From a virus, in IMG/VR virus record IMGVR_UViG_3300030116_006447, positions 1-48,680 of that record: DNA of 48,680 bases. One strand, given 5' to 3'. The notes under the pieces were generated by a model. It searched no databases. It saw only the letters and a program-made list of their open reading frames with translations, and was not told the DNA's origin. A program made the position numbers and the translations under genes. Of the stretch, positions 1 to 48,680 are shown piece after piece (the stretch's first letter is position 1; each line of letters begins with the position of its first letter).

Positions 1-635
1 ACAGGAGAAACACTAACGATGATCGATTCAGAGGAACCAGCACTATCATCAGATGCAATCAAATTCATATTTTCATTGACAAGAACCTCTCTATCAATGT
101 AACTGAAAGGTGATGAGGTTCCATCTTCATATGTTATGGCAGTTCCTAATCCACCACCACCAGATCCAGAAATACTAACATCAATCGTTCCATCACCCTG
201 ATCAAGAACAGTATTACCTGCTCCGATAAAGTTGATGGTTTGAGCAGTTCCAATCAGAGTTCCTGCAGATTGAATACCAACCGTCGATCCAGTGACGGAT
301 GTCATTCCAACAATCGTTCCAGTGACAGTTAAGTCACCGTTGATTGTTTGAGTTGCTGCAGCAGTTTGAATTGCATCAGCAACTCTAAAGTCATCAAAGA
401 TTTGAAACTGAACCGTATCACCTTCGTTTGCGGCAGTTAATAGAGTTACTGTAGAACCATCATTAGCAGTGAAATCATCACTCTGTGCAAGTTGAACACC
501 ATTACGAAGGACATTAAGCTGGTTGATGCGATAACCACCAGTGACCGTAAACAGAGTTTGATCTGCTGTCGCAGTTACACTGATGATCTTAGACGCAACA
601 TTATTTGTTAATGTTATAGGATTGCCTATTGCCAT
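1..635 (-). CDS. Tail-fibre-like virion protein, partial (N-terminal 211 residues)
   Basis: An open frame starts at the ATG at 635-633 (protein begins MAIGNPITL) and runs off the left edge without a stop, so only the N-terminal part is seen. Residues about 20-85 (ending in a segment like DGSTVTLL followed by DTVQFQIFDDF) resemble the N-terminal domain of the 594-residue fibre at 1531-3315, suggesting a shared virion-attachment module. The next part (INGDLTVTGTIVGMTSVTGSTVG) is the Val/Thr/Gly-rich repeat style of beta-structured phage fibre shafts. A late-type promoter box lies just upstream. Fibre assignment is inferred from composition, repeats and neighbours. Confidence 0.75.
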   Translation of the reverse strand, partial: MAIGNPITLTNNVASKIISVTATADQTLFTVTGGYRINQLNVLRNGVQLAQSDDFTANDGSTVTLLTAANEGDTVQFQIFDDFRVADAIQTAAATQTINGDLTVTGTIVGMTSVTGSTVGIQSAGTLIGTAQTINFIGAGNTVLDQGDGTIDVSISGSGGGGLGTAITYEDGTSSPFSYIDREVLVNENMNLIASDDSAGSSESIIVSVSP

Positions 636-653
636 CGCATTTTATTTTTTAGT

Positions 654-661
654 TATTTATG
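654..661 (-). promoter_or_regulatory. T4-type late promoter box (CATAAATA variant)
   Basis: CATAAATA on the minus strand, 19 bases upstream of the ATG at 635 and directly after a terminator. It differs from the T4 late consensus TATAAATA only at the first base. Short motif, supported mainly by position. Confidence 0.45.
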
Positions 662-662
662 T

Positions 663-690
663 CAATAAAAGAGGAGGGTCTTACCCTCCT
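663..690 (-). terminator. Rho-independent terminator after the 147-residue gene
   Basis: On the minus strand AGGAGGGT - AAG - ACCCTCCT forms an 8-bp GC-rich stem with a three-base loop, followed by TCTTTTATT. It lies six bases past the stop codon of the gene at 696-1139. Confidence 0.8.
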
Positions 691-695
691 TATGA

Positions 696-1139
696 TTATT
701 CAGGTGTGGTCAGAACCCATGCTGTTGCTGGATCTGATTGATAGTTACTTTCGTTCCAAGCATAATACTTACCTGCTGTTCTTTCCTCTTCGGTCAATGC
801 AGGTGCTGCACCAGGAGTTGAGGGTGGTTCCCACTGTGCTGCTGTGGTGCTAATTGTCCAAGAAGCATATGGTTGCTGACTGATAAAGATATCAGTAGAA
901 CCAACACCCAGAGTAGCAACATTAGTCATGTAGGTATAACCAATACCTGCATAGTTACCTCTCATATTACTATTATATGAGGTTTGCTTCCAGTTGGTTT
1001 CAGCACCAAGGAGTTTCTGACAAAATGCAACACCGATGCTTTCTACTTCTGTTCCGTTGTTGTCAGATGTGTCATCGTTGCTCACAACAATGACTTGAGT
1101 TACAACATTGTTTGAATCTAATTGTGCAAAATGAGCCAT
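696..1139 (-). CDS. Conserved virion-associated protein (147 aa), unknown function
   Basis: Starts MAHFAQLDSNN, a beginning I recognise from a conserved family of small cyanophage and marine phage proteins found among tail-fibre genes. No enzymatic motif is visible. The C-terminal part has an LTEEERTAGKYYAWNES segment followed by Trp-rich stretches. It is transcribed with the fibre genes, has a late-type box 28 bases upstream and ends in a strong terminator. A structural or fibre-accessory role is inferred from position. Confidence 0.8.
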   Translation of the reverse strand: MAHFAQLDSNNVVTQVIVVSNDDTSDNNGTEVESIGVAFCQKLLGAETNWKQTSYNSNMRGNYAGIGYTYMTNVATLGVGSTDIFISQQPYASWTISTTAAQWEPPSTPGAAPALTEEERTAGKYYAWNESNYQSDPATAWVLTTPE

Positions 1140-1166
1140 CTTTTAAATTTGACTATGAGTTTTAGT

Positions 1167-1174
1167 TATTTAGG
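1167..1174 (-). promoter_or_regulatory. Possible T4-type late promoter box (CCTAAATA)
   Basis: CCTAAATA on the minus strand, about 28 bases upstream of the ATG at 1139. It shares the TAAATA core with the other late-type boxes in the window, but the first half is degenerate. Confidence 0.35.
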
Positions 1175-1213
1175 ACTATATTAATCCTTTGATATTTACT
1201 TGAAACCACCACC

Positions 1214-1516
1214 TTAATTCCAAGGAACCCCAGTTGCTGTTGCTGGTGATTCTTTTTTATTAAGTTCTGTATTAAGCAGATCATAAATTGCTTGTTCTTT
1301 TACAGAACCCAATTTTGCTTTTACCCATCCAACAACAAGATCTTCAGTAAGACTTGCAAATGCTATCGGACTTGAAGACTCTCTCAACCTTACATATTCA
1401 TTAGTAGACGATTTATAATCTCCACGATTTGCAACCACTTTATAATCAACTTGATAAACCATGCCATCTGAAGCACGTCTCTTCATACCAGTAATGTACC
1501 AAGTAAATTCTGTCAT
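1214..1516 (-). CDS. Small conserved phage protein (100 aa)
   Basis: Begins MTEFTWYITGMKRR and contains a Val/Tyr-rich beta-like first half, then a helical segment (LTEDLVVGWVKAKLG) and an Asn/Lys-rich tail ending GVPWN. This layout resembles small phage proteins of the DUF7936 type found near tail-fibre genes; that identification is from memory and tentative. It lies 14 bases after the S74-type fibre gene and is preceded by an AACCTCC-type (GGAGGTT) ribosome-binding site. Probably a fibre-assembly or accessory protein. Confidence 0.7.
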   Translation of the reverse strand: MTEFTWYITGMKRRASDGMVYQVDYKVVANRGDYKSSTNEYVRLRESSSPIAFASLTEDLVVGWVKAKLGSVKEQAIYDLLNTELNKKESPATATGVPWN

Positions 1517-1530
1517 TTTAACCTCCGATA

Positions 1531-3315
1531 TTAGCTAGATTCAAGAGCAGAGATTCTTGATTTTAAAGAATCGTTCTCTGCTTTTAGTTCTTTAAGTGCT
1601 ATAACAACTTCAGCCAAGATTGCTCTATCATTGAAGTTATCAACGACTAAAACTTCATCATCAAGTTCTACACCATCTTTTGTGACTGGTGTGGAACCAT
1701 TACCATACATGCTTCCATATGTATCTCCAATACCAATTTCACTACCTCCCTGATATTCTCTATAAGTAAGAGCAGATTCAAATCCAATATCATGAAGTTC
1801 TTCAGCAATAAATCCAGAGTAGGTATCTCCTGATGAAAAGTCTTCCCATGTTCTGGGAACCATCTGTTCAATCCTAGACAGTCCAGCACCAACATAATTT
1901 CTAATATTGTTTTTAAATCTTCTTGTTGAACCTTGAGGTTTTATCAAATTACCACTAATCACTAGAGCAGTACCACTACCTGTAGCAGTATTGGTAATGT
2001 AAGAAGATTTAACACCACCACCATCTATTTCAACCATTTTGTTTGCATCATTCTCATAACGAAGTTCAATTCCAGAAGTTGCATCGTAAATATTAACTCT
2101 ATGATTCGACCCAGAGTTGGTAATGGCAAAATCATCAGCAGCATGGTGTACAAAATTAAGAGAGTCACTGTTACCCTTAATAGATAAACCAATTTCAGTT
2201 TCACCATGAGATCCACCAGAATCACAGGTCGTTACTCCTGCAATCAATGCACCCGAAGAATTTACTTCGAGTTGGCTTTGTCTCAAAAATACTTTATCTA
2301 CATCCCCATTAGAGTCAATAGTAGACCTCAACGCATAAGGAGCTGCATTTTTCCATCTTATTGAAAAACTATCACTGTCTCTAACAATAGCCCAGCTTTG
2401 ATCACCATATGTTGATCCATACTCCTTCAATAAAATTTGAGGAGCCGTAGATTGCATGGTCATATTTGCATCATCAATTCTTAAAACTTTTCCATAAAGA
2501 TGAAGTGCGGTCGCGGGGTTGGTTGTACCTATGCCGACCGCAGCCATGCTTGTTATACCAGTTATCGTAAGAGCAGAACCAACAACAGATCCAACTGTAA
2601 TATTTGGTGTTCCAGTTAATCCCTGTGCGTTAGTTGCAGTAGTTGCAGTGTCCGCATTACCAGTTACATCACCAGAAAAAGTGGTGGCGGTAACAATACC
2701 ACTAGATGCACCAAGAGTAATAGCACTTCCAACTCTTACAGTATCAAAGAATGTTGATACTCCAGTAACAGTGAGTCCACCACCGATTACATTAAGACCA
2801 CTTCGTGCAGTAACGATACCAACAGAATCAACATTGGTAACGTCTTCATATGTTACAACACCAGTAAAGGTTGCTGCAACACCAGTAACATTTCTTACTG
2901 TAATATCAGGAGTTCCCTCAAGGGCATATGCTGTTGTTGCAAAGGAAACAGAAGTTCCCGCAGCAACTGATCCAAGTGTAGCAATTCCACTAACTATTAA
3001 GTCACCACCAACAGTGAAGTTAGCATTCGCATTTGTAACACTAGCAGCATTAAATGCTTTATATGCAACACCCTCCAGAACATCACCATTCTGTGCTCCA
3101 CCATTTAATACTGAGAAAGTTGATCCATCTGAGGAAGTATAATCACTTCCCTCAATCATCTTAACACCATTGATATAGAGATCAAAATATCCTGGTGTAT
3201 ATCCAGCTGCAAAAGCAAAATCAGTTGTGACTCCAGTCGGTAAGAATGACTGTCTTGCAACTGTGACTGCTGAGTCACCAGGTGCTCTTCCGATATAACC
3301 GTTTCTATCTGCCAT
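1531..3315 (-). CDS. Tail fibre with C-terminal S74 intramolecular chaperone
   Basis: 594 residues. The N-terminus (about 20-90) matches the presumed attachment domain of the partial fibre at 1-635. Residues about 100-270 contain repeats of the type TGVSTFFDTVRVG and VGIGTTNPATALHL, typical of trimeric beta shafts. The end, from about residue 460, looks like the S74 chaperone of endosialidase (Ser near RRFKNNI, then FIAEELHDIGFE and a final helical segment ALKELKAENDSLKSRI). In that family the domain folds the trimer and then cuts itself off at the conserved serine. The last helix is a likely coiled coil. Its start overlaps the stop of the upstream gene by one base. Confidence 0.85.
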   Translation of the reverse strand: MADRNGYIGRAPGDSAVTVARQSFLPTGVTTDFAFAAGYTPGYFDLYINGVKMIEGSDYTSSDGSTFSVLNGGAQNGDVLEGVAYKAFNAASVTNANANFTVGGDLIVSGIATLGSVAAGTSVSFATTAYALEGTPDITVRNVTGVAATFTGVVTYEDVTNVDSVGIVTARSGLNVIGGGLTVTGVSTFFDTVRVGSAITLGASSGIVTATTFSGDVTGNADTATTATNAQGLTGTPNITVGSVVGSALTITGITSMAAVGIGTTNPATALHLYGKVLRIDDANMTMQSTAPQILLKEYGSTYGDQSWAIVRDSDSFSIRWKNAAPYALRSTIDSNGDVDKVFLRQSQLEVNSSGALIAGVTTCDSGGSHGETEIGLSIKGNSDSLNFVHHAADDFAITNSGSNHRVNIYDATSGIELRYENDANKMVEIDGGGVKSSYITNTATGSGTALVISGNLIKPQGSTRRFKNNIRNYVGAGLSRIEQMVPRTWEDFSSGDTYSGFIAEELHDIGFESALTYREYQGGSEIGIGDTYGSMYGNGSTPVTKDGVELDDEVLVVDNFNDRAILAEVVIALKELKAENDSLKSRISALESS

Positions 3316-3881
3316 CAGTTAACTCCTGTCAGGATGCTGAGACTTACATCAACTGCATTTGTTGTGTCACAATAAACCTTTAGTTCATCACCTGATTCCA
3401 GAAGAGTTTTACCTGTGTCTGAAATTACAAAAGAACTTCCTGCAGGAATGGGAATCTTACTTGCGATTGCTGCTGATCCCGTTGAGGTAACTCCAACACT
3501 AGAATCATAAATCTCAACTGTTACATTGATTGAATTTTGTGTGTTGTTAGCAAAAGTTCCACCGATAATAATACTCTTTGTGGCAGAAGGTGAGGTGTAT
3601 GCAGTGGTAGGTCCAAGGAATCTGACAACTTGACTTCCTGCTGATGCAGTGTTTGTAGAATTTGTATCTGTAAATACCGTTCCTACTCCACCAGAAACTG
3701 GTAGAGTTGAATGAACTCTTGTTCCCGCAATAAAGTTTTGATTATCAACCAGGAAAGAAACACCAATACCCGTAAGTGCAGTCACCGTAATACTGGTGCT
3801 TCCTGCACCAATGGTGCTACCAGAGTATGAGGTCACAATACCCACAGCTCTTGCTATTTGATTTGAAAAAGCTTCTGCCAT
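3315..3881 (-). CDS. Putative virion structural protein (188 aa)
   Basis: Begins MAEAFSNQIARAVGIVTSY and consists mostly of Thr/Ser/Gly/Val-rich beta-like sequence (STISNV-like strands, SIIIGGTFANNTQNSINVTVEIYD). No enzyme motif is seen. It resembles the small fibre-adaptor or spike proteins that lie between fibre genes in T4-like cyanophages, but I cannot name a T4 counterpart. The stop codon overlaps the start of the S74 fibre gene, so the two are probably translated together and may act in one fibre. A late-type box lies upstream at 3902. Confidence 0.75.
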   Translation of the reverse strand: MAEAFSNQIARAVGIVTSYSGSTIGAGSTSITVTALTGIGVSFLVDNQNFIAGTRVHSTLPVSGGVGTVFTDTNSTNTASAGSQVVRFLGPTTAYTSPSATKSIIIGGTFANNTQNSINVTVEIYDSSVGVTSTGSAAIASKIPIPAGSSFVISDTGKTLLESGDELKVYCDTTNAVDVSLSILTGVN

Positions 3882-3901
3882 CTTTCCTTATGTGTTGAGA
3901 G

Positions 3902-3909
3902 TATTTATT
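3902..3909 (-). promoter_or_regulatory. Possible T4-type late promoter box (AATAAATA)
   Basis: AATAAATA on the minus strand, 20 bases upstream of the ATG at 3881, in the short gap between two fibre genes. One mismatch to TATAAATA. Confidence 0.4.
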
Positions 3910-3912
3910 TAA

Positions 3913-4698
3913 TTAACTAAGTGCGATTACCAGACCAATGGAAGCACCGGTCTGAACTGTGACTGTTGCAATTCCTGAGGCTAAATCAACAGTATTTCCT
4001 GCATTAGATGATTTAAAGTCAACCATCGTAACACCAGTTCCGATGAATGAACCTTCGGAACCAACACCAATTTGACCCTCACCAGCAAATGATGTTGCAG
4101 TAATAACACCAGCAACATTCAATCCATCCTGAATAAAGACATAATCATTAAATGTAGAGAATCCTACGAATGTAGAGAAACCACTTACATTTAAGTTATC
4201 AAGTTCAGTGTGACCATCAATATCAACATCATTATTAAAGTCAGCTGCACCAGTAAATGTTGATACACCTAAAACATTAAGTGTGTCATTAACTGTGAGT
4301 TCACTTAATGTTGCATCATCTAGTACAAGATCATCAAGACTGATGTCACCAGTGACACGCATGTCACCATAAACATAAAGTGCGGTCTGACCAGTAGAAA
4401 CTGGAGACCGCACATCTAAAGTATAAAGGGGGTTAGGAACCGAAGTTCCAACACCAACGTTGTTATTAGAGTCACTTACATAGAAGACACTACCAGATGT
4501 TCCCACCTGCAAGTCTTGTGTAAGTGTAGTGAATCCCGTTACACTAACGTCGGTAGCACCAATTCCACCACTAACGTCTAGGGTAAACTCTGGTTGAGTT
4601 GAACCGATACCAACGTTCTTAGTTGTAGCATCTGCCAAAATGACATTCGATGCTACTTCTAAGCCATTTTTGACAACAAAATTCTTATTGACTGCCAT
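3913..4698 (-). CDS. Fibre-shaft-like virion protein (261 aa)
   Basis: The sequence is built from repeated shaft motifs: NVGIGSTQPEFTLDV, NVGVGTSVPNPLYTLDV, LNVLGVSTFTG, LNVSGFSTFVG. The same motifs occur in the 594-residue fibre and in the C-terminal third of the 1,978-residue protein, so these genes share a fibre-fold building block. No chaperone domain is visible at the C-terminus (ends SIGLVIALS). Preceded by the exact late box TATAAATA at 4731. A tail-fibre shaft segment is the likely role. Confidence 0.78.
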   Translation of the reverse strand: MAVNKNFVVKNGLEVASNVILADATTKNVGIGSTQPEFTLDVSGGIGATDVSVTGFTTLTQDLQVGTSGSVFYVSDSNNNVGVGTSVPNPLYTLDVRSPVSTGQTALYVYGDMRVTGDISLDDLVLDDATLSELTVNDTLNVLGVSTFTGAADFNNDVDIDGHTELDNLNVSGFSTFVGFSTFNDYVFIQDGLNVAGVITATSFAGEGQIGVGSEGSFIGTGVTMVDFKSSNAGNTVDLASGIATVTVQTGASIGLVIALS

Positions 4699-4730
4699 TT
4701 CGGGTTCACTCTCCCCCGTTTAGTTTTTAT

Positions 4731-4738
4731 TATTTATA
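4731..4738 (-). promoter_or_regulatory. T4-type late promoter, exact TATAAATA
   Basis: TATAAATA on the minus strand, 32 bases upstream of the ATG at 4698, in the 47-base gap after the glycine-rich gene. In T4 this octamer is the complete core of late promoters recognised by gp55-programmed polymerase. Confidence 0.65.
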
Positions 4739-4745
4739 CAACTAT

Positions 4746-7430
4746 CTAGGTAAATTCGTATCTAGAATCACTAGTAAATTTACCTTTGTTTGGAGTAACC
4801 GTTAGATCATTAAAATCATTATCAGCACTATCTTCTAATTGAATTTGATTACCACTTAATCTTACACTTCCACCAGGAGCACCATTAATCAAAACACTTT
4901 CTCTTGTATAAACTGCACCAGCACCCATAGATATGGTCACAGTTCTTTCATTAGGTCCAAAAGTAATTCTATCAGGTCCGGTTCCACTTTCTTTTACAAA
5001 AGTAATCGTATTGGAGAATGACGCCTCTCTACGAACATCGAATGATACATCCTCAAGTGTTGTTGATGGATCAATCGTGTTTGGATCTGCTATTCGCATA
5101 ATCACTTTTGCATTTGGAAATACACTACCACCTAGTTGTGTGCTGACAACAGTCACAGATCCATCAGTATAACCTGATCCTCCTCCTCCACTACCAGAGT
5201 TAGAGCCACCACCTCCACCAGTAGCACCAGCTCCTCCATCATTACCAACTTCACCTCCTCCCTTTGTTTGAATTATATTATATCCAGCTTTATATCCTCT
5301 TGCTATTTCTGCAGTGTTGGATACCTCTGTTCCATCAGAATTTCTAAATTTAATGGTGCCAAGATCTTCGCAAGGTGACTTTCCTTGATCTCTCCAGTAA
5401 ACTCCTCTTGTACAAGGAATAGTTCTACCAGGAGCACGTCCAGTTTCATTTATATCTGGACTTACAGCAGTCAGAGATGTTGCAGATCCAAAAATTCCGT
5501 TTGAGGGTAAAGATCCCTCTGCAATCACGGGACTACTCGATCCACCTCCACTTCCACCACCATTATTACCAGCGACATTTATTCCACCACCAAAACCACC
5601 ATTTGCCAGAGTATTAGCATCGCCACCACCACCAACACATGCAATCAAAGTTGCCTTTCTATAAAGAAATGGTGCGTTTACTGCCTCTATCAATCCAGCA
5701 AGAACATACTCAACATTTCTCTCCATAGTAAATCTAATTCTAGAAAAACCACCCTCTCCACCAGACCTTGATCCAGCATCCTCACCCTTTGCCCCATACA
5801 TATCCATTTCTACTTCTATATCTTTATCTGGTGAGTAGAAAGAATACTCTCTGATAAAAGCGTTTTGAGTTGGATCTCCAGTGGAAGTTGTAAACTCATA
5901 TTCTCCATTAAAAAGGTCAATAGTTGTAAGGTTTGCGGTGTCTGTGTTGTTAACACCCTCAATATTTACAAGATATTCTTCTGCGATGCTTCTGACAACA
6001 AAGTTTGCAGTAGTGCTTATCAACGGACTATTAGTTGCTTCGGCACTTACTATAGAGCATGATACGGTTTGAATACCAACTTGATCAGAAGTTATGGACA
6101 GAGTTTTTGTTTTTGATCCAGAGATAATCGTATTTCTGGTTACTGTAGTATCAACTGCAGTTTTCCCAGTATATGTAATACTAGCATATCCATTCCCTTG
6201 AATTCCCCAACCATCATAAGCAAAATTTGCTGTTCTTGTGTCAAATCCACTTGCACCACCATTACCATCAGCCCTATTACCACCATCACCAGAACCAGGA
6301 TAATTAGAAGGTTGTGATCCTCCTCCACCTCCTCCACCTCTATCGACCCCATTATTTCCAGGATTTGGTGATGAAGTGCTATTTGACATTGCAACTCTTG
6401 ATCTACCAAACCCTAGTCCACCACCTCTAGCATTTGTTGGTCCACCAGAACCAGCACCACCACCGCCTCCACCACCAGCACTAACGATAGTATATCTTCC
6501 CAAAGTCTGATCAAAAACTGCAGTAGCTCCACCACCACCTCCCCCACCATAAGATCCTGGACCACCATTACCACCAGCTGCATAAGTGCTAGATCCACCT
6601 AGTCCTCCTTCCCCACCAGTACCTGAATTTCCTCTTCTTCCAATCTGAAATTTTAATGTTCTATTAACATCAGTTTGTCCTGGTGCATATGGAAGTCTTC
6701 CTGCTCTTCCATTATGTCCACCCCTACCACTCGCACCACCTCCACCAGAACCACCAGCAACAACAATTGTAATATTTCGTGCGTCAATCAACTCAAGGGT
6801 GGTATCTGAAGTATAAGTAAAAGATTGATTGCCTTCTACTAATGCCGTTGATCCAATAGTTTCAGTTACTGTTCCATCAGAAACCTCATTACCATTCAGT
6901 GACCACTGATATGTAACATCACCATATGATGAATCAGTGAGTCCAGCATCTATAGAGAATGTAGAACTTTGATTTATAATTGTCTCTGTCGTGGATGGTT
7001 CAGCAATTATTTCAATTAAGGGTTCAACCGTAATTGTAGCACTATCAGAATTAAGTGGTTCATTGGAGGCGTTACCAGTTCCTAGTTTTACATTATCATA
7101 TTCATCAGTTGGATTATAGTCTGCTTCCAAATAAAACTGTCGTCCATTATCTTGAGGACTTCTAAGATTAGAGATAGTTACTGTTGTTGTTCCCGATCCA
7201 CTAATGTTAGTGCCATCACTCAAGGCAGTCCCATTAACTTCATACCATTGATATGAAATAGTTCCAAAAGATGGAGGTGTAGTTGATGCCCAGGAAACTG
7301 TTGCTATGCCGGATAATGTTACAGAGCCTGTAACGGTGCTACCTACTCCTACTGGTTGTTCAATAAAAGAAAGAGTAGGTCCATTTAATTCTAGATCTGT
7401 TGGAAGACCTCTTTGATAGATATTTTCCAT
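4746..7430 (-). CDS. Glycine-rich adhesin-like virion protein (894 aa)
   Basis: The N-terminal quarter has Ig-like segments (ISYQWYEVNGTALSDGT; VTYQWSLNGNEVSDGT, residues about 60-200). Two long glycine-rich regions follow, about 225-390 and 545-770, with runs such as GGSGGGGASGRGGHNGR, SYGGGGGGGATAV and GGFGGGINVAGNNGGGSG, alternating with short hydrophobic strands. The C-terminus returns to beta-like sequence. Polyglycine-II stacks of this kind form receptor-binding tips in T-even gp38 adhesins; the likeness here is of composition, not alignment. It lies directly downstream of the 1,978-residue protein with a five-base gap. Likely a host-recognition or structural tail protein. Confidence 0.75.
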   Translation of the reverse strand: MENIYQRGLPTDLELNGPTLSFIEQPVGVGSTVTGSVTLSGIATVSWASTTPPSFGTISYQWYEVNGTALSDGTNISGSGTTTVTISNLRSPQDNGRQFYLEADYNPTDEYDNVKLGTGNASNEPLNSDSATITVEPLIEIIAEPSTTETIINQSSTFSIDAGLTDSSYGDVTYQWSLNGNEVSDGTVTETIGSTALVEGNQSFTYTSDTTLELIDARNITIVVAGGSGGGGASGRGGHNGRAGRLPYAPGQTDVNRTLKFQIGRRGNSGTGGEGGLGGSSTYAAGGNGGPGSYGGGGGGGATAVFDQTLGRYTIVSAGGGGGGGAGSGGPTNARGGGLGFGRSRVAMSNSTSSPNPGNNGVDRGGGGGGGSQPSNYPGSGDGGNRADGNGGASGFDTRTANFAYDGWGIQGNGYASITYTGKTAVDTTVTRNTIISGSKTKTLSITSDQVGIQTVSCSIVSAEATNSPLISTTANFVVRSIAEEYLVNIEGVNNTDTANLTTIDLFNGEYEFTTSTGDPTQNAFIREYSFYSPDKDIEVEMDMYGAKGEDAGSRSGGEGGFSRIRFTMERNVEYVLAGLIEAVNAPFLYRKATLIACVGGGGDANTLANGGFGGGINVAGNNGGGSGGGSSSPVIAEGSLPSNGIFGSATSLTAVSPDINETGRAPGRTIPCTRGVYWRDQGKSPCEDLGTIKFRNSDGTEVSNTAEIARGYKAGYNIIQTKGGGEVGNDGGAGATGGGGGSNSGSGGGGSGYTDGSVTVVSTQLGGSVFPNAKVIMRIADPNTIDPSTTLEDVSFDVRREASFSNTITFVKESGTGPDRITFGPNERTVTISMGAGAVYTRESVLINGAPGGSVRLSGNQIQLEDSADNDFNDLTVTPNKGKFTSDSRYEFT

Positions 7431-7435
7431 TTAGT

Positions 7436-10400
7436 TTAACCGAAGTTTTGTCCACCAACTACACCATAAAGACCAGAAGTGGTAGGATTATCACCATCAA
7501 ATATTTTGAACGAATAAATGTCTGTCTTGTCTGCTGTTGTCGTGACAATAGGCACAACTCCACCAGGCCAGTACACTGGAATTGATGTTCCACTACCGTT
7601 CTTAAAGGTATCTATACCAACAGAATGACCACCAGTTGAGTCTTGAAGAATCTTAACTGTGAATGAAGTTGATCCTGAAGGAGAATTCGTCAGAATAAAT
7701 GCATTGATGTCGTCAGATGCAGTAATTGTAAATGTTTGTGCTGTAGAGAGATCAAGTGTGATCTCATTAGAGGAGATTGATGGTGATTCAACTGACTCAG
7801 AGTATGTCTTGAACTTGGTATGTCCACCAACATCAAGTGTTGCAGTGGGAATTGTAGAACCAATACCAACTGATCCAACACCGACTGAGTTGAGAACTGT
7901 GACAACTGTTCCTCCAGTGCCAACGTTCAGTGTGGTTGAAGTGATGACACCCGCAGTGATCTGTCCAGAAGAGTTCTGAATATCAAAGTTACCGACAACT
8001 GTGCTGAAACCAGTAACTGTCAGGTTATTTACAGTTGCAATACCTGCAAACTTAGCTTCGGAGAAGACATGCATGGAGGTTCCAGAAGAACCAACCGCAC
8101 CAACTGTTAAATTAACATCATCTAGAGGTCTCGTAGTTCCGATACCAACATTAAGATTATCAATCGGAGAAATTCCTGTGCCAATACCAGAGGGAACTGC
8201 TGCAAATAAGGAATCATTTGCAAGATTTGTTAGACCCGAACCATCTCCAGTGAATGCTGTTGCTACAATAGATCCACTAAATCTAGATTCACCAACAACA
8301 CGAAGTTTAAATCCATTAGCAGTTGAACCAATACCAACACCATCATTATCTGCACAAACAAGAGACGTGCCAGATCCAACCTTTAACGCACACTCACCAG
8401 CAGATGTGGTTGCGATTCCAACAGTGTCAAAGATTGCACTAGCAGCACTTGTCGCAACACTAACATTACCGAAACGACTCCATGCATTATCAGTTGTGTA
8501 AATCCAACCAACATATCCACCCTTGGATGGGTTTGCATTATAAACAACGTCTCCAGGGTTACCTGCAAGAACAGGAGTAGCAATACCAACGGTATGTTTT
8601 CTAGAAACTGTTGCATCACCCTGAATAAAGATGTTATTTGTTTCAAATCCTTTCGTTGAATTGACAGTCAGTTTGTTATTAACGATTACTGGTCCATTAA
8701 ACTTAGAAACAACTTTGTTGTCAGGACCACCCTCAACCTTAATTGAACGACTTGCAATCAGTTCAACTGGATTTGTAACGTTTAGGTTAGGAACTTGACT
8801 GATGTCCTCACCTTCAACAGTTTCAACTGGCGTATCAAAGATTTCTTCTCTACCAGTAATCGTGCTAAGTCGTTTATTACCAGAGTATGAAATACCTCTG
8901 TCGTTCATTCCAGTGTAGAAGTTGATTCCACCTTCTCTCTTATTAGACTGTGCTAAGAGTTCTTCATCAACTGTAATTCCACGATCTTGCTTATCCGGGA
9001 ATGCAGTAGAGTAATTACCGGGACCAAATCCAACATATTCAAATGTATGTCCAGAGGCACGAATGATAGAGTGTCTTCTAAGTTCAACTGGTTCAACTCT
9101 CACTTTTCTAATTACAGAATTAATTGTGTGAGATGTTGCTTCGGATCCAAGAATACCACGGAAGACAAAAACTGGGTTTGATCCAGTAGTGGTTGTCTTG
9201 ACTCTCATTAACTCAGCATCAACCATCAGATAATCACCAATATTGATGTCAAGGTCTTCGATATTTTGAATATTGATTTGATCAATCGTTGCATTTGCGA
9301 TTCCATTAGAAATGGTGGTCGTAATTCCAGCATAGGTAGGAATCATTCTACCACTGAGGTTTTCGTCTTCAATGGTGATATTACCGTTATTTGAAGTAAA
9401 ACCTTCTGGTAATGCAAAAATAGTTCCAGTTGCAGTCGGAGATAAAGTGCTAACACCAATATTTGCTTCAAATGAAGTAAGTGAGTTGACTTTAGTAACA
9501 ACAAAAGATCCGTTATATTGTGTCTGACCTGCTCCAGCAATTCTTATTTTTCTATCAACTGCTAATCCATGACGATTGGTTGTGGTTACTGTTGCAATAC
9601 CAGAATTTTTTGTATATGTAAAGGTATTAACATTGATTGATTCCCCAGTCAGATAGAAATATGCATCTCTAGTAAGTGTAACACCAATACCAGTATCAGT
9701 AATTGAACCTGCGATATTTGCAGCAGAGATTGAACTTGCGGCAGCAACTGTTACTGTGGTAGCAGAACCAATCTGAACGTCAGTAATTCTGTAAAGTTGA
9801 TTATAAGGTTTGTAAGAATCTGATTTAACACCAACAATTCTGACAACATCTCCAGTATTGTCGTAAATCTTACTAACTTGAACAACTGCTTGGGAGAATG
9901 ATGCGGTGGTGTCAACACCAACAACATTCATTGTGTTACCAATGCCATATGCAGAACCACCATCCATTACTTTAACAGCAGTGATAGTTCCACTTCCATC
10001 AACAGTTAGTTTTGCAGTAGCATGTTTTCCTGTAGTAGAAGATCCGATCGAGATCAGTCTTGCATTATAGATGTCTCCTGCAGTTCCAGATCCATACCCA
10101 GCACCACCATCAACGATAGAGAGTTGAGTTACTCTGTTCAGACCATGATCATACTCAGTATGAATGGTATGAGCTGCACCAGTTGCAGAGAAAATATCAG
10201 TTATTCCTACACCAATATTTTTGTCATCATTTATTTTATTGAGTGTTTCTTTAGTAATACTATGCTTTGGATCATCAACATCTACTAATCCAATTAAATT
10301 AGATTGAGCAAAACATGTTGTTGGTTCTGGGTCAGAAACAACAGTGTCTCTACTTGTTTGTGGGAAGAGAGATTTGACTGGTTGAGAATATTTGTCTCCT

Positions 10401-13372
10401 GTAAATGGTGCAACAGTGGGACTGTTTGATGCATTAAGAACACTCACATAATAAACACCATCTTGTATGCCTGTGATATACTTCTGAGCCTCTGAAAGTC
10501 TATAAACATAATAAGTATCAGAGTACTTTTTACGTCTAAAGAATGGTAGTGCGGTAGTTCTTGTGCTGGTATCACTACTAAATGTTCCTGGATCTGTTGC
10601 AAGTCCTACAGTAAATTGTTTTGCACTTGAAATTCCAGTGACTGTAAAGAGTCCGTTAAATCCAGAGTTTCCTGCACCAGTGGAGTTGTTACTACTCTTA
10701 ATATTGTTGATTTGAACTTGAGATCCCACTCTTAGATTGTGAGGAAGTTCAGTGTCAATAGTGCTAGAACCTCCATCATATGATGCTCCAGCGATAAATC
10801 TAAAGTTTCTCTGCTGATTTACATTTGTAATCGAACCAGATCCAAAGTGAGTTTGGATTTCTCCGTCAGTAGATGCAATAGATGTATTTGATTCCTGTAA
10901 AATAAATCCTTCCGTTGGTGGTCTACCGGTTGAAGCAGAATCACTTGGGATGACATATCTCATTCTATAGGTCTTATCAAGACCAGATCTTGCATCAGTT
11001 CTTCTATTGAAAAATGTCCTTGGGGTTGCACTACCAAGATCTGTAGTGCCAAGACTTACAATGGTTGGATAAATTGAGTTTTCGGTTGCTGCAAGAGCAA
11101 CTTTGATGTACCATTGAGAATTTGTAGAGTCAAACTGAATTGGGTGACCAATATCACCAGCATTTTTATCGGAGACTCTACTTATGACCTTGAGTGATCC
11201 ACCTTTATTGTTGATGGTGATTGCAGAGTTAATATTTGTAGTGGCGTTGATAGCATCATTTATAGTTTTTGCAAGTCTAAGTTCAGAGTTTGCAATACCA
11301 ACTCCTGGTCCTGTAGTAACAGCAAATGCAACAGTATTTGGAGTCAAACCATCGGGAAGTTGACCAGTATCACTTATAACACGAACTGATTCACCTGTGA
11401 TAAAATTATGAGGTCTGGTCAAAGTGATAACTTTTTCTTGACCACTAATACTTGCAGAACCGATACTATTAATACCTGCACTACTTCTCTTAACATTAAA
11501 TACTTTCTCTGCACTACTTGTTGGATTATCAGTATTGTCTGGCATAACAATACGAGCGGCATACTCTTGCGAAACTCCAGATTGGGAGATGAGAACTTTC
11601 AGGGTGTCATTTTCTCTTGCACCCAATCTAAATCCTTCAATAACGTTCTCTGGTGGATCATCAACGTTAGTTCTGTTGAGCAAATACAGATTACCCGTAG
11701 ATCCAACACCAGCAACCACATCAGTCTTAATGACATCAATAGATTCAAATTCAACAGAAGATTCTGTTAGAGAAACTTCTTTTGGTGGAATAATGTGTGT
11801 GATGAACCCTTGATCGTCTTGAGTAAACGCATCAGTTCTAAATCCAACAGAAGTCAGAGCATTAGCACCAAAGTTAGAGTTAGAGTTGGTTAGTGAAATG
11901 TCACCACCATTCTCGGTTACAAAATGCTCAGCAAATCCAATCGCAAAAATAGAAACTGCTTGAATAAAGGAGTTGTTTGATACTTTTACGTGAAAGTTTC
12001 TGTATTCTGGTTTATATCTTGCCTTAGAACTACTACTTAAGTTTTCATTACCAGCAACTGTGTTATCATCATATGTTCCGGTTGCAGGAGAGTCCTCATT
12101 ATACTTGACAAATGCCCTGTCATCTTTTTGGAGACCAATACCAGTAAACTGTGCTACAACCATAGAACGGAATCCAGTGGCTTTACTGCCATCTGCTTCC
12201 ATACCACACATACCAAATACAGATCTCAATGAAATATTAAAGATATAAGGAGACGCTGATGTAACAGTATCAGAGGAGAGAGCTAAAGTTGAACCAGCAA
12301 CACTTGGAAGTGCATTAGTCGGTGCATTTTGAACTTGATATTTAATTTGAGTATCACTTACTTTTTCTGCAACAACAAACTTTCCATTATATCCAGTTGC
12401 TACATCACTAATACGGAAGGGAGTGTCAACATCAAGACCAGGGACGGCAGAACTTGTGGTTACAGTAATAGTCGTGGTTGCAATTACACCATCACCTGCT
12501 TTAATACTAGAGATTCCTACCTCCTCTCCAGTAGAACCAACAATACGGAATTCATCTACTTTTGGTTGAATGTCTAGAGCATTAGATGGATAGTCTGGTT
12601 CAATGGCACGACCAGAAGATTGTCCGTATACCAAACCGACCTTTTCATAATACATTTGAAGGTCTGTTCTATTAGTAGAGTATGTTTGGAAAACGTCATT
12701 GATACTGACATTGTTTACTCCATCTGCATACTCAAAACAAGTAAGTTTATGGTGTGAAAAGTTTGGAACAAAAGTGTTTGCAGTATAGTCCTTGTAAACG
12801 ACACCATTTGGATCACCATCAAATATACTAAATTGCCAAAGGTAACATCCACCAGTAATTCTGAATACAGCACTTCTTTCAATATTATCGTTTTCTGGAT
12901 CTGGAACATACTTAGGACGAATTTTAGTCTTTCTAAGATCAAGACCAACAATTGAAGTTCCTCTTGGAAGGATTACACCGCCACGAATACTGTTTAATTT
13001 ATAGAGTTCGTTATTTGGTGATGTAAGATCTAAATTAGAGGTAAGATCAAGGGCAGGTAGATCATTGGTTGTAGATCCATTTCTCAATCGGTAATTATTA
13101 CTTCCATCTGGTATAAATCCTGGTCTGTTATCGATGACATGATCACCAGGATATAAGAGAATCGTGGTTTTTGCGAACCTATCATTATTCAACCCTCTCT
13201 GATACGAAAATCTTGCTGCCTCGATCAGAGCACGTTGAATCGTTTTGAAGGGACGAGTCAGTGAATTACCCTGGTTTTCAATACTATCAGTGGCATCTAA
13301 ACTATTCGGATCGACATAAAGAATAGTGCCACGCGTTGATTTCAGAAAATTATCTAATCTGGAGAGACCCAT
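7436..13372 (-). CDS. Very large tail/fibre structural protein (1,978 aa)
   Basis: Begins MGLSRLDNFLKSTRGTILY; the N-terminal 120 residues contain FKTIQRALIEAARFSYQRG and ILLYPGDHVIDNRPG, which look like the pectin-lyase-type beta-helix start seen in many phage tailspikes. This N-terminus is familiar from large virion proteins of T4-like cyanophages. The centre is long Thr/Ser/Val/Gly-rich beta sequence. From about residue 1,570 the fibre-shaft motifs seen in neighbouring genes appear (NVGIGTTRP, VGIGSTIPTATLDVGG). No catalytic motif was found. A late-type box (GATAAATA) lies 30 bases upstream. It is probably a long tail fibre or baseplate-peripheral protein. Confidence 0.8.
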   Translation of the reverse strand: MGLSRLDNFLKSTRGTILYVDPNSLDATDSIENQGNSLTRPFKTIQRALIEAARFSYQRGLNNDRFAKTTILLYPGDHVIDNRPGFIPDGSNNYRLRNGSTTNDLPALDLTSNLDLTSPNNELYKLNSIRGGVILPRGTSIVGLDLRKTKIRPKYVPDPENDNIERSAVFRITGGCYLWQFSIFDGDPNGVVYKDYTANTFVPNFSHHKLTCFEYADGVNNVSINDVFQTYSTNRTDLQMYYEKVGLVYGQSSGRAIEPDYPSNALDIQPKVDEFRIVGSTGEEVGISSIKAGDGVIATTTITVTTSSAVPGLDVDTPFRISDVATGYNGKFVVAEKVSDTQIKYQVQNAPTNALPSVAGSTLALSSDTVTSASPYIFNISLRSVFGMCGMEADGSKATGFRSMVVAQFTGIGLQKDDRAFVKYNEDSPATGTYDDNTVAGNENLSSSSKARYKPEYRNFHVKVSNNSFIQAVSIFAIGFAEHFVTENGGDISLTNSNSNFGANALTSVGFRTDAFTQDDQGFITHIIPPKEVSLTESSVEFESIDVIKTDVVAGVGSTGNLYLLNRTNVDDPPENVIEGFRLGARENDTLKVLISQSGVSQEYAARIVMPDNTDNPTSSAEKVFNVKRSSAGINSIGSASISGQEKVITLTRPHNFITGESVRVISDTGQLPDGLTPNTVAFAVTTGPGVGIANSELRLAKTINDAINATTNINSAITINNKGGSLKVISRVSDKNAGDIGHPIQFDSTNSQWYIKVALAATENSIYPTIVSLGTTDLGSATPRTFFNRRTDARSGLDKTYRMRYVIPSDSASTGRPPTEGFILQESNTSIASTDGEIQTHFGSGSITNVNQQRNFRFIAGASYDGGSSTIDTELPHNLRVGSQVQINNIKSSNNSTGAGNSGFNGLFTVTGISSAKQFTVGLATDPGTFSSDTSTRTTALPFFRRKKYSDTYYVYRLSEAQKYITGIQDGVYYVSVLNASNSPTVAPFTGDKYSQPVKSLFPQTSRDTVVSDPEPTTCFAQSNLIGLVDVDDPKHSITKETLNKINDDKNIGVGITDIFSATGAAHTIHTEYDHGLNRVTQLSIVDGGAGYGSGTAGDIYNARLISIGSSTTGKHATAKLTVDGSGTITAVKVMDGGSAYGIGNTMNVVGVDTTASFSQAVVQVSKIYDNTGDVVRIVGVKSDSYKPYNQLYRITDVQIGSATTVTVAAASSISAANIAGSITDTGIGVTLTRDAYFYLTGESINVNTFTYTKNSGIATVTTTNRHGLAVDRKIRIAGAGQTQYNGSFVVTKVNSLTSFEANIGVSTLSPTATGTIFALPEGFTSNNGNITIEDENLSGRMIPTYAGITTTISNGIANATIDQINIQNIEDLDINIGDYLMVDAELMRVKTTTTGSNPVFVFRGILGSEATSHTINSVIRKVRVEPVELRRHSIIRASGHTFEYVGFGPGNYSTAFPDKQDRGITVDEELLAQSNKREGGINFYTGMNDRGISYSGNKRLSTITGREEIFDTPVETVEGEDISQVPNLNVTNPVELIASRSIKVEGGPDNKVVSKFNGPVIVNNKLTVNSTKGFETNNIFIQGDATVSRKHTVGIATPVLAGNPGDVVYNANPSKGGYVGWIYTTDNAWSRFGNVSVATSAASAIFDTVGIATTSAGECALKVGSGTSLVCADNDGVGIGSTANGFKLRVVGESRFSGSIVATAFTGDGSGLTNLANDSLFAAVPSGIGTGISPIDNLNVGIGTTRPLDDVNLTVGAVGSSGTSMHVFSEAKFAGIATVNNLTVTGFSTVVGNFDIQNSSGQITAGVITSTTLNVGTGGTVVTVLNSVGVGSVGIGSTIPTATLDVGGHTKFKTYSESVESPSISSNEITLDLSTAQTFTITASDDINAFILTNSPSGSTSFTVKILQDSTGGHSVGIDTFKNGSGTSIPVYWPGGVVPIVTTTADKTDIYSFKIFDGDNPTTSGLYGVVGGQNFG

Positions 13373-13401
13373 CTTATTGTTCTTATAGTCTGTTATGGAT
13401 T

Positions 13402-13409
13402 ATTTATCA
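13402..13409 (-). promoter_or_regulatory. T4-type late promoter box (GATAAATA)
   Basis: GATAAATA on the minus strand, 29 bases upstream of the ATG at 13372 and just after the T-rich end of a terminator. One mismatch to the T4 late consensus. It would restart transcription for the fibre block. Confidence 0.5.
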
Positions 13410-13414
13410 TACGA

Positions 13415-13444
13415 AAAAAGGGCAACCCCATAGGATTACCCTTT
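13415..13444 (-). terminator. Probable terminator ending the small early cassette
   Basis: On the minus strand a GC-rich imperfect inverted repeat (AAAGG ... CCTTT arms with a partly paired interior) is followed directly by TTTTTTCG. It lies 31 bases after the stop of the 55-residue gene and just before the late box of the large fibre gene. Confidence 0.5.
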
Positions 13445-13474
13445 CCGCACTTCCTTCACACACTTTATATATTA

Positions 13475-13642
13475 CTACTCTTTTAACTCATTGTCAAGTA
13501 TGTATTCAACAGTAGTTGCAACATCATTCATAGCATCACGAAGTTCTTCCTGACCACCGGAGTGTTGAGTCATAACTCCTGTTTCAGTAAGAGACCATCT
13601 CCATTCTTTCATGCACTTATTGTACCATAGATTTATAACCAT
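13475..13642 (-). CDS. Small protein (55 aa), unknown
   Basis: A short frame that starts at the ATG at 13642 and begins MVINLWYNKCMKEWRW. The start is supported by a strong AGGAGG ribosome-binding site four bases upstream. The rest is charged and probably helical (QEELRDAMNDVATTVEYIL). I do not recognise the family. It is the last gene of the cassette that also carries the two tRNA genes, so early expression is likely. Confidence 0.7.
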   Translation of the reverse strand: MVINLWYNKCMKEWRWSLTETGVMTQHSGGQEELRDAMNDVATTVEYILDNELKE

Positions 13643-13656
13643 TTTTCCTCCTAATA

Positions 13657-13730
13657 AGCCAACTAACGGATTTGAACCGTTGACCTGAGCTTTACAAAAA
13701 CCCTGCTCTATCCAACTGAGCTAAGTTGGC
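13657..13730 (-). tRNA. tRNA-Thr (anticodon UGU)
   Basis: A 74-base cloverleaf on the minus strand: acceptor GCCAACT pairs with AGTTGGC, D arm GCTC...GAGC, anticodon stem GGGTT/AGCTC (two wobble pairs) with loop TTTGTAA, T arm AACGG-TTCAAAT-CCGTT. The anticodon TGT reads ACA, a codon favoured in this AT-rich genome. No CCA is encoded. Confidence 0.93.
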
Positions 13731-13732
13731 AG

Positions 13733-14005
13733 TCAATCTACAGGCAACAATTCTGGATTTTCTAATTCCAGTTCATACATCATCGGATGACACTCCTCCA
13801 TCATCAAATATATTGATGCACGATACATGTCCTCCGCAGTCACCCTCGGATATGAATTTGCTAGTTGTATTACACTTGGATTTTGTCTAGCAAGTTCTGG
13901 GAGTTCATCAAAAGTGAATGGAATATTTTGAATCAAATATAACAATATTAGATGTTCTCCCTCATGATCATACCAAGCATATTTTGTGTCTATGCGGTAT
14001 TTCAT
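13733..14005 (-). CDS. Small conserved phage protein (90 aa)
   Basis: The frame is open further upstream, but the longer version would begin inside tRNA-Leu, so I use the ATG at 14005 (MKYRIDTKYAWYDHEGE). The protein is acidic, with a helical C-terminal half (TAEDMYRASIYLMMEECHPMMYELELENPELL). No motif reveals a function. It lies between the two tRNA genes, with its stop two bases from tRNA-Thr, and no clear ribosome-binding site is visible. Confidence 0.75.
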   Translation of the reverse strand: MKYRIDTKYAWYDHEGEHLILLYLIQNIPFTFDELPELARQNPSVIQLANSYPRVTAEDMYRASIYLMMEECHPMMYELELENPELLPVD

Positions 14006-14038
14006 GGGTTTATCGGATACCCCACTATATTTAGGGAA

Positions 14039-14123
14039 TGGGAGTGGGGGGACTTGAACCCCCACGAACTTAATGTTCAACAGATTTTAAGTCTGGTGCG
14101 TCTACCGATTCCGCCACACTCCC
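14039..14123 (-). tRNA. tRNA-Leu (anticodon UAA)
   Basis: An 85-base class II tRNA on the minus strand: acceptor GGGAGTG pairs with CACTCCC, D arm GCG...CGC, anticodon loop CTTAAAA with TAA, a long variable arm (TGAACATTAAGTTCG) typical of leucine tRNAs, and a T arm GGGGG-TTCAAGT-CCCCC. It reads UUA. One pair at the base of the anticodon stem is mismatched. Confidence 0.93.
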
Positions 14124-14128
14124 AAGGA

Positions 14129-14284
14129 TTACTCCTCTTTCCAAGTAGGAGGATGAAATGAACAATATTCGTTAAAGGTGATTTTCATCTCCTTGTTGGT
14201 CAGACCCGCATTCTTCGCTGCTTTGGGTAAATTCCATTTCGCTGCGAATAACATTTCCATAGATTGTCGTGTTTCTGGTCTCAT
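14129..14284 (-). CDS. Small basic helical protein (51 aa), HTH-like
   Basis: The frame from the ATG at 14284 reads MRPETRQSMEMLFAAKWNLP, then KAAKNAGLTNKEMK and ends HPPTWKEE. The segment NLPKAAKNAGLTNKEMKITF has the helix-turn-helix look of small phage regulators, and I recognise it as a recurring small cyanophage protein; DNA binding is an inference. A stop lies five codons before the ATG, so this start is the only good one. A longer frame over the same DNA (14172-14354) is a shadow of it. The stop codon lies five bases upstream of tRNA-Leu. Confidence 0.7.
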   Translation of the reverse strand: MRPETRQSMEMLFAAKWNLPKAAKNAGLTNKEMKITFNEYCSFHPPTWKEE

Positions 14285-14390
14285 AATCGTAACACTTTAG
14301 AATTTCACTGTAAAGATCGGACGAATAAAGATTCATAAAAAGTAATAGGGTCAAAAATTTTGGGGAATTTTTTTTCGACCTTTTTTGAAA

Positions 14391-14588
14391 TTAAAAGTCA
14401 TTTTTGGTCAGGGGGTCAGCATACGCAAGTGTATCTTCGTCTAGGTTGTCACGACATAGTTCCAGCACTGCCATGAACTGATCCACGGTATCACAATCCA
14501 CGACACGTTCTTCACCTTCATTAGAGTACAAAAAAAACTTGCGGGACACGGGATCCACAACACATCGGGTCAGGTACTCGTCTTGCAT
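14391..14588 (-). CDS. Small conserved cyanophage protein (65 aa)
   Basis: Begins MQDEYLTRCVVDPVSRKFFLY and is acidic throughout (EGEERVVDCDTVDQFMAVLELCRDNLDEDTLAYADP). No domain is recognised. It is the first gene behind the consensus sigma70 promoter at 14612-14640, which places it among early genes although it is flanked by virion genes. Confidence 0.8.
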   Translation of the reverse strand: MQDEYLTRCVVDPVSRKFFLYSNEGEERVVDCDTVDQFMAVLELCRDNLDEDTLAYADPLTKNDF

Positions 14589-14611
14589 GGGGTTCGTTTA
14601 ATCACCTGCTT

Positions 14612-14640
14612 ATTATAGAGCAGTCAGGAGTCAGTGTCAA
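14612..14640 (-). promoter_or_regulatory. Consensus sigma70 promoter of the early/tRNA cassette
   Basis: On the minus strand TTGACA (14640-14635), exactly 17 bases, then TATAAT (14617-14612): a perfect match to both boxes. The -35 box lies at the 3' end of the preceding virion gene. The first downstream ATG is at 14588. Confidence 0.9.
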
Positions 14641-15358
14641 GCCTTCTCCACTTGGTTTCACGACGGTCATAGTCCCATCCACCGATCAAATAATATTCAT
14701 TATTACCTGGATAGTCTTCAGGACTGTCTCCTTCGTATACAACATGAAGTTTTTCATCATGATCTAAAGGATTTATATAACGGGCAGCCCAAATTTCATA
14801 ATAGCAATTTATATTTGCACCAGTGCCAGATTTAATTTTAACTATCTTGCCCCACTCAATTCCCTCAACAATAAGATCTTGAGAATATCCAATCTGAGTT
14901 AGAGTAACAGTAATGGTTTCTGGATCAACGATTCCATCCCAATATTCAGGAAGTTCAATCTTATTAGAATCCTTCAAAGTTCCACGGACATAAATGCCTG
15001 CTTCTGGTCCCTCTGCAATAACGTGACGAATTCTTTTCTTCTCATCTCTGAAGTGTGGAATATCAAATGCACCACCAATAGTTTTTGCTGACGTAGCACT
15101 ACCATTGAAGATAGGTGCCGTGACCTCACCAGAAATAACAATATCCCCAGTACCCGTAATTCCTGGACTGTTTATTTTAAGACCATCAATTTGTGCAGTC
15201 TTATGATACCAAGGTAGACAAGCGTCCTCAGGATAATCACTTTCTTTTTTATTTCCCTTAAAAATATACTGATATGCACTAGATGGTCTTCCCCAGGTCG
15301 GATGTTCTTCACAGTCTTTCTGGGGTGGAATATTTCTTTCAATAAATTCGTCTGCCAT
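14624..15358 (-). CDS. Virion structural protein, paralogue 1 (244 aa)
   Basis: The C-terminal 150 residues run IRHVIAEGPEAGIYVRGTL - IELPEYWDGIVDPETITVTLT - QIGYSQDLIV - CYYEIWAARY - VVYEGDSPEDYPGNNEYYL. The 255-residue protein directly upstream has the same order of motifs, so the two are tandem paralogues with different N-termini. This beta-rich module occurs in phage virion proteins that end in fibre-like domains. The N-terminus has an ITGTGDIVISGEVTAPIFNGSATSAKTIGG shaft segment. No enzyme motif was seen. Confidence 0.75.
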   Translation of the reverse strand: MADEFIERNIPPQKDCEEHPTWGRPSSAYQYIFKGNKKESDYPEDACLPWYHKTAQIDGLKINSPGITGTGDIVISGEVTAPIFNGSATSAKTIGGAFDIPHFRDEKKRIRHVIAEGPEAGIYVRGTLKDSNKIELPEYWDGIVDPETITVTLTQIGYSQDLIVEGIEWGKIVKIKSGTGANINCYYEIWAARYINPLDHDEKLHVVYEGDSPEDYPGNNEYYLIGGWDYDRRETKWRRLDTDS

Positions 15359-15360
15359 TT

Positions 15361-16128
15361 TTAACTCCTTGACTGTAGATATTGTGAATTGTCACCTGGA
15401 TAATCGGCGGGTGACTCACCTTCATATTCTGCAATGTTTCTTTCGCAGTCTTGTCTCTCTCCGTAGATATGATAGAAACAATTGATTGGCATACCTCCCA
15501 TTGCTTGAAGATATACTTTTTCCTCATCAATTCTCTTCACGATCACGTCTTGATGAGCACCAATCGGAGTTAGATTGACTGTAATTGTTGTCCAGTCAAC
15601 CAAGTCCTTCCAATACAGTGGCAATACAATCTCAGTTTTATTTGTTACTCTACCTCTACAATACACATCGGCACTTGGTGCCTCAGGTGCAACATAACGA
15701 AGTCTCCACCCCTCTTTTGATGGGTGCTTGATATCAAAGTCTTTCTTTGCAGCAAGAACATGACCACCACAGTTAGAAAATACATGCCCTTGAGCAAAGA
15801 CATGTAGACCTGCATTGACAGTTAGTGCTGAATCTACATTTCCTAAGAATGCTGATGGTCCTTGAACTGCAAGAGAGTATGGATTACTGAGTGGAAAACA
15901 TGCTCCACCAGGAACAATAGGAGGAATTAAATTATCATCATTAGTAAGTGGTGCAATGTTTAAGGTTGCATATGGAACAGGGAATGTGGTTGGATTACCT
16001 ATTACCACGGGACCTTCAATACCTGCAGAGCCATTTACTCTGGTGGTTCCCTCACCAATAGCAGGGAATATACCAGTTCCTACTTTTATTTGACCGCCGA
16101 AATTGGCGTCGTCCATATTAAATGTCAT
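15361..16128 (-). CDS. Virion structural protein, paralogue 2 (255 aa)
   Basis: Shares the C-terminal module of the next gene downstream: LRYVAPEAPSADVYCRGRV, IVLPLYWKDLVDWTTITVNL, PIGAHQDVIV, CFYHIYGERQ and EYEGESPADYPGDNSQYL line up in order with it. The N-terminal 120 residues are different and beta-rich. Only two bases separate it from paralogue 1, and eight from the gene upstream, so all are probably one transcript. Likely a fibre, spike or baseplate-peripheral component. Confidence 0.75.
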   Translation of the reverse strand: MTFNMDDANFGGQIKVGTGIFPAIGEGTTRVNGSAGIEGPVVIGNPTTFPVPYATLNIAPLTNDDNLIPPIVPGGACFPLSNPYSLAVQGPSAFLGNVDSALTVNAGLHVFAQGHVFSNCGGHVLAAKKDFDIKHPSKEGWRLRYVAPEAPSADVYCRGRVTNKTEIVLPLYWKDLVDWTTITVNLTPIGAHQDVIVKRIDEEKVYLQAMGGMPINCFYHIYGERQDCERNIAEYEGESPADYPGDNSQYLQSRS

Positions 16129-16136
16129 TTTACCTC

Positions 16137-16751
16137 CTATACTTGATTTTGTAGTTGTTGATATCTTTGACCACCAACTTTAGAATCTTTAACTGCGACT
16201 GCATCACTCACACCTGAAATAATATTTCCATATAAATTAAGACCAGCATTTCCAATTGCTTCAGTAATACCAGATGACATCATCTTAGTATTATTTTTTG
16301 AGTTCATGATAATTTTCTTTGCATCACCACTAATATTTTCACTAGCAGTCAACTTGATATTGCCCTCAGAAGTATCTTCACCGACAGCAACTAATTCAAT
16401 GTCATTTGCTTGTAATCTTATTTTACCATTAGATGCAATAATGTCAATATTGCCATTCTTAGCATTGATCATGCAGGCATCTTGAGTTTTCTCCCTATTA
16501 CTTCCACACTCAACTTGGAAACATCCAGGACCCATGAAGGTTGTCCACCCAGGTCTTTGACCATCCTTATCCATGGAAAAGAAATGCTCACCATCAGAAC
16601 AAAGCACCGCAAAGTCAGAGATTACATCAGAGTTTTTGTGAATTTTCCCTGTATAAATCGCAGCATGATCTGTGCTAGTTTTTGATGCAGTATAAGTCCT
16701 CTTTAGGTTATTACCCCCATCTCTTTCACCACTATTTCGTGTAGTTGCCAT
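16137..16751 (-). CDS. Spike-like virion protein (204 aa)
   Basis: Residues about 100-170 show a regular beta-helix-like pattern (INAKNGNIDIIASNGKIRL - QANDIELVAVG - GNIKLTASENISGDAKKIIM - NSKNNTKMMSS), as in the C-terminal needles of phage gp5- or VgrG-type spikes. The N-terminus is charged. Since the gp5 in this genome lacks an obvious needle repeat, this could be a separate spike or baseplate protein; that is inference. It is transcribed after the 2,114-residue gene. Confidence 0.7.
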   Translation of the reverse strand: MATTRNSGERDGGNNLKRTYTASKTSTDHAAIYTGKIHKNSDVISDFAVLCSDGEHFFSMDKDGQRPGWTTFMGPGCFQVECGSNREKTQDACMINAKNGNIDIIASNGKIRLQANDIELVAVGEDTSEGNIKLTASENISGDAKKIIMNSKNNTKMMSSGITEAIGNAGLNLYGNIISGVSDAVAVKDSKVGGQRYQQLQNQV

Positions 16752-16784
16752 CTTTAATGTTTAGAGTATGAACTATTTAACAAC

Positions 16785-19700
16785 TTAGATGAGATTATCT
16801 GGTGTGTTAGGAATATTAAAAGTGGGATTGTTACTATTAGTTTCAGTTCCTGATCTAAGAATTGCGGAGGGTTCTATTATCTGACGATTCAGGATGCTTT
16901 CTTGTAATGTCGCATAGACGGGGACAAGTTGACCAATAGTCTCAGAAATGCCAGCAAAAAGATTACCATCTTTTGCAAATACTTGACCATAATATGGTTT
17001 TCCATTAACATATCCAGTTTTTCTGATACCAGGAATGTCTACAACCTGCAGAACCGATTCATCTGGTAGGATGTTTTCGGGAACAACAACAGCTTCAAAT
17101 ACAGGTCTTCCTCTAAATCCTAACCCAGTATTCGATGTTGGATATATGTTTGGGTACTCTGTAAATCCATAGAAAGGTCCAGGTGCGGGGACCACGGTTT
17201 GTCCAGAAGCACCTCCACCTGTAGGAATAAGTGGAATTAAAACTCCAGTATCATCAGCGACTCCAATTTCACCAGGCAAATCTTTCACCTGTAAAATTTG
17301 TGTCTCAGAATTACCTATAATATCAAATCCACTGGTCAGATCATCAGTTCCATCTTCCGGTGGGGGAATTTCTGGTCGTCTTGCAATTGGGATTCCAACA
17401 ATTCTACCAAATGGATCTAATTCTGGTTCAAATTCAATTGGAGGTCTATCAGGGACTTCGATAATAATTCTATCTCCAGGAGTATATCCAATACCAGGTG
17501 CAGTTGGTATTATATCCACTAACTGGAGTGTTACAGGAATTCCCGTTCCACCACCTTCTGGGAATTCTGGTGGTGGATGTCCATTTCCTGGTTCTATCAC
17601 CTCAATTTTATCAACGAAACCAGTCCCCTCGACTACCTTAGGACATGGTGGTGGAATAATTATCGCAGATACACCAACTGGATTTGATGTCCATGGAGAA
17701 CTTTCTGAGCTAACTATCGTGACATCTTTAGTAATCTTAAGTGCAACTCCAGACGGATTACTATTGAAAATATCCCTAGGGTTTGGAACATTCGTAAGTT
17801 GAATTTCTATATCATAAGTTCCACGACTTAATTCTACATAGTTTTTTCTAGGCTCTCCTCTGAAAGATCTTACTTCCTGAACTTCCACTCCGTTTATAAA
17901 AAGTTTAGCAATATTATCTGCTTGGAAAGCAAGATCATATCTTCCATTTTCTGTGAACTTTACACCACTCCACTTGAGGGAAAAAAGTCCATTAATATTT
18001 GGGTTATCAATATCAAGTGGTGGTGTGTATGGAGAGACACTAATCTTATTCATAAGTTCACTCCATGCAGGATGCTTGAAATTGAAAAGTTCTGGTCCTG
18101 TGTAAGTTACTCCATCTATGGATTTTCCACTCTGAACACCACCTGTTGTGCTTGACTCTGCAGTTACCTTAATTGTTTTAGTTTTTGATCCTTTTTCTCC
18201 TTTTTGATCCCAAACTTTTCCTCCAACGGCAATACTATCAACAGCAACACCATATGCGTTAGGATTATCATCCCATTTTAATCTAAGGGTAATCTCACCA
18301 GACCCTTTGTAATTAATTTTTCTACCATCTGATGAAAACTTTGCATCGACAGTTGAACTGACAATACTGAAGGTCGAGTTGATGTCATTACCATGACCAT
18401 CTCTCATCTTAATATCATTACCACTAACCGTGAAACCACCTTTTCCTATGACCTCATTACTGTCTTTAGATCCCACATTAATTGTTTTTCTGTCACTTCC
18501 TTTTTCACCTCTTTGTCTAGTTGTCCAACTGACCTTTTTACCATTACCAACTTTTAAAGTTCCAACAGAAAGACCAGAAGTCCTTGGGTTATCGTCCCAC
18601 TCAAATTTCAGAGAAACATCTCCCTTACCTTTGACAATCATTTGAGTACCGTCATTATTAAACTTTGCACTAACACCTGGTGATGTTGACTCAATTATTA
18701 GTTTTGCATTTTCATCAAATCCATTACCGATATTGTCATCAAATTGAATTACTCTGCCATTATTCCTTACTCTTCTACCAGCCGTTCTACTTTCACCTTC
18801 AGTTCTAATCGCATATGATTTTTCACCACTACTAGTTTTAGTGGAACCCTGATTCAATCCTCTATATTCTACTGTCAGTTCTGCTGGATTTGGAGGACCT
18901 TCTTTTATTGGTACTTGCCATTTCTGAGTGTTGAAGAATTCTTTAGTTACCTTCTTTCTTTTTCTTTGATCTTGATTTTCTATCTCTAGAGTTACCTCAT
19001 GATTCCCCTCGGTAATTTTTCTCTTTACAATCTCCGGGGATGTATCTTTGAATCCCCTAAGTTTGTAAACCTCTTGACCATCGATTAAAATTCTTCCTTT
19101 ATTATCGCCAGTCCCTTTGAATCCATAAAATCCATTATAAGGAAAATTGACTTGCCAAGTACTGGAGTAAACTATTCCTCCACCACCATCACTATTAGGA
19201 AGAGATAATGGTGGTAATGGAGACATTGCAAATCTATTAGTAAATTTACTCCATGCAGGATGAGTTACAGGCCACCAACTCTCAGATCCACCAGCAAATC
19301 TGGATGACCACAATGGATTGTTAGGACATCTACCCTCCTGCTCTAGGGGAGGTTCCTGTGGAATTGGAGGTAAAGGTGCTTCAATCGTGAAAGCAGCACC
19401 CATTGGATTTTCTTGCCAAGATCTAGCAGATATTCTTGGTTGCTCAGGTTCCCTAGTTTTAATATCAATCGCAAGTGCCATCGGATTGATACCTTTGACC
19501 TTTGGTTTTTGTTGATCTGTTATCTTAGTGATAGTGAGATCTGCATTCTCATCAAATCCATTACTGATGTCATCATCATACTCGATGGTTTGTCCTTTGT
19601 TTTTTATTCTAGAACCAGTATCTCTGTTAGAATTAATGGTTTGAATAGGATACTCTCTACCAGCTTCAAAAAATGCTGATCCGTTGATTGTCTCTTTTTC

Positions 19701-22700
19701 TTTTAAACGTCTTCCCTTTTGACCTCTCTTGAGTTCAACAAAATCATTTGGAGGAAGTCCTATCTTAATTTTAGATGCAAATACTCCAGAGACTCCTGGA
19801 TTATCATCTGTCCTCAATCTGAAATGAATTTTCGCAGAACCAGATCCCTCAACCTTTAGGAAATTTTTTCCACCTCTCTCAATAAAACGTGCAGTTACAT
19901 CAGGACCACCAGCTCTTCCATTTTTATCAAACGAAAAGACACCTCCAGGTATTTGAGTTAACTCCGTTCTAATTCTATACTTTCCTTTTTTAAAGAATCT
20001 GGTATAAGTTTGTTTATTCATACCATTTTCAATAATTACTTCATCACCACCCACCTCAACATCTTTTAATCCATTGCCTATTCCCATTTTACCAGCACCT
20101 TCACGGTTACCAATGAATATTTTTACACTGTCATCAGCATCAACAGTAATATCATAGTTTCCATCATTAGGGAAATCAACGTGCTCCCAACGGATGACAT
20201 GAGTTCCCGCATAAGGATTATTGTCTAGTGGTTTCTTTGTATCAAAAGGACAAATTCCATTCTCACTAAGGAATCCACCTCTTCCATATACATTTGTTCT
20301 CCAGAGTTTTCTGTCTGCTTTGTTTACATAGTCAGCAGTATTGAAAATACTCTCATATTTTTGAGTTTGAGTGGAGGTAGATACTGTCTTAGGTGCGTTT
20401 ATAGTAAGAGTCTTTGTTGTACTGCCCTTTTCACCTCTTTGATCTAATACTACACCACCAACTGTAATTTTATCTACAGCAACACCATATGTTTTAGGAT
20501 TATCATCCCATTCTAACTTTAATTGAATGTTACCAGGACCACTAGTAATCAATCTTTTCCCATCATCAGAGAATCTAGCGTTATTTGTGGAAGATACAAT
20601 TGAAAAAGTAGAGTTGATGTCGTCACCATGACCATCTCTCATTTTGACTTTGCTCTTATCACTACTGACTATGAATCCACCTTTTCCGATTACCTCTTTT
20701 GAGTCTTCTCCACCCACTCTAATTGTTTTTCTATCACTTCCTTTTTCACCTCTTTGTCTAGTTGTCCAACTGACCTTAGATCCGTTTCCAACCTTTAAAG
20801 TTCCAACAGAGAGTCCTTTGGTCCTTGGATTATCATCCCACTCAAATTTTAGGGAGACATTACCTCTCCCCTTGACGATTAACTGAGTTCCGTCATTATT
20901 AAACTTAGCAGATACTCCAGGAGATGTTGATTCGATCTTTAATGAGGCATTTTCATCAAATCCGTTATTAATATCATCATCAAACTGAATCTCTTTACCA
21001 TTATTCCTTACCCTTCTTCCTGCAGTTCTACTTTCCCCTTCAGTTCTAATAGCATAAGATTTTTCACCACTAACAGTTTTAGTAGAACCTTGGTTCAATC
21101 CATGATAAGTGATGGTAAGATTTTGTGGTTTAGGTTTTGGTGGTTCTTTGATCGGAATATTAAACAATTCAACTTTAATTTCATGAACACCTTTTTCAAT
21201 ATATCTGGATACAACTTTAACAGGATCACCTTTAAATCTTCTCTCCTCCAGAACCAACTCATTATCAATGTATATCTTTCCGATGTTATCTGCCATGCCT
21301 CGGAACTTATATTCACCATTATGTGGAAAATCTTCTTCCCATACAAAAGTAGCTACACGACCAGCATAGTCAGTGCCGGGAACATTAGAAGGTGGAGTTG
21401 GAGAAATCGCATAACGATTCATAAAACTGTCTTCTATTACTTTTTTATTTTTTGAAGGAGATGGTGTAAAATCTTTACCACTTTCAAATTTATAAGTTAA
21501 GTCATTTATAGAATGCCCATCCTTCTTTCTTTCATTACTGGCTGTGAACTTACCTTGAGTTGCTCTAATTTGTAAATCGTCATTGTCATTTGCAGATTTG
21601 ACAAAATCAGCAAAAATTACTGTTCCTTTTTTATTTCCTTTAATTTCTTTTGATCCTCTCCCAATACCAGCAACAAGACCTTGTTCAACTCCCTTTCCTT
21701 TATATTTACCGCTAGCAACAACCGTATACACAGTGTTCCTTTTTACTTTTCTTTTGACTTTAGTTTTTCTATCCTCTTTAAACTCAGGTGCTTTAAATTG
21801 AAATTTATGCCCACCATCCTCTGAGGTAAAGGTAAATTGCAAATCTCTTTCTACCTGGTTTCCTCCTTGAGTGTAAACTTCAAATTCCAATTCTTCAAAT
21901 TGATCGTTTTTAGTGGGAGGTTGTTTTATCTCAACAATCTTTCCACCCCATGCCCAATGTTGAACATCATGTTTTACTTGATCATTCTTTTCTCTAAAGA
22001 TAACTTCCAAAGGAGTTTCTTTTCTAGTGTGCCACCATGGATTCTCAAGTTGTTTAAGAAAATCTTGATAGTCTCTAATCTGTAATGATATTGGATCTTC
22101 TTGTAGTGAAGCAAATAAATTGGGATCCCAGTCACCAAGTTCCTCACCATCTGGTCCAAATCTTTTACCATATCCAGAGAGAGTAAAAGGAGGAGTCAAG
22201 TCATAAACTTCAAAATCATCCTCTTGATCGTAATAAATTGTCGTAGATGAAGTTGAACCAATGCTTGTTTTAAGAACAGTGCCTACACCTCTTCTACATG
22301 AATCAAATAGTCTTGATTGTGGTGGAGTTTTATATCCATATCCACCCTCAGTAACGATTGCCGCAAGAATTGATCCATCTGTTCCCACCACAGGGACAGC
22401 GAAAGCACCAACTCCTCCACCACCACTGATAAAGATTTTTGACTCACATGCATTGGGAGAACCATCTGTCTTAAGTTTCTGACCACCACGTCCACCAGAG
22501 GTTATTGGGACACCTCCATTTCCACCAGCAAAGACTCCCTTTCCATTAATGGTTAATGGTTGATTATCAATAAGAACTGGTGTGCCACCTGTGCCTCCAA
22601 GAAAAATACCATCTCCTCCAGTTCCTCCAGACTTAACTCGTCTTCCACCTGATTTAAGATATTTACCTCCAGCGGTTACAGGTTTACCACCAATACCACC

Positions 22701-23129
22701 CGTTGTTAATTGAGTTCCACCAGATGCCCCTACTCTAACCTGATTTTTTTGAGGTGGTAATTTTCTTCCAGTCAGTGTATCTGTTCTTGATTTTTGGTTA
22801 CTTCCACCGGATACAATAATCGGTTGACTACCTGAGGGATATGCAGACACATCGCCTGCGATAACATCAGTCGGGCTTAGTCCTTTAATTCCTCCTTCAC
22901 AAGAAATTTGATCTGGTGTAATATCGTTTGTTGTTAATTTATTAACTTCATTAATCGTTAAATATCTTACTCTATCTCTTGTCTCTAAGATAAAAACAGC
23001 ACCAGGATTTTTAGAGGCATGAACATTAGCTTCATAAATCGATTTACCAGTAAGATATCCTCTATCGGGATCAACATACCCGACACGAATACTATCTTTA
23101 GTTGCGGAACCGAAAATGTTAAACGACAT
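16785..23129 (-). CDS. Giant virion protein with PA14-like modules (2,114 aa)
   Basis: Begins MSFNIFGSATKDSIRVGYV, familiar from the largest structural proteins of T4-like cyanophages. Residues about 100-260 are glycine-rich (GGTGGDGIFLGGTGG, FAGGNGGVPITSGGRGG). Four PA14-like units (about 570-660, 946-1060, 1273-1386, 1680-1783) share an ending such as FPYNGFYGFKGTGDNKGRI-LIDGQEV followed by VTLEIEN; PA14 domains are beta-barrels that often bind glycans. Between them lie near-identical duplicated blocks (about 670-908 and 1418-1651). The C-terminus is proline-rich. It lies directly after gp5 and is probably part of the baseplate or short fibres. A late-type box lies upstream at 23162. Confidence 0.8.
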   Translation of the reverse strand: MSFNIFGSATKDSIRVGYVDPDRGYLTGKSIYEANVHASKNPGAVFILETRDRVRYLTINEVNKLTTNDITPDQISCEGGIKGLSPTDVIAGDVSAYPSGSQPIIVSGGSNQKSRTDTLTGRKLPPQKNQVRVGASGGTQLTTGGIGGKPVTAGGKYLKSGGRRVKSGGTGGDGIFLGGTGGTPVLIDNQPLTINGKGVFAGGNGGVPITSGGRGGQKLKTDGSPNACESKIFISGGGGVGAFAVPVVGTDGSILAAIVTEGGYGYKTPPQSRLFDSCRRGVGTVLKTSIGSTSSTTIYYDQEDDFEVYDLTPPFTLSGYGKRFGPDGEELGDWDPNLFASLQEDPISLQIRDYQDFLKQLENPWWHTRKETPLEVIFREKNDQVKHDVQHWAWGGKIVEIKQPPTKNDQFEELEFEVYTQGGNQVERDLQFTFTSEDGGHKFQFKAPEFKEDRKTKVKRKVKRNTVYTVVASGKYKGKGVEQGLVAGIGRGSKEIKGNKKGTVIFADFVKSANDNDDLQIRATQGKFTASNERKKDGHSINDLTYKFESGKDFTPSPSKNKKVIEDSFMNRYAISPTPPSNVPGTDYAGRVATFVWEEDFPHNGEYKFRGMADNIGKIYIDNELVLEERRFKGDPVKVVSRYIEKGVHEIKVELFNIPIKEPPKPKPQNLTITYHGLNQGSTKTVSGEKSYAIRTEGESRTAGRRVRNNGKEIQFDDDINNGFDENASLKIESTSPGVSAKFNNDGTQLIVKGRGNVSLKFEWDDNPRTKGLSVGTLKVGNGSKVSWTTRQRGEKGSDRKTIRVGGEDSKEVIGKGGFIVSSDKSKVKMRDGHGDDINSTFSIVSSTNNARFSDDGKRLITSGPGNIQLKLEWDDNPKTYGVAVDKITVGGVVLDQRGEKGSTTKTLTINAPKTVSTSTQTQKYESIFNTADYVNKADRKLWRTNVYGRGGFLSENGICPFDTKKPLDNNPYAGTHVIRWEHVDFPNDGNYDITVDADDSVKIFIGNREGAGKMGIGNGLKDVEVGGDEVIIENGMNKQTYTRFFKKGKYRIRTELTQIPGGVFSFDKNGRAGGPDVTARFIERGGKNFLKVEGSGSAKIHFRLRTDDNPGVSGVFASKIKIGLPPNDFVELKRGQKGRRLKEKETINGSAFFEAGREYPIQTINSNRDTGSRIKNKGQTIEYDDDISNGFDENADLTITKITDQQKPKVKGINPMALAIDIKTREPEQPRISARSWQENPMGAAFTIEAPLPPIPQEPPLEQEGRCPNNPLWSSRFAGGSESWWPVTHPAWSKFTNRFAMSPLPPLSLPNSDGGGGIVYSSTWQVNFPYNGFYGFKGTGDNKGRILIDGQEVYKLRGFKDTSPEIVKRKITEGNHEVTLEIENQDQRKRKKVTKEFFNTQKWQVPIKEGPPNPAELTVEYRGLNQGSTKTSSGEKSYAIRTEGESRTAGRRVRNNGRVIQFDDNIGNGFDENAKLIIESTSPGVSAKFNNDGTQMIVKGKGDVSLKFEWDDNPRTSGLSVGTLKVGNGKKVSWTTRQRGEKGSDRKTINVGSKDSNEVIGKGGFTVSGNDIKMRDGHGNDINSTFSIVSSTVDAKFSSDGRKINYKGSGEITLRLKWDDNPNAYGVAVDSIAVGGKVWDQKGEKGSKTKTIKVTAESSTTGGVQSGKSIDGVTYTGPELFNFKHPAWSELMNKISVSPYTPPLDIDNPNINGLFSLKWSGVKFTENGRYDLAFQADNIAKLFINGVEVQEVRSFRGEPRKNYVELSRGTYDIEIQLTNVPNPRDIFNSNPSGVALKITKDVTIVSSESSPWTSNPVGVSAIIIPPPCPKVVEGTGFVDKIEVIEPGNGHPPPEFPEGGGTGIPVTLQLVDIIPTAPGIGYTPGDRIIIEVPDRPPIEFEPELDPFGRIVGIPIARRPEIPPPEDGTDDLTSGFDIIGNSETQILQVKDLPGEIGVADDTGVLIPLIPTGGGASGQTVVPAPGPFYGFTEYPNIYPTSNTGLGFRGRPVFEAVVVPENILPDESVLQVVDIPGIRKTGYVNGKPYYGQVFAKDGNLFAGISETIGQLVPVYATLQESILNRQIIEPSAILRSGTETNSNNPTFNIPNTPDNLI
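18171..18880 (-). repeat. Internal duplication, copy B
   Basis: Encodes residues about 1418-1651 of the giant virion protein. It matches copy A along its whole length at protein level (for example GLNQGSTKT, EKSYAIRTEGESRTAGRR, SVGTLKVGN, TRQRGEKGSDRKTI, DINSTFSIVSST) and the DNA is visibly similar too. Ends are approximate. Confidence 0.85.
20403..21120 (-). repeat. Internal duplication, copy A
   Basis: Encodes residues about 670-908 of the giant virion protein and is the partner of copy B. A third, much more diverged version of the same unit (NGFDENADL, DDNPGVSGV) lies between them around residues 1070-1220. Confidence 0.85.
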
Positions 23130-23161
23130 ATCTTGTTATATTCTGCCCCTCTGGGTAATGA

Positions 23162-23169
23162 TATTTATT
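23162..23169 (-). promoter_or_regulatory. T4-type late promoter box (AATAAATA)
   Basis: AATAAATA on the minus strand, 32 bases upstream of the ATG at 23129, in the 48-base gap after gp5. One mismatch to TATAAATA. Confidence 0.5.
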
Positions 23170-23177
23170 AGATAAAT

Positions 23178-24824
23178 TTAAGTATCATCATCGACTTGAA
23201 CATTACTTTCAGAATCTTGTGCTTGCTCAAGAGCCCTCCTCTCTGCTGCCTGATTAGCGTTCGTATTTTGAACCAATTCAACAGTTTGTTGTGACCTTTG
23301 TGGTTCTAAGTATGGAACTGTCTTTGGTGGATCAGATGGTGGATCTGGATTATTGACAATACCTTCCTCAACAGACTTACTACTTGGTTTAGATGGTGGT
23401 GCAGTTTGATCTCCACCACTACAGAATGTATATATATCAGATTCTGCAACGGTTGGTTCTAATTCACAACCAAAAATATTTATTTGAAAGTTAGTAAAGT
23501 CAAGAGCACCAGTCATACTTCCAACAATATCACCGATTTGATTTGTGATTTCAGATTGAAATCCAGTGATGCCAGATAACATCTCATTCGTATCCTCAAG
23601 ATATGCATTAAGATTATTAACAATAGCATTGTTAGAAGAGTCAATCTCCTCTTTATTCAAGTTTATGACCTTTGCAACAATTGCTTCTGCTGCACACATT
23701 GGGACTCGGGGATTTGTTGGAGCACCTACACTAGGATCTCCGTTTGAAACTGCTTGGTTGACATCATCTAGCAATTGTTGTGGATTGATTGCATCAGAAA
23801 TAGAACCAGCAATCTGATCTTTGAGACCACCAGTCATCTTATTGTACATACACAACAGGAGTTCTGTGAGTTGCTGCACCATATCCTTAAACTGAAATCT
23901 CATACTGGATGGTAGTGCTGCAATAATCATATTGAATCCTTGATTCAAAATCTTCAATGCAAACTCTTGAATCTTGTCAAAGATTGGTTTCATAAACTTG
24001 GAAATCTCTCTGGAAGCACTTTGAATAATATTTTGAATTGCTTGCTGTGCATCTGTTATGTTATTAGTAATCGCATCAGCATAGCTTTGAAGAGATTGTA
24101 AGATAGTATCAATTCTATTTGTAAGATTTTCAATTACAGTTTGTATAGCTTTAAGGGAAGAACTAATAAACTCTTTTGGGTCTGGTTTCATCAGTGCGAT
24201 TTTCTCTTCACACTTTGCTTGTCTTCTAGAGTCAGCAGCAGTGGTCTGTTGAATACCATCTGCGCTTTCATTGGATACTGTGCCTTCAGCAGGTTGCTCC
24301 AATGAAAGATCATCATCTGGGGGAACCTCTCTGGCAGTGCCTGATTTTGGACTTGATCCCTCAGAATATCCACTCTTGGCAAGAATGCCAGGTTGAGTAT
24401 CAGTAACAGTATCTGCGACTGTGCTATTCTTTTGTGCAAGAATAGTTTGAGAGTTATTACCAAGAACTCCCATAATAATAGGAACTTGTCTTTCCTGTCC
24501 ATCCAGGAAGAATCCAAAGACCATGTTTCCTTGACGGAGCTTGGTTGAATCCATCGCTCCTGTCTGACCACCACCAGCAGTAACAGGATACATTACCTGT
24601 GCCCATGGCAACTGATCAGATGGGATAGTGGTTTCACCTTGGTCATGAAGACCAATAATTCTTACCTTATACCTTCTACCCCATCCAGGAATGGAAGTCC
24701 TATCTTCATATTTTCCAGGATTTATATTATCTCTCCACGTAGAGTCATCAACGATCTGACCGATCCACCAAAGGAAAGATCCTCCTAAAAATCCAGGATT
24801 AAATAGTGCTCCCGTTCCCTCCAT
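23178..24824 (-). CDS. 5: Baseplate hub protein gp5-like (OB-fold; no lysozyme domain seen)
   Basis: The N-terminal part (about 15-135) matches the T4 gp5 OB-fold pattern: FLWWIGQIVDD, GRRYKVRIIGLHDQGE, IPSDQLPWAQVMYPVTAGG, GNMVFGFFLDG and PIIMGVLG line up in order. In T4, gp5 sits under gp27 at the tip of the tube and carries a lysozyme domain and a needle. Here residues 140-210 are low complexity, about 215-340 look helical/coiled-coil (SLKAIQTVIENLTNRIDTIL), and the rest is Pro/Gln/Ser-rich. I see no T4-lysozyme-like catalytic segment and no needle repeat. The start overlaps the stop of the CP12-like gene (TGATG). Confidence 0.88.
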   Translation of the reverse strand: MEGTGALFNPGFLGGSFLWWIGQIVDDSTWRDNINPGKYEDRTSIPGWGRRYKVRIIGLHDQGETTIPSDQLPWAQVMYPVTAGGGQTGAMDSTKLRQGNMVFGFFLDGQERQVPIIMGVLGNNSQTILAQKNSTVADTVTDTQPGILAKSGYSEGSSPKSGTAREVPPDDDLSLEQPAEGTVSNESADGIQQTTAADSRRQAKCEEKIALMKPDPKEFISSSLKAIQTVIENLTNRIDTILQSLQSYADAITNNITDAQQAIQNIIQSASREISKFMKPIFDKIQEFALKILNQGFNMIIAALPSSMRFQFKDMVQQLTELLLCMYNKMTGGLKDQIAGSISDAINPQQLLDDVNQAVSNGDPSVGAPTNPRVPMCAAEAIVAKVINLNKEEIDSSNNAIVNNLNAYLEDTNEMLSGITGFQSEITNQIGDIVGSMTGALDFTNFQINIFGCELEPTVAESDIYTFCSGGDQTAPPSKPSSKSVEEGIVNNPDPPSDPPKTVPYLEPQRSQQTVELVQNTNANQAAERRALEQAQDSESNVQVDDDT

Positions 24825-25051
24825 CAGTCGTCATATACCAGGCATTCTGGTTCAGATGGGTTTTGATCGCAGAACAATTCAAGATAAGTAGGATCGTGAT
24901 GATCACCTGCTTCAATCTCTTTCTTGTGATGTTCTACATATTCCTCTAAGTCATGCAGTTCACCCTCAATATGACGACGCATTTGTGGATTTGTTGTTGG
25001 ATCTTGAAGGATTTCCTTGTCCTTTTCGATGTGCTTTTCGATACTTTCCAT
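24824..25051 (-). CDS. CP12-like protein (C-terminal CP12 motif only)
   Basis: 75 residues. The C-terminus, YLELFCDQNPSEPECLVYDD, fits the conserved end of CP12, the small disordered protein that clamps GAPDH and phosphoribulokinase and so slows the Calvin cycle. The two C-terminal cysteines are present. The N-terminal cysteine pair that binds PRK in plant and algal CP12 is absent; this region is instead a charged helix (ESIEKHIEKDKEILQ). CP12 genes are established in T4-like cyanophages. The gene overlaps the start of gp5 and follows the gp27-like gene by six bases, so it is likely expressed late with hub proteins. Confidence 0.8.
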   Translation of the reverse strand: MESIEKHIEKDKEILQDPTTNPQMRRHIEGELHDLEEYVEHHKKEIEAGDHHDPTYLELFCDQNPSEPECLVYDD

Positions 25052-25057
25052 AGTTGA

Positions 25058-26389
25058 TTAGCGTGAAACGGGTTTTCTTCCGATAGAATCTCTAGATAAA
25101 TTACATCTTGTGAATGTAGATTTAGCAGTTATTGTATGGCAGATATCAGTTATAATATATAGACCACCATCTTGGTCGTCTGGAGTTTCGGTTCTGTTAT
25201 CGCTGAGACCTGGAACATCTAGGTGAATCATGTCACCTGCATGTAAAGCAAAGTTTCCAGGAATTACAATATCTGCTTGAGATGAGAAGAACTGATTATA
25301 TCTCATCACTGCTTGGTTTTCAATCTCAGCACCCACAAAGTTTTCTTCCCCTGACTTTTCAACTTGTTGATCTGAATCTCCAGTTGGAAGAGTTCCTTTA
25401 TCTAACAAACGATATGTAGTTCTTGTATAGTCTTCGTTCTTTCCAGATTTATCAAACTCTGGATTTCTAAGAGTTGTTGATAATGGCAGACCATCTCTAC
25501 CAGCAGTTTTTAAACTTCCCTCAGTTTCATCTGTTTTTGGATTGATAACCTCATAATAACAAGTAAACGGATCAAATAAAACTTGACGAGTTGTCAATGC
25601 ACCCATCTTCATTTTTTCTTGAACATTTACATTATCTTTTTTATCATACTTTAATACCTTAAAATCTTTTCCCTCTGGCATATTTCCACCTGCGGTATCA
25701 GGAGTTTCGTTAAAAATTGTTTTTGCCTTTGGTTCTTGATCTAACAAACTATCAATGGACTTGAAGAAGAACCCTTCTGAAGTTTCATAGAAAAAATATC
25801 CAGCAGTGCTTCCTAATGTTTGACTCTCAGATGAAACTGCTTTCTTACAAAGATTATTGATAAAGTAAAATGGTTTCGTTGAGTTTCCTATAGTATTTAA
25901 ATTATTAATAGTAGGTTCTATTTGAACATCTTTATCACTCTCAAGTTCTTCAACGATTACTGATGAAATGTGCTCGGATAGTTTTCCATCAAACCTTCTT
26001 TTTACTCTTGACTTTTCATTCATAATAAACTCTTTTGAAACGAGACTAATATTCAACATTGATTTCTGAGTTCTATTTTCAAGTGGAGTAACTTTATTCA
26101 CATATAAAATAACTTCAAGTTTATTTTCAGCATTATCCTCAAATGTCAACTCAACTCTTTCTTCTCCTACAAGAGGTAGTCCATCTCTGACACTCTTACC
26201 ATCAATACTGGCACCACTATCAATAAAAACATAGTTTGCAGTGATGGTATCACTCATAATACTTTCAGTATAAGTCAACTGCACAAAACCACCACGCAGA
26301 TCTACAGCCTTTCCACCTTGGTTGCTGTTTATTGTTAGTTTGATTATATTTGCTGGTTCTGAGCCTTTTGATGCTATCTGGACTGACAT
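25058..26389 (-). CDS. 27: Baseplate hub protein, gp27-like (443 aa)
   Basis: Placed where T4-like phages carry the hub gene, upstream of gp5, and of suitable length (T4 gp27 is about 390 residues). The start (QIASKGSEPANIIKLTINSN, then AVDLRGGFVQLTYTESIMSD) and the end (GNFALHAGDMIHLDVPGLSD, then GGLYIITDICHTIT) are typical of hub proteins with two tube-like beta domains, where the last part often reads as 'defines minimal entry/transition'. Enzymatic motifs are absent. gp27 trimers join the six-fold tube to the three-fold gp5 spike. Name rests on context and fold style, not on an alignment. Confidence 0.75.
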   Translation of the reverse strand: MSVQIASKGSEPANIIKLTINSNQGGKAVDLRGGFVQLTYTESIMSDTITANYVFIDSGASIDGKSVRDGLPLVGEERVELTFEDNAENKLEVILYVNKVTPLENRTQKSMLNISLVSKEFIMNEKSRVKRRFDGKLSEHISSVIVEELESDKDVQIEPTINNLNTIGNSTKPFYFINNLCKKAVSSESQTLGSTAGYFFYETSEGFFFKSIDSLLDQEPKAKTIFNETPDTAGGNMPEGKDFKVLKYDKKDNVNVQEKMKMGALTTRQVLFDPFTCYYEVINPKTDETEGSLKTAGRDGLPLSTTLRNPEFDKSGKNEDYTRTTYRLLDKGTLPTGDSDQQVEKSGEENFVGAEIENQAVMRYNQFFSSQADIVIPGNFALHAGDMIHLDVPGLSDNRTETPDDQDGGLYIITDICHTITAKSTFTRCNLSRDSIGRKPVSR

Positions 26390-26412
26390 TCTTAGATTAC
26401 CTCTTCTTATAT

Positions 26413-29115
26413 TTAACCTTGGAAATCCAAGAACTCAAATGGATCATGTCTAGGAGCACCAGACATTGCCATCATGCTATCTCCAGATGATCGAGGTGAT
26501 TCTTCTGGCATTTGTTGTGGTGGATCTTGAACCACAACTGTTTGCTGTGCTCCCTGCTCATATGGTGCATAATCAGACACTCCTGCAATCTGTCCAGCAA
26601 TATTTTGAATTGCTTGTGGTGTGGATGCAGCATTGAATCTTGCAAGATTAGTTGCACCCAATGCTTTTGAAGTGTTCTCATCAAGCAGAGACTGACCCGG
26701 AAGAATCTTAAGCATCTGCTCCCTACTAGAGAGTTTAGTCCCTGCATGAGATCTTTTTGGTTCAGGGTGTGCTTCACCTGATGCTATCATTACCTCTTCA
26801 CTAGAGTTTTCTCCTAACAATTTTTTCCAATCCTGCGGAACATTATTTGGAATGGGATCTGACTTTGATTTTTGTTCAGCGTAATGATAAAAATTTCCAT
26901 TGTCAGCAAACATAATATCAGTATCACCCATAAACTGACCCATACTACTGAATGCTTTAAAGTCAGTTCTACCATTTAATTTTTTCAAAGCATCAATAAT
27001 CATACCTTGATTATCCATCAACTGTTTGGCAAGAGCCTCATCTCTATATGCTTTACCACTAAACACCGCCTCAAACTGTCCAGGTGCAGTTCCAACACCC
27101 ATGATCGTATTCGGATATCTAGGATCAGCAACTCTATTGAGAACAGCAGCTGCAACAGCATACTCATCATCAGTCCCTCTCAGTGCTTCATGGCTGACGA
27201 TAAAAGCAAGGTCACTAAATTCTTGTTCACCCATGTCTTTGAGAGATCCTCCACCAGATCCTAATGAAGTTACTGCTGCTGATGGTGGTGGTGTATCTGA
27301 AGTGCCTGATGATGGAACGGAACTTTCTCTTTTTTTATCTTTATCCTCGTCATACTTCATTACGTCAAAGTTTTTATTAAGAGTCTTTGAAAGTTCTTTC
27401 TTAAATGCAGCAGTTACCCATTTACTTATATCATCGCTCGTCATACCTTTTGATATTCCTTCACCCACCAACATGTTAAGTCCATATCCAACGTTTTTAT
27501 ATTCTTCTTCATCAGGTGTTTCTCCAAGAGTTACTTTTGATCCAAGAGATAAAATAGGTCCAAAATAAGGATACTCTCCAAAAGAATTTCCAAGATCAAC
27601 AACTCTCTTAGTAATCGTCAATCCATCAGTTCCAATATTAGTGATACCAGTTCCTAAGAATTTTAAAAGTCCTCCTAATCCACTCTCAGTCTTCTCATCT
27701 TTAGGTTCTTTGATTTTTGTAAATGATGGTTTCTTTCTAATTGCTTTCCTTTGTTGTGTAATAGTTTCCTCTTGGAAACCTCTATCAACTTGACCTCCCC
27801 TTTGTTTTGCTTCTGGTTCCTCAGGCTCCGGTTGCTCTTCTTTTCCTCCAAAGAAAGCATCATACATAGCACCTGCTAACTCTGCTCCACCAGCACCACC
27901 TACAAAAGCACCAATGGCAGTTCCAACAAAAGGAACTGGGATTAAAGATCCAAGTGCTCCACCAATCCAAGTCCCAAGTCCAGAACCAACTGCTCTAAAT
28001 GCTGCCTTTCCAACTGAATCTCCAGAAACTACAGACAAAACAAATTCTATTAAACCACCTATAACTGGTATTCTTTTGACAAGTGGTCCTAATACTCTAG
28101 CAGCACCTTTTACTCCTAACTTACCAGCAGCTTGTTGTGCTGCTCTCTTCCCTGCTGCCTGACCGAATCTTCTTCTTGCTGCACCCTCACCATATCTTCT
28201 TGCGTATCTACTGGCAGCACCTTGGGAAGTGGTGCCTGGAGGTTGCATTCTTTTTGGTCTACCTGCTTGAAAAGCTTCCTGTGGTTTTGTTCTTACACGG
28301 GTTTTTGGAGTCTTTGCTGCACCACCTTGTCCTCCACCAAATCCACCAAGAGATTTTGCTCCCAATGCAAATGTCAATACTGTGATAGCAACTTCAACTG
28401 CCTTCATTATACCATCAAAGGCACCCTCTAATCCAACACTTTTAAATATATTTCTAGTCCCATCATAAACATTGTATGCAAAATTTATGAATGATGCTAT
28501 ACCGTCCACTAAGAAAATTCCAACATCTGTTACAAATTCAACAACCCTACCAAGACCTTTAAGTAAATCCAATATCTGAGGTAGATACTTAATTAATCTG
28601 ACTGCAAAATATCCCATCAGGATATTGCCAATGAAGTTTTTAAGAAAACCAAATATTCCTGTTTCAGGAAGTTTCATTACCTCACCTTTTTTCTTGTCAA
28701 TCTTTGAAGGTTTTGTTTCTAACTTTTTCTCTTGTGCAGCTTTGTCAGATTTCTCATCATTTTTCTTTTGCTCCTTTAATGCATCTCTATCTGCAATATT
28801 ATTTCCCTTCAGAATCTTCTCAATGAGGATCACATTACTGTAGATGGATTTCAAAGGATCTTTTCCAGGAGATACCGTATCACCAGTTTGCAAAGCTTTT
28901 ATTTCCTTTGCAGAAACCATCTTGACATTTGGTTTTATGATGGCACCACCTATACCATTATCCATTACATCTCTTCCGGGGATAATTCTTCTTGGTTGTG
29001 TTTTTTTCTTCCTTTCACGACCCAAGACTTTACTAGCAACGGCTCTGCCACCAGACTTGATCATGGGTCCGACAACTGCTCTTGCTCCTGCTCCTAATAA
29101 TGCGGGTAATGCCAT
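26413..29115 (-). CDS. Large tail protein with SleB-like cell-wall hydrolase domain (900 aa)
   Basis: Residues about 625-740 look like the SleB/Hydrolase_2 family: SDLAFIVSHEALRGTDDEYAVAAAVLNRV, then RYPNTIMGVGTAPGQFEAV, with the conserved Glu in SHEA. Members cut peptidoglycan. Hydrophobic stretches at about 155-218 (FLKNFIGNILMGYFAVRLI) and 382-418 (alanine/glycine-rich) are typical of tape-measure or hub proteins that insert into the membrane. The region before is Lys-rich and coiled-coil-like. It may fill the T4 gp29 position (tape measure) together with the next gene. A tail-borne lysin role is inferred. Confidence 0.8.
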   Translation of the reverse strand: MALPALLGAGARAVVGPMIKSGGRAVASKVLGRERKKKTQPRRIIPGRDVMDNGIGGAIIKPNVKMVSAKEIKALQTGDTVSPGKDPLKSIYSNVILIEKILKGNNIADRDALKEQKKNDEKSDKAAQEKKLETKPSKIDKKKGEVMKLPETGIFGFLKNFIGNILMGYFAVRLIKYLPQILDLLKGLGRVVEFVTDVGIFLVDGIASFINFAYNVYDGTRNIFKSVGLEGAFDGIMKAVEVAITVLTFALGAKSLGGFGGGQGGAAKTPKTRVRTKPQEAFQAGRPKRMQPPGTTSQGAASRYARRYGEGAARRRFGQAAGKRAAQQAAGKLGVKGAARVLGPLVKRIPVIGGLIEFVLSVVSGDSVGKAAFRAVGSGLGTWIGGALGSLIPVPFVGTAIGAFVGGAGGAELAGAMYDAFFGGKEEQPEPEEPEAKQRGGQVDRGFQEETITQQRKAIRKKPSFTKIKEPKDEKTESGLGGLLKFLGTGITNIGTDGLTITKRVVDLGNSFGEYPYFGPILSLGSKVTLGETPDEEEYKNVGYGLNMLVGEGISKGMTSDDISKWVTAAFKKELSKTLNKNFDVMKYDEDKDKKRESSVPSSGTSDTPPPSAAVTSLGSGGGSLKDMGEQEFSDLAFIVSHEALRGTDDEYAVAAAVLNRVADPRYPNTIMGVGTAPGQFEAVFSGKAYRDEALAKQLMDNQGMIIDALKKLNGRTDFKAFSSMGQFMGDTDIMFADNGNFYHYAEQKSKSDPIPNNVPQDWKKLLGENSSEEVMIASGEAHPEPKRSHAGTKLSSREQMLKILPGQSLLDENTSKALGATNLARFNAASTPQAIQNIAGQIAGVSDYAPYEQGAQQTVVVQDPPQQMPEESPRSSGDSMMAMSGAPRHDPFEFLDFQG

Positions 29116-29127
29116 GTCTTATTCTCC

Positions 29128-31701
29128 TTAGAACGGCATTGGAATACCAAGGATATTCCATTTTACCTTATTACCATTACCAGTCGATGCTGCATTGACA
29201 TCAGACCCACCAGTGTCTTTATCAACTGGATTATCAACATTACCAGAGGATGGCATTCTAATAACTTTCACATTGCTACCTCCATCAGATGGAGGTGATG
29301 GTGTAGAAACATTTGGATTCATCGTTCCCAACTTTGCTGCTGAAGACATACTTGTTGGTTGAGTAGAGGGTTCCATTCTACGTTTCATCAATGCATTACT
29401 GTATGCTTTAGCACCCGATCTTCCCATAGGGAAATCACTTCTCTTTGGTCTATTTGCTTTTTTCTTTGCTGCTGCTTCCTGCTTTTGTGTATTATATTTC
29501 TCCAACGCTTCACTATACTTTTTAGCACCAGATCTTCCCATAGGAAAATTACTTCTCTTAGGTTTATTAGGATCTGATTCAACACCAAGTATTCCAGATC
29601 CTAAAATACCACCAGTAACCCCACCGATGAAAGCACCTAATGGACCACCAAACATAGCACCAGTTGCTGCACCAGTCGCAGCGCCTGTTAGAGTGCCAAG
29701 GAGTTTATTCTGTGGTTTCACTTTTGGTTTTGACTCGGGAATTGTTCCACCGAACTTTATGTATCTTTCTCTCTCTGCAGGTGAAAATTCTGCTGGTGTG
29801 AATTTACCAGTTGCAGTGTTTAATTTACCTTGCACTCCATTCTTAAGTGCAAGCACGATGGAAGATTTTACAGTTACACTTGGTCCATCAGAACGTGATC
29901 CTGTTCCTGATCTTTGAGTTGTGGTTCCTAATGCTCTACCACCTTGACCAGTTACAACTGGACTTCCCTCATCGGGTGTATTCATCTGGGATGCACCAGC
30001 ACCCTTATAGTTAAAGTGTCCACCGTGTGATCCAGGATAGTCGTTTACAATCCAACCATACTTTGGACCATTTGCTCGCATCCATGTTTGAGAGGTTCCA
30101 TGAATATCAAGAGCATTGCCATATAGGTGATTGGAATTAGAAACTCCTCCTACATGTGCATTATACGATTTACTTCTCTGACTGCTAGCAATGTCAGAAC
30201 CTTTAACTGCACCACCAGAATCGGTGATCATTTTTCCAAATGCTGTAGCAGCCCCCCTTGAGAATACTCCTGGTCTACCTTTATAATCAGTTACTCCCCT
30301 TACACCAAATCCGCTTCCTGTGTTAGGATGAGATACTGACACAACATCGGGGACCATGCCCCCACCTCTAAAGGTAGGAAGAACAATTCCACCATCATAT
30401 GCTGTTTGAACTGTTGCAGTTTTTGGTTTATTTGCACCAGGACCACCATACTGTTTATTAAGTCCTAAAAAATGTTCTGCACCAACAGCATCAACTGTCT
30501 TTTTATTAATTACAATCTCTCCAGGTTGTGCTGCGATTAACTGAGTATCAGGACCTGCACCGGTAATATCACTTCCACTATTTGTTGTTATCTTACCAGA
30601 ACTAACTCCCCCACCATCATTGTAATAAGGTATCACTCCACCATGTCGGAATGCACCAGCCATGGGGTCTCCAGTGACACCACCAAAATCCATAGTGTCT
30701 TCAAGTTGAGTTCTTCCCTCAGGTGCATCTGGATCATTTGACTGAGTATTTGCCTGTGATACAGCACCAAGAGCAGCACCACCTACTATTGCAGTTATTG
30801 CTGCAGCAGCAGGGTTTCTCATAGCAAATCTAAGTGCAAACTTAGCAGCTGCAGCACCTAATCTTAGAGCACCTTTTAGCAGCATTGCAGATAATCTAAC
30901 AGCAAATCTACCGATGCTCGTTCCAAACAACAAGAATGCTGCTAAAAGTTTAGGTCCATGATCTACTAAAAACCTAACAACAGAATCAACTTTCTCTTTA
31001 TTTTTAGGATCACCAAACCAACCAATAAACTTAACAAGGAATCTTCCAATAATTATATTGAGAAAGAAATCAAAAATGCTATCAAGAGCACCCTTAACAG
31101 GTGCAATTATTTTCTCTGCTGCACTTGCTAAACCCTTAAAACTTTTCTCAAGGTTGCTTTCTTTTAGTTTTCTTTTATCTGCTTCTGCTTTCTTTCGATC
31201 ATATGATGCTTTCTTTTTCTTTAATCCATACTGTTCTTTCAGAATATCAGCAATGTTACTGACACTCTTTGCAATCTTTTCAAGTAACTTTTGATCTTTA
31301 TCTGTTTTTCTTGTTCTTGCTTTTTTCTTTTTACCACCCTCCTCTTCTTCATCAACCTCATCAGGTTTTGCATATGGTATGATTGAAGTCTTAGGTTTTA
31401 TATTTGCAGGTGGTAGTGCCTTTTGACCTATGCTAGCAGTGGTTGCACTCTTTTTCTTAAAACTGTCTGCAGATATCTTTGTTTTCTTTGCTTGTGGTTT
31501 TCTCTTTCCCTTTCTTATTTTAATAACTTCTTCCCTAAGAGCAGCACTTCTTGCATCACCCTTTCCCTTTGTTTTAAATTCTATAGTAGCAATTGCCTCC
31601 ATTAAGGCACTAAGATAATCCTCCTCTTCGGAGAGATTATCAAGGTCTACACCCATCTCTAAGAGTATTTCTATTGGATCGGTGGTAGTCCTAGATGCCA
31701 T
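29128..31701 (-). CDS. Large tail protein with M15-type peptidase-like domain (857 aa)
   Basis: Residues about 505-565 contain SNSNHLYGNALDIHG and, 30 residues on, GSHGGHFNY: the SxxHxxGxAxD ... HxxH pattern of zinc D,D-peptidases of the M15 group (VanY-like). Such domains cut peptidoglycan cross-links. The N-terminal part is Lys/Glu-rich, followed by membrane-like helices (about 205-300: FFLNIIIGRFLVKFIGW; LLAAFLLFGTSIGRFAVRL), as in tape-measure proteins. A FPMGRSGAK unit is repeated near residues 710 and 750. It overlaps the upstream gp51-position ORF by 11 bases and is followed by the SleB-type protein. Confidence 0.8.
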   Translation of the reverse strand: MASRTTTDPIEILLEMGVDLDNLSEEEDYLSALMEAIATIEFKTKGKGDARSAALREEVIKIRKGKRKPQAKKTKISADSFKKKSATTASIGQKALPPANIKPKTSIIPYAKPDEVDEEEEGGKKKKARTRKTDKDQKLLEKIAKSVSNIADILKEQYGLKKKKASYDRKKAEADKRKLKESNLEKSFKGLASAAEKIIAPVKGALDSIFDFFLNIIIGRFLVKFIGWFGDPKNKEKVDSVVRFLVDHGPKLLAAFLLFGTSIGRFAVRLSAMLLKGALRLGAAAAKFALRFAMRNPAAAAITAIVGGAALGAVSQANTQSNDPDAPEGRTQLEDTMDFGGVTGDPMAGAFRHGGVIPYYNDGGGVSSGKITTNSGSDITGAGPDTQLIAAQPGEIVINKKTVDAVGAEHFLGLNKQYGGPGANKPKTATVQTAYDGGIVLPTFRGGGMVPDVVSVSHPNTGSGFGVRGVTDYKGRPGVFSRGAATAFGKMITDSGGAVKGSDIASSQRSKSYNAHVGGVSNSNHLYGNALDIHGTSQTWMRANGPKYGWIVNDYPGSHGGHFNYKGAGASQMNTPDEGSPVVTGQGGRALGTTTQRSGTGSRSDGPSVTVKSSIVLALKNGVQGKLNTATGKFTPAEFSPAERERYIKFGGTIPESKPKVKPQNKLLGTLTGAATGAATGAMFGGPLGAFIGGVTGGILGSGILGVESDPNKPKRSNFPMGRSGAKKYSEALEKYNTQKQEAAAKKKANRPKRSDFPMGRSGAKAYSNALMKRRMEPSTQPTSMSSAAKLGTMNPNVSTPSPPSDGGSNVKVIRMPSSGNVDNPVDKDTGGSDVNAASTGNGNKVKWNILGIPMPF

Positions 31702-31861
31702 GCGCTTGTTGATGCTTTAACTTCTCTTCTTCAAGATGTTGTTGTAATAGTGCTACATAGATGTCCCGTTCCCACGGAAGCATATTTTCAATCTCTGTTA
31801 GTGAGTATTTATGGTACTGCATCAACGAAAAATTAAGACGATAGTAACCCTCCAGACTCAT
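31691..31861 (-). CDS. Small ORF downstream of gp26, likely made by -1 frameshifting
   Basis: A 56-residue frame (ATG at 31861; begins MSLEGYYRLNFSLMQYHKYS, then LTEIENMLPWERDIYVALL and a charged helical end). It lies at the position of T4 gene 51, which follows gene 26 and encodes a hub-assembly factor; sequence likeness to gp51 cannot be shown. It is in the -1 frame relative to gp26 and continues the open frame created by slippage on the T TTT TTC site just before the gp26 stop (see 31844-31885). Translation from its own ATG is also possible, but no good ribosome-binding site is seen. The helical second protein with the -1 fusion fits the tail-assembly chaperone pattern (lambda G/GT). Confidence 0.8.
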   Translation of the reverse strand: MSLEGYYRLNFSLMQYHKYSLTEIENMLPWERDIYVALLQQHLEEEKLKHQQAHGI

Positions 31862-31885
31862 ATGAATGAGGGCTACGCGAAAAAA
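31844..31885 (-). promoter_or_regulatory. Programmed -1 frameshift signal (slippery site plus stem-loop)
   Basis: On the minus strand the gp26 reading frame ends AGT TTT TTC GCG TAG. T TTT TTC (31885-31879) is a canonical X XXY YYZ slippery heptamer in the correct frame. Two bases on, GTAGCCCTC (31876-31868) can pair with GAGGGTTAC (31852-31844), a 9-bp stem with one G-T pair and a 15-base loop; the strong CCCTC/GAGGG core starts six bases after the heptamer. A -1 slip avoids the stop and enters the MSLEGYY frame after six codons (RVALIH). The predicted fusion is about 300 residues. Confidence 0.78.
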
Positions 31886-32592
31886 CTTGATAATCCCTCA
31901 AGTACAACTTCACTCTTAACTTTAGTATTAGGATTCGTAACAGAAATAGTATGAGAGAGTTTTGGCATTGTCTCAAAGAATGCCTCAATACCCTTAAACT
32001 GTGATGAGTTCATAGACTCAAGGAATTCAGTTACTTCTTTCTTGGTACAATCCGCAGTTGCCCATACTTCTTCTTCAGTGCAGATAGATTCAATACAAGA
32101 TGCAATCAGTTCAAATGATTGATCCATGGCATTCTGATCTTTGAAATCAAAGTTGCTCTTGATAAACTGATCCAAAGAAGGATACTTCATTACCATGGTA
32201 ATGGTGTCATCAACCTTTACTTGGTTCGTATGATCATCATTTTTCTTCACTTTGATATCATCAAGATCAATCGTCACGGGGACTTGAGTCTCTTCATCAT
32301 CTGGACAAATGATATTGACTTCAACAGTCTCTCCGACAGACTTACCACGAATGTTGAGAAACAGATACTCAATATCAAACGTGGGAAGTGATTCTACTTT
32401 GATTCCTCTCGTAAGAATGCAGTTCTTAATGACCGACTTAATGGCATTAGTGATTTGTTTTGTATCCTCACTCTCTAATGCGATTACAAGAACCTTCTCT
32501 TCTTTTACAAGAAAAGGTCTATATTTGATTTCTTGTCCTGTAGATGGCAACTCAAGCTCATAAGTTGGTGCAACAATCTTTGGTAATGGCAT
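31873..32592 (-). CDS. 26: Baseplate hub/tail assembly protein gp26-like (239 aa)
   Basis: Begins MPLPKIVAPTYELELPSTGQ, then KYRPFLVKEEKVLVIALES, the typical opening of T4 gp26-like baseplate proteins. A beta/alpha core follows (SLPTFDIEYLFLNIRGKSVGE; VNIICPDDEETQVPVTIDL), and the C-terminus ends GLSSFFA. In T4, gp26 belongs to the baseplate hub. The gene lies between a tube-like protein gene and the hub/tail-lysin genes. Its last codons carry a slippery heptamer, so a minority product may be extended by the downstream frame. A late-type box (CTAAATA) lies upstream. Confidence 0.85.
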   Translation of the reverse strand: MPLPKIVAPTYELELPSTGQEIKYRPFLVKEEKVLVIALESEDTKQITNAIKSVIKNCILTRGIKVESLPTFDIEYLFLNIRGKSVGETVEVNIICPDDEETQVPVTIDLDDIKVKKNDDHTNQVKVDDTITMVMKYPSLDQFIKSNFDFKDQNAMDQSFELIASCIESICTEEEVWATADCTKKEVTEFLESMNSSQFKGIEAFFETMPKLSHTISVTNPNTKVKSEVVLEGLSSFFA

Positions 32593-32618
32593 AATAACCT
32601 ATAGATTTTCAGTGTGAT

Positions 32619-32625
32619 TATTTAG
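32619..32625 (-). promoter_or_regulatory. Possible late promoter box (CTAAATA)
   Basis: CTAAATA on the minus strand, 26 bases upstream of the gp26 start at 32592 and in the 37-base gap after the tube-like gene. It is a partial match to TATAAATA at the usual distance. Confidence 0.35.
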
Positions 32626-32629
32626 TGAG

Positions 32630-33457
32630 TTATGCGATAGCTTCTCCAAAAGGACCTCTTACTGTTCCATTAACAAAATCAGCAAAGTTAGTTGCATTTT
32701 GACTGTTATCGCCAAAGTTATTGTAATATTCTTGACTCAAATTCTCTTGCCTTAACCGTGGAGTCACTTGATATTGTGGAGATGGAGAGGTATTAGAATC
32801 AGAATCTCCAATACCATTGGTTATGTAGTATCTAATGTATGTCATTGATACTGTGCATTTTAAAAGTGAAGATGCATCATAAGACACTGGCATTGATGCG
32901 ATTGCTATTGGGAATGCCCTTACAAAATTATATGTAAGTCCAACCTGAGTTCCGTTTACAATACCATTATTTCCTTTAAATGATCCATCAAAATCTCTTT
33001 CAAACTTTATAATCCTAAGTGATTCAGTTGCATAGTCATCAACATAGTTCATTCTATAAAAATGATTAGCTCTCGCAAAATCACTATCGGTGCCTTCTCC
33101 AGTGATATATTCTTTCCAAAATTCAAATGCTCTAATTGGAAGATAGTTTTGAGCATCAACATAGAAGGTTAGATCTATTCTATCATCAAACATTCTCCTA
33201 TGTACATGTCTCTCAGTCACACCAGTGCGATCACTAGTTTGTTCTAAAGTTGCCAAAGAGGATCCTGGAAGGGATGCTTCAGAACATGCGAGGTTTAATC
33301 CACCTCTAAGAACTCCACCTTGAGGGTCTTCAAGTCCCCTACTGGACATGTGTGATTTTACTTCACTAGGAAAGTCAACATACATCATAAAATGCGAAGT
33401 CATCGCAGGTCTCAGTATTGTTGCTCTTATATCACTTAGTGTTTTTCTGTTAGGCAT
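32630..33457 (-). CDS. Tail-tube-like / gp54-like baseplate protein (275 aa)
   Basis: Begins MPNRKTLSDIRATILRPAMT. The core segment LEQTSDRTGVTERHVHRRMFDDRIDLTFYVD - IRAFEFWKEYITGE followed by RIIKFERDFDG and FVRAFPIAIASMPVSYDASSLL has the strand order of gp19-type tube proteins (the family that includes T4 gp19 and the tube initiator gp54). As a separate gp19-like gene usually sits elsewhere with the sheath, and as gp48 and gp53 lie across the divergent gap, gp54-like is the more likely identity. Enzyme motifs are absent. The start codon is only two bases from the divergent late promoter TATAAATA. Confidence 0.7.
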   Translation of the reverse strand: MPNRKTLSDIRATILRPAMTSHFMMYVDFPSEVKSHMSSRGLEDPQGGVLRGGLNLACSEASLPGSSLATLEQTSDRTGVTERHVHRRMFDDRIDLTFYVDAQNYLPIRAFEFWKEYITGEGTDSDFARANHFYRMNYVDDYATESLRIIKFERDFDGSFKGNNGIVNGTQVGLTYNFVRAFPIAIASMPVSYDASSLLKCTVSMTYIRYYITNGIGDSDSNTSPSPQYQVTPRLRQENLSQEYYNNFGDNSQNATNFADFVNGTVRGPFGEAIA

Positions 33458-33458
33458 T

Positions 33459-33466
33459 TATAAATA
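33459..33466 (+). promoter_or_regulatory. T4-type late promoter, exact TATAAATA (gp4 operon)
   Basis: TATAAATA on the plus strand, 22 bases before the ATG of gp4 at 33489. It occupies the 31-base gap between divergent genes and is the only obvious promoter for the plus-strand block gp4 to gp53. Confidence 0.7.
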
Positions 33467-33488
33467 GTTTTTACCTTATATACTATGT

Positions 33489-33932
33489 ATGGGAGAAAGT
33501 ATAAAAAGTAAATACAAACCTTCCTTCCCGAAAAAATATAAAGGAAACGCAGACAATATTATCTGTCGTAGCAGTTGGGAAAGAAAGTTTTGTCGTTACT
33601 GTGATCTAAATGAAAACATTCTTGAGTGGGGAAGTGAAGAGTTTTGGATTCCATATATCTCACCAGTTGATAGAAGAGTCCACAAATATTTTCCAGACTT
33701 CATCATCAAAGTAAAAGAAAACACAGGTCATATCAAGACTTATGTTGTTGAGGTGAAGCCAAAGAGACAAACACAACCACCAAAAAAGAAATCAAGAGTT
33801 ACTAAATCTTATCTGTATGAGTGTAAGACTTATGCAGTAAACCAGGCAAAATGGAAAGCAGCAGTTGAATTTTGTGAAGATAGAAGAATTAATTTCAAAG
33901 TAATCACAGAAGACGAACTCGGAATCAAATGA
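33489..33932 (+). CDS. 4: Head completion protein gp4 (nuclease fold)
   Basis: 147 residues, similar in length to T4 gp4 (150). ICRSSWERKFCRYCDLNENILEW is a signature of this family. FPDFIIKVKENTGHIKTYVVEVKPK carries a PD-(D/E)xK nuclease core (D in PDF, E and K in VEVKPK), and later residues are basic. In T4 gp4 acts after DNA packaging to finish the head before the tail joins. It is the first gene of the short plus-strand block. The stop overlaps the start of the next gene by four bases (ATGA). Confidence 0.92.
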   Translation: MGESIKSKYKPSFPKKYKGNADNIICRSSWERKFCRYCDLNENILEWGSEEFWIPYISPVDRRVHKYFPDFIIKVKENTGHIKTYVVEVKPKRQTQPPKKKSRVTKSYLYECKTYAVNQAKWKAAVEFCEDRRINFKVITEDELGIK

Positions 33933-34279
33933 ACCGTATTGAACCAATAAGACAAGACATTCAATCAGAAACAAATGTTGATGATAGAATGACTCTGATC
34001 ATGTATGCACTTAATGACACTGTAACACCTATACCTGAAGAGGGCAAATTCTGCACTTTTAAATACTTTGCGAAAACTCCTAACATCGAATACGATCAAC
34101 ATCCATTAGTTGCAGTAACTGAATTATATCCTTGGGGATTTCGTGGTATTAATTTTCACTGGGGGCAGTATAGACAATATACTTTTCAAGAATTAGGAAC
34201 TCAGGTTTATATCGTTCAGCAAGATGAACTAGATGATTTATTATCACTACAATATCAAAAACGTGTACTAAATAAGTAA
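33929..34279 (+). CDS. Conserved cyanophage protein (116 aa) between gp4 and gp48
   Basis: The central part EYDQHPLVAVTELYPWGFRGINFHWGQYRQYTFQEL is the most distinctive: aromatic-rich, and I recognise it as a conserved segment in phage proteins of this position, without a known function. The rest is acidic. Translation is coupled to gp4 by the ATGA overlap. It is transcribed with gp48 and gp53, so a role in the head or baseplate is plausible. Confidence 0.8.
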   Translation: MNRIEPIRQDIQSETNVDDRMTLIMYALNDTVTPIPEEGKFCTFKYFAKTPNIEYDQHPLVAVTELYPWGFRGINFHWGQYRQYTFQELGTQVYIVQQDELDDLLSLQYQKRVLNK

Positions 34280-34295
34280 AAAAGAACCATATCTA

Positions 34296-35588
34296 ATGGC
34301 ATCCGCATATAGTTCTGTAGCATCAGTGGAAACAGGTACGAGTGTCCGTAACAGGAGAAGATCTTTTTACAGGACTCAGGTTACTACGCTTGCGACTGGT
34401 GGAGTAATAAGAGAAACATATAGAACTGATGCTCAAGGAAATAATGACGTAAAAATTTCGGAAGTTACTACTGATATAGATGGTAATATTACTAATAAAA
34501 CAACACTATCTACAGCATCAACAGAAGAAAGAAGAGCATTACAAAATTCAAACTCTCAACTGAGTAATTCCATAAGACAACAAACTAATGAAGCTGGTAA
34601 AAAGGCACAAGCAAATTCAATAGATCCTGGCGGAGCATTAGAAAGATCAGGTGGTGGATCTGGTAATACTGCAATAGTTCAAGAAACAGGTGACTCTCAG
34701 ACAACAACAACATCAGCACCTAGTAGCACTAGAAACTTTGGACCCATGCAGTATCCTGAGACCATAGCAGAAGGTCAGGATGTTATTCAATTCACTGCAT
34801 TAACATATTCAGTAAAAACACTTACCGGATTTACGTTTGGTGGTAGAGAAAGAGTCGGTCCTGGTGGTGGAGGTGGAGGTAGAAGTAGAGGAACAGTAAC
34901 TCTCCCAATTCAATCTGGTATCAAAGATCAGAATGCTGCTGGTTGGGGTGAAGATGTAATGACTCCAGTTGATATAGCAAAAGCAGGAGTTGCACTGAAC
35001 TCAATCACTGGTGGAATGGGAGGATTTAGTGATTCTATAAACCAGTTAAAAGGACAATTACAAGGATCTCAAGAAGATTTTAAAACTCTGGTTGCCTCAT
35101 CTTTTGCAGAAAAAGCTGCTAATGTCAAGGGACTTTTAGCAAGAACTCAAGGTGTGATTCAGAACCCTAATCTTGAACTTCTTTTTCAAAAACCAACACT
35201 AAGACCTTTCTCATTTCAGTTTAAGTTATCTGCACGTAGTAAAGAAGAAGCAGAAATGATTGTTAAGATCATCAGATTCTTTAAACAAAACATGGCACCA
35301 CAAAAAGGTGGTGGAAGTGGTGGAACATCTGCAAACTTATTCTTAAAGGCACCAAATACTTTTCAAATACACTACATGCACAAAGGAACGGAAGAGCATC
35401 CATTCATAGGTAGACCAAAGGAATGTGCTATGACATCATTTGAAGTTGACTATACTCCAGATGGAAATTATTCCACACTCAAAGATGGATTCATGACATC
35501 ATATACAATATCAATGTCATTGAAAGAACTTGAGCCAGTGTTTTACGAAGATTATGATGATACTCCTGCAGACTCAATAGGATTCTAA
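34296..35588 (+). CDS. 48: Baseplate tail-tube cap gp48-like (430 aa)
   Basis: Central and C-terminal segments fit gp48: IQFTALTYSVKTL, FGGRERVGPGG..., NPNLELLFQKPTLRPFSFQFKLSARSKEEAEMIVKIIRFFKQNMAP and APNTFQIHYMHKG followed by CAMTSFEVDYTPDGNYSTLKDG. These are the tube-like beta strands by which gp48 caps the baseplate and starts the tail tube. The N-terminal 150 residues are polar and low complexity. A glycine run (about 190) lies before the conserved part. In frame with gp53 after a one-base gap. A weak CTAAATA box lies 20 bases upstream, inside the end of the preceding gene. Confidence 0.9.
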   Translation: MASAYSSVASVETGTSVRNRRRSFYRTQVTTLATGGVIRETYRTDAQGNNDVKISEVTTDIDGNITNKTTLSTASTEERRALQNSNSQLSNSIRQQTNEAGKKAQANSIDPGGALERSGGGSGNTAIVQETGDSQTTTTSAPSSTRNFGPMQYPETIAEGQDVIQFTALTYSVKTLTGFTFGGRERVGPGGGGGGRSRGTVTLPIQSGIKDQNAAGWGEDVMTPVDIAKAGVALNSITGGMGGFSDSINQLKGQLQGSQEDFKTLVASSFAEKAANVKGLLARTQGVIQNPNLELLFQKPTLRPFSFQFKLSARSKEEAEMIVKIIRFFKQNMAPQKGGGSGGTSANLFLKAPNTFQIHYMHKGTEEHPFIGRPKECAMTSFEVDYTPDGNYSTLKDGFMTSYTISMSLKELEPVFYEDYDDTPADSIGF

Positions 35589-35589
35589 G

Positions 35590-36243
35590 ATGTCAAATTA
35601 TTTTAGTAGAGTTCCAGATTTTGAATATGTTAGCAGACTTCCAGATGCTAACATATCAGATTATATTCCTGTAAAAAATCTATTCAAGAGAGGTCAACTC
35701 AGAGAGGACATCTTCCAAGATCTTTCTGTATTCACAAAGTACCAGATCAAAGGAGATGATCGTCCTGATAATGTTGCATTTGATTTTTATGGAGATTCTG
35801 ATTTTGATTGGTTAGTTCTGACTTGTAATAATATTCAAAATATTCAAACAGAATGGCCACTCACACAAAGGGGATTTGATACATTCTTGTTAGAAAAATA
35901 TGGCACCTATGAAAAAATAAATGACACACATCATCACGAAACCGTAGAAACAAAGAATAGTGAGGGTGTTGTGATGGTAATACCAGGTCTAAAAGTCCCA
36001 TCAGATTTCAGTATAACATTCTTTGATAGTGGTGCATACCAAACAGCAAGACCAGTTAAAGAAGTGACTAATTATCAATATGAAGAGAAGTTGCAAACAG
36101 ATAGAAGAAATATTTTCTTATTGAAACCAAGATACACTCAGATTGCATTGGATGATCTTGAGATTCTCATGACATATAAAAAAGGTTCTAGTCAATATAA
36201 GACTAGAACCTTAAAAACGGGTGATAATATTAGACTATTTTAG
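35590..36243 (+). CDS. 53: Baseplate wedge protein gp53-like (217 aa)
   Basis: Starts MSNYFSRVPDFEYVSRLPDA. The segment FTKYQIKGDDRPDNVAFDFYGDSDFDWLVLTCNNIQNIQTEWPL is typical of gp53-type wedge proteins (it resembles the LysM-like/baseplate wedge family near the 'YG' turn). The following part (about 100-217) is beta-rich and ends RTLKTGDNIRLF. In T4, gp53 holds neighbouring wedges together. It is the last gene of the plus-strand block and meets gp32 tail to tail; a weak inverted repeat (AACCAG ... CTGGTT, 36264-36290) lies in the gap, without a T tail. Confidence 0.88.
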   Translation: MSNYFSRVPDFEYVSRLPDANISDYIPVKNLFKRGQLREDIFQDLSVFTKYQIKGDDRPDNVAFDFYGDSDFDWLVLTCNNIQNIQTEWPLTQRGFDTFLLEKYGTYEKINDTHHHETVETKNSEGVVMVIPGLKVPSDFSITFFDSGAYQTARPVKEVTNYQYEEKLQTDRRNIFLLKPRYTQIALDDLEILMTYKKGSSQYKTRTLKTGDNIRLF

Positions 36244-36300
36244 TAGATTAATATATGCTGCGATAACCAGAAGGGTCAAGCACAACTGGTTGTATCTCAT
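36235..36300 (-). CDS. Possible 21-residue hydrophobic peptide coupled to gp32
   Basis: The gp32 end reads GAG GAG TGA TG: the stop overlaps an ATG at 36300, and the GAGGAG before it could serve as a ribosome-binding site. The frame encodes MRYNQLCLTLLVIAAYINLL and one lysine, a single hydrophobic helix. It overlaps the last bases of gp53 on the other strand. No homologue is known to me; it may be chance. Confidence 0.3.
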   Translation of the reverse strand: MRYNQLCLTLLVIAAYINLLK

Positions 36301-37229
36301 CACTCCTCAGCAAGTTTCTGGAAGTAGGACAGAGCATCATCCTCATCTTCATCTTTTGATTTAGTGGGAGTGATGTCTGGTGCATTGAAATCTGCAGCAG
36401 GTTCAGGACGACGGGACTTAAACTCAGGAGCAAAAGATCCACGATCATTATCCTCATCTGCAGTTTCCTCATCGAGACGAGCAGGAGCAGACTTCTGTCC
36501 CAAGACCATCTTCAGACGATTCTGCAGTTGATCATAGGACTTAAACTGATCAGCAGCCGTCAAAGCAGTCAGTGAATACTGCTTATTCCACAGTGCTTCC
36601 AATGCATCATCATCCTCAAGAAGAGGACCAGCTGCTGCGAACTCAGAGGAATCGTAGTTCCAGTAACCTGCAACCTTTTTCAGTTTCAGTTTGAAGTTAG
36701 CACCTTCCCAGAAGTCAAAGGGATTGATGGCGGTCTCATCTTCATACTCAGGTTGCATTGCTTCCATGATCTTATCAAAGATCTTCTTACCGAATTTATA
36801 CAGGAAGACTTTACCTTCATTGTCAGGATTTGCTTTGTCCTGCACAACATAGATGTTGGCATAGTAGGAAAGTTTGCGCTTCTGCTTACGAACAGTGTCC
36901 TTGTCGGAGTCAAGACCACTGTTCCACAACTCACGGTTGTACTCAGATACAGGATCCTTTTGACCCAGAGTGGTCAGAGAGTTCTCAATGTACCAGCCAC
37001 CAGGACCTTGGAAGGCATGAGAGTACATCTTTGCCCATGGGAGTTCTTCTCCATCTGGTGCGGGCAGGAAACGGATGACTGCATATCCATTGCCAGTCTT
37101 GTCCATTTCAGGTTTCCAGAGACGGTCATCTCCACCGCCACTAGTGTTGTTCATCTTCTCAACTTCTTTTACAAGTTTAGAAGTCAAAGAACCAAGCGAA
37201 GATTGCTTCTTAAGATTTGCGAATGACAT
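36300..37229 (-). CDS. 32: Single-stranded DNA-binding protein gp32
   Basis: 309 residues (T4: 301). The order fits gp32: a basic N-terminal arm with KKQSSLGSLTSKLVKEVEK, the core DRLWKPEMDKTGNGYAVIRFLPAP - LPWAKMYSHAFQGPGGWYIENSLTTLG - DPVSEYNRELW, KLSYYANIYVVQDKANPDNEGKVFLYKFGKKIFDKI, and an acidic tail (SKDEDEDDALSYFQKLAEE) that in T4 recruits partners. The core has no cysteine at all, so the zinc site of T4 gp32 is missing; the H in YSH may be what remains. A sigma70 promoter lies 48 bases upstream at 37277-37305. It coats single-stranded DNA in replication, recombination and repair. Confidence 0.97.
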   Translation of the reverse strand: MSFANLKKQSSLGSLTSKLVKEVEKMNNTSGGGDDRLWKPEMDKTGNGYAVIRFLPAPDGEELPWAKMYSHAFQGPGGWYIENSLTTLGQKDPVSEYNRELWNSGLDSDKDTVRKQKRKLSYYANIYVVQDKANPDNEGKVFLYKFGKKIFDKIMEAMQPEYEDETAINPFDFWEGANFKLKLKKVAGYWNYDSSEFAAAGPLLEDDDALEALWNKQYSLTALTAADQFKSYDQLQNRLKMVLGQKSAPARLDEETADEDNDRGSFAPEFKSRRPEPAADFNAPDITPTKSKDEDEDDALSYFQKLAEE

Positions 37230-37276
37230 TCGGATTACCTCGGATTTGTACGTATTTGGCTTGTGTGTACCTCTGT

Positions 37277-37305
37277 ATTCTACAGGTCAGAACCAGACTT
37301 GTCAA
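37277..37305 (-). promoter_or_regulatory. Sigma70-type promoter for gp32
   Basis: On the minus strand TTGACA (37305-37300), exactly 17 bases, TAGAAT (37282-37277). Perfect -35 and five of six -10 bases. It lies at the 3' end of the upstream DUF1825 gene; the gp32 ATG is 48 bases on. Confidence 0.82.
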
Positions 37306-37624
37306 TCTGATCCTTCATCACTTCAAGCATTTTTGACATGTTACTAAAAACAGTATTCATGTCAGTATCGGGTGGAAGACCCATCATGGTTGCGGACTCG
37401 ATAATGCGTTGCTTCATCATCTTTGCTTCGGGATCATCTGATAAACTCAAACGAGTATAAAGAATTCTTTGTTTATCAAGAAGTCTTTCCAACATACCTA
37501 CATGAAACTTTTTCTCCTCTTTATTCATAGAGGGAAACTTGAAAACGTTACGGTATACGTCCTCTTGCAACTCACTTATTTCCGTCATTTCTGCACGGAC
37601 AACATCTGAATCGAAGAAACTCAT
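37280..37624 (-). CDS. DUF1825-like protein (114 aa)
   Basis: Begins MSFFDSDVVRAEMTEISELQ, followed by EEKKFHVGMLERLLDKQRILYTRLSLSDDPEAKMM, ending in NMSKMLEVMKDQIDKS. This is the layout of the cyanobacterial DUF1825 family (small all-helical proteins with FFDSEIVQ-type starts), suggesting the gene came from a host. Molecular function is unknown. It lies between gp59/gp33 and gp32. The start overlaps the stop of the small coiled-coil gene (ATGA). Confidence 0.88.
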   Translation of the reverse strand: MSFFDSDVVRAEMTEISELQEDVYRNVFKFPSMNKEEKKFHVGMLERLLDKQRILYTRLSLSDDPEAKMMKQRIIESATMMGLPPDTDMNTVFSNMSKMLEVMKDQIDKSGSDL

Positions 37625-37797
37625 TCCTCTTCTGACTCCTCCTCTTCAAGTTGGGCATTTGCTTCTTCAATTTGTTGAAGAGCATCAATTGCACCAGTAA
37701 CCTTCAGGTAAGTCACACGAAGTGTTTCTAATTGTTGTTCAATTTCAACTTTCTGTTTGAGCAGATTTTCTAATACTGTTGCATTGTCAAGAACCAT
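37621..37797 (-). CDS. Small coiled-coil protein (58 aa)
   Basis: MVLDNATVLENLLKQKVEIEQQ..., a heptad-like helix across nearly the whole length, ending in a Glu-rich tail (AQLEEEESEEE). The start at 37797 overlaps the end of gp59 and the stop overlaps the start of the DUF1825 gene, so all three are translationally coupled. Too short to be picked up easily but placed without gaps in an operon. No known homologue. Confidence 0.78.
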   Translation of the reverse strand: MVLDNATVLENLLKQKVEIEQQLETLRVTYLKVTGAIDALQQIEEANAQLEEEESEEE

Positions 37798-38383
37798 GAA
37801 CCATCTCCTTTAGGATTTTTTTGTAGTGGGGTACATCGATATTTAGGAACGGAGAATACTTCCGTATTCTCATACTGACAGTTTCCCACACCGGGTCTGT
37901 CAGTTTTTTATCATAATCAGTTCGATAATCAAGTATCTTATCACAGATCACCATTGTCTCAAGTGAAATATCCCCACCAAGATACCCCTTAAGTATGGGT
38001 GAGTGTCCGTTTGAACTTGCAAAAGCATCATTAATATCTCTATTAGCAAGCACGGACTCCATCTCTTCTTTAAAAACATAAGAGAGAGATTGTGTTCTTC
38101 TTTTCCATGAAGTGTATCTACCTTCACCTTCTCTTATCATCTCTCCTATCCAAAGCTTACTTGGATCAGTGCAGGTGATAAAATTAGATACGAAGAACTC
38201 AACTACTTCTTTATCATCTTTGTTTCGTGCTAGTTTCTCAAACCAGAAACGATCTTTCCGTTTATAGAAAGATTGAACTGTAGCACGACTTTTACCACAA
38301 TACTTATGATAGTCATATTTTTCTTTCGTGAAGTGATTCTTCAGTGAAAGATATTGTTTATAGGCATCAAACGGCATCATCAA
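37787..38383 (-). CDS. 59: Helicase loader gp59-like
   Basis: 198 residues (T4 gp59: 217), basic and helical. Several segments line up with T4 gp59: KYDYHKYCGKSRATVQSFYKRKDRFWFEKLARN, VVEFFVSNFITCTDPSKLWIGEM, SLETMVICDKILDY and DPVWETVSMRIRKYSPFLNID. gp59 loads the gp41 helicase at forks with gp32, and gp32 is encoded nearby. Three ATGs in a row start the frame (MMMPFDAY); the exact start is uncertain. Upstream is an AT-rich gap of 52 bases without a consensus promoter. Confidence 0.9.
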   Translation of the reverse strand: MMMPFDAYKQYLSLKNHFTKEKYDYHKYCGKSRATVQSFYKRKDRFWFEKLARNKDDKEVVEFFVSNFITCTDPSKLWIGEMIREGEGRYTSWKRRTQSLSYVFKEEMESVLANRDINDAFASSNGHSPILKGYLGGDISLETMVICDKILDYRTDYDKKLTDPVWETVSMRIRKYSPFLNIDVPHYKKILKEMVHGS

Positions 38384-38435
38384 AAAAGTAATAAAGGAAT
38401 TTTTTGCCGGAAAAATTTTTTACCCGAAAATGAAT

Positions 38436-38693
38436 TCAGAGAGGTAATTTGGCACGGGAACTTCTTTTTAGAAAATTAAGTTCCTGAGCTTCATACTTAA
38501 TCTTCTCTTTCAATGGTTTAGAAATTAGTTTAGGAACTGATTCTAGATCGATACCATTCTGCTCACAGAAGTGAATAATAGCATCGATATAACTCATCTT
38601 TTCATCCTTAAGAACAAGAGTTTCGATCTCTTGTGCAAAACGTGATGGACAGAAAAACTTATTCTCTAGTGCTTTTTCTAGTTCATTCCCCAT
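38436..38693 (-). CDS. 33: Late transcription accessory protein gp33-like
   Basis: 85 residues from the ATG at 38693 (MGNELEKALENKFFCPSRFA); the frame is open further up but that part lies within the exonuclease gene. MSYIDAIIHFCEQNGIDLESVPKLISKPLKEKIKYEAQELNFLK has the layout of T4 gp33 (MSYLEATTAF...EENSI... and a C-terminal LL/LPL-type clamp motif). gp33 links RNA polymerase to the sliding clamp for late transcription. It overlaps the end of the exonuclease gene by 11 bases and has a promoter inside that gene. Confidence 0.88.
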   Translation of the reverse strand: MGNELEKALENKFFCPSRFAQEIETLVLKDEKMSYIDAIIHFCEQNGIDLESVPKLISKPLKEKIKYEAQELNFLKRSSRAKLPL

Positions 38694-39366
38694 TCTCTGA
38701 CCCAGTATTGTGATGTACAAATTCTTTAATATAACGAACTAGAAGTTTAATATAGTCCCCTTTATTCCTTTTGTCAAACACCTTAACATCACCACCAGGT
38801 GTGACCATAATGGTGATCAATTTTTTGACAGGAATTCCAGTTAACTCATAGTAAGCGGAAGCATAGAACATTTCTTGTACGAAATAATTCTCCAACCACT
38901 CTTCTGGTTTGATCTTTTCAGAGGTCTTAAAGTCTATGACTGCTAGTTCGCCTTCATATTCGCCGATACAATCAACTCTACCTGCTAAACCAAGATACTC
39001 AGAATAGAGTGTTCTTTCTATGGCGTGTATATTATTTATCTTGTCCAGATATGGTTTGGCATGATGAAACATAAACTTGGTCAGAGGTTTAAACTCATCC
39101 CAATCTATTTCTTTGTTCAACATATACAATTCTGTTGCTTCGTGAAAGTCTGTTCCTCGGGCAGTTGCTTTCTTAGTAATACGATTTGCTTCTTCAATAC
39201 CGATTCTTGCTCTCCATTTGGCAAAAATCTGTCGGTTGTAGAAGGAAGTTACAGACGTAATGGAAGGCACCCATTCTCCATTTGGAAGATTATAGAGACG
39301 GATGCCTTGTGTTTCTTTTTTGTTTAGTTCAAGATCACCGAGAAAATTATGATGAATAAAGGTCAT
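38683..39366 (-). CDS. PD-(D/E)xK exonuclease
   Basis: 227 residues. ITKKATARGTDFHEATELYML is the helical GxxxH motif of RecB-like nucleases; YLGLAGRVDCIGEYEGELAVIDFKTSEKI gives the D...DFK core; ENYFVQEMFYASAYYEL is the following QxxxY-type helix. Such phage enzymes process DNA ends or host DNA. Cas4-type iron-sulfur cysteines are absent. It overlaps the phoH stop by four bases (ATGA-type coupling) and gp33 by 11 bases. It is well conserved in T4-like cyanophages. Confidence 0.88.
   Translation of the reverse strand: MTFIHHNFLGDLELNKKETQGIRLYNLPNGEWVPSITSVTSFYNRQIFAKWRARIGIEEANRITKKATARGTDFHEATELYMLNKEIDWDEFKPLTKFMFHHAKPYLDKINNIHAIERTLYSEYLGLAGRVDCIGEYEGELAVIDFKTSEKIKPEEWLENYFVQEMFYASAYYELTGIPVKKLITIMVTPGGDVKVFDKRNKGDYIKLLVRYIKEFVHHNTGSENGE
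38749..38777 (-). promoter_or_regulatory. Sigma70-type promoter for gp33-gp59, inside the exonuclease gene
   Basis: On the minus strand TTGACA (38777-38772), exactly 17 bases, TATATT (38754-38749); five of six bases at -10. It lies about 55 bases upstream of the gp33 start, within the end of the exonuclease gene. Confidence 0.75.
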
Positions 39367-40118
39367 AAATTAAGTTCCATTTTTGCAATTAGGTATTCTT
39401 TACAGAGTCCTGAACGAACAATATCCTCAACACCAAATTCAATAATGTCCATGGATGGCATTGTTCTAAGAATTTTCATAAAGTCTGCAATTCCATTCTT
39501 TTCTGCAGACTTGATAAGATCGGACTGAGTAGCATCACCACAGAACATAATTTTAGAGTCCTGTCCAATCCTTGTAATAATACTATCAAGTTCGTGAAAG
39601 TTCAAGTTCTGAAATTCATCCACGATGATGATGGCGTTATCAAGAGTTGTGCCACGAATAAAAGATGTGCTCCAGAAACTGATAGTTCCTTGATTTTTGA
39701 GATTAGCATAGAGCATCTCAAAGTCAGAATCTGTGGGCATCTCAAACATATACTTTACCATATTCTTATATGGAATCTGATAAAGTGAAGACTTATCCTC
39801 ATGGTCCCCAGGTAGAAAACCAATCTCTCTGGTTGCTACGAGAGATCTAACAAGGTAGATTTTCTCGTAAGGTGTCTTTTCATCCAATACATCTTTGAGA
39901 GCATTGTAGAGGGTAATAAATGTCTTACCTGTACCTGCTGCACCATATGCTACAAGATTTTGATCGTTCTTGTAGCATCGGAAGAGTTCCTCCTGATTAT
40001 GTGTCAGGGGTTCAATCTTCCTCATTAAATCTGAGTTGATTGGTTTTTTTCTTTTCATGTGCTTATTGGACATCCCGAATGGGACAATTGGTGTTTGAGA
40101 CTTTCTTTTTGCTGGCAT
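39363..40118 (-). CDS. phoH: PhoH-like ATPase
   Basis: 251 residues. Walker A is seen in LVAYGAAGTGKTFITLYNAL (about 58-77), Walker B in NAIIIVDEFQNLN, with further PhoH motifs (VRSLVATREIGFLPGD; IMFCGDATQSDL). The family has an ATP-binding RNA helicase/nuclease-linked fold; in host genomes it belongs to the Pho regulon, but its role in phages is unsettled. No PhoB box was seen upstream. It lies 15 bases after the small gene at 40134 and overlaps the exonuclease start. Confidence 0.93.
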   Translation of the reverse strand: MPAKRKSQTPIVPFGMSNKHMKRKKPINSDLMRKIEPLTHNQEELFRCYKNDQNLVAYGAAGTGKTFITLYNALKDVLDEKTPYEKIYLVRSLVATREIGFLPGDHEDKSSLYQIPYKNMVKYMFEMPTDSDFEMLYANLKNQGTISFWSTSFIRGTTLDNAIIIVDEFQNLNFHELDSIITRIGQDSKIMFCGDATQSDLIKSAEKNGIADFMKILRTMPSMDIIEFGVEDIVRSGLCKEYLIAKMELNL

Positions 40119-40133
40119 AAGCTGAGTTTAGAG

Positions 40134-40385
40134 TTAGAAGGAGTAGTCACGATTTTTCCGAACCGTGGCACCCGGTTGTTTGGATGCACGGTCCAGAACT
40201 TCATTCCAACCGCTAGACTTTGCTTCTCCTGTCCATCTAAACTCTGTATCTACTCCAGCACAACCTGCTGACCAATCCTTATCCCACTCTGGATTTTCTT
40301 TTCTCCACTCTTCGTATGCTTTCATAGACATACTAAGTTCTTTCTTCTCTTTTGTTTCTTTATTAATAACGGGGTACGTTGGCAT
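40134..40385 (-). CDS. Small conserved cyanophage protein (83 aa), FmdB-like N-terminus
   Basis: Begins MPTYPVINKETKEKKELSMS, then MKAYEEWRKENPEWDKDWSAGC. This order resembles the FmdB family of small zinc-ribbon proteins (MPxY start, then a xxxExWxxENP segment), but the CxxC pairs are missing, so zinc binding is unlikely. The C-terminus has WNEVLDRASKQPGATVRKN, a helical and basic end. It is conserved in this class of phage next to thyX and phoH. Function unknown. Confidence 0.78.
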   Translation of the reverse strand: MPTYPVINKETKEKKELSMSMKAYEEWRKENPEWDKDWSAGCAGVDTEFRWTGEAKSSGWNEVLDRASKQPGATVRKNRDYSF

Positions 40386-40406
40386 AAACGTTCAATCCTT
40401 TTCTTG

Positions 40407-40414
40407 TATTTATT
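40407..40414 (-). promoter_or_regulatory. Possible late promoter box (AATAAATA) before the 83-residue gene
   Basis: AATAAATA on the minus strand, 22 bases upstream of the ATG at 40385, overlapping the thyX stop codon. The motif is AT-rich and short and may be chance. Confidence 0.25.
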
Positions 40415-41063
40415 AAACCCACTCCATTGCCTCCGCAACGGCAGGAAACTGTTCGCAGAAGATCTTCTTAGCACCCAAAGCAATGTCCATGTGTTCTTTC
40501 TGCGTACCATTTGCAGAACGCAAATCAATATAATGAATCCATGAGCGAACTGAACCGGTCATGTAGATTTTTGTCGGACATGCTAAGGGAAGCACAAAGC
40601 GAGCACACTCCTTTGCAATCGATGCATCAAGCATTTCTTTGTAGAGTTTCATTCCCTCATCAAAGTGTTTCTGCATTTTTATCTGAAACTCTTGACGGAC
40701 AAACGGGTCAATATCATCAATAGAATTCTGACGATTCTTGGTGTCTTGACGCCGTAGTTCAGGTAGAGGGATCTTCTCCGCGAGTAAGGAAGAATCAGCA
40801 TAACGTTGTGAAAATTCTTGATATGTGAAGCTACGGTGGCGCAGCACTTGAGCTGCGATACCCCTGGTGGTATTCAACTCCAAGGTCATATATGCCTGCT
40901 CAAAGATACTCCAGTGTTGGTGCTTCACACAATACTTCAACAATCCAGAGAACTTTTCATTCTCTTGGTTTGCTGGATTGCTCACACGGGCACAATATGC
41001 CATGTGTTTTTCTGCATCTGGGGTGACACTAATCAGTTTAGTCAGGGTATCCGTCATCGTCAT
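40413..41063 (-). CDS. thyX: Flavin-dependent thymidylate synthase ThyX
   Basis: 216 residues from the ATG at 41063 (a second ATG six bases later is equally possible; the longer open frame is an upstream shadow of the next gene). The ThyX signature is RHRSFTYQEFSQRYADSS (T where most members have S at one position). Other segments: HWSIFEQAYMTLEL, TRGIAAQVLRHRS, ARFVLPLACPTKIYMTGSVRSWIHYIDLR. ThyX makes dTMP from dUMP with FAD and NADPH, supplying thymidine for phage DNA. The start overlaps the end of the upstream small gene. Promoter at 41247-41275. Confidence 0.97.
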   Translation of the reverse strand: MTMTDTLTKLISVTPDAEKHMAYCARVSNPANQENEKFSGLLKYCVKHQHWSIFEQAYMTLELNTTRGIAAQVLRHRSFTYQEFSQRYADSSLLAEKIPLPELRRQDTKNRQNSIDDIDPFVRQEFQIKMQKHFDEGMKLYKEMLDASIAKECARFVLPLACPTKIYMTGSVRSWIHYIDLRSANGTQKEHMDIALGAKKIFCEQFPAVAEAMEWV

Positions 41064-41223
41064 TAAATACTTCGTCGTAATCTGCAACAGGATAAGGAAT
41101 GGGATCATCGAAATTTTCCCGTTTGTCTGTATAAGCACTAGGATCAGAATATACTTCAGACTCCAGAGCCTCAACTAACAGTTTGAGATTCCTTACTATC
41201 AGTTTAAGTTTGTCTCTTTCCAT
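41038..41223 (-). CDS. Small acidic protein (61 aa) before thyX
   Basis: I take the ATG at 41223 (MERDKLKLIVRNLKLLVEAL); a GTG seven codons upstream is also in frame. The N-terminal half is a helix, the C-terminal half acidic (ENFDDPIPYPVADYDEVFNDDD). No match known. It is the first gene after the overlaid terminator-promoter and overlaps thyX by 26 bases. Confidence 0.78.
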   Translation of the reverse strand: MERDKLKLIVRNLKLLVEALESEVYSDPSAYTDKRENFDDPIPYPVADYDEVFNDDDGYPD

Positions 41224-41246
41224 AAGAGAAAAATATACTCTCACTA

Positions 41247-41275
41247 ATTATAGACAAAAAAAGAGGACCCGTCAA
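41247..41275 (-). promoter_or_regulatory. thyX: Sigma70 promoter of the thyX operon, overlaid on a terminator
   Basis: On the minus strand TTGACG (41275-41270), exactly 17 bases, TATAAT (41252-41247). The -35 box is the six-base loop of the terminator stem GAGGACC/GGTCCTC, and the terminator T tract forms most of the spacer. The first gene starts 24 bases on. Confidence 0.8.
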
Positions 41276-41282
41276 GGTCCTC
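41255..41282 (-). terminator. Rho-independent terminator (overlaps the thyX promoter)
   Basis: GAGGACC (41282-41276), a six-base loop, then GGTCCTC (41269-41263) followed by TTTTTTTG on the minus strand: 7-bp perfect stem with a T tract. The stop codon of the 54-residue gene sits in the 5' arm. Confidence 0.88.
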
Positions 41283-41445
41283 ATTTATTTACTTTCCAAT
41301 TTTGTATGCCTCGGGATTTTAAAAAAACCCACTTGGCATAATGCACACCACGATATGTCAAAAACGCAAATGTTTTATCTCGATCGTGAATTTCTGGATC
41401 ATAATTAGAAAGACCATAGTCCCACTCAAATTTGATCCTAAGCAT
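41281..41445 (-). CDS. Small basic-aromatic protein (54 aa)
   Basis: From the ATG at 41445: MLRIKFEWDYGLSNYDPEIH, then DRDKTFAFLTYRGVHYAKWVFLKSRG. Strong AGGGGG ribosome-binding site nine bases upstream. The TYRGVHYAK segment resembles the YRGVxY element of DUF4278-type proteins, as in the neighbour at 41560-41724. It is the last gene of a unit that starts at the promoter at 42023-42051 and stops in the terminator stem. Confidence 0.72.
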   Translation of the reverse strand: MLRIKFEWDYGLSNYDPEIHDRDKTFAFLTYRGVHYAKWVFLKSRGIQNWKVNK

Positions 41446-41459
41446 TTAATTTTACCCCC

Positions 41460-41558
41460 TCATAATAATTTATGAAGAAGTAAAAGTTCACCGTAAAGGA
41501 TAGTGAGGAATGCTACAAAACCTAAGGATACGATCCCAGTAAGTTGTAATGCTTCCAT
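41460..41558 (-). CDS. Tiny single-helix membrane protein (32 aa)
   Basis: The frame from the ATG at 41558 encodes MEALQLTGIVSLGFVAFLTI followed by LYGELLLLHKLL: one transmembrane helix with few charges. Its start lies one base after the stop of the DUF4278-like gene (TGATATG). Small hydrophobic proteins of this size include photosystem subunits, but no such match can be asserted. An in-frame extension upstream only overlaps the preceding gene. Confidence 0.5.
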   Translation of the reverse strand: MEALQLTGIVSLGFVAFLTILYGELLLLHKLL

Positions 41559-41559
41559 A

Positions 41560-41724
41560 TCACTTGACGTAAATACGACCACGATAGCAGTAGGTGCCGT
41601 GAGTTTCCTCAGGTGCCTCATGCACTTTGCAATCAACTCCACGATACTTTGTAAGGTGAATTTGTGCGTCGTGCAGAGCTGCTGCCTTATCGATTTGCTT
41701 TTTGATGATTGTTAAAGTGTTCAT
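41560..41724 (-). CDS. DUF4278-like small protein (54 aa)
   Basis: MNTLTIIKKQIDKAAALHDA, then HLTKYRGVDCKVHEAPEETH and a GTYCYRGRIYVK end. The two YRG-type elements (KYRGVDCKV, YCYRGRIYV) are characteristic of the cyanobacterial DUF4278 family. AGGAGT ribosome-binding site just upstream. Function unknown, host origin likely. Confidence 0.75.
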   Translation of the reverse strand: MNTLTIIKKQIDKAAALHDAQIHLTKYRGVDCKVHEAPEETHGTYCYRGRIYVK

Positions 41725-41798
41725 TGGTTTACTCCTGAAATACTAGGGTGAAAATTAAACCTTCTCTGCTTTCGCAGGATCCGTTTTTTCCCGTTCCT

Positions 41799-41960
41799 TC
41801 AGTCGTTTGCGCCCCAATAGCATTCTGGCACAGATTCCTTTACGGTCTCTACCAGTTCTATTTTGATCTGTGGTTCCAAACTCTCTGCTTTTTTGATCCG
41901 AAAGATCAAAGCATCAGCATCTGGACAGGCCATTGTTGAATATAGTAGTAGTTCAAACAT
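41799..41960 (-). CDS. Small conserved cyanophage protein (53 aa)
   Basis: From the ATG at 41960: MFELLLYSTMACPDADALIF followed by RIKKAESLEPQIKIELVETVKES and an ending PECYWGAND. A start at the internal ATG (41933) would cut a conserved-looking first turn, so I prefer the longer form. The layout is one helix-rich domain with two Cys. It is the first gene behind a strong sigma70 promoter with a structured 5' leader; the GGAG ribosome-binding site lies in the loop of a small hairpin. Confidence 0.75.
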   Translation of the reverse strand: MFELLLYSTMACPDADALIFRIKKAESLEPQIKIELVETVKESVPECYWGAND

Positions 41961-41965
41961 GGGGT

Positions 41966-42008
41966 GAACGCTCCGTTCCGCGACTTACTTGCGTCCCACA
42001 TAGTGGGA
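41966..42008 (-). promoter_or_regulatory. Structured 5' leader with sequestered ribosome-binding site
   Basis: Between the promoter and the ATG at 41960 lie two hairpins on the minus strand: TCCCAC-TAT-GTGGGA (42008-41994) and GAACG-GAG-CGTTC (41978-41966). The second exposes GGAG partly in its loop, 7-11 bases before the start codon. A translational or attenuation switch is possible but untested. Confidence 0.4.
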
Positions 42009-42016
42009 TGAACGAC

Positions 42017-42033
42017 AGGTCTATTATAGACCT
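42017..42033. repeat. Palindrome over the -10 box (operator-like)
   Basis: AGGTCTA-TTA-TAGACCT, a perfect 7-bp inverted repeat with a three-base centre, covers the TATAAT box of the promoter at 42023-42051. This is the usual place for a repressor operator, although the palindrome is also partly forced by the AT-rich box. Confidence 0.5.
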
Positions 42034-42051
42034 CATATATTATATAGTCAA
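42023..42051 (-). promoter_or_regulatory. Sigma70 promoter with perfect -10 box
   Basis: On the minus strand TTGACT (42051-42046), exactly 17 bases, TATAAT (42028-42023). It drives four small genes down to the terminator at 41255. Confidence 0.88.
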
Positions 42052-42069
42052 ATATTTTTGTATAACGTG

Positions 42070-42306
42070 TTACACAAACATTCCTTTCTTACTCATGTAG
42101 TTCATAGTCTCTTTTAAAGTTCCTCTGAACATGCCAATGGAGATCATGGGATATTCTACCTCATCACCAAATTCATCTCTGAATTGTTTTTCAGTAAAAT
42201 GCTTATCAAGTTTATACACAACCACTTCATCAAGATGAACTGCCTTCAATAAAGACGATGCCCTCTCACATTCTTGACTACCGTTAGAATAAATTGATAC
42301 CTGCAT
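42070..42306 (-). CDS. Degenerate glutaredoxin-like protein (78 aa)
   Basis: The fold pattern is that of a glutaredoxin: strand MQVSIYSNG, then helix ECERASSLLKAV, VVVYKLDKHFTEKQFRDEFGDEVEYPMISIGMF with the cis-proline in YPM, and RGTLKETMNYMSKKG. The active-site CPYC is replaced by SQEC, leaving only the second cysteine, so thiol-disulfide exchange by the usual two-cysteine route is not expected. A second, intact glutaredoxin lies at 44925. It starts at the ATG overlapping the stop of the gene before it (TAATG). Confidence 0.88.
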   Translation of the reverse strand: MQVSIYSNGSQECERASSLLKAVHLDEVVVYKLDKHFTEKQFRDEFGDEVEYPMISIGMFRGTLKETMNYMSKKGMFV

Positions 42307-42449
42307 TACTGTTTCTCCTCCTCATACTCTATTACAACTCGTTTGTACCTTCTACCATTACTATCTACACAAGAAATGTGTCTCAACGTGCCATCCAATT
42401 CGTCTGCAACTTCATGCAGTGTCCACCAAGGAACTTGTTTTTCAGTCAC
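42306..42449 (-). CDS. Small protein (47 aa) with GTG start
   Basis: Starts at the GTG at 42449 (VTEKQVPWWTLHEVADELDG), with a TGGAGG ribosome-binding site four bases before it inside the end of the upstream gene. The body has one helix and a basic strand (RRYKRVVIEYEEEKQ). Stop and start overlap the glutaredoxin-like gene. It was too short for an automatic cut-off. Function unknown. Confidence 0.7.
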   Translation of the reverse strand: MTEKQVPWWTLHEVADELDGTLRHISCVDSNGRRYKRVVIEYEEEKQ

Positions 42450-42753
42450 GTTGCCTCCAGTCATCGGGTTTATCTCTTTGGAACCAATCTACAATTTCAT
42501 CAGCACCACCAAACCCCGTTCTGTGATTCGATGGGTCGGGGTCACCTAGTCCCATCTTATTTAAAAAATCATCGGTGCTACCTTCCTCAATACCTTTGGA
42601 CTGACGGCGTGCTTTATTTAACCAATCTCTGGCAAGTGTATGTGCCTTGGCAAGTTTTTCTGCCCAGATCATGTCCTCTAAGGGAACCTCTTCTTTGTTC
42701 GCAATACATCTACAAATGGACTCAAGTCTGAGTCTGTATTGGGTGGAGAGCAT
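42442..42753 (-). CDS. Conserved cyanophage protein (103 aa)
   Basis: MLSTQYRLRLESICRCIANK, then EEVPLEDMIWAEKLAKAHTLARDWLNKARRQ: a helical N-terminal part with a Cys-rich turn, followed by an acidic and polar C-terminus ending DWFQRDKPDDWRQRD. I recognise the helical part as a recurrent small protein of T4-like cyanophages with no known function. Stop overlaps the GTG of the next gene. Its start lies one base from the stop of the gene upstream. Confidence 0.8.
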   Translation of the reverse strand: MLSTQYRLRLESICRCIANKEEVPLEDMIWAEKLAKAHTLARDWLNKARRQSKGIEEGSTDDFLNKMGLGDPDPSNHRTGFGGADEIVDWFQRDKPDDWRQRD

Positions 42754-42754
42754 G

Positions 42755-42949
42755 TTAGTTCTTTCGGAGTTTAGATTCTAATTCTGAAGTTTTATTGAAC
42801 TCAGCATATGCTGCTTCAGATCGATCACCAAGAATACTCAGAATGTCATCACGAATTACGTCATTATCAACGTAGTCATCCAGGTATTTGTCAATGGCTT
42901 CTTTCAGGTATCTATACCTGTGCCACTCTGGTGAGTATGGTTTATACAT
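42755..42949 (-). CDS. Small conserved cyanophage protein (64 aa)
   Basis: MYKPYSPEWHRYRYLKEAID, then KYLDDYVDNDVIRDDILSIL; acidic, helical, ending KTSELESKLRKN. Recurrent in T4-like cyanophages; function unknown. First gene behind the sigma70 promoter at 42973-43001. Confidence 0.8.
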   Translation of the reverse strand: MYKPYSPEWHRYRYLKEAIDKYLDDYVDNDVIRDDILSILGDRSEAAYAEFNKTSELESKLRKN

Positions 42950-42972
42950 GATGATAATAATACATGCTAACG

Positions 42973-43001
42973 ATCATAGTTCTATTTACCAAAGATGTCA
43001 A
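42973..43001 (-). promoter_or_regulatory. Sigma70 promoter
   Basis: On the minus strand TTGACA (43001-42996), exactly 17 bases, TATGAT (42978-42973). Perfect -35, five of six at -10. The -35 overlaps the stop codon of the upstream gene. Downstream are the 64-residue gene and the glutaredoxin-like unit. Confidence 0.85.
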
Positions 43002-43249
43002 CCGTCTCCTAATTTTTTGATATGAGACAGGTTAGATCTTTCGGCTTTCTTTAACTTCTTATATTTTTTAATAATTTTATCAATCTCTTTTTGAGAGACA
43101 CTCAACTTCAACTCATTATCTTCAATAAATCCAAGACCACCTTTTTCAGTCTCATCTTTTGAATCGACATAATCATTGATAGTTTCTTGAATTTCTTGAC
43201 GGATTAAAATATCAACCGCCTTTCTAAGATCTTCTTCACTAGGTTTCAT
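42998..43249 (-). CDS. Small charged helical protein (83 aa)
   Basis: Start taken at the ATG at 43249 (MKPSEEDLRKAVDILIRQEI), which overlaps the stop of the preceding gene (ATGA). The body is helical with many Lys and Glu and ends with IIKKYKKLKKAERSNLSHIK. No recognisable family. Its stop codon is inside the -35 box of the next promoter. Confidence 0.75.
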   Translation of the reverse strand: MKPSEEDLRKAVDILIRQEIQETINDYVDSKDETEKGGLGFIEDNELKLSVSQKEIDKIIKKYKKLKKAERSNLSHIKKLGDG

Positions 43250-43581
43250 TTTCTTTTCTTTTGTTCTTTTGGTTTTACCCCCCAAAGTTTTGGATTCATT
43301 GTGCCATATCCAAAATCAATCCTTTGAACAGCACCTTTACCATACCGATCATAGTACATGTCAAATAATTGAGATGTTTTTTTACATCTCGTAAGATCAA
43401 CACACTCTACACCATTATCAATATACCAAATCAACCTAGCATCATTAGGGAGTGACTTATCATTTGCCGCTTCAAGAGTGGTTTTCTCTTGAAGGATCTG
43501 GCATCCATATGACGAAGGATCTTCCGGGTTGATTGGAAGACTACTCATTTCTTCCTCCTTGGTATCTACGGTTAATGTCAT
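43246..43581 (-). CDS. Conserved cyanophage protein (111 aa)
   Basis: The ATG at 43581 overlaps the upstream stop (ATGA) and has GGGGAGG in front. A second ATG at 43548 also has a strong AAGGAGG and would give 100 residues (MSSLPINPEDPSSYGCQILQ); the choice is open. The sequence EKTTLEAANDKSLPNDARLIWYIDNGVECVDLTR, then FDMYYDRYGKGAVQRIDFGYGT, is familiar from cyanophage proteins of unknown function. The C-terminus is Lys-rich. Confidence 0.78.
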   Translation of the reverse strand: MTLTVDTKEEEMSSLPINPEDPSSYGCQILQEKTTLEAANDKSLPNDARLIWYIDNGVECVDLTRCKKTSQLFDMYYDRYGKGAVQRIDFGYGTMNPKLWGVKPKEQKKRK

Positions 43582-44192
43582 GAACGACCTCCCCAATTGA
43601 TATCGGGATATGCCTCTTTTACAACCTCTAAAGTAATATTGTATCTGTCAGAAAGACGTTTATCTTTTACAAGAATCAAAACTTCTGCTTCTCTGGGATG
43701 GAGTCCACGGAGCATATTAATAAACATAGTCTCTCTACGAATAGAAGATAAACTATCATTACCACCTTTTATGAAATGATAGAGATTTTGATACTCTCTT
43801 CTCAGAGAAGTTTTACCCCTACCATCTAAATCTTGACCAGTAGCAGACTCACCCCCCCTTGCTTCTTTTGCGATGTTTTCTGAAAGAGTTCCAGAGTAGA
43901 TCGATTGATCATCAGAGTCTCCATAAGGGACCTCTCCCTCAGGAAGCATAGAGATTACACTTTCATCAAAGTTCCAAATAAAGATAGACTTTAAAGAAAT
44001 GTGATCGTAGGTCTTAAGAACATCAACCTTTTTTAACTTAGTCCTTTGCTTAGCAGCAAGTTCAAGAACCTCATAAACAAATGGATTTGGTGGCAAAGTT
44101 TCAGGTTCTGCTTTGACAGTAAATTGTTTTTTAGTTGTCGCTCTTGGTTTCCGGGGTTTTCTAGTTGTCGTCTTCTTCGTCGAGTTCGTCAT
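43578..44192 (-). CDS. DUF6433-like protein (204 aa)
   Basis: A basic N-terminal tail (TKKTTTRKPRKPRATTKK) precedes a helical domain: NPFVYEVLELAAKQRTKLKKVDVLKTYDHISLKSIFIWNFDESVISMLPEGEVPY, ..., RREYQNLYHFIKGGNDSLSSIRRETMFINMLRGLHPREAEVLILVKD. The 'LHPREAEVL' helix and the 'NFDESVISMLPEGEVPY' segment match what I recall as DUF6433, a T4-like phage family of unknown function, possibly DNA-associated. Start taken at the ATG at 44192. Confidence 0.8.
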   Translation of the reverse strand: MTNSTKKTTTRKPRKPRATTKKQFTVKAEPETLPPNPFVYEVLELAAKQRTKLKKVDVLKTYDHISLKSIFIWNFDESVISMLPEGEVPYGDSDDQSIYSGTLSENIAKEARGGESATGQDLDGRGKTSLRREYQNLYHFIKGGNDSLSSIRRETMFINMLRGLHPREAEVLILVKDKRLSDRYNITLEVVKEAYPDINWGGRS

Positions 44193-44382
44193 AGCTATTT
44201 TCAAATCGTACTGCTAAAATTTCGTCTGGTAATACATTTCCGTTTTCATCAAACATCTCTGGATGAGTAAAAACGGGTTGGGTTTGGAATTGATGCTCCT
44301 TTGCAAGCCATCCTACCACACCTCCTACAAAAAAGAACATAATTGAAACTAATGTTCCTATCGTCAGTGTTACTGCTAACAT
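44161..44382 (-). CDS. Small membrane protein (73 aa)
   Basis: An N-terminal transmembrane helix (LTIGTLVSIMFFFVGGVVGW, residues about 6-26) followed by a soluble acidic tail ending DELDEEDDN. GGAGGAC ribosome-binding site upstream. Overlaps the DUF6433-like start by 32 bases. Function unknown. Confidence 0.78.
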   Translation of the reverse strand: MLAVTLTIGTLVSIMFFFVGGVVGWLAKEHQFQTQPVFTHPEMFDENGNVLPDEILAVRFENSYDELDEEDDN

Positions 44383-44399
44383 TTTTTGTCCTCCAGAGA

Positions 44400-44606
44400 C
44401 TATTTCTTTCTAATGTCCAGATAGAAGTTCAAATGAAATACAATCTCTCTTCGGAAAAGAGAGACCATCTTGCCGAACTTTAACTGAAAAGTTTTGGGCC
44501 GTTCTGGTTTTCTCCTCCTGTTGCGTAACAGCAACTCTACCCCACGATTAATATGAGGATCTGATTTATTTAGAATGCTTTTTTCGTCTCCCAGGTCGTC
44601 GGTCAT
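44400..44606 (-). CDS. Small basic protein (68 aa)
   Basis: Start taken at the ATG at 44606 (MTDDLGDEKSILNKSDPHIN), with GGAGATA upstream. The C-terminal part FQLKFGKMVSLFRREIVFHLNFYLDIRKK, basic and beta-like, is familiar from small cyanophage proteins. It overlaps the 119-residue gene by 41 bases in another frame, which weakens the start assignment but not the C-terminal half. Confidence 0.68.
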   Translation of the reverse strand: MTDDLGDEKSILNKSDPHINRGVELLLRNRRRKPERPKTFQLKFGKMVSLFRREIVFHLNFYLDIRKK

Positions 44607-44925
44607 GACTATATCTCCATGCATCTTCTAAGATGCCATACAAATAATTTTTAATTTTTCTTGCTTGAGGTTTAGGAATATGACCATAACCCTCCCGAAG
44701 TTGTTTATGCTCTGAGTCAGCACCACCTTTGATATATTCCTCAAGTTCTAATGTAAGATCACTGAGTTCTACAGCAGTAGTGCTTTCAATAAATGCATCA
44801 ACTTCGTGCTTTTTAGTTTTTGTATCTTTCAAGTAGTCGTAGAATCTTAAATTCATTTGTCCCTCAAAGGCATTATCAATAGCATGTTCAATAAGATCAT
44901 AGATGTCGATGAGGTTTTGTTCCAT
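44566..44925 (-). CDS. Conserved cyanophage protein (119 aa)
   Basis: MEQNLIDIYDLIEHAIDNAF, then EGQMNLRFYDYLKDTKTKKHEVDAFIESTTAVELSDLTLELEEYIKGGAD, ending IPKPQARKIKNYLYGILEDAWRYSHDRRPGRRKK. Helical with a basic tail. Familiar from T4-like cyanophages; function not known. Its start overlaps the glutaredoxin stop (TAATG). Confidence 0.83.
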   Translation of the reverse strand: MEQNLIDIYDLIEHAIDNAFEGQMNLRFYDYLKDTKTKKHEVDAFIESTTAVELSDLTLELEEYIKGGADSEHKQLREGYGHIPKPQARKIKNYLYGILEDAWRYSHDRRPGRRKKHSK

Positions 44926-45251
44926 TAGACCAGTTTTTGTTCCCGTAGATACTTAACAGTTTCCATACATCCACCAATTAGTGTATCATCCATGACAACT
45001 CTTGGGAAGGTGGAACCTTTCCCAAACTTATCATAGAATTCTTCTCTGGTGTAGTCCCTGTTAAGTTTATATATCACATGCTTCACTTCTGCAAGCTCTA
45101 ATACTTGCTGAACCTTGGTGCAATAAGGACAGCCATCCTTAGAATATACTGTAAATGTCATCGGTTTTTTAATGTCTTTCAAGTAATAAAGATTGGGCCA
45201 AGTATCACGAATGATCTCAGCCAGTTTGTACGGGGTGTCGTCGTTAATCAC
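44925..45251 (-). CDS. Glutaredoxin (CPYC)
   Basis: MTFTVYSKDGCPYCTKVQQVLEL carries the CPYC active site, followed by VIYKLNRDYTREEFYDKFGKGSTFPRVVMDD (cis-Pro in TFP) and LIGGCMETVKYL. Such enzymes reduce disulfides and donate electrons to ribonucleotide reductase. I use the GTG at 45251, which overlaps the talC stop and has an in-frame, soluble 30-residue extension; the ATG at 45161, which gives 78 residues, is the alternative. Coupled downstream of talC and petE. Confidence 0.9.
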   Translation of the reverse strand: MINDDTPYKLAEIIRDTWPNLYYLKDIKKPMTFTVYSKDGCPYCTKVQQVLELAEVKHVIYKLNRDYTREEFYDKFGKGSTFPRVVMDDTLIGGCMETVKYLREQKLV

Positions 45252-45891
45252 TCTTTACCGATGCCCAGTCTTGATCGAAAATCTCAAGACCTTTATCGGT
45301 AAGGATATGGTCATACATTTGATCAAACACTTTAGGTGGCATAGTGCAGATTTCAGCACCATTATACCATGACCTAATAGCACGTTGAACATTACGAATA
45401 GATGCAGCAAGAACCTGAGTTCTGACTCCATGAATGCGATACAGTTCAGAGATAGATCGTACAACCTCCAGACCTGCCACTGACTGGTCATCTAACCTGC
45501 CTACAAATGGACTTACATAAGTTGCCCCTGCCTTTGCTGCTAGGACTGCCTGAGAGGCACAGAAGATGAGTGTGACGTTGACATTGATGTTCTGATCAGA
45601 GAGAGATTTACAAACGGCAAGACCCTCCCGTGTGCAAGGAACTTTTACGGTGCATACTTTTCCGAATTTCTCATAAAGACGTTTGCCTTCACGATACATT
45701 TCACCCTCATCACCGACAACTTCCATGCTGATGTCGTTTACACCAATGTCTTTAATTTCTTGATAGACATCCTCAGGATTTCTACCACTTTTCATAATCA
45801 AAGTGGGGTTGGTAGTGACACCATCTACCAGTCCCGTTTTAAAATATTCGTTAATAATTTCTGTGTCAGCAGTATCAAGAAAGATTTTCAT
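45244..45891 (-). CDS. talC: Transaldolase TalC
   Basis: From the ATG at 45891 (MKIFLDTADTEIINEYFKTG; an ATG seven codons upstream overlaps the petE stop). The FSA/TalC-type layout is complete in 215 residues: DTADTEII at the start, VTTNPTLIMKSGR, the Schiff-base lysine in CTVKVPCT, TLIFCASQAVLAAKAGATYVSPFVGRLDD and VLAASIRN. Transaldolase runs in the pentose phosphate pathway; cyanophage TalC is thought to push carbon to NADPH and ribose for nucleotides. Together with the CP12-like gene it fits the known redirecting of host carbon metabolism. Confidence 0.97.
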   Translation of the reverse strand: MKIFLDTADTEIINEYFKTGLVDGVTTNPTLIMKSGRNPEDVYQEIKDIGVNDISMEVVGDEGEMYREGKRLYEKFGKVCTVKVPCTREGLAVCKSLSDQNINVNVTLIFCASQAVLAAKAGATYVSPFVGRLDDQSVAGLEVVRSISELYRIHGVRTQVLAASIRNVQRAIRSWYNGAEICTMPPKVFDQMYDHILTDKGLEIFDQDWASVKSD

Positions 45892-45908
45892 GTAATTGTG
45901 CGTGTACT

Positions 45909-46232
45909 TCATTCAACATGCACCGTCCCGATCATTCCAGCACCCTTGTGAGGACCACACCAATAGGTAAAGTCTCCTGCCTCAGGGAATTTAATATCAA
46001 ACTCTTCACCAGGAAGCATGGCAAGTGCCTCATGACCGAGTTCTGGATGATCTTCAACGATGACATTATGTGGAGGTAGCATATTGTTCACAAAGTGAAC
46101 TGATTCTCCTGCCGATATTGTAACCTCTGCTGGATCAAAAATCAAGTTTCCATTTGATCCCATTTGAACATCTACTGCCCATGCGGGAGCAGCAAGAAAA
46201 AGTGTAGCCAAGAACGCGAAGATAAACTTCAT
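45909..46232 (-). CDS. petE: Plastocyanin
   Basis: 107 residues with a signal peptide of 19 (MKFIFAFLATLFLAAPAWA, cut before VDV), so it is targeted to the thylakoid lumen. The copper ligands are visible: His in PPHNVIV, then Cys, His and Met in YWCGPHKGAGMIG with the right spacing (C-x2-H-x4-M). Plastocyanin carries electrons from cytochrome b6f to photosystem I. The mature part (88 residues) is a little shorter than typical host forms. It overlaps the possible early talC start. A promoter overlaid on a terminator lies upstream at 46251-46286. Confidence 0.96.
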   Translation of the reverse strand: MKFIFAFLATLFLAAPAWAVDVQMGSNGNLIFDPAEVTISAGESVHFVNNMLPPHNVIVEDHPELGHEALAMLPGEEFDIKFPEAGDFTYWCGPHKGAGMIGTVHVE

Positions 46233-46250
46233 CTAAGTTTATGCAACTTT

Positions 46251-46279
46251 GTTATATAGACAAAAACCCCCCTGGTTAA
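46251..46279 (-). promoter_or_regulatory. petE: Probable petE promoter overlapping a terminator
   Basis: On the minus strand TTAACC (46279-46274), exactly 17 bases, TATAAC (46256-46251): four and five of six consensus bases. The -35 lies in the loop of the terminator at 46266-46286, and the spacer includes the T tract and the shared TTTTTGTCTATA sequence seen in the thyX element. petE starts 18 bases on. Confidence 0.55.
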
Positions 46280-46286
46280 GGGAGGT
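46262..46286 (-). terminator. Terminator before petE
   Basis: ACCTCCC (46286-46280), a seven-base loop, GGGGGGT (46272-46266) and TTTTTG on the minus strand; one G-T pair in a 7-bp stem. It follows the small gene at 46326 and ends the photosystem II transcript. Confidence 0.8.
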
Positions 46287-46297
46287 CTGAAAGGACA

Positions 46298-46313
46298 GTC
46301 AGGACATCCTGAC
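46298..46313. repeat. Perfect short inverted repeat
   Basis: GTCAGGA-CA-TCCTGAC, 7-bp arms with a two-base centre, 13 bases after the stop of the 72-residue gene and before the terminator. Possibly a second transcript-end hairpin or a protein site. Confidence 0.55.
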
Positions 46314-46325
46314 CCACAACATCCT

Positions 46326-46544
46326 CTATTCGTCTTCATACAATTTCTCCAGTTTCTCTCTTGATAAGTCAACGTACATGACCTCATCGCCAGGGTTAGG
46401 TGCTTCTGGGTGACGTGGTTTAGGTGGTTTATTCATCTCCACATTAAGAGATTGAATATTCGCCCACATCATCGCAAAAGCAGCACCTGCGATAACAGCA
46501 AAACAAGAGAAATAAACGAAGACAAGCCAACCGTTCACCGCCAT
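46326..46544 (-). CDS. Small membrane protein (72 aa) next to psbD
   Basis: One transmembrane helix near the N-terminus (GWLVFVYFSCFAVIAGAAFA) followed by a soluble Pro/Glu-rich tail (NKPPKPRHPEAPNPGDEV, YVDLSREKLEKLYEDE). No confident family assignment. Being in the photosystem II block, it could act in thylakoids; that is inference. It overlaps the end of the next upstream gene. Confidence 0.78.
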   Translation of the reverse strand: MAVNGWLVFVYFSCFAVIAGAAFAMMWANIQSLNVEMNKPPKPRHPEAPNPGDEVMYVDLSREKLEKLYEDE

Positions 46545-46750
46545 GTCCTCCTATTAAATTCAATGCTTGCTTCCACTCTGATTTGACACTCTTCAGTGCC
46601 ATCATGCCATGGTGTTACTCCTGACTCCCATGCTGTTTCATGTTTGAAACCCATACGAAGCAAGTGTGCATAGTCCCAAGCAGCAGTTGCTGGATGGCAA
46701 GTAGGGTACGATGGAAATCCAACAACAGCAGCAATTAAACTAGGGAGCAT
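46535..46750 (-). CDS. Small protein (71 aa) after psbD
   Basis: Start at the ATG at 46750, which shares a base with the psbD stop (TGATG), so it is coupled to psb[21 protein letters not shown] opens with a short hydrophobic stretch, then AWDYAHLLRMGFKHETAWESGVTPWHDGTEECQIRVEASIE. Conserved-looking, function unknown. Confidence 0.78.
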   Translation of the reverse strand: MLPSLIAAVVGFPSYPTCHPATAAWDYAHLLRMGFKHETAWESGVTPWHDGTEECQIRVEASIEFNRRTWR

Positions 46751-47805
46751 CACAGTGCATTACCTCTTGGAAGAACTTCTTCTGGGAACACAAAGTTCTC
46801 ATGTGGTTGGTCAACTGGTGCTAACCATGCACGGAGACCTTCATTCAGGAGAATGTTCTTGGTGTAGAAGGTCTCGAATTCGGGATCTTCTGCTGCTCTG
46901 ATTTCTTGGGAAACAAAGTCATAAGCACGAAGGTTGAGAGCAAGACCAATAATACCGATGGAACTTGTCCAAAGACCCATAACAGGAACAAACAGCATAA
47001 AGAAATGCAACCACCTCTTATTACTAAACGCAATACCAAAGATCTGAGACCAGAAACGGTTTGCAGTAACCATTGAATAGGTTTCTTCCTCTTGAGTTGA
47101 GTCAAATGCCTTGAAAGTATTTGCTTGTTCACCGTCCTGATACAGAGTATTCTCTACTGTAACACCATGAATGGCAGAAAGCAAGGCACCACCCAGAATA
47201 CCTGCGACTCCCATCATGTGAAAGGGGTTGAGTGTCCAGTTATGAAATCCTTGTAGAAAAAGTAGGAATCTGAAGATTGCCGCGACACCAAAACTCGGCG
47301 CAAAGAACCAACTGGATTGTCCAAGTGGGTAGATGAGAAATACAGAAGTAAATACGGCAATAGGACCTGAAAAAGCAATCGCATTATAGGGACGGATTCC
47401 GATTAGACGAGCAAGTTCAAACTGCCTGAGCATAAAACCGATAAGAGCGAAGGCTCCGTGGAGCGCCACAAAATTCCAGAGTCCCCCAAGTTGGCACCAC
47501 CGGACGAAATCGCCCTGAGCTTCAGGACCCCAAAGTAGAAGAAGAGAATGACCCATAGCATCAGCAGGCGTTGACACAGCCGCTGTAAGAAAATTAGCAC
47601 CCTCAAGGTAGGAAGACGCCAATCCGTGGGTGTACCACGACGTAACAAAAGTAGTACCAGTGAGCCAGCCCCCAATTGCAAGATAAGCAGTGGGAAAAAG
47701 AAGTAATCCAGACCAGCCCACAAAGACAAAACGGTCGCGTTTAAGCCAGTCATCAAGGACATCGAACCACCCCCTTGTCGGTTGTTGAAGAGTTGAAGCT
47801 ACCAT
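46750..47805 (-). CDS. psbD: Photosystem II D2 protein
   Basis: Complete at 351 residues (typical D2 about 352). Recognised from long identical-looking segments: [26 protein letters not shown]-like [58 protein letters not shown] (with the His for chlorophyll/iron) and [25 protein letters not shown]. With D1 it forms the reaction centre; phage copies keep light energy flowing during infection. No promoter box was evident in the short gap before it. The stop couples to the next small gene. Confidence 0.99.
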
Positions 47806-47807
47806 AA

Positions 47808-48068
47808 CTATTTAAAACCTCCATTTGATTTTTTCTTTTTTTGTTTCCTATCCAAGACATTTACTTTACAGTTGCCCCAGCTACGAACTGACTGAAACCA
47901 ATATGCTCTGAGTTGATCATAATCATCAAAGATAATTGATTGTCCGTTACATTCTAACTGGTATTGATGTCTATCGTAGGGTTCATCAGAGGTTTGTGCA
48001 AACCATTCAGGCAATTCTTTTGGCCTTGCAGATAAGACTCTTTCCTCTGGATCTAGTTTACCAATCAT
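47808..48068 (-). CDS. Small protein (86 aa) between psbA and psbD
   Basis: [20 protein letters not shown], then [41 protein letters not shown] and a Lys-rich end ([11 protein letters not shown]). Soluble, one Cys, possible small alpha/beta domain. I recall small genes at this place in T4-like cyanophages, but no function. Two bases separate its stop from psbD. Confidence 0.78.
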
Positions 48069-48099
48069 GACAATAAGTAAGATTACTTAACATTTGAAG

Positions 48100-48128
48100 A
48101 GAAAAAGAAAGGGTCCCGAAGGACCCTT
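48100..48128 (-). terminator. psbA: psbA terminator with TTCG loop
   Basis: AAGGGTCC-TTCG-GGACCCTT on the minus strand: perfect 8-bp stem and an extra-stable UUCG tetraloop, followed by TCTTTTTCTCTTC. It lies 20 bases past the psbA stop and separates psbA from the psbD unit. Confidence 0.9.
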
Positions 48129-48148
48129 CCCTAACTATTCAGTTTGTA

Positions 48149-48680
<532 letters not shown>

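Follow-up and report, generated by a model that had tools for sequence, protein, structure and literature searches.

Gene 26 of a T4-like cyanophage very probably encodes both a short and a long tail-assembly chaperone, the long form being produced by a programmed −1 frameshift at the 3′ end of the gene. This reading draws on comparative analysis of the window (the whole viral record IMGVR_UViG_3300030116_006447, 48.7 kb), which is a T4-like cyanophage contig. We propose that most ribosomes would read gp26 to its TAG stop codon and give a 239-aa short form. In a minority, the P-site and A-site tRNA-Phe on U UUU UUC, stalled by a downstream hairpin, would slip back one base; these ribosomes would read past the stop codon and extend the chain by 62 residues (the 'gp51' domain) to a 300-aa long form. 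The short form, by analogy with lambda gpG, may coat the tape-measure protein, and by analogy with gpGT the extra domain of the long form may engage the tail-tube or hub machinery. The site, its phase and conservation, the constraint on the −1 frame, the hairpin and the fusion's homology to T4 gp51 are established from the sequences, from which we infer slippage in vivo and its frequency.

The gp26 locus

The following features of the window are relevant to the analysis:

32630–33457 (−), upstream gene, tail-tube-like protein (PF23849, E = 6e-13; phrog_45)
31873–32592 (−), gp26 ORF, 239 aa, the predicted short form (TAC-N-like)
31879–31885 (−), candidate slippery heptamer T TTT TTC, codons AG(T) TTT TTC, phase X XXY YYZ
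31873–31875 (−), 0-frame stop codon TAG, one codon past the heptamer
31691–31879 (−), extension predicted to be read in the −1 frame once the slip has occurred; 62 codons and a stop, beginning R V A L I H M S L E G Y Y
31691–31861 (−), ORF usually annotated 'gp51 baseplate hub assembly catalyst', 56 aa from its ATG
29128–31701 (−), downstream gene, 857 aa, with an M15 peptidase-like stretch (phrog_35029, unknown; PF08291, E = 1.9e-5)
26413–29115 (−), second downstream gene, 900 aa, with a Hydrolase_2 stretch (phrog_794, E = 5.9e-8)

In profile searches gp26 matched PF12322 (T4_baseplate; E = 2e-77, 260 bits against a cut-off of 24.5) and phrog_150 (baseplate hub; E = 2.7e-80, 270.8 bits), and the 56-aa ORF matched phrog_634 ('baseplate hub assembly catalyst', E = 5.4e-26). 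The record holds one copy of PF12322, and tblastn with gp26 found a single place per record in 741 phage records. The gp26 part and the 51 domain lie in different frames in the window, unlike the uninterrupted gp51 ORF of T4. gp26 is flanked by the tail-tube-like gene upstream and by long downstream ORFs with weak tape-measure similarity (phrog_794, for the second one); the 857-aa product is possibly a tape-measure or tail-lysin-type protein. Elsewhere, the record carries T4-like tail genes, and cyanobacterial photosynthesis genes were recognized by eye from translations.

The 3′ end of gp26 reads AGT TTT TTC GCG TAG, with the heptamer ending one codon ahead of the stop. An earlier note on this DNA, made from the sequence alone, had called an in-frame T TTT TTC at this place, and it is present at 31879–31885 (−). 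The predicted join is also as that note described it. A −1 slip would continue as FF-RVALIH-MSLEGYY..., reach the 56-residue ORF through six codons (RVALIH) and stay open for 62 codons, to 31691, for a fusion of 300 residues.

We scanned 34 ORFs of the window (nearly all those of at least 100 aa) for X XXY YYZ heptamers in slip phase, with YYY being AAA or TTT. Thirty-nine sites were found. At 38 of these the −1 frame closes within 26 codons, and the gp26 site alone has 62 open. The string TTTTTTC as such is not enriched in the window (20 observed, 22.9 expected). The context of the heptamer at the end of gp26 is far beyond chance.

Conservation of the heptamer

A set of 156 distinct gp26 loci was assembled from IMG/VR and phage records; scans seeded with the gp26 of Cr30 and of Vibrio CZ01 contributed two extra loci each. 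At 152 of the 156, gp26 ends with an in-phase TTTTTT[C/T] and the 51 ORF continues in the −1 frame. The heptamer is TTTTTTC in 145 of these and TTTTTTT in seven, and it is separated from the stop codon by 3 nt in 146. By inspection, carriers include Kyanoviridae, a Pelagibacter phage, Caulobacter Cr30, Pseudomonas pf16, Stenotrophomonas Ps15, Aeromonas phiAS5, Sinorhizobium phiM12 and Vibrio CZ01; PX29 and P-HM1 carry T TTT TTC too. T TTT TTG takes its place in Sinorhizobium phiM9 and Rhizobium P10VF, and Ackermannviridae-like Vibrio phages have the small ORF in the −1 frame behind a sequence other than the canonical heptamer. The four distinct loci scored as lacking an in-phase heptamer are T4, Karamvirus, Vibrio phage YC and the contig L175, the last solely through an earlier in-frame stop in gp26; its 3′ end retains the T-run.

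A codon alignment of 78 representatives, with 234 scored columns, places the three codons of the heptamer 2nd, 3rd and 8th in synonymous constraint. The codon ahead of the heptamer ends in T in 78/78; where it encodes Ser it alternates between AGT and TCT, and otherwise it is GCT, GAT, AAT or GGT. The first Phe of the heptamer is TTT in all 78 and the second is TTC in 76; Phe codons overall are 66% TTT. The comparison of relatives proposed in the earlier note thus came out in its favour, the heptamer and the −1 frame being kept while neighbouring codons vary, and the hairpin being kept in most.

A conserved T6–T7 run would also suit transcriptional slippage, in which RNA polymerase adds or drops a U within the run and mixed mRNAs encode the fusion. 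We regard this as extremely improbable. The run does not grow, being six T followed by C in nearly all heptamer-bearing loci (the 145 given above), and it is shorter than is usual for documented transcriptional slippage, which usually occurs on longer runs. Moreover, its phase always suits slippage of tandem tRNAs, and the hairpin that comes next is of the type that stimulates ribosomal frameshifting.

Coding across the junction

Conservation of the −1-frame translation begins at the slip site (FFRxAxxHxxLExYY...). R7 and H12, both ahead of the annotated ATG, reach at least 90% conservation, and the Met position falls outside the conserved columns. In 16 distinct loci, ACG-2014d and HTVC008M among them, none of the first 14 codons past the slip is ATG, GTG or TTG. 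S-CAM1 has Asn at the position of the ATG of the 51 region, and in S-CAM1 and ACG-2014d the small 51 ORF has been left unannotated. Since these 16 relatives have no usable start near the beginning of the small ORF, a fusion is the simplest way to make the 51 domain.

These data bear on the annotated arrangement, in which the small ORF is a separate gene 51 with its own ATG at 31861, translated by re-initiation past the gp26 stop, and the T-run is incidental. An ATG 11 nt past the gp26 stop is indeed found in the window, and an ATG is kept at the start of the small ORF in many relatives. In addition, the gp26 stop and the annotated 51 start overlap by one base in phiM9, P10VF, Cr30, K469 and 1.244.A, an arrangement that would by itself give the −1 phase. 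Against a separate gene stand the loci that keep the domain without a start codon near its beginning, the conservation of the −1 frame upstream of the ATG as far as the slip site, the unconserved Met, the synonymous constraint on the heptamer codons and the position of the ATG inside the hairpin. A Shine-Dalgarno-like motif upstream of the 51 ATG is missing in 58/61 ATG-bearing representatives; this absence is weak evidence alone, because the gp26 start is without such a motif in 45/78 representatives. We therefore consider re-initiation at a separate gene 51 very unlikely as the explanation of the locus. Some separate 51 protein may also be made in the ATG-bearing phages alongside the predicted frameshift product.

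A hairpin follows the heptamer

The predicted stimulatory structure consists of two arms:

31864–31876 (−), hairpin 5′ arm (outer part 31868–31876, inner part 31864–31867)
31844–31859 (−), hairpin 3′ arm (inner part 31856–31859, 3-nt bulge, outer part 31844–31852)

The downstream stem-loop of the earlier note is borne out by folding: GTAGCCCTC pairs with GAGGGTTAC, and the 43 nt past the heptamer have a minimum free energy (MFE) of −15.7 kcal/mol (z = −3.2; 1/200 shuffles was equally good). In the window the structure has an outer stem of 9 bp and an inner stem of 4 bp, separated by a bulge of 3 nt, and the ATG is located towards the apex. At other frameshift sites the distance from heptamer to stem is usually 5–9 nt. 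Here the outer stem starts 2 nt past the heptamer, which means that some of it has to be melted when the slip occurs.

Across the 78 representatives, the mean MFE is −8.9 kcal/mol compared with −4.5 kcal/mol for synonymous-codon shuffles that encode the same −1-frame peptide. At or below the 5th percentile of this null lie 55% of the 78 loci, compared with 10% for a control region located 60 nt farther downstream. RNAalifold gave no consensus structure over all 78 representatives; on inspection, clades pair in different registers, and they were therefore tested separately. The first group of 24 sequences (the 22 closest IMG/VR representatives, the window and S-CAM1) was not selected for pairing. 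Here the structure of the window is paired in 72.4% of cells, compared with at most 45.2% in slid registers; it also exceeds shuffles, and eight pairs are changed on both sides (covariation). A second clade pairs in another register in 90.3% of cells, a figure that is biased upward as the clade was partly picked by eye. Compensatory changes are thus seen in two hairpin registers. A stable local hairpin is absent in several heptamer-bearing relatives (L097, L108, L038 and L080).

T4 carries the two forms as two genes

The earlier note had set the small ORF at the place of T4 gene 51. This does not hold, since gene 51 of T4 encodes 249 aa and is no 56-codon ORF behind gene 26 (208 aa); the two genes lie on opposite strands. 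T4 gp51 itself consists of a PF12322 domain (residues 1–201, E = 3.9e-52) followed by the 51 domain (phrog_634). A profile made from predicted fusions matches Karamvirus gp51 with no gap across the junction (profile side sFFrlalaheslesyyklnfal). The T4-type ORF is continuous over the predicted frame junction and so supports it independently. On the basis of these homologies, T4 encodes the short and the long form as two paralogous genes, 26 (short) and 51 (long). The window gp26 is a PF12322 protein like T4 gp26, and the fusion is homologous to T4 gp51 in both domains and over the junction between them. The difference is that T4 has two paralogous genes and no heptamer at the end of gp26, whereas the window has one gene and a predicted frameshift.

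Cyanophage gp51 has been described as having about 20% of the length of T4 gp51 and lacking the first ∼ 200 residues (Sullivan et al., 2010; PMC3037559). We suggest that these missing residues are gp26, joined by the frameshift, which would explain the small 'gp51'. Both gp26 and gp51 of T4 have been classed as chaperones of hub assembly, gp51 being essential yet absent from the particle, and evidence for gp26 as a possible hub part has been discussed (PMC3004832). The T4 paralogues fit the tail-assembly-chaperone reading of the earlier note and lend it support. They also bear on the idea that the site is real and serves translational coupling or regulation alone, with a fusion that has no role. 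The same fusion is retained by T4-type phages in the form of an independent gene, 51, whose product is an essential hub assembly chaperone (PMC3004832), and we give this idea hardly any credence.

Taken over the superfamily, it is probable that non-T4-type members (cyanophages, SAR11 phages, rhizobial phages and some Vibrio and Aeromonas phages) have no separate gp51 protein and always encode it as a frameshifted C-terminal domain of gp26, via TTTTTTY together with a hairpin that has shifted its pairing register from clade to clade. In T4-type phages, duplication into genes 26 and 51 would then have taken the place of the frameshift.

Comparison with known systems

Tail-assembly-chaperone genes of T4-like phages have already been identified by Vladimirov, Gautam and Davidson (2022), according to later papers (PMC10885494, PMC12846349). 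That study is cited for T4-like phages in which a short chaperone gene is accompanied by a longer, fused one (PRFect; PMC10885494) and for T-run slip signals in T4-like TAC-N genes (PMC12846349). The view of the earlier note, that this route was not established in T4-like phages, is accordingly too broad as regards chaperone genes and T-run slip sites. It stands in part, in that the literature searched, in which Vladimirov et al. (2022) is represented through citing papers, holds no explicit statement of a gp26/gp51 frameshift in cyanophages. Vladimirov et al. (2022) may already cover the cyanophage case. The site in the window is a well-supported new instance of an established type of frameshift, and because the mechanism is known the surprise to specialists should be moderate. 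Many marine phage genomes would have their annotation corrected; the 51 region has matches in 548 phage records.

An AlphaFold model of gp26 (pLDDT 87.5) had as its top PDB match the HK97 gp13 tail assembly chaperone (2ob9), a lead that was not significant (E = 0.6, probability 0.35). A model of the 51 domain (pLDDT 83.9) had no significant match in BFVD, and PDB sequence searches with gp26 and T4 gp51 gave no match.

Other tail chaperones made by −1 frameshifting include P2 E/E+E′, the Mu-type and many others, and the trick is common in tailed phages. In lambda, gpG coats the tape measure and gpGT recruits the tail tube protein (PMC5009743). The predicted forms of gp26 follow this scheme, and by analogy each may have the corresponding chaperone role. 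As in lambda, a short form would be accompanied by a rare longer form that arises through −1 slippage where the gene for the short form ends, within the tail gene cluster and ahead of long genes that may be tape-measure-like. The slip site in lambda is GGGAAAG, whereas the window has TTTTTTC, a PF12322 family protein, an extension of ∼ 62 residues and a contractile tail of the T4 type; the likeness is one of scheme, and sequence similarity is not claimed. The TAC locus of phage Adele (Vandenendeviridae/Andersonviridae; PMC12846349) shares the −1 frameshift, a T-run at the 3′ end of TAC-N and a downstream ORF mis-annotated as a separate hypothetical gene; it differs in belonging to other phage families and in its slip motif, GTTTTT. 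G–T frameshifting has been described as conserved in long-tailed phages 'except T4' (2016 review, PMC5009743). With respect to that statement, the present comparison suggests that frameshift and two-gene versions of one chaperone pair occur within a single phage superfamily.

Slip site and hairpin among relatives

A hairpin downstream of the heptamer is common to the gp26 loci L110-L165 of related phages and to the window (31844-31876), with a pairing register that shifts by clade (column sums of 52 vs 56). Two groups depart from the canonical heptamer:

L188:1402-2405, L190:1402-2294, L091:1492-2420, Ackermannviridae-like Vibrio phages
L189:1501-2372, L191:1507-2375, Pootjesviridae, T TTT TTG

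In the Vibrio phage loci the small ORF still lies in the -1 frame, but a canonical heptamer is missing. In the Pootjesviridae the same slip site is occupied by T TTT TTG, the A-site codon differing and encoding Leu. Locus L175 (1501-2202) is near-identical to HTVC008M gp26 and has a stop codon in frame; the gene may be broken, or the stop may be an error of sequencing.

Neighbouring genes

Two long ORFs follow gp26/51:

29128-31701, long ORF
26413-29115, long ORF

The first has a peptidase M15-like stretch and the second a Hydrolase_2-like one, which suggests that they encode tape-measure proteins or tail lysins that include segments for wall degradation. Elsewhere in the window (45244-48676), translations judged by eye resemble PsbD, PsbA, plastocyanin and transaldolase, which are usual host-derived gene types of cyanophages.

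Comparison with T4

In two phages, genes 26 and 51 are paralogous and lie on opposite strands:

L093:7803-9229, T4
L092:687-2118, Karamvirus

T4 gp51 comprises a gp26-like part and the 51 domain; it corresponds to the predicted gp26/51 frameshift product, which in T4 has become a gene of its own.
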